IMG/VR virus record: IMGVR_UViG_3300029309_000185
Coordinates: 1-32,035 of that record
Origin: a virus
Length of the DNA: 32,035 nucleotides
Strand: one strand, 5' to 3'
Made by a program: the position numbers and the translations under genes. Positions 1 to 32,035 of this stretch are shown piece after piece. Position 1 is the first letter of the stretch. The number at the start of each line of letters is the position of its first letter. A model generated the notes under the pieces. The model did not search any database, was not told where the DNA came from, and saw nothing but the letters and a program-made list of their open reading frames with translations.

Positions 1-4
1 AACG

Positions 5-34
5 CATGCCGCTTGACAGATGTTGGGCGGCATG
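5..34 (+). terminator. Hairpin straddling the -35 box, possible terminator of the upstream gene
   Basis: CATGCCGC (5-12) pairs perfectly with GCGGCATG (27-34). The loop holds the TTGACA box, and the following TTATTTTAT would be the U-rich tail. The same arrangement with different stem sequences recurs at 2127, 3527 and 7053. That recurrence supports a real structure; the terminator role is inferred. Confidence 0.4.
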
Positions 35-41
35 TTATTTT
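13..41 (+). promoter_or_regulatory. Sigma-70-like promoter for the first gene
   Basis: TTGACA (13-18), a 17-base spacer and TATTTT (36-41) with an extended TG two bases upstream. It lies 25 bases before the start codon at 66. An inverted repeat flanks the -35 box (see 5-34). Confidence 0.8.
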
Positions 42-65
42 ATATGTGTTAACAAAGGAGGACAA

Positions 66-548
66 ATGTTTAACAGAGAAAATATTAGCGCTCAAATAGC
101 TCAGAGTATAGATGAAATCATCAAAGACCTGCAATCTCAACCACCAGTTGAGTCCATGTCTGAAAAGGCTCTTCGCAATGAGTGGATCAACAACTATGCT
201 ATGGGTCGTATTACTAAAGCTGAGTTTGACTCTGATGAGAAATACGATCACTGGATAAGCACCATGGATGAACGTAGACAAGAAGAGCTACAACAAGCAA
301 TCAAGACAAAACAGTTTCTGATTGAGCAAAACAAAATTATCGATAGACTCAAAGCTAACGCCCCAACATTAGAGGTTGGCGATGTTGTTTGCCTACACCC
401 AGAAACCGAAGGTGACTCAAGTAATGTTGGAACCGTTACTTGGGTTATGGAGTCTGGCTCTAAAAAAGGAAAGCTTCTTTACGTTCTTTGGGGGCACACA
501 CAAAAAGAAGAGAAAATGTCCTCTTGGGAACTTACTAAAATTTCTTGA
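66..548 (+). CDS. Hypothetical protein with C-terminal SH3/KOW-like domain
   Basis: A 160-residue protein. The ATG at 66 is chosen because AAAGGAGG lies just upstream; a longer reading from base 6 would start upstream of the promoter itself. The first ~115 residues are charged and predicted helical (several Glu/Lys/Gln-rich stretches) and are not recognised. The last ~45 residues read LEVGDVV, then GTVTWV, then LLYVLWG, then SSWELTKI. This is the same order of motifs as in the small proteins of the 19-29 kb array, so the domain looks like a fused copy of that family. Its TGA stop is embedded in the TTGACA of the next promoter. Fold and kinship are inferred from motif order. Confidence 0.85.
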   Translation: MFNRENISAQIAQSIDEIIKDLQSQPPVESMSEKALRNEWINNYAMGRITKAEFDSDEKYDHWISTMDERRQEELQQAIKTKQFLIEQNKIIDRLKANAPTLEVGDVVCLHPETEGDSSNVGTVTWVMESGSKKGKLLYVLWGHTQKEEKMSSWELTKIS

Positions 549-573
549 CAACACAAACACAACACATTACATT
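545..573 (+). promoter_or_regulatory. Sigma-70-like promoter of uvsE operon
   Basis: TTGACA (545-550), a 17-base spacer and TACATT (568-573). The stop codon of the preceding gene (546-548) lies inside the -35 box. It drives uvsE and, by overlap, the GIY-YIG gene. Confidence 0.75.
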
Positions 574-591
574 ATAATCATGGAGGACAAC

Positions 592-1512
592 ATGAATTAT
601 CGATTAGGCTATGCCTGTATAAATATGGAACTATCGGCTCTGAAGCCAAAGGTTTCAACCAACCGTACAATGCGTAAGAAGACTTTTCAAGAGAAAGGTA
701 TTGATTATGCTTCTGAGCTAATACTACAGAACGTGCGAGATCTAAAGACAATCCTTGAATGGAATGTCGCAAACGGGATTACGTTTTTTCGTATGTCCTC
801 CGAAATATTCCCTTGGGCTTCCGAGTATGCCCTTGAGGATCTACCTGACTTTCAGGCTATTGAGGAAATTCTATTTGATTGTGGCTTGTATGCAGAAGAG
901 CACGGTATCCGTCTCACAATGCACCCTGGCCCATTCAACAAGCTTTGTTCACCGAACGAGCAAGTTGTCCTCAATACCATTCGCGATCTGGAGATCCATG
1001 GTCGACTTATGGACTTGTTGTGCCAACCGCGCACACCGCAAGCAAAACTAAACATCCATGTAGGAGGAGCATACAATGATAAACCTATGGCCCTTGCTAA
1101 CTTTTGCAAGAACTTTGCCCGACTATCAGAAGCTGTACGGTCTAGACTGACTGTGGAGAATGACGATAAAGAGAGTTTATATTCAACTAAAGAGTTGTAC
1201 GATGGTGTATTCAAAAAGATAGGCATCCCCATCGTGCATGACTACCACCATCATACCCTATGTACAGGTGGTATGTCGCAACAGGATGCCGTTGATTTGG
1301 CTCTTCAAACATGGGGCGATGTTGTCCCTGTCGTTCACTACAGCCAGTCTCGCGCTGTCGAGCACAATGACCCCAAGATCAGGCCTCAAGCACACAGTGA
1401 CTCTTACTGGGAACCAATCGATACCTTTGGTCACCGTATGGACATTATGCTTGAATGCAAGCACAAGGAGATTGGCCTATTCAAGATGCGAGAACTTATG
1501 GGGGGAAAATGA
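592..1512 (+). CDS. uvsE: UV-damage endonuclease (UVDE/UvsE family)
   Basis: A 306-residue protein, the usual length for bacterial UvsE. The family nicks DNA on the 5' side of UV photoproducts and starts an excision-repair route independent of UvrABC. Seen: N-terminal RLGYACIN, then FFRMSSEIFPW, HPGPF, NIHVGG, LTVENDD, VHDYHHH, VHYSQSR and HSDSY. These are the TIM-barrel metal-binding stretches rich in His, Glu and Asp. The ATG at 592 has GGAGG seven bases upstream; an in-frame reading from 376 would include the previous gene and the promoter. The gene ends in an ATGA overlap with the GIY-YIG gene, so the two are co-translated. A phage would use this to repair sunlight damage to its genome. 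Confidence 0.95.
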   Translation: MNYRLGYACINMELSALKPKVSTNRTMRKKTFQEKGIDYASELILQNVRDLKTILEWNVANGITFFRMSSEIFPWASEYALEDLPDFQAIEEILFDCGLYAEEHGIRLTMHPGPFNKLCSPNEQVVLNTIRDLEIHGRLMDLLCQPRTPQAKLNIHVGGAYNDKPMALANFCKNFARLSEAVRSRLTVENDDKESLYSTKELYDGVFKKIGIPIVHDYHHHTLCTGGMSQQDAVDLALQTWGDVVPVVHYSQSRAVEHNDPKIRPQAHSDSYWEPIDTFGHRMDIMLECKHKEIGLFKMRELMGGK

Positions 1513-2111
1513 AAACATGCAGAAAATGCGGAGAAACAAAACCATTGACGGAGTTTCATAAAAAAAGTAGCGCAAAAGACGGCCATGCCAACCATTGCAA
1601 GTCGTGTGTAAAAAAATACCAACAAGAAAACAAAGAAGCAATCAATGAACGCTACAAACAGTACTATCAAAAAAACAAAGAAGCCATCGCCGAACGGAAA
1701 CGCCATCACCGTGAAGAAAACAGAGAAGCATTTCTCGAACGCGAACGACGGTACAAACAAGAAAACAGAGAAGCAATCAATGAACGCCAACGACGGTACG
1801 TTGAAAAAAGAAAAACCAATCAGCCCGGTTGCGTTTATCAAATTATAAACTCCGTGAATGGAAGAGTGTATGTTGGCCAAACAACAAGAGGAGAACTTCG
1901 ATGGGTCCAACACCGCAGCAGCCTCAGAGGAAATCGTCATGATAGCCCACACCTTCAAGCCGACTTTAATGAGTTTGGGGAAGATGCCTTTGAGTGGAGC
2001 ATCATTCAAGAACTTCCAAAAGACAAAGAAATATTAGAACGAGAAGAAAAAAATACAATCCAAAGACTTCTTGTGGAAGGAAAAGAATTATATAATGTGA
2101 AGAAAAACTAA
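1509..2111 (+). CDS. Zinc-ribbon/GIY-YIG endonuclease-like protein
   Basis: A 200-residue protein overlapping uvsE by 4 nt. It has three parts. Residues 4-33 form a zinc ribbon (C4, C7, C30, C33). Residues ~38-100 are a highly charged helical linker built of about four ~16-residue repeats (ENKEAINER, KNKEAIAER, ENREAFLER, ENREAINER). Residues ~107-185 are a GIY-YIG nuclease domain with VYQI and VYVGQT standing for GIY and YIG, a downstream Arg-rich helix, and Glu residues near 177-180 that could supply the catalytic Glu. Such zinc-plus-GIY-YIG proteins are commonly homing endonucleases, but this one interrupts nothing visible here. It may be free-standing. Confidence 0.85.
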   Translation: MKTCRKCGETKPLTEFHKKSSAKDGHANHCKSCVKKYQQENKEAINERYKQYYQKNKEAIAERKRHHREENREAFLERERRYKQENREAINERQRRYVEKRKTNQPGCVYQIINSVNGRVYVGQTTRGELRWVQHRSSLRGNRHDSPHLQADFNEFGEDAFEWSIIQELPKDKEILEREEKNTIQRLLVEGKELYNVKKN

Positions 2112-2126
2112 TTTAAAAAACTTACG

Positions 2127-2156
2127 CACGGCCCTTGACAAAAGTTGGAGGCCGTG
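2127..2156 (+). terminator. Hairpin straddling the -35 box, possible terminator
   Basis: CACGGCC (2127-2133) pairs with GGCCGTG (2150-2156), 15 bases after the stop of the GIY-YIG gene. It is followed by TTACTTTAT, which is also the -10 region. It is analogous to the hairpins at 5, 3527 and 7053. Confidence 0.4.
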
Positions 2157-2163
2157 TTACTTT
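2135..2163 (+). promoter_or_regulatory. Sigma-70-like promoter
   Basis: TTGACA (2135-2140), a 17-base spacer ending in TGT and TACTTT (2158-2163). It lies 29 bases before the start at 2193. Confidence 0.8.
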
Positions 2164-2192
2164 ATATATGTAAGCTAAACCAAGGAGGGAAA

Positions 2193-3518
2193 ATGCCTTA
2201 CACACACTACAACCGTCATTACAATGAGTATAGACAAAAGCGTTTGGATGCAAAACCAAAACGTAATTTACCAAGTTCGGTTTATGAGCCGATCACACAA
2301 ACAGTCGTAAACTTTACATGGCTGCAAAACTCAAGCACTGAGAAAGACCAAGAACTAAATGAGTTCCACTATGAACGAGCGCGAAACGCTGCCCTAACGA
2401 GGACTTTAGAAATCGAAAGAGACAGATACAAAAAGTTCGTAAATAGTCCAGTTCCGATCACAAGACCCGGAAAGACTAAATTTTCTCATGATATTTATAC
2501 TAAATGTACATGGGATGAGAGAAGGAATTATATTCTTGAGGCCCATAATCCCGGGTCAATCTGTCTTGATGAGTCTATAACAAAAGAGTATAAGTTTATG
2601 ACTGAGGGCAACGGTCATCACTATTGGCTAAACTCTCTAGTCAGAGTAAAAATGCGAGAAAACCAAGAAAGTGTTCTTGGTGTTGCTGGGTATTATGATG
2701 AAGTCATCGAGCTTAGGAAACAAGCTGTTAAGGATAAGAGGAAATCTCTTGCTGGAATAATTCAAAAGTTAAATAGTGGTCTCGAGCACGAAGAGGTTAG
2801 AGGTTCTGGGTGGGCAGTAGATCATCAATACTACTGCAATCGCGATATTACTTCTCAAATCTCTAAGATGCGCACTATCAATAAAGAAATCAAAGACATG
2901 GAGAAAGATCATGAGTATTTCTGCGAAGCTTTTGTTGAATCTTTTGAGGATAATGATGCAATCCATGCGTTTACAAACTCTGTGGACAAAATCAGAAAAA
3001 ACAATCCCTATCTCGAACAACGACTTGCTTGGGAAAGATTGATTGATGAAGATCGTAAAATGCTATCGAAGATCGAAAGCAGACTAGATGAGCTTTGCCT
3101 TGAAAAAGATTCTTTCATTACCCACGAAGAGTTTGAAAAACTTCAGGCCCAAAGAGATATTGAGTTTCGTCGTCGTGAAGAGCGCAAAGAAGAGCTTAAG
3201 CATGCGCTTGAAGATCGTCGACAAGCCATTGAAGACAAAGAGTCTTTACGAGCTGCACAAGATAAGATGGATCGTATTCTAAAAACTAGAAAAGGTCACG
3301 GACATATGACTTCAAATCACAAAGAGAAGTATATGTATCATTCTGAAGATGAAGCGTTCCAAGCAATGGTTGATCAATATGCAAAGCATAAGAGAAAACT
3401 TGAGCCTTATTCTGTAGAGATCAGTGTTCAATATACTGCGTGGTCTCCATCTCGTCGCCGTCGATATTTTCAACATCTTGATTATGATGGCTGGTTCTTA
3501 AGAACATTTAGAGCATAA
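2193..3518 (+). CDS. Large charged coiled-coil hypothetical protein
   Basis: A 441-residue protein with its own promoter. The ATG at 2193 follows AAGGAGG. No family is recognised. The N-terminal ~45 residues are Tyr/Arg/Lys-rich and probably disordered. Residues ~60-100 and ~170-380 are rich in Glu, Lys and Arg and in helix-forming stretches, consistent with long coiled coils. A central segment has scattered aromatic residues. The C-terminus is Arg/aromatic-rich, with a run of four Arg. There is no signal peptide or membrane segment. Its position between uvsE and dnaE suggests a DNA-related or early function, but nothing in the sequence proves it. Confidence 0.85.
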   Translation: MPYTHYNRHYNEYRQKRLDAKPKRNLPSSVYEPITQTVVNFTWLQNSSTEKDQELNEFHYERARNAALTRTLEIERDRYKKFVNSPVPITRPGKTKFSHDIYTKCTWDERRNYILEAHNPGSICLDESITKEYKFMTEGNGHHYWLNSLVRVKMRENQESVLGVAGYYDEVIELRKQAVKDKRKSLAGIIQKLNSGLEHEEVRGSGWAVDHQYYCNRDITSQISKMRTINKEIKDMEKDHEYFCEAFVESFEDNDAIHAFTNSVDKIRKNNPYLEQRLAWERLIDEDRKMLSKIESRLDELCLEKDSFITHEEFEKLQAQRDIEFRRREERKEELKHALEDRRQAIEDKESLRAAQDKMDRILKTRKGHGHMTSNHKEKYMYHSEDEAFQAMVDQYAKHKRKLEPYSVEISVQYTAWSPSRRRRYFQHLDYDGWFLRTFRA

Positions 3519-3526
3519 AAATAACG

Positions 3527-3556
3527 CACGGTCCTTGACAGAAGTTGGGGGCCGTG
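3527..3556 (+). terminator. Hairpin straddling the -35 box, possible terminator
   Basis: CACGGTCC (3527-3534) pairs with GGGCCGTG (3549-3556), with one G-U pair. It begins 9 bases after the upstream stop. TTACTTTATTTA follows. Tolerance of a G-U pair fits RNA structure better than a DNA operator. Confidence 0.4.
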
Positions 3557-3563
3557 TTACTTT
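3535..3563 (+). promoter_or_regulatory. Sigma-70-like promoter of dnaE
   Basis: TTGACA (3535-3540), a 17-base spacer and TACTTT (3558-3563). It lies 30 bases before the dnaE start. Confidence 0.8.
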
Positions 3564-3593
3564 ATTTACACACAACAAAACAAAGGAGATTAA

Positions 3594-6500
3594 ATGACTA
3601 AGATTAATTTTGTAGGACTTCATGCTCACTCTGGTGTTGGATCACCATTTGACGGCTTTGGATACCCACAGGACCATATGGACTTTGCTTATGAGAATGG
3701 GTCTGAAGCGTTGGCTTTGACCGACCATGGGAACATGAACGGCTTTGCTTATCAAGTTCTTCACGCCAAGCGTATGAAGAAGCAAGGCAAGAACTTCAAG
3801 CCAATCTTTGGTGTTGAAGCATACTTCATCGAGTCTCTTAGCGACTGGAAGGTAAAGCTTGAAGAATACAAGGCAGATAAGGATAAGGCAAAGCAGATTG
3901 ATAACGCTCAGTCTGGAACCACGGTTGAGAATGAAGCCGAGTCTAAAGGTGTTTCTAAGTACGATATCAATCGCAAGAGACACTTAGTTCTTGTCGCTAT
4001 GAACCAAACTGGCCTGAACAATATCTTCAAGCTCGTTTCTACATCTTATTCAGGTGAGTACTTTTATCGTAAGCCACGCATTGACCTTGATCTGCTCAAA
4101 GAACATGGCGAGGGTATTATTGCTATGTCTGCGTGCCTTGGTGGTGTTTATGCTGGTTGTTACTGGGAAAACCGTGAACAAGGTGAAGCTGCTGTTCTTG
4201 AGTGTATGCGAGAGATGACCACCAAGATGTTGGATATCTTTGGCGACCGTTGGTACGGTGAGTTGCAATGGAACGGCATTCAGGAACAACATGAACTAAA
4301 TCAGTATGTTATCAAAATGCACGAGGAGTTTGGTATTCCTCTAGTATCTACTTGTGACTCTCACTATCCAACGCCAACAGCATGGCAGGACCGTGAGCTT
4401 TACAAGCGTATTGGTTGGCTTGGTAAAGGTGCCCCTGAGTGGCTTGATGATAATATCCCTGACCACATCGACGAGATGGAATACGAACTGTATCCAAAGA
4501 ACGGCGAACAAATGTGGGAGGACTACTTAAAATATTCTAAACAATGTGGAGTTGAATACAATGATGAGCTTATTAGGCAATCTCTTGAAGAAACGCACAC
4601 AATCGCTTTTGAAAGGATTAAAGACTTTATCCCGGACAATACTGTTCGGCTACCTAACTTTGTCGTCCCGGCTGGCCACACCGCTGATAACTATCTATCA
4701 CAGTTGGCTTTCGAAGGTCTTCTCAGAATCTTGGAGCAAAGAGGACTCAGAGACGATGAAGATACTCTTGCAACTTACAATGACCGCTTGGGTCATGAGT
4801 TGGGGGTTATTTCTGATCGTGGTTTTAGTCGTTACTTCCTTACTATGAAAGCAATCGTGGACAAGACTAACGAGGTTCAGCTCGCTGGTCCAGGCCGTGG
4901 TTCTGCTGCCGGCTCTCTTGTTGCATATGCCCTAGGTATTACACAAGTTGATCCTATCAAGTATGGCTTGCTGTTCTCTCGTTTCTTGCGAGCAGATGCA
5001 ACTGACTATCCCGACATTGACTTTGATGTGTCTGATCCAATGACTCTCAAAGAAAAGCTCATTAATGAGTGGGGAGAGAATACTGTTGTTCCTATCTCTA
5101 ACTTCAACACGCTACAGCTACGTTCTCTTATCAAGGACATATCTAAGTTCTATGATATCCCTTTTGCTGAGGTGAACAAAGTAACTGCTGTGATGATGCG
5201 TGAAGCGACAGGTCCTGCTAAGAAGCGCAGAGGTATGAAAGCGGGCATGTACACTCCTAACTTTGAAGAGGTGTGCGAGTTCTCTCCAACACTTCAGGCT
5301 TTCTTCAGAAAGTATCCTCGTGTTCAATCTCACGTTGAGGGTTTGATGGGACAGATCCGTTCAACTTCTCGTCACGCTGGTGGTGTGGTTATTGGCGAGC
5401 AGCTGGATCAGTTTATGCCCCTCATTGCATCCAAAGGTGTTCGACAGACTCCTTGGTCCGAGGGGCAGAACGTTCGCCAACTTGAACCAATGGGCTTCAT
5501 CAAGTTTGATATCCTTGGTCTTGCAACCTTGAGAATGATGGAAGAGTGTATCCGTAGAATCCTTGAACGTCATCATGGTGTTGAGAACCCTACCTTCGCG
5601 GACATCAAGGAGTACTATGATACTACCCTACACCCAGACGTATTGAACCTGAATGATCAAGAAGTATATGAAAATATCTTCCATGACGGCAAGTGGGTTG
5701 GTGTATTCCAGTTCGCTGAGAGAGGAGCACAGAAGTTTGCAAAGAAAGCAAAGCCGAAGTCTATCGTTGATATTTCTGCTATCACTTCTATCTTCCGTCC
5801 CGGACCTTTGTCTGCTGGTGTGCATAATGATTATGTCCAAGCAGTTCGTGACCCTCTATCAATTAGGTATGAGAACGAGATCATGGAAGAGTTCACAAGT
5901 GAAACTCATGGGTTTCTTATCTTTCAGGAGCAAATCGCATTGTTGGCTCACCATCTTGGTAAAGATCTGGATCTTGATGATGCTAATCTGCTTCGTAAAC
6001 TTCTGACCAAGAAAGGTCTTGATCCTGCAAAAGAAGCTAAGAAAGAAGAGATCTATAACAAGTTTGTCGAGGGTTGTATTGAGAAAAGTATGACTGAAGA
6101 TATGGCTGATGAGCTGTGGGAGAAGTTTGAATACTTCTCTGGTTACGGCTTCAATAAGTCTCACGCTGTGTCTTACTCTCTTGTATCTTATCAGTGCGCT
6201 TGGCTTGCAACTTATTACAACGCAGAATGGTGCTGTGCGTTCTTGGATAAAGAACCAGAGACAAGAAAAGAAAAAGCTATCAACCTTGTAAAAGCTCAGG
6301 GGTATAACGTGAAGCCATTGAACATCAACACCTCTGGCCGTAACTGGACTGTCCTTGACGGAACAACTCTTGTTGCTCCCCTTACAACAATCAAAGGTCT
6401 AGGCGATGCAGCTATAGATGAGATCATAGAGAAGCGACCTTTCACCTCAGTAGAGGACTTGTTGTTTGATAAGGGTGTAGTGGCTCGGAAGCTAAACAAG

Positions 6501-7046
6501 AAGTCTTTGGACGCTTTATGTCGCTCTAACGCAATGACTGATCTTATTGATGAACGCTTTAGCGGTACGAAACATTTCTGGTCCGCAGTAGTAGTTGATA
6601 AGCCAAAGACTAGGAAGAAACTGAATGAGAACATTCAGAAGTACTTACCCGAAGGAGACTTTACTAGGAACGAATTCATTGAGCACATTCAAACACTTAC
6701 TGGAATTTATCCACTAAGCTTGGTAGTCCCAGAGGAACTTCGCCAGAGATTCGAAAAGAAAGGCTTACCGCCGATCAGTGAATATATTGAAAGTGGTGAA
6801 GAGTTTTGTTGGTGTATTCCAATCAATGTTAACTCCAAGAAGACAAGGAATAAAAAATGGTATCACGTCATTACAGTAATCGACTCCAACTCAGTAACAA
6901 CTCAGGTTCGTTGCTGGAATATTGGGAAAGATTTTAGTGACCAACCAGATGTAAATGTTCCGTATTTCTTGAAGCCAAAGTATTCTGAAGATTGGGGATT
7001 TAGTACGAGTGGCCCCATAGATGCTAGCTGGGCTAGGTTAGCATAA
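3594..7046 (+). CDS. dnaE: DNA polymerase III alpha subunit (DnaE type)
   Basis: A 1150-residue protein, close to full bacterial DnaE length (~1160). It is the catalytic subunit of a C-family replicative DNA polymerase. Domains in order: a PHP domain at the N-terminus (LHAHSG with H10 and H12; LTDHGN with D44 and H45; GVEAYF); a palm with GPGRGSAAGS near residue 432 and PDIDFD (473-478), giving two catalytic Asp; the third Asp in KFDILGL (~639); fingers with SRHAGG and IFRPGPLSAG; a helix-hairpin-helix near GLGDAAIDEII; and a C-terminal OB-like segment around WYHVITVI. No PolC-type exonuclease is inserted. All catalytic residues are present, so it is probably active. The ATG follows AAAGGAG. 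Phages carrying their own DnaE are typically large-genome phages. No clamp or clamp-loader gene is visible in the window. Confidence 0.96.
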   Translation: MTKINFVGLHAHSGVGSPFDGFGYPQDHMDFAYENGSEALALTDHGNMNGFAYQVLHAKRMKKQGKNFKPIFGVEAYFIESLSDWKVKLEEYKADKDKAKQIDNAQSGTTVENEAESKGVSKYDINRKRHLVLVAMNQTGLNNIFKLVSTSYSGEYFYRKPRIDLDLLKEHGEGIIAMSACLGGVYAGCYWENREQGEAAVLECMREMTTKMLDIFGDRWYGELQWNGIQEQHELNQYVIKMHEEFGIPLVSTCDSHYPTPTAWQDRELYKRIGWLGKGAPEWLDDNIPDHIDEMEYELYPKNGEQMWEDYLKYSKQCGVEYNDELIRQSLEETHTIAFERIKDFIPDNTVRLPNFVVPAGHTADNYLSQLAFEGLLRILEQRGLRDDEDTLATYNDRLGHELGVISDRGFSRYFLTMKAIVDKTNEVQLAGPGRGSAAGSLVAYALGITQVDPIKYGLLFSRFLRADATDYPDIDFDVSDPMTLKEKLINEWGENTVVPISNFNTLQLRSLIKDISKFYDIPFAEVNKVTAVMMREATGPAKKRRGMKAGMYTPNFEEVCEFSPTLQAFFRKYPRVQSHVEGLMGQIRSTSRHAGGVVIGEQLDQFMPLIASKGVRQTPWSEGQNVRQLEPMGFIKFDILGLATLRMMEECIRRILERHHGVENPTFADIKEYYDTTLHPDVLNLNDQEVYENIFHDGKWVGVFQFAERGAQKFAKKAKPKSIVDISAITSIFRPGPLSAGVHNDYVQAVRDPLSIRYENEIMEEFTSETHGFLIFQEQIALLAHHLGKDLDLDDANLLRKLLTKKGLDPAKEAKKEEIYNKFVEGCIEKSMTEDMADELWEKFEYFSGYGFNKSHAVSYSLVSYQCAWLATYYNAEWCCAFLDKEPETRKEKAINLVKAQGYNVKPLNINTSGRNWTVLDGTTLVAPLTTIKGLGDAAIDEIIEKRPFTSVEDLLFDKGVVARKLNKKSLDALCRSNAMTDLIDERFSGTKHFWSAVVVDKPKTRKKLNENIQKYLPEGDFTRNEFIEHIQTLTGIYPLSLVVPEELRQRFEKKGLPPISEYIESGEEFCWCIPINVNSKKTRNKKWYHVITVIDSNSVTTQVRCWNIGKDFSDQPDVNVPYFLKPKYSEDWGFSTSGPIDASWARLA

Positions 7047-7052
7047 AATAAC

Positions 7053-7085
7053 AACAAGCCCTTGACAAACGTCTGGGGGCTTGTT
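7053..7085 (+). terminator. Perfect 9-bp hairpin straddling the -35 box, possible dnaE terminator
   Basis: AACAAGCCC (7053-7061) pairs with GGGCTTGTT (7077-7085), seven bases after the dnaE stop. It is followed by ACATTTATAA. The stem differs completely from those at 2127 and 3527, but position and geometry match. Confidence 0.45.
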
Positions 7086-7090
7086 ACATT
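7062..7090 (+). promoter_or_regulatory. Sigma-70-like promoter of the methyltransferase gene
   Basis: TTGACA (7062-7067), a 17-base spacer and TACATT (7085-7090). It lies 20 bases before the start codon. Confidence 0.8.
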
Positions 7091-7110
7091 TATAACAACA
7101 AGGAGGTAAT

Positions 7111-8082
7111 ATGAATGTTACTAAAGTTGGCGACTCAAGAGAGTTGCTTGAAGAGTTAGAGGACAAAACAGTTAACGTGGTGTATTTAGATCCACCATTC
7201 AACTCAAACAGAAAATACAGGCTAACATCATCTGATGATAGTGTTGGATTTGACGATATATTCTCAACTGATAGTGAGTATGTTGAACTGGTCAGTCCGA
7301 TAGTAAAAGAGTGTGCTAGAATCCTAAAGAAAGATGGGTCGTTTTTCTTCCACATCTCAGCTGATCAAATGTTGATTCCGCATATGATATGTTCAAAGTA
7401 TTTCAAGAAAGTTCAACCAATATTTTGGAAAAGATCAAGGTCCAAAAACAATGTAAAAACAAAAATCGGAGCTTGCACTGATGTTATTTTTTGGTGCTCA
7501 CATCTTGAAAAACCTAAGTTCAACATGGTTTATCAGCCATTAGACCCTTACTATGCTGAGAACTCTTATAAGAATAAAGATAAAAGAGGAAACTATGCAC
7601 TTGGGCACATTTGTTACACAAAGACTCAGGCCCCTGATCGTAAGAAAACTCCTCATCGATACTATGAAATACAACATGGCGGTAAAACATACAACCCACA
7701 GTATGGATGGAGAATGTCCAAAGAGGATCTCGAGTCTTTGATTGCGGATGATAGGATTCACTTCCCGACCAAGAGAGGTAATCCCTACAAGAAGATATAT
7801 GCTCATGAATCAAAGGGCAAGCCATCAACAGATTATTGGGATGATATACACTCAATAGCAATGGGTGCAGAGGAGAGAGTATATCCTACGCAAAAACCAG
7901 TGGCTCTACTCAAAAGAATCATAGAGATGACTTCTGATGAGGGAGATGTTGTTTTAGATCCCACTGCTGGATCAGGGACAACTGGGGTTGCAGCATCACA
8001 GCTTGGTAGAGAATACATACTATTTGATATTAGTGAAGATGCTATTGAAACCTGCAAGAGGAGAATAAAAAATGAAGGATAA
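7111..8082 (+). CDS. DNA (N4-cytosine/N6-adenine) methyltransferase, beta class
   Basis: A 323-residue SAM-dependent DNA methyltransferase. The catalytic motif IV, DPPF (27-30), precedes the SAM-binding motif DPTAGSGTTG (from ~D283). This order defines the beta class. PTQKPVALLKRII just before motif I is typical of the family. The middle ~200 residues should hold the target-recognition region; specificity cannot be read from sequence. The start has AAGGAGG upstream. The neighbouring 254-residue gene has its own promoter and could be a partner nuclease, but self-protection against host restriction is an equally good explanation. Confidence 0.93.
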   Translation: MNVTKVGDSRELLEELEDKTVNVVYLDPPFNSNRKYRLTSSDDSVGFDDIFSTDSEYVELVSPIVKECARILKKDGSFFFHISADQMLIPHMICSKYFKKVQPIFWKRSRSKNNVKTKIGACTDVIFWCSHLEKPKFNMVYQPLDPYYAENSYKNKDKRGNYALGHICYTKTQAPDRKKTPHRYYEIQHGGKTYNPQYGWRMSKEDLESLIADDRIHFPTKRGNPYKKIYAHESKGKPSTDYWDDIHSIAMGAEERVYPTQKPVALLKRIIEMTSDEGDVVLDPTAGSGTTGVAASQLGREYILFDISEDAIETCKRRIKNEG

Positions 8083-8111
8083 CACTTGACATGTTTTAGT
8101 AACCATGTTAT
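8079..8111 (+). repeat. Short inverted repeat across the promoter
   Basis: ATAACA (8079-8084) and TGTTAT (8106-8111) are complementary and flank a TTGACA box at the end of the methyltransferase gene. This is a weaker version of the hairpins at 2127, 3527 and 7053. Confidence 0.3.
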
Positions 8112-8114
8112 ATT
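8086..8114 (+). promoter_or_regulatory. Sigma-70-like promoter
   Basis: TTGACA (8086-8091), a 17-base spacer ending in TGT and TATATT (8109-8114). This is the only visible promoter for the string of genes from 8140 to 10528. Confidence 0.8.
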
Positions 8115-8139
8115 GTTATTATAAGAAAAGGAGGACATC

Positions 8140-8904
8140 ATGGGATTTCGTGAAGATGGATCATCACACGTAACCGGTATCAAAAACGAAGAACAACTTC
8201 GGAAATATCTAAAGAGTGGAGCAGCAAGAAAGCTGTACCCACAGCTCTCAGAGGGACTAGATGTAATCAAAAGAGGTGGTACAACTTATAAGCAAGACCT
8301 TGAGATTATTGATAACGATACAACAATCTTAATCTCTGCTAAGAAGAAAGAAACTATTGATAAAGGTTCATTTGATTGGGTAAACTCATCATCTGCGATT
8401 AGAGATGTTGCATCCACTAGAGCGTTTGCTGAGGTTGTAAGAGGTGTCGCTGAGTCTAGACCTAAGTATGGTAGAGCAAAGCTGACGGTTCAGTCAGCTG
8501 CTTATGATGCTATCTGTAGCTTGACTTCGCAAGAGCTAACACAACTACTTGATAAGCATATCAAGCAAAAGAATGAAGATATGAAGATCATGATCACAGA
8601 GTCTAAGAGTGGTAAAAACTGGGAGTATTCTTTTTCTGATTCTCCATTGTACCAGGCCATCGGCTCAAAGACACCAGAGATTGTTCTTGGTCGAGGTGTG
8701 GACTCTGCACAGGTAAAGTTTAGAGACTCTAGCGGTAACCTGATCGACTATGGTTTGAGAGTTCGTGTTGTTACCAATAATGGTATTAGCGCTCTTATCG
8801 GCACCAGTACAGCCAACAAACGATCAGATCCGGTGATAAAGTTCCAACAGGATGATATCCCATCTTTGATCAATAGTCTTGGAAACAAAGTAAGGATGTT
8901 TTAG
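8140..8904 (+). CDS. Hypothetical protein, possible PD-(D/E)xK-like nuclease
   Basis: A 254-residue protein with AAGGAGG before the ATG. No family is recognised with certainty. Residues 53-70 hold D53, E55 and then ISAKKK (S66-A67-K68). A carboxylate strand followed by a hydrophobic strand with (S/E)xK is the outline of a PD-(D/E)xK nuclease core, with Ser replacing Glu. The upstream segment RGGTTYKQD would be the first strand of the core. The C-terminal half has alternating hydrophobic strands. Its place right after a DNA methyltransferase makes a restriction-type nuclease plausible. It could equally be a virion or host take-over protein. The nuclease reading is inference. Confidence 0.8.
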   Translation: MGFREDGSSHVTGIKNEEQLRKYLKSGAARKLYPQLSEGLDVIKRGGTTYKQDLEIIDNDTTILISAKKKETIDKGSFDWVNSSSAIRDVASTRAFAEVVRGVAESRPKYGRAKLTVQSAAYDAICSLTSQELTQLLDKHIKQKNEDMKIMITESKSGKNWEYSFSDSPLYQAIGSKTPEIVLGRGVDSAQVKFRDSSGNLIDYGLRVRVVTNNGISALIGTSTANKRSDPVIKFQQDDIPSLINSLGNKVRMF

Positions 8905-8912
8905 GAGGATAT

Positions 8913-9032
8913 ATGGAACACCTAGCAAACTGTCATGGCGAATGGAATGCCCTCATCGCCATGGCTTCATCACTACCGTTCATCGGTATTTGGGTAAAAT
9001 CAAAACTAGGAGGAACAGATGAGACTAGTTGA
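8913..9032 (+). CDS. Small single-pass membrane protein
   Basis: A 39-residue protein. The ATG at 8913 follows TAGGAGGATAT. After an N-terminal segment with one His-Gly-Glu-Trp stretch, residues ~12-28 are hydrophobic (ALIAMASSLPFIGIWV), followed by a basic end. This fits a single transmembrane helix. Its last 14 nt overlap the next gene, and its codons contain that gene's AGGAGG site. Function unknown. Confidence 0.6.
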   Translation: MEHLANCHGEWNALIAMASSLPFIGIWVKSKLGGTDETS

Positions 9033-9225
9033 GTTATTGGACAGAAACAGAGTGAGAGCAGTTATAAACGTTGACCATATAAGTTCATTTAGACTGGACC
9101 ATGGTACGGTTTGCATTATGCTATCATCAGGTGAATCAGTGCATACTATGTTCACTACAATAGAAGCGGCGATTGATTTTATTTTTCGCGCACAGTCAGT
9201 TATATTAAATGGAGGTAATCAATGA
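9019..9225 (+). CDS. Small hypothetical protein, FlbD-like pattern
   Basis: A 68-residue protein with AGGAGG eight bases before the ATG. The sequence runs from a basic N-terminus through INVDHISSF and CIMLSSGES to a helix EAAIDFI. This pattern (a position where a residue is required, a strand with a Ser/Gly turn, then a helix) resembles small FlbD-like proteins common in phages. The resemblance is weak. The gene overlaps both its neighbours, so it is part of a translationally coupled string. Confidence 0.75.
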   Translation: MRLVELLDRNRVRAVINVDHISSFRLDHGTVCIMLSSGESVHTMFTTIEAAIDFIFRAQSVILNGGNQ

Positions 9226-9521
9226 CTAGATTTGAAATGGGACTTCGCAACCCCGTAGCAGTTGTGGAACAAGCAGAGGAGCAAAAAAGTAAAGAACAGC
9301 ACATGGCTGATTACATTGCTTCTATGAAAGCCCTAGAGGAGGCCATGGAGCCCTACAAGGAACAAAAGCGTGAACTAAAGGCCAACTATGTAGAGAACGG
9401 TTGGCTCACCAAGGAAGACATCAGTCTAACTGTAAAGGCGTATCGTCTGCTCAAGACAGACATTGACCTTGATCAACTGATTGATATTTACGAATCTCTG
9501 AGAAAAAAGGAGGAGAAATGA
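9222..9521 (+). CDS. Small helical hypothetical protein
   Basis: A 99-residue charged protein starting in an ATGA overlap with the upstream stop; GGAGG lies upstream. It is Glu/Lys-rich and predicted mostly helical, with no Cys and no membrane segment. The C-terminal part (ISLTVKAYRLLKTDIDL) looks like a small helical bundle. No family recognised. Confidence 0.75.
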   Translation: MTRFEMGLRNPVAVVEQAEEQKSKEQHMADYIASMKALEEAMEPYKEQKRELKANYVENGWLTKEDISLTVKAYRLLKTDIDLDQLIDIYESLRKKEEK

Positions 9522-9763
9522 AAGTAACAAACGAAAACTCCGAGGACACACCTCTTCTAACAAAAGCAGATTTGGCCGTTGCAGCTTTTGCCTTAGCCGA
9601 GACATTCAACTCTTATCTTTTAGCCTATCAATCAGAGGATTTTGGAGAGCTATCAAAAGAGCAATATGAAACTTCACTGAATAGTTTGCGACTAGCTTTT
9701 ACAAAGTTTGATGCATTTCTAAAATCAACAATGCCGGAGGAACAAAATGATTCTGAGGTATGA
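9518..9763 (+). CDS. Small helical hypothetical protein
   Basis: An 81-residue protein starting in an ATGA overlap, with AAGGAGG upstream. Residues ~15-70 are helix-forming (DLAVAAFALAETFNSYLLAY, then SLNSLRLAFTKFDAFL), suggesting a two-helix hairpin. It is acidic at both ends. Its last 17 nt overlap the dUTPase gene and hold its ribosome-binding site. Function unknown. Confidence 0.75.
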   Translation: MKVTNENSEDTPLLTKADLAVAAFALAETFNSYLLAYQSEDFGELSKEQYETSLNSLRLAFTKFDAFLKSTMPEEQNDSEV

Positions 9764-10205
9764 GAATGTTAGGCCCGGTGTGAAAGCACCAGAGCGCTCC
9801 AATCCATCTGATGCTGGGCTAGATGTATTCTATTGTCCTGAGTATGATAAGGGAGCTATCTTCATCGGACCAACGCAAACAGCAGTTCTCCCAACAGGTC
9901 TTCGGTTTGAGGTACCTCACGGCTATATGCTTGAGGTCAAGAATCGTTCATCTATGGCCGCAAAGAAGCAGCTGTTGGTCGGGGCTTGCGTTATCGACCC
10001 AGGCTACAGTGGCGAGGTCTTCATTAATCTACATAATGTAGGTATGGAGCCACAAATAATAAATACTGGTGATAAAATCGCACAACTTGTTTTATTGCCT
10101 GTATATCATTTTGAGTGTCTGGAAGTGCCTGCTGGTACTATTTATGACCGACCTGTCTGCATTTCATCTAGGGGCGCTGGTGGGTTTGGCTCTACTGGTT
10201 CTTGA
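9747..10205 (+). CDS. dut: dUTP diphosphatase (trimeric dUTPase)
   Basis: A 152-residue protein, the normal size of a Dut subunit. It hydrolyses dUTP to dUMP and pyrophosphate, which keeps uracil out of DNA and feeds dTMP synthesis. All five motifs are visible: I SDAGLDV (21-27), II KNRSSM (65-70), III GACVIDPGYSGEV (79-91), with the catalytic Asp at 84 and Tyr at 87, IV GDKIAQLVLLP (108-118), and V SRGAGGFGSTG at the C-terminus. The enzyme should be active. It is coupled to the gene before it by a 17-nt overlap and to the next one by TGATG. Confidence 0.96.
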   Translation: MILRYENVRPGVKAPERSNPSDAGLDVFYCPEYDKGAIFIGPTQTAVLPTGLRFEVPHGYMLEVKNRSSMAAKKQLLVGACVIDPGYSGEVFINLHNVGMEPQIINTGDKIAQLVLLPVYHFECLEVPAGTIYDRPVCISSRGAGGFGSTGS

Positions 10206-10528
10206 TGTCTCAAAACAAAAGAAAATATGTTTTCTATGGTAAAGAAGAGTATCTGGCTGAGTTTAAGTTACGGATGGAATTCCATGACTTATCACAGTCA
10301 GAGTTTCTTCGCGCCTGTGTGGAAGCAGTGGTAGCTAAAGAAGATCTTATAGAAGATTTTATTGAAGAATATAAAGAAAAGAAAGATAAAGGTAAACAGA
10401 AGAAGATGAGGAAAAAGATCCGGCAAGAACGTAACAATGCCGAGGAGCTTGTGGCTAAACTTGGACTTGACGACTCAGAGATAGAAAATATCTTCGACAT
10501 CATCGCCCAAGAACACCCAGAGCTTTAA
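10205..10528 (+). CDS. Small charged protein, possible ribbon-helix-helix DNA binder
   Basis: A 107-residue protein. The ATG at 10205 forms a TGATG stop-start overlap with dut; a TTG three bases upstream is less likely. Residues ~8-45 (YVFYGKEEYLAEFKLRM, then LSQSEFLRACVEAVVA) have the strand-helix-helix outline of ribbon-helix-helix proteins. A very basic/acidic helix follows (EEYKEKKDKGKQKKMRKKI). It is the last gene of the 8.1-10.5 kb string. A repressor or accessory DNA-binding role is possible but not shown. Confidence 0.75.
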   Translation: MSQNKRKYVFYGKEEYLAEFKLRMEFHDLSQSEFLRACVEAVVAKEDLIEDFIEEYKEKKDKGKQKKMRKKIRQERNNAEELVAKLGLDDSEIENIFDIIAQEHPEL

Positions 10529-10600
10529 AAAAAATGGTTTTTTATTATCTGAACTTCTATTTACTGTGTATTTTAACCATTCTGTAAAGGAGAAATTATC
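10529..10600 (+). other. 72-bp intergenic region without a recognisable promoter
   Basis: There is an A-run then a T-run just after the stop. AATGGTT (10533-10539) is complementary to AACCATT (10575-10581). CTATTTA occurs at 10558-10564. No TTGACA box is present, unlike most other gene starts here, so the next gene may use a different (late) promoter or readthrough. Confidence 0.4.
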
Positions 10601-11221
10601 ATGGCTAAGAAAAATTTATTGAACGAAGCGCAAATCAGACGATTCCAGTCTCTTGCATCTATCCACCCAGTCAACGAAGGTAGTTACTATAACGAAGTTG
10701 CCCACAAAATGGAAGAGGAAGAAATGGAAGAGGGCAAGCACAATCCAATGGCCGAAATGGATCATGGCATGGAAGAAGAAGCCAATCCAATGGCCGAAAT
10801 GGATCATGGCATGGAAGAGGGCGCTCATGAGGACGGCAAGGAAGAAGAAAAAGAAGAAGTTGATGTAGATGCTGACCTTGATGGCGATGGCGATACTGAC
10901 GTTGATCTTGAAGAAGATGATGTAGAAAAGCTCGTTGCTGCCTTTGATGCTGCTATGAACGTAGTTGATAAGCTTCGTGGTGCTCTTGGAATGGGCGACG
11001 AACCAGCTGACGAACCAGCAATGGACATGGAGCCAGCACCAGAGATGGACATGGAAATGGGCGCTGAAGAAACTGAATTGATGGAAGCTTTGGCTGATGT
11101 TGATTTTGTTGGCGAACAATCAGATGTCGTTGAAGAAGTTGCTCGTCGTGTTGCAAAGCGTCTTCAAGAAGCTAAGAAAGCTCAAAAGGCTCTCAACAAA
11201 GCACTTGGAAACAAAAAATAA
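10601..11221 (+). CDS. Acidic repeat protein, probable virion/prohead-type protein
   Basis: A 206-residue, very acidic protein with AAAGGAG upstream. The N-terminus (KNLLNEAQIRRFQSLASI) resembles the start of small virion or prohead-core proteins of marine phages, recalled from memory rather than searched. The middle is low complexity: NPMAEMDHGMEE occurs twice, and an Asp-rich run (DADLDGDGDTDVD) looks like a calcium-binding loop. The C-terminal ~60 residues form a basic amphipathic helix (VARRVAKRLQEAKKAQKAL). A scaffold or capsid-interior role is inferred. It lacks the TTGACA promoter seen at early-type genes. Confidence 0.85.
   Translation: MAKKNLLNEAQIRRFQSLASIHPVNEGSYYNEVAHKMEEEEMEEGKHNPMAEMDHGMEEEANPMAEMDHGMEEGAHEDGKEEEKEEVDVDADLDGDGDTDVDLEEDDVEKLVAAFDAAMNVVDKLRGALGMGDEPADEPAMDMEPAPEMDMEMGAEETELMEALADVDFVGEQSDVVEEVARRVAKRLQEAKKAQKALNKALGNKK
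10741..10818 (+). repeat. Tandem duplication inside the acidic gene
   Basis: A 36-bp segment at 10741-10776 is repeated exactly at 10783-10818 (period 42). It encodes NPMAEMDHGMEE twice. The identity implies a recent in-frame duplication. Confidence 0.85.
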
Positions 11222-11232
11222 CAATTTGTTAC

Positions 11233-11261
11233 TTGACGTAACATTCAGAGTGTGTTAAAAA
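11233..11261 (+). promoter_or_regulatory. Sigma-70-like promoter upstream of the clpP/groEL operon
   Basis: TTGACG (11233-11238), a 17-base spacer ending in TGTGT and TAAAAA (11256-11261). The predicted start point (~11268) lies inside the left stem of the terminator at 11265-11291, so its own transcript cannot form that hairpin. Confidence 0.55.
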
Positions 11262-11264
11262 TAT

Positions 11265-11291
11265 ATGGAGAGGGTAACCTCTCCATTTTTT
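11265..11291 (+). terminator. Rho-independent terminator with GNRA tetraloop
   Basis: ATGGAGAGG (11265-11273), loop GTAA, CCTCTCCAT (11278-11286) and a run of six T (11286-11291). This is a classic intrinsic terminator, ending transcription from the acidic-protein gene. Confidence 0.85.
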
Positions 11292-11302
11292 ATGGAGGAA
11301 GA

Positions 11303-11692
11303 ATGTTATTGAATCTAGTGTGTTTCCTAATCGGATACTGCACTGCCTTACTTGTCATGTACGTTATGAGCCTAGGTGAAGCCGTTCACATACTCAGAAC
11401 TGTGATGCGTAATAGTGCTTTTATACTTGCACATGTGGACCAAGTATACAAAGAGGCTCAGCTGTATCGCAGCAAAGCCATTGACGAAAGCTCATTATCG
11501 ATGAGAGAGAAAATAAATAGAAAAACTCTTGACAGAAACATAATGCGCGAGATGAAGAAAGCAGCGATTAAAGGCTATTTAGATCAGTGGCCCGAGTCTT
11601 TCCAGAACCTTTTAGAGTTCAAAGATTGGGAGTCCATGATAAAGTATGTCGAAGGACAATCAAGAAAAATTAGAAGGAGACGTTATGATTAA
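11303..11692 (+). CDS. Membrane-anchored hypothetical protein
   Basis: A 129-residue protein. The ATG at 11303 follows ATGGAGGAAGA; the in-frame reading from 11252 would pass through the terminator hairpin. Residues ~1-22 are a hydrophobic helix (LVCFLIGYCTALLVMYVM) and serve as a membrane anchor. The rest is cytoplasmic, charged and mainly helical, ending in a basic RKIRRRRYD tail. It overlaps clpP by 8 nt. Function unknown. A membrane partner for the adjacent protease or lysis genes would fit the location. Confidence 0.8.
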   Translation: MLLNLVCFLIGYCTALLVMYVMSLGEAVHILRTVMRNSAFILAHVDQVYKEAQLYRSKAIDESSLSMREKINRKTLDRNIMREMKKAAIKGYLDQWPESFQNLLEFKDWESMIKYVEGQSRKIRRRRYD

Positions 11693-12332
11693 TCTAGCAA
11701 AGACCAAGAAAAAAAGCGCAGAAGAAGAGATCCCTGAAGAAGAAATGGAAGGTGATGCGCTGAATCAACAACTTCTAGAGATGTTAGGTCTCGCCGAAAA
11801 CCCAGAAGCTCGCAGTATTATGTTGATGGGTGATCTAACTGAAGAAAAATCTTTGGAAATCATTACCGCACTTATCGTACTATCAGCACAAGTAAATGCT
11901 GAGACTGGGGTACCGGACCCAATCAAAATCTATGTTTCAACATATGGTGGATCTGCTGATGAAATGTTTGGTATCTATGATGTGATGAATATGTGTAAAG
12001 AAAAAGGCGTTATCATTGAGACTGTTGGTCTTGGTAAAGTAATGTCCGCTGGTACTTTGATTTTGTCTGCAGGATCAAAAGGACACAGGAAAATCGGAAA
12101 GCACACTCGTGTTATGATTCACGCTGTTGCCGGAGGTTCTATGGGCGGTCTTCACTCTATCCTCAACGAGATGGAGCAAATGAAAGGACTTCAAGACTCT
12201 TACATTCAAGCTATCTCTGATGAAACCGAGCTGAGCAAAAAGCAAGTACAAGGCCTAATTAATAGGAAAGTAAATGTCTATCTCAGCGCAGAGGAAGCTA
12301 TTGAGAAAGGACTCGCAGACGGGTATATGTAA
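11685..12332 (+). CDS. clpP: ClpP-like serine protease with altered triad
   Basis: A 215-residue protein of the ClpP family (usual ~195-210). The family forms a barrel of two heptameric rings and cuts unfolded proteins, or serves as a phage head-maturation protease. The ATG at 11685 is chosen because AGAAGGAGA precedes it. Seen: the conserved IYVSTYGGSADEMFGIYD, the nucleophile S121 in GKVMSAGTLILSAG, H146 in RVMIHAVAGG, and NVYLSAEEAIEKGLADG. At the position of the catalytic Asp (E. coli D172, before FLSA) there is Asn (N197). Such an Asp-to-Asn change also occurs in some bacterial ClpP1 paralogues, so activity may be reduced or need a partner. The N-terminal ~30 residues are a Lys/Glu-rich extension. 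The stop overlaps the next start (TAATG). Confidence 0.93.
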   Translation: MINLAKTKKKSAEEEIPEEEMEGDALNQQLLEMLGLAENPEARSIMLMGDLTEEKSLEIITALIVLSAQVNAETGVPDPIKIYVSTYGGSADEMFGIYDVMNMCKEKGVIIETVGLGKVMSAGTLILSAGSKGHRKIGKHTRVMIHAVAGGSMGGLHSILNEMEQMKGLQDSYIQAISDETELSKKQVQGLINRKVNVYLSAEEAIEKGLADGYM

Positions 12333-13225
12333 TGGATAAAATCTTCTATAATGAAGGATCGGCAGCTAAACTGGGATGGACTCCTGACTGGTTTGGCTGT
12401 TCTGATTTTGATGAGGACTTGGTTGATGCAATTATCAGGTTTCAAAAAGACCACGGCTTGACCGCTGATGGATTGATGGGCCCTACAACTTATCGTCGGA
12501 TCTACAATCAACGAATGGCTGAGCTTGATGAGCATCGCCCATCATCTTCCAAGATGAACAAAGAGTCCTACATCATTTACAATTCGGACTATTACCCAAT
12601 CCAGTGGCCAAAGGTGAGACTATTTTTTGAAGCCGATGGATATAAACTAACAAAAGGCTTCAAGGCTTCTAGGCAAAAAAGAGATCCAAAGTTTTTTGTG
12701 TGCCATTGGGATGTTTGTCTCTCAAGCGAGACTTGTTACAAAGTTTTGAACAAGAGGGGGATTAGCGTTCAGTTTGCGATTGATAACGATGGAACTATCT
12801 ATCAATTCATGGACATGAACAACATAGCTTATCACGCTGGTTCTCGTAAGTGGAATGAGCGATCCATTGGGGTTGAGATATCCAATGCTTTCTATCCTAA
12901 GTATCAGTCTTGGTATGAGAAGAAAGGTTACGGTAAAAGACCAATGGTGTGGAACGCACAGGTTCACGGTAAGAAAGTTGAAAAACATCTGGGGTTTTAT
13001 CCAGTTCAGATAGAGGCGCTCCAAGCACTTATGAAAACTGTTCATACAGCCACAGGAATCCCTTTGAAGTGCCCTCTTGATAGAAAGGGCAACACTAGTA
13101 CTAAAGTAAGCAAGCCGGTGGCTGACGGTCGTTTTGAGGGCTTTGTGAGCCACTATCACTTGACCAACCGAAAGATTGATTGTGCCGGCTTGGATCTCAA
13201 AAAAATACTTGGAGGAATTAAATGA
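12332..13225 (+). CDS. Endolysin: peptidoglycan-binding domain + N-acetylmuramoyl-L-alanine amidase
   Basis: A 297-residue protein. Residues ~15-65 are a PG_binding_1 domain (AIIRFQKDHGLTADGLMGP is diagnostic). Residues ~115-290 are a type-2 (PGRP-like) amidase that cuts the bond between MurNAc and the stem peptide. Zinc ligands are probably H125 (VCHWD), H274 or H276 (SHYHLT) and C284 (KIDCAG). The core GTIYQFMD...AYHAGSRKWNERSIGVEISN is typical. There is no signal peptide, so release needs a holin or similar. The 87-residue coiled-coil/membrane protein at 16273 is a candidate. The start overlaps the clpP stop. Confidence 0.93.
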   Translation: MDKIFYNEGSAAKLGWTPDWFGCSDFDEDLVDAIIRFQKDHGLTADGLMGPTTYRRIYNQRMAELDEHRPSSSKMNKESYIIYNSDYYPIQWPKVRLFFEADGYKLTKGFKASRQKRDPKFFVCHWDVCLSSETCYKVLNKRGISVQFAIDNDGTIYQFMDMNNIAYHAGSRKWNERSIGVEISNAFYPKYQSWYEKKGYGKRPMVWNAQVHGKKVEKHLGFYPVQIEALQALMKTVHTATGIPLKCPLDRKGNTSTKVSKPVADGRFEGFVSHYHLTNRKIDCAGLDLKKILGGIK

Positions 13226-14664
13226 AAGACCTTGTAAAAATTATGGAACAAGTTTTGATGGAAAGGTTCCCCTATGATTCAGCAAAGGATATGTGGGGCC
13301 TTGAAAACGAACCTCAACCAAACTCTAGCGAGAACCAGTTGTTCAAAAAGGTAGCTGATCAGCAACCACCAAAGGATGAGGTGACCGAACTGGATTTTGA
13401 TTTTCTGCTAGCAAACCCACAAGAGATTGATGAGAAGACTCAATCTAAACTCATTGCCCTAGTCAGATCACCCAATGCACCCGATGATGTAAAGGCTAAG
13501 TCTCAAGAGGTACTGGATAACTTAGAGACAGAGATTGGAGACAAAGTAACCCAAAGACAAACAATCACCCAGCCACAGATCAGATCGGCAGCCGGACAGG
13601 TTGGAGACTTTCCGGATGAAATGAATACCATCATCGATTCTGTCTTGGGCACAAACACCGATCTGCTGGAAAGGATTAGAAAAACAAGTGAAATTTCACA
13701 GTTCTATTACGAAATCGCTAGGAACCCAGAGGGCAACTCACAAGCTCTAGCTAACAAACCAGACACAGAATTTTTGGCTGAAGTTATGTTGCTGGAGTAT
13801 TTTGCTGAAATAGCTAACTCTTTCGATGTCGGAGCTGGCTCTTATTTGTTTGAGTACTACCTTGCTGCCCTAGCAGGTGGCCGAGTCACAGGTAAGGAGG
13901 CCGGTCCAGCTTCAGGAATGGGCGCTGTTGATTTCACAACACAGGATGGTCGAGCTGGTAGTTCTAAGTTCTACTCCCAGAAGTCAAACATTAGTCAAGC
14001 GATCAGTGGGTTTGAGATTGGGCAGGAAGTTCAATACATAATCGCCCTCAAAAAGCAGACAACTGGCCAGATAGGAAAGGTCAGTGCAGCTGGTGGCAGC
14101 GATGCTGCTAGGATTATAGCAGCAGATATCTATTATCTCAGTGTAACTAAAACGGATGATGCATCGTTTGATGTTAGGAAAGTTGTTAGGTCTGGTGATG
14201 TTGGGAGAACAAATTTGTTTAGGCGACGCAACTTGACCAAAGATGGTAGGTTGAGACTTGGTGACTTTATCAATGAGGGGACTTTCCTGTCGACAATGTT
14301 TGTTGCGGAGACAAGAACAAAAACATTCAGGGATATGATTTACAAGTCAGTTTCGTCCAACATTAACAATGTAAAGAGACAGATACTAACAAATCTCCAA
14401 TCATTCTTCCAGGAGCTTGAAGTAGCTCAAGCATCTTGTAGAACCTTTGCAAGTTCAGGTGAGCTAGATGAGGGAACAAACACACTCACTGCTTTAGATG
14501 CAGCCGATAAGTCTTTCGAAGAGTTTGCTAATAAGTTAGTTGGTGCGACAATCAAAAAAGACTCATCCGAGAGAGAATTAGAGATTACAGAAAATAAAAA
14601 TAATTTTGCAAAAATACTTGACAAAGCCATGCAAGAGGTTATATTAGAGATAATGAAAAAATAA
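13222..14664 (+). CDS. Large hypothetical protein, nuclease-like core motif
   Basis: A 480-residue protein starting in an ATGA overlap, with TTGGAGG upstream. It is not recognised. Residues 1-20 are an amphipathic helix of the kind seen at the N-terminus of many phage virion proteins, and the C-terminal ~20 residues form a similar helix (ILDKAMQEVILEIMKK). The centre has a candidate PD-(D/E)xK-like core: EYYLAALAGG, then GAVDF (D237), then GSSKFYS (S247, S248, K249). The C-terminal third is helical. It lies between the lysis genes and groEL, in a likely structural operon. An injected or virion-associated nuclease is one possibility; it remains inference. Confidence 0.85.
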   Translation: MKDLVKIMEQVLMERFPYDSAKDMWGLENEPQPNSSENQLFKKVADQQPPKDEVTELDFDFLLANPQEIDEKTQSKLIALVRSPNAPDDVKAKSQEVLDNLETEIGDKVTQRQTITQPQIRSAAGQVGDFPDEMNTIIDSVLGTNTDLLERIRKTSEISQFYYEIARNPEGNSQALANKPDTEFLAEVMLLEYFAEIANSFDVGAGSYLFEYYLAALAGGRVTGKEAGPASGMGAVDFTTQDGRAGSSKFYSQKSNISQAISGFEIGQEVQYIIALKKQTTGQIGKVSAAGGSDAARIIAADIYYLSVTKTDDASFDVRKVVRSGDVGRTNLFRRRNLTKDGRLRLGDFINEGTFLSTMFVAETRTKTFRDMIYKSVSSNINNVKRQILTNLQSFFQELEVAQASCRTFASSGELDEGTNTLTALDAADKSFEEFANKLVGATIKKDSSERELEITENKNNFAKILDKAMQEVILEIMKK

Positions 14665-14677
14665 CTTTGGAGGAAAA

Positions 14678-16246
14678 GTGAAACATTACAAGAACGGTCA
14701 GGCCCTTAATTCAAAAATTATTGAGGGAGTTGACCTTTTAGCAAACAATGTGGCTACGACCCTGGGACCCCGAGGTCGTAATGTTGCATTGTACCACAAG
14801 GAACAAGACACACCTGTGATAACCAAGGATGGTGTCACAGTAAGCCGGTTCATAACGTTTGATGATCCGTTTATGAACTTAGGCGCACAAGTAATCAAAC
14901 AAGCAGCTGAACAATCAGTTAACGTTGCTGGTGACGGAACTACTACCGCAACCGTGCTCGCCCGTAGCATCCTAAAGACAGCTCAACAATACCTTGTATC
15001 TGGTGTCTCCCCTGTGGAAATGAAGAGAGGTATGGACAAAGCGGTTGAAGCAGTTTGTGACCGTCTAACCGAGATGTCCAGACCAATCCAAACGGTTGAG
15101 GACATCAAGCATATTGCAACCATCTCTGCTAACAACGATAGTACTATCGGAACTCTGATCGCCACAGCAGTTGATAAAGCGGGCAAGGATGGCTCTATTC
15201 TCGTCGAAGAAGCGCGAAGCATGTCTACCTCTCTTGATCTTATTGAGGGCTTTAGATTTGATTCTGGGTACGTTTCTAACAAGTTTATCAATAATGAAAG
15301 AGCTGGTAAAGTTGACTATGAGAATCCTCTTGTCCTAATCACTGATGAGAAAGTTGAGCACATTGAGCAGGTCATGCCGACACTTGAAGTTGCAGCCCGC
15401 GATAACAGACCTTTACTGATCGTGGCTAACGATTTTGAGGGTCAAGCACTTGCAGCACTTATTGCTAATGCAGTCCGTGGTACGATGAAGATCTGTGCGG
15501 TCAAAGCTCCAAAGTATGGAGAGGAAAGAAGAAACATCATGAGGGATTTGTGTGCAACTATTGGTGCAACATTTATTACCAGAGAGGACGGTCTTGTTTT
15601 ATCTGAGGTAAAACTAAATCACTTTGGTGGCTGCAAGAGAGTCAGTGTTCTAAAAGGCTGGACAACAATCGTAGGAGGAAAAGGAAATGGTGAGGAGATC
15701 GATACGCGCATTGAAGCGATTAAGAACGAGATACAACAGACTGACAACCTATCTGAGTGTGAACGACTTCAAGAACGTATCACTCGACTTGCTTCGGGAG
15801 TCGCAGTTATCAAAGTCGGAGCAGCCACAGAAATCGAAATGATTGAGAAGAAGCACCGTATTGATGATGCTCTGGAAGCCGTTAGGGCTGCTAGGGATCT
15901 AGGAACCCTCCCGGGTGGGGGTGTAGCCTTGCTGCGTGCGACAAGTGGCCTGACGGTCGATACAGACAATGAAGAGCAAGCTATTGGCGCCACAGTTATC
16001 CTACAGGCATGTCAGGCACCTATCAGGCAAATGGCTACAAATGCTGGTGAGTCTGCAGACATAATCGTATCTAGTGTCTCTAAACAAGAGGGAGACAATG
16101 GTTATGATTTCTTGAGAAGAGAAGTGGTAAATATGTATGATCGAGGCATTATTGATCCTTGTAAAGTTACAACGTCAGCTTTACGGAACGCAGCATCCGC
16201 TGCCGGTACATTACTAACCACATCGCATGCTATTGTTGATTGCTAG
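14678..16246 (+). CDS. groEL: GroEL-like chaperonin
   Basis: A 522-residue group I chaperonin (bacterial GroEL is ~548). It starts at GTG with TTGGAGG six bases upstream. ATP-site motifs are intact: TLGPRGRNV (28-36) and GDGTTTATVLA with D86, equivalent to GroEL D87. IDDALEAVRAARD holds the second catalytic Asp, and PGGGVALLRA is also present. The apical domain is diverged. The Gly-Gly-Met tail is missing; the protein ends SHAIVDC. No groES gene is visible nearby, so it may use the host co-chaperonin or none, as described for some giant-phage chaperonins. It probably folds virion or other phage proteins. Confidence 0.96.
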   Translation: MKHYKNGQALNSKIIEGVDLLANNVATTLGPRGRNVALYHKEQDTPVITKDGVTVSRFITFDDPFMNLGAQVIKQAAEQSVNVAGDGTTTATVLARSILKTAQQYLVSGVSPVEMKRGMDKAVEAVCDRLTEMSRPIQTVEDIKHIATISANNDSTIGTLIATAVDKAGKDGSILVEEARSMSTSLDLIEGFRFDSGYVSNKFINNERAGKVDYENPLVLITDEKVEHIEQVMPTLEVAARDNRPLLIVANDFEGQALAALIANAVRGTMKICAVKAPKYGEERRNIMRDLCATIGATFITREDGLVLSEVKLNHFGGCKRVSVLKGWTTIVGGKGNGEEIDTRIEAIKNEIQQTDNLSECERLQERITRLASGVAVIKVGAATEIEMIEKKHRIDDALEAVRAARDLGTLPGGGVALLRATSGLTVDTDNEEQAIGATVILQACQAPIRQMATNAGESADIIVSSVSKQEGDNGYDFLRREVVNMYDRGIIDPCKVTTSALRNAASAAGTLLTTSHAIVDC

Positions 16247-16272
16247 AACTATTTATATCGGAGGAGTCCAAG

Positions 16273-16536
16273 ATGGATGAAGTTGAAGTAAGAGACTTGA
16301 AAGATGCCCTAGTTCGTCTCACTATGCAAATAGAACAGATGGCGAATAAACAAGATGAAATGCTTGAGGACGTTAAGAAGATTAAGGAAGCAATATATAA
16401 TCCTGACCAAGGTCTTTATGCTAGGCTTCGTGACCTAGAGCAGTGGAAAGAGGGTGTAAGTAAGTTTACTTGGACTGTTGGCATTGCTGTTGTTGGTCTA
16501 ATTATAGAGTCCATCTACTCTGGTATATTTAGCTAA
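16273..16536 (+). CDS. XhlA-like coiled-coil membrane protein
   Basis: An 87-residue protein. The ATG at 16273 has GGAGGAG upstream; an in-frame TTG at 16240 lies inside groEL. Residues ~1-60 form a charged coiled coil (EVRDLKDALVRLTMQIEQM), then YARLRDLEQWKEG. The C-terminal ~20 residues are a membrane helix (WTVGIAVVGLIIESIYSGIF). This architecture matches haemolysin XhlA-type proteins, which accompany holins and endolysins. A lysis role with the amidase at 12332 is plausible. Confidence 0.8.
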   Translation: MDEVEVRDLKDALVRLTMQIEQMANKQDEMLEDVKKIKEAIYNPDQGLYARLRDLEQWKEGVSKFTWTVGIAVVGLIIESIYSGIFS

Positions 16537-16541
16537 AGTAT

Positions 16542-16572
16542 TTGACAAGTATGTAAAATTATAAAATACATC
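16542..16572 (+). promoter_or_regulatory. Weak candidate promoter
   Basis: TTGACA (16542-16547) is clear, but the best -10 candidates (AATACA at 17 bases, TACATC at 19 bases) are poor. The position, six bases after a stop, fits the pattern seen elsewhere. Confidence 0.4.
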
Positions 16573-16583
16573 TTGGAGGTAAA

Positions 16584-16916
16584 GTGAGAGTAAAAATAGC
16601 GTATTCTGTTGAACTAGACGAGGTTGATACAGAACTGAATGAGATTTCAAGCGGAATTGTTCTAAAAATAAGAGAAGCAGCCGAAAAAACCGAGAAGGCT
16701 TTTGATCTTTTACTGGAGCATAAGAATAATTATGGAAGAAGCACAACTATCGTCGATGAAGCCAGACACTCTTTGGCTAGTGCTGACGCTACGTTAGCTG
16801 AGATGCAAGCAATCCTAAATGCCTTGCAGACACACTATGAGGGGGATAGAAATGTTCGTGACGGGCGATCTGGTATGGATACCACAAGGCACTTACCTAA
16901 TGAGAAAAAGGAATGA
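16584..16916 (+). CDS. Helical hypothetical protein
   Basis: A 110-residue protein starting at GTG with TTGGAGG upstream. It begins with a strand (RVKIAYSVELDEV) and continues as long helices with Ala/Glu/Leu heptads (AEKTEKAFDLLL; SLASADATLAEMQAILNAL), ending in a disordered charged tail. The tail overlaps the next gene by 65 nt, so the tail is probably not a structured part. No family recognised. Confidence 0.75.
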   Translation: MRVKIAYSVELDEVDTELNEISSGIVLKIREAAEKTEKAFDLLLEHKNNYGRSTTIVDEARHSLASADATLAEMQAILNALQTHYEGDRNVRDGRSGMDTTRHLPNEKKE

Positions 16917-17094
16917 GAGTGATAACTTATTCTCGAATGCAGAGGTTACAGCAAAGCCAGTGATTGGAGTGTTTGTTGGTTCTACGGAGAATAAGAACTA
17001 TAAAAAAGTTATGGTTGGTAATACATTTTATGAGATAAAAGAAAGGGAGATAAAGTTTTATGTTGAGAGGCGTGAATCCACATTGGCTTGTTGA
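16852..17094 (+). CDS. Small SH3/KOW-like protein
   Basis: An 80-residue protein. The ATG at 16852 follows AGGGGGATAGA. It begins FVTGDLVWIPQG, continues VIGVFVGS and KVMVGNTFYEI, and ends FYVERRE. This GDLV-then-strand-then-V layout is a divergent form of the small protein family that fills 19-29 kb. It is nested in frame-shifted overlap with the gene before and overlaps the gene after by 35 nt. Confidence 0.7.
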   Translation: MFVTGDLVWIPQGTYLMRKRNESDNLFSNAEVTAKPVIGVFVGSTENKNYKKVMVGNTFYEIKEREIKFYVERRESTLAC

Positions 17095-17356
17095 GCTAGT
17101 AGAGGTTAGAGAACAAGGTGACTCTTACAGGCTTGTTGAGTTTTATGTAAACCCTAGCCAGATTGTTAGTGTGAGAGACCACTCCCCTAGCCAACACCTT
17201 GTTGAGCAAACAGGCAGAATTGGCCTAAGTGAACATATAGAATTTTCCACCGTTGAAATAAAAGAAGCAACAGGTAACAGACAACTTAGGGTTGTAGGAT
17301 CAGCAAGGTCCATATACCTAAAGGTCAATAATAAAAAGGGCATACTAAAAGGATGA
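17060..17356 (+). CDS. Small hypothetical protein
   Basis: A 98-residue protein. AAAGGGAGA lies about 10 bases before the ATG. The segment EFYVNPSQIVSVRD, followed by strands (IEFSTVEIKE, RQLRVVGS), resembles the small FlbD-like pattern also seen at 9019. It overlaps glutaredoxin by 4 nt. Function unknown. Confidence 0.7.
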   Translation: MLRGVNPHWLVELVEVREQGDSYRLVEFYVNPSQIVSVRDHSPSQHLVEQTGRIGLSEHIEFSTVEIKEATGNRQLRVVGSARSIYLKVNNKKGILKG

Positions 17357-17619
17357 AATATTTCAAGATCATAGCTAAAAACAATTGCCCGTACTGTTTG
17401 CGAGCTAAGCTTCTACTTATTGAGCGTGAGGAGAACTTTGAGTTCTGCACAATCGACTGTAGCCCAGATCTCTGGGAAGCGTACAAAACCAAATACAATC
17501 ATAGGACAGTGCCGATGATCTTTATAAAAGATACTGGTTCTAGAATTGAAAAGTTAGTTGGGGGCTACGATGATTTAGTTGGTTATTTTCACGATCTACA
17601 AAAAGGGGAAAAAAAATGA
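17353..17619 (+). CDS. grx: Glutaredoxin
   Basis: An 88-residue thioredoxin-fold protein. The active site CPYC (C12-C15) and the cis-Pro loop TVP (residues ~54-56) are present. GGYDDL forms the glutathione-binding end. The family reduces disulfides using glutathione and is the hydrogen donor for ribonucleotide reductase; no such reductase is in the window. It starts in an ATGA overlap, with AAAAGG just upstream. Confidence 0.93.
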   Translation: MKYFKIIAKNNCPYCLRAKLLLIEREENFEFCTIDCSPDLWEAYKTKYNHRTVPMIFIKDTGSRIEKLVGGYDDLVGYFHDLQKGEKK

Positions 17620-17753
17620 ACAACCAAAGAGCCAAAAGCAATAACGGAAACAAGCAGTCGCTACCAATCCTAACTGGTCTTTTGATGAAGTTTTATACTT
17701 CTAAATTACAGACCGCTTCACGCTGCAAAGTAACACAGTTAACTAAAAAATAA
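17616..17753 (+). CDS. Very small basic protein
   Basis: A 45-residue protein starting in an ATGA overlap with the glutaredoxin stop, with AGGGGA upstream. It is rich in Asn, Lys and Ser, with one short hydrophobic patch (LPILTGLLMKFY). The start context and coupling fit a real gene, but the length makes it uncertain. Confidence 0.5.
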   Translation: MNNQRAKSNNGNKQSLPILTGLLMKFYTSKLQTASRCKVTQLTKK

Positions 17754-17763
17754 CGGAGATAAT

Positions 17764-18345
17764 ATGTTTTTATTACTTAGTCTGCTTTCATTAGCAGGAG
17801 AACCACCAGCAACAGTCGCCAAAGAAACAATTATTGTCGAGGATGCCCCAGAGGAAATCTATATCGATGACGCAACAATAGACGACAAAACTGGTAGGCT
17901 TAGCCCTGCTGTTATAAATGCAATCATATCTGGTGCAGCTGCACAATATGCACATCATTACTTCAACGTTGATAATTATGAACCTTTCATATTTGATAAA
18001 AGCTCGAATGAATATGAAGAAGATTGTGACTATGAAAAAAATGCCCAAGCCTGTTCTAGAGAGAGTGAACACTGGATTGTGAAAACCCACATCCAACTCA
18101 CAGACGAAGTGTTGAACGTTGTTATGAAAATATACGACCCTACCGGTAGACTCAGGGCATCTTCTGCGAACACGGAAATAATAAAGACAGTATGCCGTCA
18201 GCCACCACGAAGGAGGGTCCCCCACCCTACTCAGGGCTCAGTTGCTTTTGACCCTCCAGAGGAATGTAAAGAGGTAAATCCACGCCTTGTATCACCTAGT
18301 TTGAGACAATCCATCAAAATTTTGCTTAGTAACGTCCGCCCGTAA
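17764..18345 (+). CDS. Exported hypothetical protein
   Basis: A 193-residue protein. The ATG follows CGGAGATA. Residues 1-11 (FLLLSLLSLAG) look like a short signal peptide or lipoprotein-like export signal, with no lipobox Cys. An acidic stretch follows (IVEDAPEEIYIDD), then a folded domain with several Cys (DCDYEKNAQAC; later VCRQPP and EECKEV). These could form disulfides in the periplasm. The end is Arg/Pro-rich then helical. No family recognised. The stop lies in a terminator. Confidence 0.8.
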   Translation: MFLLLSLLSLAGEPPATVAKETIIVEDAPEEIYIDDATIDDKTGRLSPAVINAIISGAAAQYAHHYFNVDNYEPFIFDKSSNEYEEDCDYEKNAQACSRESEHWIVKTHIQLTDEVLNVVMKIYDPTGRLRASSANTEIIKTVCRQPPRRRVPHPTQGSVAFDPPEECKEVNPRLVSPSLRQSIKILLSNVRP

Positions 18346-18368
18346 GCCCGACAGCTTCGGGCTTTTTT
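18344..18368 (+). terminator. Rho-independent terminator
   Basis: AAGCCCGA (18344-18351), a 5-base loop, TCGGGCTT (18357-18364) and a run of six T (18363-18368). It directly follows the exported-protein gene and ends the long 11-18 kb operon. Confidence 0.88.
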
Positions 18369-18404
18369 CATTTTTGTGCCCTAGTTATTTATGAGGGCAA
18401 CAAT

Positions 18405-19106
18405 ATGAACTTAAAAATTTTATTCTTATTTATAGTGCTGTGTCTGAACACATCTTTTGCACATACACCTGAGTATTCCAACACATACCACAGGGATGTA
18501 AATCCATTTTCAAACGTTGGTATGAAAAATGCAATAAGATCATCCGTGCAGATACACGCATTCAAGGAGGGCAAACCTTTCAGCTTTGGCTCTGGTAACT
18601 ATTTTAGAAGCGGTAAATATAGATTTATCCTGACGGCAGCACACGTTATTGATGATGCAGATAGCATACTAGTTGTTGAAAGAAGCATGGATGGTGTTTT
18701 AGCAACCGTTGCTTATCGTGACGATAATACAGACATCGCTATATTGAGAATTGAACAAAAACTAAAGCACACTAAACCAATTTATTACAGGAAAGCCATA
18801 CAAAATCTTGTGGGAGAGCCTGTGTATTATGTTGGTCATCCTGCTGGGGTCACATTCTTTGTTGAGGAGGGGATCTACTCTGGGTATCACCAAGACAAAC
18901 TTCTTGTGAACGTTTTTGCCTTTCCTGGCTCAAGTGGATCTGTTCTTTTTGATGATGATGGTAGGGTGGTAGGAGTCCTATCCGCAGTGAAAGCAGAACT
19001 GGTGGCAGGCATATTCCCAATGTACCTAACGCAGCTCGCTCTTGCTGCCGACATTAGTTATTTGGAAGGAAAAGAAATAAGGAAATTTCTAAAGAATGCA
19101 AAATAA
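18405..19106 (+). CDS. Secreted trypsin-like serine protease
   Basis: A 233-residue protein. Residues 1-19 form a signal peptide (ILFLFIVLCLNTSFA) with a likely cut after Ala19. The chymotrypsin-fold triad is visible: H80 in LTAAHVI, D110 in NTDIAILRI, and S177 in PGSSGS, standing for the usual GNSGGP. VGHPAG and VVGVLSA are typical of bacterial DegP/V8-like proteases. There is no PDZ domain. It would act in the periplasm or outside the cell, possibly at lysis or against surface proteins. No TTGACA promoter lies in the 36 bases after the terminator; TTATTTATG at 18384-18392 is the only AT-rich candidate. Confidence 0.9.
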   Translation: MNLKILFLFIVLCLNTSFAHTPEYSNTYHRDVNPFSNVGMKNAIRSSVQIHAFKEGKPFSFGSGNYFRSGKYRFILTAAHVIDDADSILVVERSMDGVLATVAYRDDNTDIAILRIEQKLKHTKPIYYRKAIQNLVGEPVYYVGHPAGVTFFVEEGIYSGYHQDKLLVNVFAFPGSSGSVLFDDDGRVVGVLSAVKAELVAGIFPMYLTQLALAADISYLEGKEIRKFLKNAK

Positions 19107-19344
19107 ATCTCAGACAATGGACGACAAATATAAAGTCGGTACTTTGATAGATGATAACGGCAAGATAGGAATCATCTATAGAGAAATAATGGCTGGTACT
19201 TGGTCAGAAAATCCTTTGTTCAACTGGAGAACAAATTATGAAATTTATTACTCGGATGGTATGATTTCTATAATGGGAAAAGAGACAATAGATAAACTAG
19301 TTGCAGATGGCACAATTCAAATCTTGGAGGTTCCGGAGGACTGA
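19096..19344 (+). CDS. Small SH3/KOW-like protein
   Basis: An 82-residue protein overlapping the protease gene by 11 nt (an ATGCAA start reading over the upstream TAA). An internal ATG at 19117 is an alternative. It shows KVGTLID, IGIIYRE, YEIYYSDG and a final IQILEV. These are the VG(D/S)L, IGI, strand-W/Y-x-DG and LEV landmarks of the array family. A terminator follows its stop. Confidence 0.75.
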   Translation: MQNKSQTMDDKYKVGTLIDDNGKIGIIYREIMAGTWSENPLFNWRTNYEIYYSDGMISIMGKETIDKLVADGTIQILEVPED

Positions 19345-19353
19345 TTAGCCACC

Positions 19354-19382
19354 ACCCCTCCACTGAGGGGTTTCACTTTTTG
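19354..19382 (+). terminator. Rho-independent terminator
   Basis: ACCCCTC (19354-19360), loop CACT, GAGGGGT (19365-19371), then TTCACTTTTT. It lies 10 bases after the preceding stop. Confidence 0.8.
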
Positions 19383-19396
19383 TAGGAGGGCAAAAT

Positions 19397-19690
19397 GTGG
19401 GGTATGAAAAAAATGATTTAGTTTTAGTGTCTGATAGTAAAAGGGCTTTTACTTGTGTCGTGCTTCACGAGAGGCTCCCTGACTACTTTCATGGTGACCT
19501 AGGTCCCTTTTACTTTTGCTGGGTCATAGAGCTTTCATCATACATTGTTGTCTATGAATATGAGATAATTGAATTTCTGGCTAGTAACTTTGAATTAGAT
19601 TTCCTACCAGATTTTGACTTCAATAATTATTTGGATGAGTATGATTTGTTTGAGAAAATAAAGACCGCTTTTGACGACAAGGATCTTTAG
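19397..19690 (+). CDS. Small SH3/KOW-like acidic protein
   Basis: A 97-residue protein starting at GTG 19397, eight bases after TAGGAGG. An ATG at 19395 is two bases closer but opens only a nine-codon frame ending in TAG. The start EKNDLVLVSD, then FTCVVL, FYFCWVIE and YEYEIIEFL follow the array-family layout, with an extra acidic helical tail (~residues 55-97). Only 14 bases separate it from the upstream terminator, so it probably depends on readthrough or an unrecognised promoter. Confidence 0.7.
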   Translation: MGYEKNDLVLVSDSKRAFTCVVLHERLPDYFHGDLGPFYFCWVIELSSYIVVYEYEIIEFLASNFELDFLPDFDFNNYLDEYDLFEKIKTAFDDKDL

Positions 19691-19745
19691 TCCAATAAAT
19701 TATGTTATCTATTCGATAAATGCGAGATGCAATCATATATATTAT

Positions 19746-20057
19746 ATGAAGAAGCCCCACTACGACCCCTATAAACATTCTTACAGCGTTGGTGATTTAG
19801 TGATTTACAAGGGAGAGTTCTTGAGTGATAAGGATGAAGTTGGGATTGTTGTTGCAGTTATGGACCTATTGCACGATGGAATGCTAATATACGAAGTCGA
19901 AACACCCAGTGGTCGCGATGTCCTAACGCACTTCGATGCTCAGTGGTTACTTGAACCTTACGATGAGTACAAAAAAAAATGTGAAAACAAGAAAAAAGCT
20001 ATTGACAAGCTCAAAAAACTTGATATACTACCAGTAGGACACGGAGACAATGATTAG
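19746..20057 (+). CDS. SH3/KOW-like protein with charged tail
   Basis: A 103-residue protein if it starts at ATG 19746. An in-frame TTG at 19671 would give 128 residues. No good Shine-Dalgarno sequence precedes either start. YSVGDLVIYKG, EVGIVVAVMD, IYEVETPSG and WLLEPYDE are the family landmarks. A Lys-rich helix follows (residues ~75-95). It overlaps the next gene by 8 nt and contains its GGAGA site. Confidence 0.65.
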   Translation: MKKPHYDPYKHSYSVGDLVIYKGEFLSDKDEVGIVVAVMDLLHDGMLIYEVETPSGRDVLTHFDAQWLLEPYDEYKKKCENKKKAIDKLKKLDILPVGHGDND

Positions 20058-20229
20058 AACTGGCGACCTAGTGAAACTAAGTGATGAAATATACGAACCT
20101 GAGATCGTTCAAGACTGGGGTATCGGTACGGTGGTACGTGTGTCTATAGCGTATAAGACAATATCTGTCTGGTGGTGGAAGCAAGGTTTTGAGCGCGTGT
20201 TTGCAACTAAAGCAGTGGAGGTATTATGA
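20050..20229 (+). CDS. Array-family SH3/KOW-like protein
   Basis: A 59-residue protein with CGGAGA before the ATG. It begins MIRTGDLVKLSD, has GIGTVVRV, then ISVWWWKQG, and ends AVEVL. The final codons and the next gene's GTGGAGGTATT site are the same DNA; the overlap is ATGA. Function unknown. Confidence 0.75.
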   Translation: MIRTGDLVKLSDEIYEPEIVQDWGIGTVVRVSIAYKTISVWWWKQGFERVFATKAVEVL

Positions 20230-20423
20230 TGATTGTCGGTGATCTGGTGTTCTATAAGATACTTCTAGGGTACGATGGTACTGGTAGCGTGTGGACATGG
20301 AAGGAGGGCATAGGGCATATAACAGGCGCAGTCTTTCTAGAGGACGGTGAAATGTTCTATGAGATAATAGATGCGGAGGGAGAGTATCACGAGGCCCTTG
20401 AGGAAGAGATTACAAAAATATAA
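20226..20423 (+). CDS. Array-family SH3/KOW-like protein
   Basis: A 65-residue protein (ATG 20226 or 20229), with TGGAGG upstream. It begins MIVGDLVFYK, has IGHITGAV and FYEIIDAEG, and has an acidic end (EALEEEITKI). It is the last member of the 19.4-20.4 kb string, just before a strong promoter. Confidence 0.75.
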   Translation: MMIVGDLVFYKILLGYDGTGSVWTWKEGIGHITGAVFLEDGEMFYEIIDAEGEYHEALEEEITKI

Positions 20424-20430
20424 AAAATAC

Positions 20431-20458
20431 TTGACAGATGTTGTTGTGGTGTTATAAT
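20431..20458 (+). promoter_or_regulatory. Consensus sigma-70 promoter, possibly leaderless
   Basis: TTGACA (20431-20436), a 16-base spacer and a perfect TATAAT (20453-20458). The predicted start point (~20464-20466) coincides with the ATG at 20464. Confidence 0.85.
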
Positions 20459-20463
20459 AATCT

Positions 20464-20658
20464 ATGAAAAAAAATATAACCTCTAAATCTTCACTGGAGT
20501 TTGGTTCCCTAGTTCGACACAAGAGTAGTGGTTCAATCGGTATAGTGGTGTATGTTTCCCCTACGCCCGAAGCCATTCATCATATTGAAGTATGGCTATG
20601 TGATGATAATAGCACCAGATGGTGGTCGCACGAGTTTTGTGAGGTAATATGCAAGTAG
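20464..20658 (+). CDS. Array-family SH3/KOW-like protein, probable leaderless mRNA
   Basis: A 64-residue protein. The landmarks are FGSLVRHKS, IGIVVYV, IEVWLCDD and the canonical end CEVICK. The ATG is six bases after the -10 box, so there is no room for a ribosome-binding site. The N-terminus carries a Lys/Ser extension before the GSLV motif. It overlaps the next gene by exactly 10 nt. Confidence 0.75.
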   Translation: MKKNITSKSSLEFGSLVRHKSSGSIGIVVYVSPTPEAIHHIEVWLCDDNSTRWWSHEFCEVICK

Positions 20659-20819
20659 GTGACTTAGTGTTGATAACGTCAAGTGATGAGCAACTAAAAA
20701 TGGTGGGTCTTTATATTGGTAGACCATACCACTGTGAGTTTTCATACAAACTAATGTATGAGGGTAGTAAGATCGCAGACTTTGATATAAGATTTTGGAA
20801 AATAGAAGTTTTGTCTTGA
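20649..20819 (+). CDS. Array-family SH3/KOW-like protein
   Basis: A 56-residue protein. GAGGTAAT precedes the ATG inside the upstream gene. It begins MQVGDLVLITSS, has VGLYIG and FSYKLMYEG, and ends KIEVLS without the Cys-Lys tail, as expected for the last member of an operon. Its TGA lies inside the TTGACA of the next promoter. Confidence 0.75.
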   Translation: MQVGDLVLITSSDEQLKMVGLYIGRPYHCEFSYKLMYEGSKIADFDIRFWKIEVLS

Positions 20820-20843
20820 CAGATTTTGTAAACGTGATACATT
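20816..20843 (+). promoter_or_regulatory. Sigma-70-like extended -10 promoter
   Basis: TTGACA (20816-20821), a 16-base spacer ending in CGTGA and TACATT (20838-20843). The upstream stop codon is embedded in the -35 box. Confidence 0.85.
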
Positions 20844-20864
20844 ATAAACAACCACGGAGGAAAC

Positions 20865-21104
20865 ATGGCTTCATTCACTCATTACGAAAACGCAACACCC
20901 TACAGATTTGACGGTGGTGTCCATCCCCAAACAGGCGATCTTGTAATCGTAAAGACCACTTTGTTTTTTGGCTCTGATATGCCGATGTTTGTGGTCGGGT
21001 ATGTCGTAGAAGCACCTGATAACTGTCGCGATAATGATGTGGTCATTCTGCTCAATGGCCAGACACGCGACATACATTACAGTTGGCTAAGAAAAGTTTC
21101 CTAA
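20865..21104 (+). CDS. Small SH3/KOW-like protein
   Basis: A 79-residue protein with ACGGAGG upstream. A ~22-residue N-terminal extension precedes TGDLVIVKTT, VVGYVVEA, VVILLNGQ and SWLRKVS. It is the only gene between two promoters. Family membership is by motif layout. Confidence 0.75.
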   Translation: MASFTHYENATPYRFDGGVHPQTGDLVIVKTTLFFGSDMPMFVVGYVVEAPDNCRDNDVVILLNGQTRDIHYSWLRKVS

Positions 21105-21109
21105 AATAC

Positions 21110-21137
21110 TTGACAGACTTTTTTATCGTGTTACAAT
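21110..21137 (+). promoter_or_regulatory. Sigma-70-like extended -10 promoter
   Basis: TTGACA (21110-21115), a 16-base spacer ending in CGTGT and TACAAT (21132-21137). Confidence 0.85.
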
Positions 21138-21166
21138 AATAATGAACCCTATCATTGGAGGTCGTT

Positions 21167-21505
21167 ATGGGCCGCTTCAAAGAATGTATTCATTGTGGAG
21201 ATACCTTTAGACTAGGTACTCCACGTAAAAAGCGAGTTGGTGGTAAGATCAATGAGTGCCCTGATTGTGTGGAGGAACTAGGAACCGAAACAGCACCAGT
21301 AATAAGGGGCTTTGTTTCTGGATCTGCAAAGCAGGCCGCAATCTCTTTCGTCAGGTTCAATGATGAAAAAGATGCTATTCGCTACGGCAAAGCATGGAGA
21401 GCCAACTCTGGCTGGAATAATCGACGTTCTGGTGGCTTGAACGATGTAACGTTCACTCACGCTGGAGCAAATGCAACTGAAGAACCAAAAAAGAAAGGAG
21501 CTTGA
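21167..21505 (+). CDS. Zinc-ribbon hypothetical protein
   Basis: A 112-residue protein. The ATG at 21167 follows TTGGAGGTCGTT. CIHC (7-10) and CPDC (31-34) form a zinc ribbon with a basic loop (TPRKKRVGG) between them. The rest includes FVRFNDEKDAIRYGKAW, an RRM-like turn, and a disordered basic end. A nucleic-acid-binding adaptor is likely. The partner is unknown. Confidence 0.8.
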   Translation: MGRFKECIHCGDTFRLGTPRKKRVGGKINECPDCVEELGTETAPVIRGFVSGSAKQAAISFVRFNDEKDAIRYGKAWRANSGWNNRRSGGLNDVTFTHAGANATEEPKKKGA

Positions 21506-21506
21506 T

Positions 21507-21704
21507 ATGACTGATACAACCTTGAATAAAGCACAAAAGTCCGTCCAGCGGATGGTAGAGAGACTTACTTTGACCGAACTACTAGTTAGTAGTATGGAAA
21601 TGATAGAAAACCTGCCAGAGGATCAAAAAGATCCAGCTTGGGAAGCGATCTTCTTACTTATTGAGGGAGCCAAGCAGAGCGGAGTTCTTGTCGCGGAGGC
21701 CTGA
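21507..21704 (+). CDS. Small helical protein
   Basis: A 65-residue protein. AAAGGAG lies about 10 bases before the ATG. It is predicted all-helical (QKSVQRMVERLTLTELLVS, then AWEAIFLLIEGAKQ). It does not belong to the SH3-like array family. Its end overlaps the RBS of the next gene (GCGGAGG). Confidence 0.75.
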   Translation: MTDTTLNKAQKSVQRMVERLTLTELLVSSMEMIENLPEDQKDPAWEAIFLLIEGAKQSGVLVAEA

Positions 21705-21705
21705 T

Positions 21706-21891
21706 GTGGAGTTCGAGATAGGTGATCTGGTTATTGACCCTGACCTAGGCATCGGCCTAGTTACTGAAGTCATGGTTGACGACAATGACTTTGATGGTCT
21801 TATCTATCTCGTTTTCTACGCAAAAGTAGATCAGCATATCTTAGAGTATGCTTATGAACTAATACCCTACTCCCCCGGGCACAGGGACTAA
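21706..21891 (+). CDS. Array-family SH3/KOW-like protein
   Basis: A 61-residue protein starting at GTG 21706, six bases after GCGGAGG. An ATG at 21704 opens only a five-codon frame. A longer in-frame reading from 21661 is unsupported. Landmarks are FEIGDLVIDP, GIGLVTEVM, IYLVFYAK and YELIPY. Confidence 0.72.
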   Translation: MEFEIGDLVIDPDLGIGLVTEVMVDDNDFDGLIYLVFYAKVDQHILEYAYELIPYSPGHRD

Positions 21892-21904
21892 CACAGGAGA
21901 GCTA

Positions 21905-22207
21905 ATGGCTAATCTCGCATTCAGCAAAAAAGAACCTTGGGAACAAGCCGAGGAAGCTATGACCAAACATATACTTGACCAAACCGACGGAGCATTTGAG
22001 ATAAAAAATAAGAATGGTGCTTTGCACGTTTATGCGGAGGGGCCTGATACTGTACCTCTAGGCCCAGCGGGGTATATGATAGACCCCCCATCCGCGTATC
22101 ATAAAGGAGCAGACCTACCAGTTAGATTTATGGGCTGGAGATGTGTATATTTCACCGTACCTCACGGCTATTTGAAGTATATGTGGACGAAGATAGGTGA
22201 TGATTGA
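21905..22207 (+). CDS. Small hypothetical protein
   Basis: A 100-residue protein with CAGGAGAG upstream. The N-terminal half is helical and charged. The C-terminal half has strands with aromatic residues (GWRCVYFTVPHGYLKYMW). It does not show the GDLV start. It is coupled to the next gene by TGATG. No family recognised. Confidence 0.75.
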   Translation: MANLAFSKKEPWEQAEEAMTKHILDQTDGAFEIKNKNGALHVYAEGPDTVPLGPAGYMIDPPSAYHKGADLPVRFMGWRCVYFTVPHGYLKYMWTKIGDD

Positions 22208-22401
22208 TGGCTGCTATACTTCAAGAGGGTGATCTTGTTTGCTTTTATGGTAGCCGTCGTTTAAACGGTAAGCCTGAAGATTGGGGTATCGTAACAAAAG
22301 TCACCAAAGGCGGTGCGGTAGTTTACTGGTTCAGGGATATGGAGACAACTGTCGAGCATAGGGTGGTGCAACCAAGGTCGCATCTTGTGAAACTGTCTTA
22401 G
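22207..22401 (+). CDS. Array-family SH3/KOW-like protein
   Basis: A 64-residue protein. The ATG at 22207 sits in a TGATG overlap. Landmarks are QEGDLVCFYG, WGIVTKVTKG, AVVYWFRD and SHLVKLS. It ends without the Cys-Lys tail, and its follower is 19 bases away. Confidence 0.75.
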   Translation: MAAILQEGDLVCFYGSRRLNGKPEDWGIVTKVTKGGAVVYWFRDMETTVEHRVVQPRSHLVKLS

Positions 22402-22420
22402 ACAACAAGAGGGGGTTGTG

Positions 22421-22618
22421 ATGCAAATAAAAGCAGGTGTTTTAGTAAAGTGGTCGGTTCCTTGGTTAATCTCGCAAGAACAGCCCCTCCGAGGTATGTA
22501 CAAAAGTCAGATTGGATTTGTTATCGAAAAGACAGATAAGCCGAATGGCTGCTGGCTTGTTTTCTGGAGTGATGGGGAGGAGAAGTATGTCCACGACAGT
22601 TATTTGGAGGTAATGTGA
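22421..22618 (+). CDS. Array-family SH3/KOW-like protein
   Basis: A 65-residue protein. The start is ATG 22421 after AGAGGGGG. Landmarks are MQIKAGVLVKW, IGFVIEKT, WLVFWSDGEE and YLEVM. The end of the gene (TTGGAGGTAATGTGA) supplies the RBS and start of the next. Confidence 0.75.
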   Translation: MQIKAGVLVKWSVPWLISQEQPLRGMYKSQIGFVIEKTDKPNGCWLVFWSDGEEKYVHDSYLEVM

Positions 22619-22812
22619 AACAGCGTGCCTATGCAAGACGACCATTGCTTGGTGATTTAGTTGCGCAAGACAAAGAGCACAAGAACCGAGTAGGAGACAA
22701 GTGGGGCATCGGCACAGTTGTTGGTTATGACTCGGTTTACATAAGAGTGTATTGGCCAAAGTTCAATCTTGTTCTTTCGATGAGAAGAGAAGAGTTGCAA
22801 CTGGTGGCCTAG
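22615..22812 (+). CDS. Array-family SH3/KOW-like protein
   Basis: A 65-residue protein starting at GTG 22615, overlapping the upstream TGA. A short basic extension precedes LLGDLVAQD. Then come WGIGTVVGY, IRVYWPKF and EELQLVA. It is the terminal member before a promoter and lacks the Cys-Lys tail. Confidence 0.75.
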   Translation: MKQRAYARRPLLGDLVAQDKEHKNRVGDKWGIGTVVGYDSVYIRVYWPKFNLVLSMRREELQLVA

Positions 22813-22829
22813 TTTTTTATACTTTTTAT

Positions 22830-22857
22830 TTGACAGATACTACCACCGTGATACATT
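22830..22857 (+). promoter_or_regulatory. Sigma-70-like extended -10 promoter
   Basis: TTGACA (22830-22835), a 16-base spacer ending in CCGTGA and TACATT (22852-22857), preceded by T-rich sequence. Confidence 0.88.
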
Positions 22858-22887
22858 ATTTGTGTAACCAAGAAAAACGGAGGTAAT

Positions 22888-23079
22888 ATGCAAGTAGGAG
22901 ACTTAGTGATAATAAAAAACAGTTGGTATCTAAAAGGCCAAATGGGTGTGATAACTAAGTATGTCAAGAAAAAATCACTGCCTGATACTGTGCAGGTATA
23001 TATTCCCAACCCACCACCAGAACAACCAAAAAACTGGGCTTGGCTACAATACTATAACGTGGAGCTACTATGCAAGTAG
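22888..23079 (+). CDS. Array-family SH3/KOW-like protein
   Basis: A 63-residue protein, first of a four-gene cassette run. The start block is GGAGGTAATATGCAAGTAGG. Landmarks are MQVGDLVIIKN, MGVITKYVKK, VQVYIPNPPPE and VELLCK. The 10-nt overlap with the next gene gives its Cys-Lys-stop end. Confidence 0.8.
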   Translation: MQVGDLVIIKNSWYLKGQMGVITKYVKKKSLPDTVQVYIPNPPPEQPKNWAWLQYYNVELLCK

Positions 23080-23225
23080 GTGATTTAGTACGATACACAC
23101 ACGATGATCGTATCGGTGTTGTTGCCGAAGTGTATGGTTTAGTTTGTGATATGGCTACCATATTTCTTTGTAATGGTGAATATGAGCTAATCTATGGCGA
23201 CGAGGTGGAGTTATTATGCAGATAG
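23070..23225 (+). CDS. Array-family SH3/KOW-like protein
   Basis: A 51-residue protein overlapping its neighbours by 10 nt on both sides. It begins MQVGDLVRYTHDD, has IGVVAEVYG and ATIFLCNGE, and ends VELLCR. The Arg instead of Lys before the stop follows from the next gene starting MQIG rather than MQVG. Confidence 0.75.
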   Translation: MQVGDLVRYTHDDRIGVVAEVYGLVCDMATIFLCNGEYELIYGDEVELLCR

Positions 23226-23380
23226 GAGATATAGTATGTCTACCCTGTAAACGAGAGATTGGTCTAGTTATGCAGGTTGGTGATGGGGTAAACGATGATA
23301 TGATTTATGTTCATTGGACCGCTGGTACATTTGCTGGCGAAACTGAATGGTGGGTTATTTCTCTACTGGAGCTTTTATGA
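23216..23380 (+). CDS. Array-family SH3/KOW-like protein
   Basis: A 54-residue protein: MQIGDIVCLPC, IGLVMQVGD, IYVHWTAG, SLLELL. It ends in an ATGA overlap with the next start. It shares the cassette arrangement with its neighbours. Confidence 0.75.
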   Translation: MQIGDIVCLPCKREIGLVMQVGDGVNDDMIYVHWTAGTFAGETEWWVISLLELL

Positions 23381-23544
23381 AAGTGGGCGCACTAGTGAGA
23401 CACGTTGTCCACCGCGATGCAATCGGTATGGTAGTCGAGGAAAAGCTGCCGTCTATAGCTGGCTTGGTAAAAGTCCAATGGTTCACTATGGGATGGGGTT
23501 ACGCTTGGATACGCCCCAAAAACCTCGAACTTATCTCTAGTTGA
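23377..23544 (+). CDS. Array-family SH3/KOW-like protein
   Basis: A 55-residue protein. The ATG at 23377 is preferred over an in-frame GTG upstream because of the overlap pattern (GGAGCTTTT before it) and the family start MKVGALVRH. Then come IGMVVEEK, VKVQWFTMG and NLELISS. It is terminal in its operon, with no Cys-Lys tail. Confidence 0.75.
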   Translation: MKVGALVRHVVHRDAIGMVVEEKLPSIAGLVKVQWFTMGWGYAWIRPKNLELISS

Positions 23545-23545
23545 C

Positions 23546-23571
23546 AAAAAACTTTACCTTTTTACTTGACA
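23546..23571 (+). repeat. Promoter-upstream A/T-tract element, copy 1
   Basis: AAAAAACTTTACC followed by a T-run and ACTTGACA. The same block recurs before 28827. Close variants (AAAAAACTTTATC plus T-run) occur at 27770 and 28583, and a related one at 24302. It is a possible UP element, or a weak A/U terminator of the upstream operon. Confidence 0.55.
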
Positions 23572-23593
23572 AACATTACAGCCGTGATACATT
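23566..23593 (+). promoter_or_regulatory. Sigma-70-like extended -10 promoter
   Basis: TTGACA (23566-23571), a 16-base spacer ending in CCGTGA and TACATT (23588-23593). Confidence 0.88.
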
Positions 23594-23623
23594 ACTAGTA
23601 CCCACCCAAACACAGGAGAGACA

Positions 23624-23869
23624 ATGAGTAAGAAGCGAAAAATAAAAAACCCTTTCAAGCTCACACTATCTGAAGCAGTTCTGATTGCTGAGGGGGAAGT
23701 GGAGGTAGAAGAGGACAAGTTTATTGCAACATGGCAATACCTAATCGATACAGGACACGCTTGGGAGCTGCAAGGTTTCTATGGCCGAGCAGCAGCAAGT
23801 ATGATACAGAATGGCCTTTGTACAATGCCTAAACAACCAGAAGATGGAGGAAACAATGGAAGCAAATAA
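23624..23869 (+). CDS. Small phage hypothetical protein
   Basis: An 81-residue protein with CAGGAGAG upstream. It has a basic N-terminus, then LTLSEAVLIAEGEVEVEE, WQYLIDTGHAWELQGFYGR and AAASMIQNG. This looks like a small conserved phage family seen in many genomes, from memory and without a search. Predicted helical. Its end overlaps the next gene by 14 nt. Confidence 0.8.
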   Translation: MSKKRKIKNPFKLTLSEAVLIAEGEVEVEEDKFIATWQYLIDTGHAWELQGFYGRAAASMIQNGLCTMPKQPEDGGNNGSK

Positions 23870-24089
23870 CGAGATCAACATTAGCATTAGCGTTAGCGAT
23901 GACTTGCTAAAGAAAGTGATGGGTATGATGGTTACCCTCAACCAACCAGCACCGATGGGAATACCAGCAGCGATGCTTGGGGCCTTGGCTGGCCCGCCAC
24001 CATCAAAAAAGCCAAGTAAAGAAGATAGAACACCAATAGGGTTTGGTCGCCCTGAAACCACTAACAACGAGGAGGACGCAAATGACTAG
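23856..24089 (+). CDS. Small hypothetical protein
   Basis: A 77-residue protein. The ATG at 23856 follows TGGAGGAAAC. It has a strand (EINISISVSDD), a helix (LLKKVMGMMVTL), then a Pro/Gly/Ala-rich disordered tail. No family recognised. It overlaps the next gene by 8 nt. Confidence 0.75.
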   Translation: MEANNEINISISVSDDLLKKVMGMMVTLNQPAPMGIPAAMLGALAGPPPSKKPSKEDRTPIGFGRPETTNNEEDAND

Positions 24090-24303
24090 TAAACTAAAAC
24101 CATATAGAGCAACCACTGAGGAAGCTATGATCATATTTGACCATATCTACGAGACAGTGCAGCACAACTTCAGCTACAGTATGTTTTATGGCGATAACTT
24201 TGAGATAACATGCAACCGCACAGGTGATACAATCGTCCTAGGAATGTGGTCATTCCGTGACCCAGACAGCGTTCTGGTAGCATTTCATAAAGATTTTCTA
24301 TAA
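24082..24303 (+). CDS. Small hypothetical protein
   Basis: A 73-residue protein. The ATG at 24082 follows GAGGAGGACGCAA. It has a helix (TEEAMIIFDHIYETVQ), then strands (NFEITCNRTGDTIVLGMW; SVLVAFH). No family recognised. It ends an operon. Confidence 0.75.
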   Translation: MTSKLKPYRATTEEAMIIFDHIYETVQHNFSYSMFYGDNFEITCNRTGDTIVLGMWSFRDPDSVLVAFHKDFL

Positions 24304-24321
24304 AAAAGTTTATCTTTTGAC

Positions 24322-24349
24322 TTGACAGATCTCAGCAGCGTGATACACT
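24322..24349 (+). promoter_or_regulatory. Sigma-70-like extended -10 promoter
   Basis: TTGACA (24322-24327), a 16-base spacer ending in GCGTGA and TACACT (24344-24349). Confidence 0.88.
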
Positions 24350-24380
24350 ATGGACACAACCAACAAACATTGGAGGTCAA

Positions 24381-25145
24381 ATGACCATTACAATCGAACA
24401 AATCACAAAAACTGCTGAGATCTGTGAGGGTCTTGGCAAGGCTAGTAAGGCACACGTTTTACGGAGCATCGCCGACCAGTATGTTGAGAAAGGACAAATC
24501 AGTTCTCGACAGATTGAATGGTGTCAGGAGCAAATCGAAGCATTCCCTGTTGAAATGTACGAGGAGCAGGTAAGAAAGCGTAAAGAATGGCATAGACTGT
24601 GGCGTACCAAAGATGAGCAGTTTCTCAAATGGATTGACTTCTTGACCCTATTCTATGTGTCTAGCCGTTACTCTCAGGGACCTCACAGCGGACACATTGA
24701 ATGGTACAAAAGCTGCGCTTCAGAGTTACGACGGCAGCTAGAGATGTATCGTCAAGGCCTTGATGTTGATCTCCATTTACCTCGCCTTGAGAGATTGGAG
24801 GGCACTAAGCTCCGTGATAAGTTGTGGGGCTGCTTCAACTCTACCCCCCTATATGGGGTAGGTGACCTAGTGTCCATACGAGGAACCGCTCCCACATTCT
24901 CGTCTTGGCGCCTTATCAGTTACAGTCACGATAAGTTCCGTGACGGTCTGCATGGCTATCAAGACCGTAAAGTTGCAAAGCCTTACAAGACAGCCCTAGT
25001 TGCCGAGGTTCTAAACGCTACGTTTGCCTGCCGTCAGATACACAAATCAAAAGGTAGCACCCGACTGTACAGGATTGTAGCATTTAGTGCAGGTCAGTCT
25101 GATGAGACTTGGGTTTGTGAAAGCGATATAAAACTGGTCAAATAG
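24381..25145 (+). CDS. Hypothetical protein with C-terminal array-family SH3-like domain
   Basis: A 254-residue protein with TTGGAGG upstream. Residues 1-150 are helical and charged. The N-terminal stretch includes KAHVLRSIADQYVEKG and QISSRQIEWCQEQI, an outline seen in phage proteins that bind DNA or helicases, but unassigned. Residues ~158-254 read VGDLVSIRG, TALVAEVLN, YRIVAFSAG and SDIKLVK, the same landmarks as the array proteins. It is therefore a natural fusion of the array domain to another domain. The next array gene starts ten bases after its stop. Confidence 0.85.
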   Translation: MTITIEQITKTAEICEGLGKASKAHVLRSIADQYVEKGQISSRQIEWCQEQIEAFPVEMYEEQVRKRKEWHRLWRTKDEQFLKWIDFLTLFYVSSRYSQGPHSGHIEWYKSCASELRRQLEMYRQGLDVDLHLPRLERLEGTKLRDKLWGCFNSTPLYGVGDLVSIRGTAPTFSSWRLISYSHDKFRDGLHGYQDRKVAKPYKTALVAEVLNATFACRQIHKSKGSTRLYRIVAFSAGQSDETWVCESDIKLVK

Positions 25146-25155
25146 TGGAGGTAAT

Positions 25156-25353
25156 ATGCAAGTAGGTGATTTGGTAAAGAGCAACTATCCCGATATGCAG
25201 GGAGCCATGGGTATGATTATTGAAACTAGGTCCGTGACCTATTGGATGAGCGGAAGCACCCAGCAATACAAAATCGATTGGGTGGATAGAAACCGCCAGC
25301 CTATCGGTGTAATGTGGATGACTGCTGAGAAGTTGGAGCTACTATGCAGATAG
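25156..25353 (+). CDS. Array-family SH3/KOW-like protein
   Basis: A 65-residue protein. The start block is GTGGAGGTAATATGCAAGTA. Landmarks are MQVGDLVKSN, MGMIIETRS, YKIDWVDRN and LELLCR. It overlaps the next gene by 10 nt; the Cys-Arg end matches the next start, MQIG. Confidence 0.8.
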   Translation: MQVGDLVKSNYPDMQGAMGMIIETRSVTYWMSGSTQQYKIDWVDRNRQPIGVMWMTAEKLELLCR

Positions 25354-25496
25354 GTGATTTGGTGATGCACACCGAGGACAGGAGGTTTGGAGTTATCACC
25401 AGAGCAGCCACCGACAGTTACCCATTTTTTGTTGTTGATTTTGTTGAGGGCGGCATGTGCCTGTGTTCCTCGCAATCGTTGATAAAAGTTTCATAA
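25344..25496 (+). CDS. Array-family SH3/KOW-like protein
   Basis: A 50-residue protein: MQIGDLVMHTED, FGVITRAA, FFVVDFVEGG, SLIKVS. It is terminal in its operon, without the Cys-Lys tail. GGAGCTACT precedes the ATG. Confidence 0.75.
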   Translation: MQIGDLVMHTEDRRFGVITRAATDSYPFFVVDFVEGGMCLCSSQSLIKVS

Positions 25497-25501
25497 AAAA
25501 A

Positions 25502-25550
25502 CTTGACAGATACTCCTACCGTGATACACTGTATATGTAACCAACAACAA
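25502..25550 (+). repeat. 49-bp promoter/leader repeat, copy 1
   Basis: This stretch, from the C before TTGACA through the leader CCAACAACAA, is identical to 27790-27838. Identity across the spacer and leader, not just the boxes, implies recent duplication. Confidence 0.9.
25503..25530 (+). promoter_or_regulatory. Sigma-70-like extended -10 promoter
   Basis: TTGACA (25503-25508), a 16-base spacer ending in CCGTGA and TACACT (25525-25530). Confidence 0.88.
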
Positions 25551-25560
25551 TGGAGAGACA

Positions 25561-25827
25561 ATGACTGATTATTCAATCCCATTCAATGTCGCTGACCTAT
25601 GCACATTCGGCCCTGAGCAGGAGTTTGGTATTGTGCAAGATATACTGACGGCACAGTTACCTGACTTTGCTATCGTAGTCCTGTATGTGCCTAATCCACA
25701 CCCTGATGTGAGAGGTTTGCACACTAGACACGTTTATATGAGCCCGAAGCACGTCGGTGGCTGGAGACAGCATAGCTCAGGCGGTTTTCTATTGACCAAC
25801 ATTACCACGGGGGAAACATGGAAGTAG
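25561..25827 (+). CDS. Small SH3/KOW-like protein, divergent
   Basis: An 88-residue protein with ATGGAGAGAC upstream. Landmarks are FNVADLCTFG, FGIVQDI and IVVLYVPNP, then a longer C-terminal half ending TGETWK. The final ETWK-stop arises from a 10-nt overlap with the next start (ATGGAAGTAG), the same geometry as the Cys-Lys junctions. Confidence 0.75.
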   Translation: MTDYSIPFNVADLCTFGPEQEFGIVQDILTAQLPDFAIVVLYVPNPHPDVRGLHTRHVYMSPKHVGGWRQHSSGGFLLTNITTGETWK

Positions 25828-26021
25828 GCGACTTAGTAACATTGTCATCAAAGGGATGGTTCAACAAGGGCAACATTGAAGTCCGTGGAAAAGTGGGCGT
25901 TATTATCGAAATCGGAGGGCCGTGCAGGTACCCATACCAAATCAAATGGTTCAACGCCTCAAGACTTCATCACTCTCGTGGTCTGCTCAGAATGAAGAGG
26001 TATGAGATACGAAAAGTTTGA
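25818..26021 (+). CDS. Array-family SH3/KOW-like protein
   Basis: A 67-residue protein: MEVGDLVTLSSK, VGVIIEIGG, YQIKWFNA, and a basic end YEIRKV. There is no clear GGAGG; ACGGGGG lies before the ATG. Terminal in its operon. Confidence 0.75.
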   Translation: MEVGDLVTLSSKGWFNKGNIEVRGKVGVIIEIGGPCRYPYQIKWFNASRLHHSRGLLRMKRYEIRKV

Positions 26022-26029
26022 GAAAAGAC

Positions 26030-26057
26030 TTGACAGATTATTTTATCGAGTTACATT
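26030..26057 (+). promoter_or_regulatory. Sigma-70-like promoter
   Basis: TTGACA (26030-26035), a 16-base spacer ending in CGAGT and TACATT (26052-26057). Confidence 0.82.
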
Positions 26058-26095
26058 GAATATACAAACAACAACCGCATAGCCTTGGAGGGCAA

Positions 26096-27019
26096 ATGCA
26101 GATATATGATGCTAGAGGAAGTAGAAAAGGTACTAACGCTTGCAGCTATTGCAGGCAGCATGGTCACAATGTAACAAAATGTCCTCACGTTGCACCCGAT
26201 TGGGCTTCATGGCAGCGTATGGAAGTTCCCCTGAAAGACCCTGATTGTTGGGTGCATAAGATGCCAACCAACAGATATGGTAGAAGCCACTATTATAAGA
26301 TACCAAGGTATTGGGGTGAATGGTATCAAAATGCTGCGAATGCTCACGCCAAGCAGGAAGCAGCTAAGAAAAAATCTGAAACACCTCGGCAGCAACGTGG
26401 CCCGAGGAAGTGTGGGTTTTGCGGAGAAGAGGGTCACACTCGTAGAAACTGTGCAGAGCTACTGGTGTTCCGAGAGAAAGCAAACAGAGCTAATCAAGCA
26501 ATCCGTCGATATGTATACGATACGGTGATTGCCGAGCATGGCATTGATAGGGGAGCTTTGATCAACCCTAGGCGACACGTTTATGATTGGCAAAATCGAA
26601 GATATGTTGAGGATGACGATGGTGTATGTACTGTGCTTAGAGTTGCTTGGGACAGTGTTAGTGTAACCATCGATAATGCAAACTTCCAGCTCGACCCAGA
26701 TCTCAGAACATCACTGACTGTGACCTACCTAACCCCTGCCGGAACACAGAGAAACATGTCAATCGACATCAATGAAGCAATCACTGGTCCTCGACCAGAG
26801 CCGACAAGTCGATACCATACTCTCTCAAATAAAACTTGGATCAATCAGGTCATCTCGCCATCTCCCACACCCCTAGATGAGGAGTGGGTACGTGATGCAA
26901 GGCAAGATGCTTTTGACTGGTTATCCACAAAGCGAAGTAAAGAATGGCTAGAAAACAGCAAGCTGGTGGAAACTATTGAACGATGGGCAGCTAAATACAA
27001 CAGTGAGGATGGGCAATGA
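26096..27019 (+). CDS. Protein with two CCHC zinc knuckles
   Basis: A 307-residue protein with TTGGAGG upstream. Two retroviral-type CX2CX4HX4C knuckles are present: C16, C19, H24, C29 and C106, C109, H114, C119. Both also have the Gly-His pair. The knuckles are separated by a Trp/Tyr-rich, Lys-rich linker. The rest (~125-307) holds an aromatic/charged helix (REKANRANQAIRRYV), a strand-rich part (CTVLRVAWDSVSVTI; LTVTYLTPAG) and a helical end. CCHC knuckles bind single-stranded RNA or DNA and are rare in phage proteins. Function unknown; RNA binding is a reasonable inference. Confidence 0.88.
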   Translation: MQIYDARGSRKGTNACSYCRQHGHNVTKCPHVAPDWASWQRMEVPLKDPDCWVHKMPTNRYGRSHYYKIPRYWGEWYQNAANAHAKQEAAKKKSETPRQQRGPRKCGFCGEEGHTRRNCAELLVFREKANRANQAIRRYVYDTVIAEHGIDRGALINPRRHVYDWQNRRYVEDDDGVCTVLRVAWDSVSVTIDNANFQLDPDLRTSLTVTYLTPAGTQRNMSIDINEAITGPRPEPTSRYHTLSNKTWINQVISPSPTPLDEEWVRDARQDAFDWLSTKRSKEWLENSKLVETIERWAAKYNSEDGQ

Positions 27020-27222
27020 ACAACATTATCGGTAAACTATATCGCCACAAACAACACAATGATGAATACTGGGTAATCACGGAGAAGTTTGTTGCTGCTG
27101 GCACAGGCAGGCCATCTCTCAAACTGAGACTGACCAGCTCCAGCAGCAGACTAGGCAACGCAGCAACAGGGATTACTCACATATATGAGGATTGTCTGCA
27201 TCACGAATATGAGGAAATCTAA
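27016..27222 (+). CDS. Small SH3-like protein
   Basis: A 68-residue protein in an ATGA overlap with the knuckle gene. It begins NNIIGKLYRHKQ, then YWVITEKFV and LKLRLTSSSS, and ends HEYEEI. It has a strand-rich layout similar to the gene at 31784 (start GKLY), and only distantly resembles the GDLV members. Confidence 0.7.
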   Translation: MNNIIGKLYRHKQHNDEYWVITEKFVAAGTGRPSLKLRLTSSSSRLGNAATGITHIYEDCLHHEYEEI

Positions 27223-27231
27223 ACTTTTTTC

Positions 27232-27259
27232 TTGACAAATCTTACTACCGTGATACACT
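27232..27259 (+). promoter_or_regulatory. Sigma-70-like extended -10 promoter
   Basis: TTGACA (27232-27237), a 16-base spacer ending in CCGTGA and TACACT (27254-27259). Confidence 0.88.
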
Positions 27260-27287
27260 ACCTATGTAACCCAAACAAGGAGACACA

Positions 27288-27473
27288 ATGCAAGTAGGAA
27301 GTTTAGTCAGATACCAGCACAAATACCCAGACGGTATGGAGGTAGACTGGATTGGAATAGTGATTGACTGTGAGATTGACAGCATTGGGAGGATTGTTCC
27401 TCATGTTCAATGGAGCAACGGAATGAAACAATGGAGATACGATATGAGGGATTTGGAGGTAGTATGCAAGTAG
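27288..27473 (+). CDS. Array-family SH3/KOW-like protein
   Basis: A 61-residue protein, first of a three-gene cassette run. It begins MQVGSLVRYQHK, has IGIVIDCEI and PHVQWSNGM, and ends LEVVCK. The 10-nt overlap with the next gene gives the Cys-Lys end. AAGGAGA precedes the start. Confidence 0.8.
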   Translation: MQVGSLVRYQHKYPDGMEVDWIGIVIDCEIDSIGRIVPHVQWSNGMKQWRYDMRDLEVVCK

Positions 27474-27610
27474 GCTCAGTTATTAGAGATGATATACTAG
27501 ACAGGTTCGGTATCGTCGTCCTCTTGGACACTGATATGGTCAAAGTCACTTGGAGCGATGGGGATTCCCATTGGGCTTGGGTGCATCATTTGGAGGTAAT
27601 ATGCGAGTAG
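27464..27610 (+). CDS. Array-family SH3/KOW-like protein
   Basis: A 48-residue protein, the shortest member. It begins MQVGSVIRDDI, has FGIVVLLD and VKVTWSDGD, and ends LEVICE. The Cys-Glu end reflects the next start being ATGCGAGTAG. The ATG at 27464 is chosen by the overlap pattern over an in-frame ATG at 27410. Confidence 0.78.
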   Translation: MQVGSVIRDDILDRFGIVVLLDTDMVKVTWSDGDSHWAWVHHLEVICE

Positions 27611-27765
27611 GTGATTTAGTAAATGATGGGCTTGGTAACATTGGTATCATAACGGTGGCCAATAAAGACTTGCCGTTGCCCTATTTCGCACAGTTTTTCA
27701 ATACCTATGATGGTTACGACATCACTGGCTGGTACACAGACGGAGACTTGGAGGTAGTAACATAA
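27601..27765 (+). CDS. Array-family SH3/KOW-like protein
   Basis: A 54-residue protein: MRVGDLVNDG, IGIITVANKD, FAQFFNTY, LEVVT. GGAGGTAAT lies directly before the ATG. Terminal member, no Cys-Lys tail. Confidence 0.78.
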   Translation: MRVGDLVNDGLGNIGIITVANKDLPLPYFAQFFNTYDGYDITGWYTDGDLEVVT

Positions 27766-27796
27766 TCTCAAAAAAACTTTATCTTTTTTCTTGACA
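27761..27796 (+). repeat. 36-bp stop/upstream-element repeat, copy 1
   Basis: CATAATCTC, an A-run, CTTTATC, a T-run and CTTGACA. It is identical to 28574-28609. It spans from the stop codon of the last cassette gene to the next -35 box. Confidence 0.88.
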
Positions 27797-27838
27797 GATA
27801 CTCCTACCGTGATACACTGTATATGTAACCAACAACAA
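27790..27838 (+). repeat. 49-bp promoter/leader repeat, copy 2
   Basis: Identical to 25502-25550. Confidence 0.9.
27791..27818 (+). promoter_or_regulatory. Sigma-70-like extended -10 promoter
   Basis: TTGACA (27791-27796), a 16-base spacer ending in CCGTGA and TACACT (27813-27818). Confidence 0.88.
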
Positions 27839-27849
27839 CGGAGACAAAA

Positions 27850-28044
27850 ATGCAAGTAGGTGATTTAGTGCAGATAGCCCCAGCGAGGAAAGAATGCTCA
27901 ATAGGTATTATTCTAGAACAGGCCCCGACTAAGTTCCACGGTAAGCAGAGACTTTTAGTCCATTGGTTCAACCCTAACGGACTGGGTGTGCCATCGCTGG
28001 TTGCTTGGGAACACAGCGATAAACTGGAGGTAATATGCAAGTAG
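27850..28044 (+). CDS. Array-family SH3/KOW-like protein
   Basis: A 64-residue protein, first of a four-gene cassette run. It begins MQVGDLVQIAPA, has IGIILEQAP and LLVHWFNPN, and ends LEVICK. ACGGAGACAAAA precedes it. The 10-nt overlap gives the Cys-Lys end. Confidence 0.8.
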   Translation: MQVGDLVQIAPARKECSIGIILEQAPTKFHGKQRLLVHWFNPNGLGVPSLVAWEHSDKLEVICK

Positions 28045-28211
28045 GGGATTTAGTTATTGATCTTTCACTGGACAGCACAGCAATCGGGATGATTGTCACT
28101 AATGGGTTCTATACAAACATTGGAACTCCGTTTGACTGGGGTGTTTTCTACTTCGTGACTGGAGACATACTGGGTGCGGATACCTATCATTTGGAGAGGA
28201 TATGCAAGTAG
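28035..28211 (+). CDS. Array-family SH3/KOW-like protein
   Basis: A 58-residue protein overlapped by 10 nt on each side. It begins MQVGDLVIDLS, has IGMIVTNG and WGVFYFVTGD, and ends LERICK. The RBS GGAGGTAAT is provided by the upstream gene's Glu-Val codons. Confidence 0.78.
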   Translation: MQVGDLVIDLSLDSTAIGMIVTNGFYTNIGTPFDWGVFYFVTGDILGADTYHLERICK

Positions 28212-28417
28212 GTTCATTAGTAAAGTTCAACGAAGAGCGTTTGCCCTATGTTCTCGGCCCCAGCAACGCAAAGCATTACAAGGGCAAGATAGGTATTATC
28301 ATTGAAGCCAAGGATGACCACAAAGAACCGACCTCCAGCACACTGTTCAAGATACATATAGATGGAGAGAACCTTGAATGGTTCGTATGGCACGAGCTGG
28401 AGATGGTATGCAAGTAG
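28202..28417 (+). CDS. Array-family SH3/KOW-like protein
   Basis: A 71-residue protein: MQVGSLVKFNEE, IGIIIEAKDD, FKIHIDGEN, LEMVCK. It carries a longer first loop than most members. It has 10-nt overlaps on both sides. Confidence 0.8.
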   Translation: MQVGSLVKFNEERLPYVLGPSNAKHYKGKIGIIIEAKDDHKEPTSSTLFKIHIDGENLEWFVWHELEMVCK

Positions 28418-28578
28418 GCGATTTAGTAAAACACAACTCTAAGCTCTATAGTGAGCCTTACTTGGGCATCGTACTCGATACGACCTGTGTGCAAGCTAAT
28501 GTTTGCTGGTTCACTTCTCCGTCTGGTGATGCCTTTTCAAGCTGGGTGTACCTCCGTGCGCTCGAAGTCGTAGCATAA
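28408..28578 (+). CDS. Array-family SH3/KOW-like protein
   Basis: A 56-residue protein: MQVGDLVKHNS, LGIVLDTTC, ANVCWFTSP, LEVVA. It is the terminal member of its run, without the Cys-Lys tail. The start is set by the junction block GGAGATGGTATGCAAGTAGG. Confidence 0.78.
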   Translation: MQVGDLVKHNSKLYSEPYLGIVLDTTCVQANVCWFTSPSGDAFSSWVYLRALEVVA

Positions 28579-28609
28579 TCTCAAAAAAACTTTATCTTTT
28601 TTCTTGACA
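28574..28609 (+). repeat. 36-bp stop/upstream-element repeat, copy 2
   Basis: Identical to 27761-27796, again starting at the stop codon of a terminal cassette gene and ending in TTGACA. Confidence 0.88.
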
Positions 28610-28631
28610 AAGATCATAACCGTGATACATT
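28604..28631 (+). promoter_or_regulatory. Sigma-70-like extended -10 promoter
   Basis: TTGACA (28604-28609), a 16-base spacer ending in CCGTGA and TACATT (28626-28631). Confidence 0.88.
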
Positions 28632-28653
28632 ACTAACATCAACGGAGGGAACA

Positions 28654-28806
28654 ATGAAAAAGAAAAAAAATAAAAAAGTTCCAAAGCAACGTGACTGGCT
28701 CGTTGTTCACGCAAAAGGCCTGTCGGGGCGCAGGGGAGCCGGTTTTCATAAAGACCAGCGCAAAGAGCAACAGCGTCGAGCCTGCCGAGGTCAAGTAAGA
28801 AACTGA
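28654..28806 (+). CDS. Very basic small protein
   Basis: A 50-residue protein with its own promoter and ACGGAGGGAAC before the ATG. It begins MKKKKNKK, has DWLVVHAKGLSGRRGAG, and ends KEQQRRACRGQVRN. It is strongly positive and probably binds nucleic acid. Its own promoter and clean RBS support reality despite the length. Confidence 0.7.
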   Translation: MKKKKNKKVPKQRDWLVVHAKGLSGRRGAGFHKDQRKEQQRRACRGQVRN

Positions 28807-28826
28807 AAAAAACTTTACCTTTTTAC

Positions 28827-28855
28827 TTGACAACCTTTTGATAACTAGTTACATT
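28827..28855 (+). promoter_or_regulatory. Sigma-70-like promoter of moxR-like gene
   Basis: TTGACA (28827-28832), a 17-base spacer and TACATT (28850-28855), preceded by the A-run/CTTTACC/T-run element also seen at 23546. Confidence 0.82.
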
Positions 28856-28899
28856 AGAGACATAACTCAAACAATCACAACAAACAAAAGAGGTGGCCA

Positions 28900-29961
28900 A
28901 TGGCTATTGATTTCAAAACTATGCTAAACGTACTTCCTGCTATCACCGATGCTCGGTATCCTGTTCTTATCCGTGGTCGTCACGGTATTGGTAAATCTAC
29001 TATCGTCTATCAGTATGCTGAAGAGCACAACCTCCCTGTGGTCGAGCGGCGAGCTTCTCAGATGACTGAGGGTGACCTACTTGGGCTGCCGAAAGTTGAG
29101 GGTAACGTCACCACTTGGCTTCCACCAGAATGGCTCGCAGAAGCCTGTAACAACGGCGTTATCCTGTTCCTCGACGAAGTTGATAGAGCTACTATGGAAG
29201 TCCGTCAAGGTATCTTCGAGCTTTGCGACAGCCGAAAGATTGCCGGTCAGCATCTGCACCCTGACACCCTTATCTTTGCTGCCGTCAATGGCGGTGAGCA
29301 TGGCGCTCAGTATCAGGTTGGCGAAATGGACCCTGCCGAGCTTGACCGTTACACTGTGTTCGATGTTCAGCCAACAATCGAGGACTGGTTAGGTTGGGCC
29401 GATGGTACTGTATCTCAGGTTATCTGGGACTTCATCAACAACAACCACCAGCATCTTGAACATACCGATGATTACGAGCCAAACAAGGTCTATCCGTCTC
29501 GACGGTCTTGGGAGCGATTGGACAAAACACTCGCTGGTCTGGGTAAGATTGAAGCAAACGCAAGCCTGTATCATATTGCTAGTTCGTTTGTTGGCTTTGA
29601 AGCTGCCGTTGCATTCCGTGACTTTGTTGGTAACTACAAGTCTATCGTCACCCCGGAGGACATTATCGACGATGGCCGACACGATCTTGTTGTTGACTTC
29701 AAGATCAACGACCACAACGCTCTCATCGAGAGTATGGTACAGCAAAAGTGCTTCGACATCGAGCTAGACGAAAACCAGCTCAAAAATACTGCAACCTATA
29801 TGGTTCAGCTCCCATCTGAGCTTGCTATGAACCTGTGGAAGCATATCACCAGCGGAGCTAAGGCCATCGAGAATGCCGGAGGTATTCACAAGTGTGACCT
29901 TGGTGACGATCTCCCAACCGTAAAAGAGTTTATGATGGAGGTGCTCGCTGCTAAGAAGTAA
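28900..29961 (+). CDS. MoxR-type AAA+ ATPase
   Basis: A 353-residue protein. Walker A is GRHGIGKST (26-34), Walker B VILFLDEVD (87-95), sensor 1 FAAVN (N130), and an Arg-bearing ELDRY segment is at ~147-151. LPPEWL before Walker B is typical of MoxR/YifB-like ATPases. The C-terminal ~180 residues form the lid and a helical domain. MoxR ATPases work as chaperones with a VWA-domain partner, here the gene at 30076, each with its own promoter. AGAGGTG is the modest ribosome-binding site. Its target in phage infection is unknown. Confidence 0.9.
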   Translation: MAIDFKTMLNVLPAITDARYPVLIRGRHGIGKSTIVYQYAEEHNLPVVERRASQMTEGDLLGLPKVEGNVTTWLPPEWLAEACNNGVILFLDEVDRATMEVRQGIFELCDSRKIAGQHLHPDTLIFAAVNGGEHGAQYQVGEMDPAELDRYTVFDVQPTIEDWLGWADGTVSQVIWDFINNNHQHLEHTDDYEPNKVYPSRRSWERLDKTLAGLGKIEANASLYHIASSFVGFEAAVAFRDFVGNYKSIVTPEDIIDDGRHDLVVDFKINDHNALIESMVQQKCFDIELDENQLKNTATYMVQLPSELAMNLWKHITSGAKAIENAGGIHKCDLGDDLPTVKEFMMEVLAAKK

Positions 29962-29973
29962 GCGACCCCACGG

Positions 29974-30005
29974 CCCCCGAGAAATCGGGGGTCAACTATT
30001 TTTTT
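29974..30005 (+). terminator. Rho-independent terminator with GNRA loop
   Basis: CCCCCGA (29974-29980), loop GAAA, TCGGGGG (29985-29991), then after 7 bases a run of T (29999-30005). It separates the ATPase gene from the next promoter. Confidence 0.75.
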
Positions 30006-30016
30006 CATTTTTTTAT

Positions 30017-30044
30017 TTGACAAATGCCTAGAACCTGATACATT
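30017..30044 (+). promoter_or_regulatory. Sigma-70-like extended -10 promoter
   Basis: TTGACA (30017-30022), a 16-base spacer ending in CCTGA and TACATT (30039-30044). Confidence 0.85.
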
Positions 30045-30075
30045 ATCTATGTAACCAACAAACATTGGAGGTCAA

Positions 30076-31305
30076 ATGACCGATAAGCAACCATTCGATT
30101 TGAACAAGGTAACATGGCAGTTGTTACAGAACGAGCCTTTCTTTGCTGCTCTTTCTCGTCGCATCCACAAGTCCTCTACTACCGCTATACCCACCGCTGG
30201 TGTACGTATCAACAAAGATACTGCCCAGTTTGAAATGGTGTATAACCCTGCTTTCTTCGAGGATCTCGAACCAGTAGAGCAGCGCGCTGTTCTGAAGCAC
30301 GAGTTTTACCACCTCATCTTTCAGCACGTCACTGGCCGTCTCCCTCCGGAGGGTATGTCCAAAATGTGGAATGTGGCGACTGACCTTGCTATCAACAGCT
30401 TCATTGCTGAAGAGCTTCCGGAGGGTGGTTGCATCCCTGGCATTGAGCCATTCCAAGATTATCCACCTGAGATGTCAGCAGAATGGTATTTCTCAAAGCT
30501 CCAGAATGATGAGCAGTTCCAGCCAAAAGATGATGACGGTGATGGTCAAGGTCAAGGCCAAGGTGGTGGCGATGGTGAACCAACCGATGGCCAAGGCGGT
30601 TCTGGTGGCGGTCTACCTGATAGTCTGGATGACCACTCAGGCTGGGGTGACGTTGACCAAGAGACACGAGCTATGGCCGAGGAAAGGCTCAAAGATGCAG
30701 TCCGTAAAGCATCCCAAGAAGTCAACGAGGGCGGTCGTGGCTGGGGTTCAATCTCAGCATCCTGTCGCAAGCAAATCCAAGATATGGTTACCCCTCGCGT
30801 AAACTGGCGGTCTGTGCTTCGTTACTTCATCAAGACATCACAGCGAGCTAGTAAACGATCCACTGTTCGACGCATCAATAAGCGGTTCCCCTATATCCAC
30901 TCAGGCAAAAAAGTCACTAGACAGGCGAAGATTGCGATCTCCATTGACCAATCGGGTTCGGTTTCTGACCAGATGCTTGCTACATTCTTCGCAGAGCTGG
31001 AGGGTTTGGCTAGATATGCTGAGTTCACAGTGGTTCCATTCGACACTGAGGTTGCCGAGGACAAGGTATATATCTGGAAAAAAGGTCAACGCAGAGAATG
31101 GGAGCGTGTGTCTTGCGGTGGTACAGATTTCGATGCACCGACCAAATGGGTCAATGAGCGACAGTTTGACGGTCACATCGTGCTCACCGATATGGAAGCT
31201 CCCAAGCCAGTACCGTCCAAATGTCAGCGTATGTGGATGACCACCCCAGAATGCAAAGACCGTCAGTATTTCCAAACGAGAGAGCGAGTTATCGCCATTG
31301 ACTAA
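30076..31305 (+). CDS. VWA-like protein with N-terminal zincin domain (MoxR partner)
   Basis: A 409-residue protein with TTGGAGG upstream. The N-terminal ~150 residues are a predicted metallopeptidase domain with HEFYH (H75-H79, HExxH). A Gly/Asp/Gln-rich linker follows (~155-185). The C-terminal domain is VWA-like with a MIDAS motif DQSGS (D291, S293, S295), and later has GGTDFDAPT and VLTDME. This architecture is known as the usual companion of MoxR ATPases in bacteria. The ATPase immediately upstream makes a matched pair. Confidence 0.9.
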   Translation: MTDKQPFDLNKVTWQLLQNEPFFAALSRRIHKSSTTAIPTAGVRINKDTAQFEMVYNPAFFEDLEPVEQRAVLKHEFYHLIFQHVTGRLPPEGMSKMWNVATDLAINSFIAEELPEGGCIPGIEPFQDYPPEMSAEWYFSKLQNDEQFQPKDDDGDGQGQGQGGGDGEPTDGQGGSGGGLPDSLDDHSGWGDVDQETRAMAEERLKDAVRKASQEVNEGGRGWGSISASCRKQIQDMVTPRVNWRSVLRYFIKTSQRASKRSTVRRINKRFPYIHSGKKVTRQAKIAISIDQSGSVSDQMLATFFAELEGLARYAEFTVVPFDTEVAEDKVYIWKKGQRREWERVSCGGTDFDAPTKWVNERQFDGHIVLTDMEAPKPVPSKCQRMWMTTPECKDRQYFQTRERVIAID

Positions 31306-31406
31306 ATGCGGTCATAAAAGCCCTTTAGACGTTAGTAAAGTCTACTGGGCTATCCATACCCTACCTGTAACCTTCTGTGCGCTCAGAGAGCGTTTATGGA
31401 GCTTTT
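31306..31406 (+). other. Intergenic region with two hairpins, no promoter
   Basis: AGCCC and TAGAC (31319-31330) pair with GTCTA and GGGCT (31340-31351) around a 9-base loop, with a symmetric 2x2 internal loop. CGCTC (31380-31384) pairs with GAGCG (31388-31392) just before the RBS of the next gene. There is no U-tract, so this is probably RNA regulation or processing rather than a terminator. Confidence 0.45.
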
Positions 31407-31793
31407 ATGAGCTGGTCAAGACACACTTTCACCGTTAGAACAACCACCGACCAACAGACCGTAACCCTACACAGCCTTGTGATATACCCTTTCGTCATCC
31501 ACCGCAGGGTAAAAGAGGGCCGTGGCGGTCGATGGGTGGTGGATAATGCTAGGCAAACCAGAGGTTATGTTATCACCCACCTACTTACTGGTGCATCTGT
31601 CGCTCAGAGCAGAACATGGTCCTATCGTGGAGAGAGAGAGGTTCTAACAATGGTACAGGCAAGGCATCGCGCTATAGAGGTCGCAAAGGAGCTGACGGTT
31701 TATCCTGAGTTTCTCCTTTCAAACGTTGAGCTAGTACAGTCTGGGCCGAATAAAAACTCTATTAGGTCGCTGGTAAAGACTTTATGGGACTAG
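31407..31793 (+). CDS. Hypothetical protein
   Basis: A 128-residue protein. The ATG at 31407 follows TATGGAGCTTTT; the in-frame GTG at 31377 lies before the small hairpin. The first ~70 residues are strand-rich (TFTVRTTTDQQTVTLHSL; GYVITHLLTG), followed by a helix (MVQARHRAIEVAKEL). No family recognised. It overlaps the next gene by 10 nt. Confidence 0.75.
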   Translation: MSWSRHTFTVRTTTDQQTVTLHSLVIYPFVIHRRVKEGRGGRWVVDNARQTRGYVITHLLTGASVAQSRTWSYRGEREVLTMVQARHRAIEVAKELTVYPEFLLSNVELVQSGPNKNSIRSLVKTLWD

Positions 31794-31984
31794 TAGAGGG
31801 AAAACTGTATCTGGTGAAGCGAGACAAACAGTACGTAATCGCGATGTTTACAGGCTTTGAGGATGGTAGACACCTAGGTGTGGATTGGCGATGGTCAATA
31901 TGGCTCGGTCCTGACGGTATATTCCGCATCCCAGCTTCGGATACTTTTCTGACCTGCACCGAGCTTGACTCGGAGGAAACGTAA
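31784..31984 (+). CDS. Small SH3-like protein
   Basis: A 66-residue protein: MGLVEGKLYLVKRD, YVIAMFTGFEDG, then GVDWRWSIWLGPDG. Its strand layout resembles the array family with GKLY in place of GDLV. The 10-nt overlap with the preceding gene (its last codons TGGGACTAG) repeats the cassette geometry. Confidence 0.7.
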   Translation: MGLVEGKLYLVKRDKQYVIAMFTGFEDGRHLGVDWRWSIWLGPDGIFRIPASDTFLTCTELDSEET

Positions 31985-32009
31985 TAGTTGTTTTTTTTCT
32001 TTTTTTTTC

Positions 32010-32035
32010 TTGACAAATCCCAATAGGGTGATACA
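32010..32035 (+). promoter_or_regulatory. Sigma-70-like promoter, cut by the window end
   Basis: TTGACA (32010-32015), a 16-base spacer ending in GGTGA, then TACA at the last four bases. Two T-runs precede it, like the other array promoters. Confidence 0.75.

Follow-up and report, generated by a model that had tools for sequence, protein, structure and literature searches.

It has long been asked how phages exchange gene modules so neatly at the borders of genes. The question is raised in a specific form by the DNA analysed here, a 32,035-nt viral stretch referred to as the window, in which small genes repeatedly overlap the next gene by exactly ten nucleotides. An earlier note on this DNA proposed that the shared block does several jobs at once and is also a ready-made homology for adding, losing or swapping genes.

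The genes concerned encode SH3-like/KOW-like small beta-barrels of 48–71 aa, with ca. 10–40 copies of the family per phage in uncultured marine phages of ca. 185–205 kb. The architecture of the array in the window was established (Table 1). The promoters have the consensus TTGACA-16-TACA(T/C)T, mostly with TG ahead of the -10 element; terminator-like sites were not enriched, with 5 found and 6.3 expected. Exact copies of the junction block also stand where there is no overlapping upstream gene: CGGAGGTAATATGCAAGTAGG at 22888, at the head of an operon, and TGGAGGTAATATGCAAGTAGG at 25156, 10 nt past the stop of the 24381 gene. The operon that begins at 27288 ends in LEVVT-stop with GGAGGT and has no follower. 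In a close relative, G002, the pair found at 20464 in the window sits behind the counterpart of window gene 22888, joined to it by another 10-nt junction.

Table 1. Coordinates of cassettes, example junctions and promoters in the window.
Feature	Position	Strand	Details
Two-cassette operon (20464-20658, 20649-20819)	20464..20819	+	10-nt junction 20649-20658
Four-cassette operon	22888..23544	+	10-nt junctions 23070, 23216; 4-nt junction (ATGA) 23377
Two-cassette unit	25156..25496	+	10-nt junction at 25344
Family gene	25818..26021	+	10-nt overlap (ATGGAAGTAG, ...TWK-stop) with non-family gene 25561-25827
Three-cassette operon	27288..27765	+	10-nt junctions 27464, 27601
Four-cassette operon	27850..28578	+	10-nt junctions 28035, 28202, 28408
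Example junction GGAGAGGATATGCAAGTAGG	28193..28212	+	tail ERICK-stop, SD, start MQVG
Example junction GGAGATGGTATGCAAGTAGG	28399..28418	+	same site in G002 is an orphan remnant
Sigma-70-like promoter	22829..22857	+	about a dozen near-identical copies open operons
Other sigma-70-like promoters	20431, 20816, 21110, 23566, 24322, 25503, 26030, 27232, 27791, 28604, 28827

All ten of the 10-nt overlaps claimed in the earlier note were confirmed. The upstream proteins end in EVICK (at 20649), ELLCK (23070), ELLCR (23216 and 25344), ETWK (25818, where the upstream gene is not of the family), EVVCK (27464), EVICE (27601), EVICK (28035), ERICK (28202) and EMVCK (28408). The junction codes for ...E-x-x-C-(K/R/E)-stop, contains a Shine-Dalgarno (SD) sequence and opens the next protein with M(Q/R)(V/I)G – the proposed reading of one block as protein end, SD and protein start holds, and the stop codon is added to it. 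The proposed codon logic of the last residue was also correct (TGC-AAG-TAG gives CK, TGC-AGA-TAG gives CR and TGC-GAG-TAG gives CE). Only some of the ten overlaps contain GGAGGT as an exact core, and the list had overlooked a 4-nt member at 23377 (ATGA). The 10-nt form, the only one noted, is real, but the same junction occurs in three phases, of which this one is in the minority outside this clade; a 14-nt form is present in relatives. Finally, the note would have been refuted by junctions no more conserved than gene bodies, and the junction DNA proved far more conserved.

Allowing up to 3 mismatches, a search for GGAGGTAATATGCAAGTAGG gave nine matches on the + strand of the window and none on the - strand, and a reversed control pattern had no matches. 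Non-family neighbour genes in the window, which were hand-picked for this comparison, overlap by 4, 1, 7 or 17 nt, never 10. The gene at 23216 was called at 23186 in the automatic set, resulting in an odd overlap of 40. The Cys-Lys tail results incidentally from CAA rather than AAA at codon 2 of the downstream gene; AAA would create an ATGA that stops the upstream protein 6 nt earlier. Counterparts of one cassette are known both with and without this tail.

Among 148 non-redundant contigs, 580 junctions had a 14-nt overlap (...EVINESR-stop), 151 a 4-nt overlap (ATGA) and 148 a 10-nt overlap. These dialects are demonstrably conserved, and the SD near the start is conserved across all three lengths. 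A single cassette can occur in each – that at 25344 has a 10-nt context in the window and in G002, a 4-nt context in G001 and a 14-nt context in G014. An overlap of start and stop codons with the SD inside the upstream gene, the mark of a translationally coupled overlapping pair, is present.

The Glu codon of the LEV segment was GAG in 381 of 403 coupled genes but in only 39 of 82 terminal ones (381:22 versus 39:43). This SD codon signature is established, and such a synonymous choice supports, from sequence alone, a putative use of the LEV segment as SD. Both alternative frames were closed by +20 in 70% of heads, compared with 36% in a control re-coded with the codons that other genes of these phages use near their starts. 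The GTA/TTA codon bias of heads was not accepted as a junction signature in full. A/T-rich codons are chosen near the starts of all genes in these phages and the bias is partly general, therefore only the excess over the control was used.

Neighbour swapping with preserved overlap was demonstrated. Where a gene had a counterpart with at least 60% identity, the coupled follower was non-homologous in 274 of 337 comparisons and conserved in 63. Overlap length was unchanged in 229 of the 274 right-neighbour swaps (159 expected) and in 191 of 260 left-neighbour swaps (146 expected), with expectations computed from the overlap mix of the two contigs in each pair. For the family, the swap rate in the first data set was 114/145, and for adjacent non-family genes it was 56/248. 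An absence of cassette gain or loss at the junctions would also have counted against the earlier note; followers were gained, lost and swapped with the overlap kept. Its claim that the joint acts as homology for exchange stands as far as these swaps go, though homologous recombination itself is only inferred. All relatives are metagenomic contigs, and the comparisons are not phylogenetically independent, so p-values are indicative only.

The exchange points lie within the overlap itself. With a background matched by contig pair, identity at right-swapped 14-nt junctions (n=136) was above background to +8 and at background by ca. +18, while at left-swapped ones (n=123) it was above background from +14; at 10-nt junctions (n=16 and 19) the switch fell between +6 and +12. 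Identity thus tracks the upstream gene to ca. +8 (+6 in the 10-nt form) and the downstream gene from +14 (+12), and the exchanges therefore map inside the overlap. Individual cases agree in position: window region 27231-27474 is 94% identical to G002 in a match that stops at the junction, and the cassette at 28189-28418 is 95.7% identical with both match ends inside junctions. The identity of MoxR-VWA between the same two genomes is 76%, compared with 94–96% for these two stretches. At the 28399..28418 site G002 has lost the follower and keeps GGAGGTGGTATGCAAATAGG/AAAAACTTTATC as an orphan remnant. Clear examples are rare: six such remnants were identified from the tails of genes, and three of these look clear. 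A companion list of free heads with a junction leader rested on a wrong reading frame and was left out. Exact tracts common to unrelated joints have a median of ca. 4–13 nt and a maximum of 19–30 nt, though single-genome counts include some mis-assigned starts. Tracts of this size are near or under the length that many recombination systems need.

We consider it fairly probable that single-gene cassettes for paralogous SH3-like proteins, none with a promoter of its own, stand here in an array led by promoters, and that recombination from joint to joint swaps whole cassettes, with both homologous recombination and coupled translation inferred. Each cassette has a head, ATG-(C/A)AA-GT(A/C)-GG(T/A)-GA(T/C)-TTA-GT, and a tail made of the last beta-strand codons, TTG-GAG-GT(A/G). 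Where one cassette directly follows another, the LEV codons of the upstream cassette would serve as SD for the downstream one, and the downstream head gives the upstream gene its stop in whatever frame it arrives – TGA in ATGA (4-nt), TAG in GTAG (10-nt) or TGA in GGTGA (14-nt). Exchange between joints is possible because every joint has the same roughly 20–36 nt; recombination there may insert, delete or replace whole cassettes without damage to either protein or change in the SD spacing. Candidate agents are a phage RecA-like recombinase and strand annealing. A RecA-family gene was present in all six relatives searched, and a RecT-type annealase was looked for and not found. The benefit is inferred to be fast turnover of small host-interaction proteins, whose function has not been shown. 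A broader claim is possible, but we hold it only tentatively: an integrase-free cassette system whose recombination site consists wholly of overlapping protein code, in which head stops in both other frames and the tail SD let any cassette follow any other in either non-zero frame with termination and translation preserved, and by which phages would turn over an SH3-like host-interaction library.

Breakpoint position by itself does not tell homologous recombination apart from random joins that selection then filters, because an intact overlapping pair forces the join to lie within the overlap. Selection for tight translational coupling alone, with illegitimate joins whose survivors restore the SD-overlap geometry, would make the joint a result of shuffling. 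The SD codon signature, the three overlap lengths each with an SD conserved close to the start, and the often short exact tracts are all compatible with this, but the same overlap length is kept far above the contigs' own mixes (229 versus 159), heads retain a stop frame that is not used, and orphan remnants stop just past the joint. We regard it as unlikely.

Descent by tandem copying of one coupled gene, with ends kept by the first and last strands of the fold and little exchange between phages, appears quite improbable. It draws on the membership of all copies in one fold family and on the general near-start codon choice, a partial cause of the GTA/TTA bias. However, exchange or repeated loss is needed to account for cassettes that are nearly identical but have different neighbours from phage to phage, and for cassette identity (94–96%) above core identity (76%); the synonymous GAG bias is also missing in terminal members. 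That assemblers fused different phages at a repeated joint is hardly credible: joints are repeats and all data come from assembled contigs, but the exact common tracts (up to ca. 30 nt) are normally under sequencing read length, the swaps recur in ca. 100 contig pairs drawn from many samples, and contigs of at least 185 kb carry some of them in fixed form.

In integrons, single-gene cassettes without promoters stand in arrays and are exchanged at a conserved element. The array inferred here likewise has promoterless single-gene cassettes and a conserved element at the joints, but the element is protein-coding and exchange is inferred to rest on homology; no match to a tyrosine integrase (PF00589) was found in any of seven relatives, one of which (G001) is a 64-kb fragment, with positive controls. 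The cassette joints are a new form of the phage boundary-sequence idea. Conserved boundary sequences were proposed to explain lambdoid phage mosaicism and are short conserved DNA at gene borders that provides homology for module exchange, as at the joints here (PMC3029335). Homologous DNA at module borders and exchange there are both seen in the array, as shown by the neighbour swaps and by the switch point inside the overlap. Unlike the lambdoid sequences, the joints are fully coding in two frames, double as SD, start and stop, and are repeated at most joints of one array in three phase dialects.

In T4-type phages, promoter early stem-loop (PeSL) cassettes are repeated regulatory DNA between small-gene modules, linked to shuffling (Arbiol 2010, Comeau 2014, via PMC4503421). 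The window resembles them in its repeated promoters between operons. Their early promoter with a stem-loop was not found where shuffling occurs here: the joint falls within the stretch shared by two coding genes and has neither promoter nor stem-loop, no tandem promoter and terminator occurs at coding joints, and promoters of the consensus type stand between operons. Cluster K mycobacteriophages have Start-Associated Sequences (SAS), a 13-bp element upstream of genes from unrelated families; like the joints, SAS recur as short sequences at numerous gene starts, have an SD core and sometimes include the stop codon of the upstream gene (PMC3203893). The window element, unlike SAS, reaches into both proteins of one paralogous family, and the SAS sequence GGGATAGGAGCCC had no matches in the window with up to 2 mismatches. 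Overlapping pairs coupled by termination-reinitiation, studied mainly for 4- and 1-nt overlaps, share with the joints an overlap of start and stop codons and an SD inside the upstream gene (PMC6728339, PMC10666635). In the joints studied here, unlike those pairs, overlaps of 10 and 14 nt are the dominant forms and persist when the partner changes.

The array supplies natural joints by the hundred, with their sequence defined and their switch points mapped. Recoding at synonymous positions within the joint could separate homology-driven exchange from coupling, and a plain design rule is suggested by which operon genes are exchangeable without breaking either reading frame.

Isolated phages had no close match to the 12-kb core stretch, and a tblastn search with a family member against 50,697 phage records gave none. 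Pfam and PHROG searches gave scattered weak matches to no consistent family, and profile matches were to DNMT3B, SPT5 and NusG chains. An AlphaFold model of a family member (pLDDT 85.5) has five strands, and the predicted barrel of ca. 60 aa with five short strands fits an SH3-like (KOW/Tudor/PsaE-like) fold. Structure comparison gave VIA Z 8.7 to PetP and 8.6 to human DSIF KOW6-KOW7, where Z near 8 is middling.

The window contig, a complete virus record of 32,035 bases, is probably a genome fragment of an uncultured marine phage. Genes for DnaE and for ClpP-like, GroEL-like, MoxR-like and VWA-like proteins were named in it by eye from translations. All ten of the 10-nt gene overlaps listed in an earlier note were found at their positions, as was the double reading proposed for them: ATGC(A/G)A(G/A)TAG is the beginning of the downstream gene (MQVG, MQIG or MRVG) and, read one frame over, the end of the upstream one (CK, CR or CE). 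The joint at 25818 reads ATGGAAGTAG, with the upstream tail WK. The block has nine matches on the + strand of the window and none on the - strand, and a reversed control pattern also has none in the window. Among hand-picked non-family neighbours in the window, overlaps of 1, 4, 7 and 17 nt occur, but none of 10 nt.

The note had also suggested that cassettes are gained, lost or swapped at these joints, and the metagenomic relatives bear this out – followers, the next coupled genes, differ between counterparts, and the overlap length is mostly kept. Among counterparts (reciprocal-best matches, identity of 60% or more), 274 comparisons had non-homologous coupled followers and 63 had homologous ones; in 217, one counterpart had a follower and the other did not. 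The swap rate in the first data set was 114/145 for family genes vs 56/248 for adjacent non-family genes (Fisher p about 6e-28, indicative only because the contigs are related). Overlap length was unchanged in 229 of the 274 swaps, with 159 expected given the mix of lengths within each contig pair. The switch point was located by a position profile against a contig-pair-matched background. At 14-nt joints, the DNA goes with the upstream gene as far as about +8 (n=136), and with the downstream gene from +14 onward (n=123); 10-nt joints change over in the interval from +6 to +12 (n=16 and 19). These positions are inside the overlap or at its edge.

Individual cases are found in the relative G002. 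Window regions 27231–27474 and 28189–28418 are 94% and 95.7% identical to it, and both matches end at joints; the neighbouring MoxR-VWA region has 76% identity. The G002 counterpart of gene 28202 has lost its follower, keeping a bare remnant (GGAGGTGGTATGCAAATAGG) that directly abuts the promoter region of the next operon. Gene 22888 has a counterpart of 90% identity in G002, yet the next gene there is the counterpart of 20464, not of 23070, and the joint is again 10 nt. Orphan remnants are rare, with six candidates; the clear-looking ones are in G002 and two other relatives (L036 and L180).

Homologous recombination between joints is the simplest account of the exact reuse of overlap length, the remnants ending at the joint and the shared heads. 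A RecA-family gene was found in all 6 relatives searched, and a tyrosine integrase in none of 7. Viable joins would, though, be confined to the overlap under any mechanism, since two overlapping proteins must be preserved, and the exact shared tracts at joints reach at most about 19–30 nt. Homology-driven exchange is therefore rated as likely, but no more than that.

Repeats at gene borders are known from the PeSL cassettes of T4-type phages (cited in PMC4503421) and the Start-Associated Sequences (SAS) of cluster K mycobacteriophages (PMC3203893). Unlike the joints here, neither of them, as described in those papers, has coding sequence on both sides. The SAS motif has no match in the window, and the promoter plus stem-loop of PeSL is absent from the window joints.

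Coupled family pairs in 148 non-redundant contigs overlap by 14 nt (580), 4 nt (151) or 10 nt (148). These proportions are not an unbiased census, because contigs chosen by MoxR and by junction pattern were mixed; the MoxR-chosen set alone has 333, 63 and 13. In the 4-nt form (...TTGGAGGTAATATGAAAGTAGG), the upstream protein terminates at ATGA and ends in LEVI. In the 10-nt form, codon 2 is CAA instead of AAA, which abolishes this stop; the upstream frame then runs six bases further, to the TAG of GTAG, and gains Cys-Lys. The 14-nt form (GGAGGTGATAAATGAAAGTAGGTGA) has a Shine-Dalgarno-to-start distance two bases longer and stops at the TGA within GGTGAT, giving the tail EVINESR. Form can vary within one pair: 28035/28202 overlaps by 10 nt in the window and its counterpart by 4 nt in G001, a 64-kb fragment. 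The 25344 cassette is in a 10-nt context in the window and G002, 4-nt in G001 and 14-nt in G014, another relative. This makes the tail residues by-products, which are probably dispensable. A fourth form occurs in the relative G006 (L131), with three successive 13-nt overlaps at 8636–8922, heads MFKVGDLV and tails ...CSK*. The relative G005 (oriented) has 19-nt overlaps at 7903, 8479 and 8628 with tails ...CKSEI/CKSEV; because the last base of the third codon is C (ATGCAAATC), there is no TAG and reading continues to a later stop, a further step of the same series.

Coupled members encode the last-strand Glu by GAG in 381 of 403 cases, terminal members in 39 of 82; GAG makes up about half of the Glu codons in the bodies of other genes. 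In coupled members of the 10-nt class, the codon of the Leu before it is TTG or CTG almost without exception. As Glu itself is present in both groups, the needs of the protein account for the residue, and those of the Shine-Dalgarno site for the codon. Judging from codon choice, this site really does appear to be under selection. Coupled translation is inferred from the same signature and from published work on overlapping pairs (PMC6728339, PMC10666635).

Both alternative frames are closed by +20 in 70% of 677 gene heads, vs 36% when heads are re-coded with the codon usage seen close to the starts of other genes of the same phages. The excess comes mostly from GGT ahead of GA(T/C) and extends to members without an upstream family gene. 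Our interpretation is that, with such a head, a cassette could follow any other in whichever of the two non-zero frames it arrived; alternatively, many of these heads may be located downstream of other genes, or have been so until recently. Two larger proteins, 24381–25145 and 6–548, seem to carry a barrel-like domain with G-D-(L/V)-V at the C-terminus, resembling the product of an in-frame cassette fusion, frame 0 being the one frame that the head cannot stop. Family profile support for this end is weak for 6–548 and lacking for 24381.

The small proteins all belong to a single, highly diverse family (M-x-V-G-(D/S)-L-V ... I-G-x-V ... V-x-W ... L-E-V). Structure prediction from 81 members gave a confident model (pLDDT 85.5) of five strands, in which LEMVC (residues 66–70 of 71) forms the final one. 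Sequence profiles and fold comparison place the predicted fold among SH3-like/KOW/Tudor/PsaE-type small barrels. Pfam and PHROG searches gave no consistently fitting family, and tblastn of a family member against 50,697 phage records detected no copy in isolated phages. Relatives of 184–206 kb have 9–33 family profile matches each. Contigs picked solely via the adjoining MoxR gene contain the arrays too, so the way of searching does not account for them.

The operon promoters consist of TTGACA, 16–17 nt and TACA(T/C)T, with TG before the -10 in most. Flanking DNA is also repeated, up to 60–78 nt, which gives a second and longer stretch of homology by which whole operons could be shuffled. To our knowledge, CCHC zinc-knuckle-like motifs are unusual in phage. 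The best MoxR/VWA matches in isolated phages (Vibrio phage Va1 group) have merely about 35% identity.

Promoters and two neighbouring features of the array in the window
Feature	Position	Remark
Near-identical promoters, about a dozen	20431, 20816, 21110, 22830, 23566, 24322, 25503, 26030, 27232, 27791, 28604, 28827	Open operons
307-aa protein inside the array	26096-27019	Two CCHC zinc-knuckle-like motifs (CSYCRQHGHNVTKC, CGFCGEEGHTRRNC)
MoxR-like ATPase, then VWA-like protein	28900-31305	Adjoins the array in many relatives
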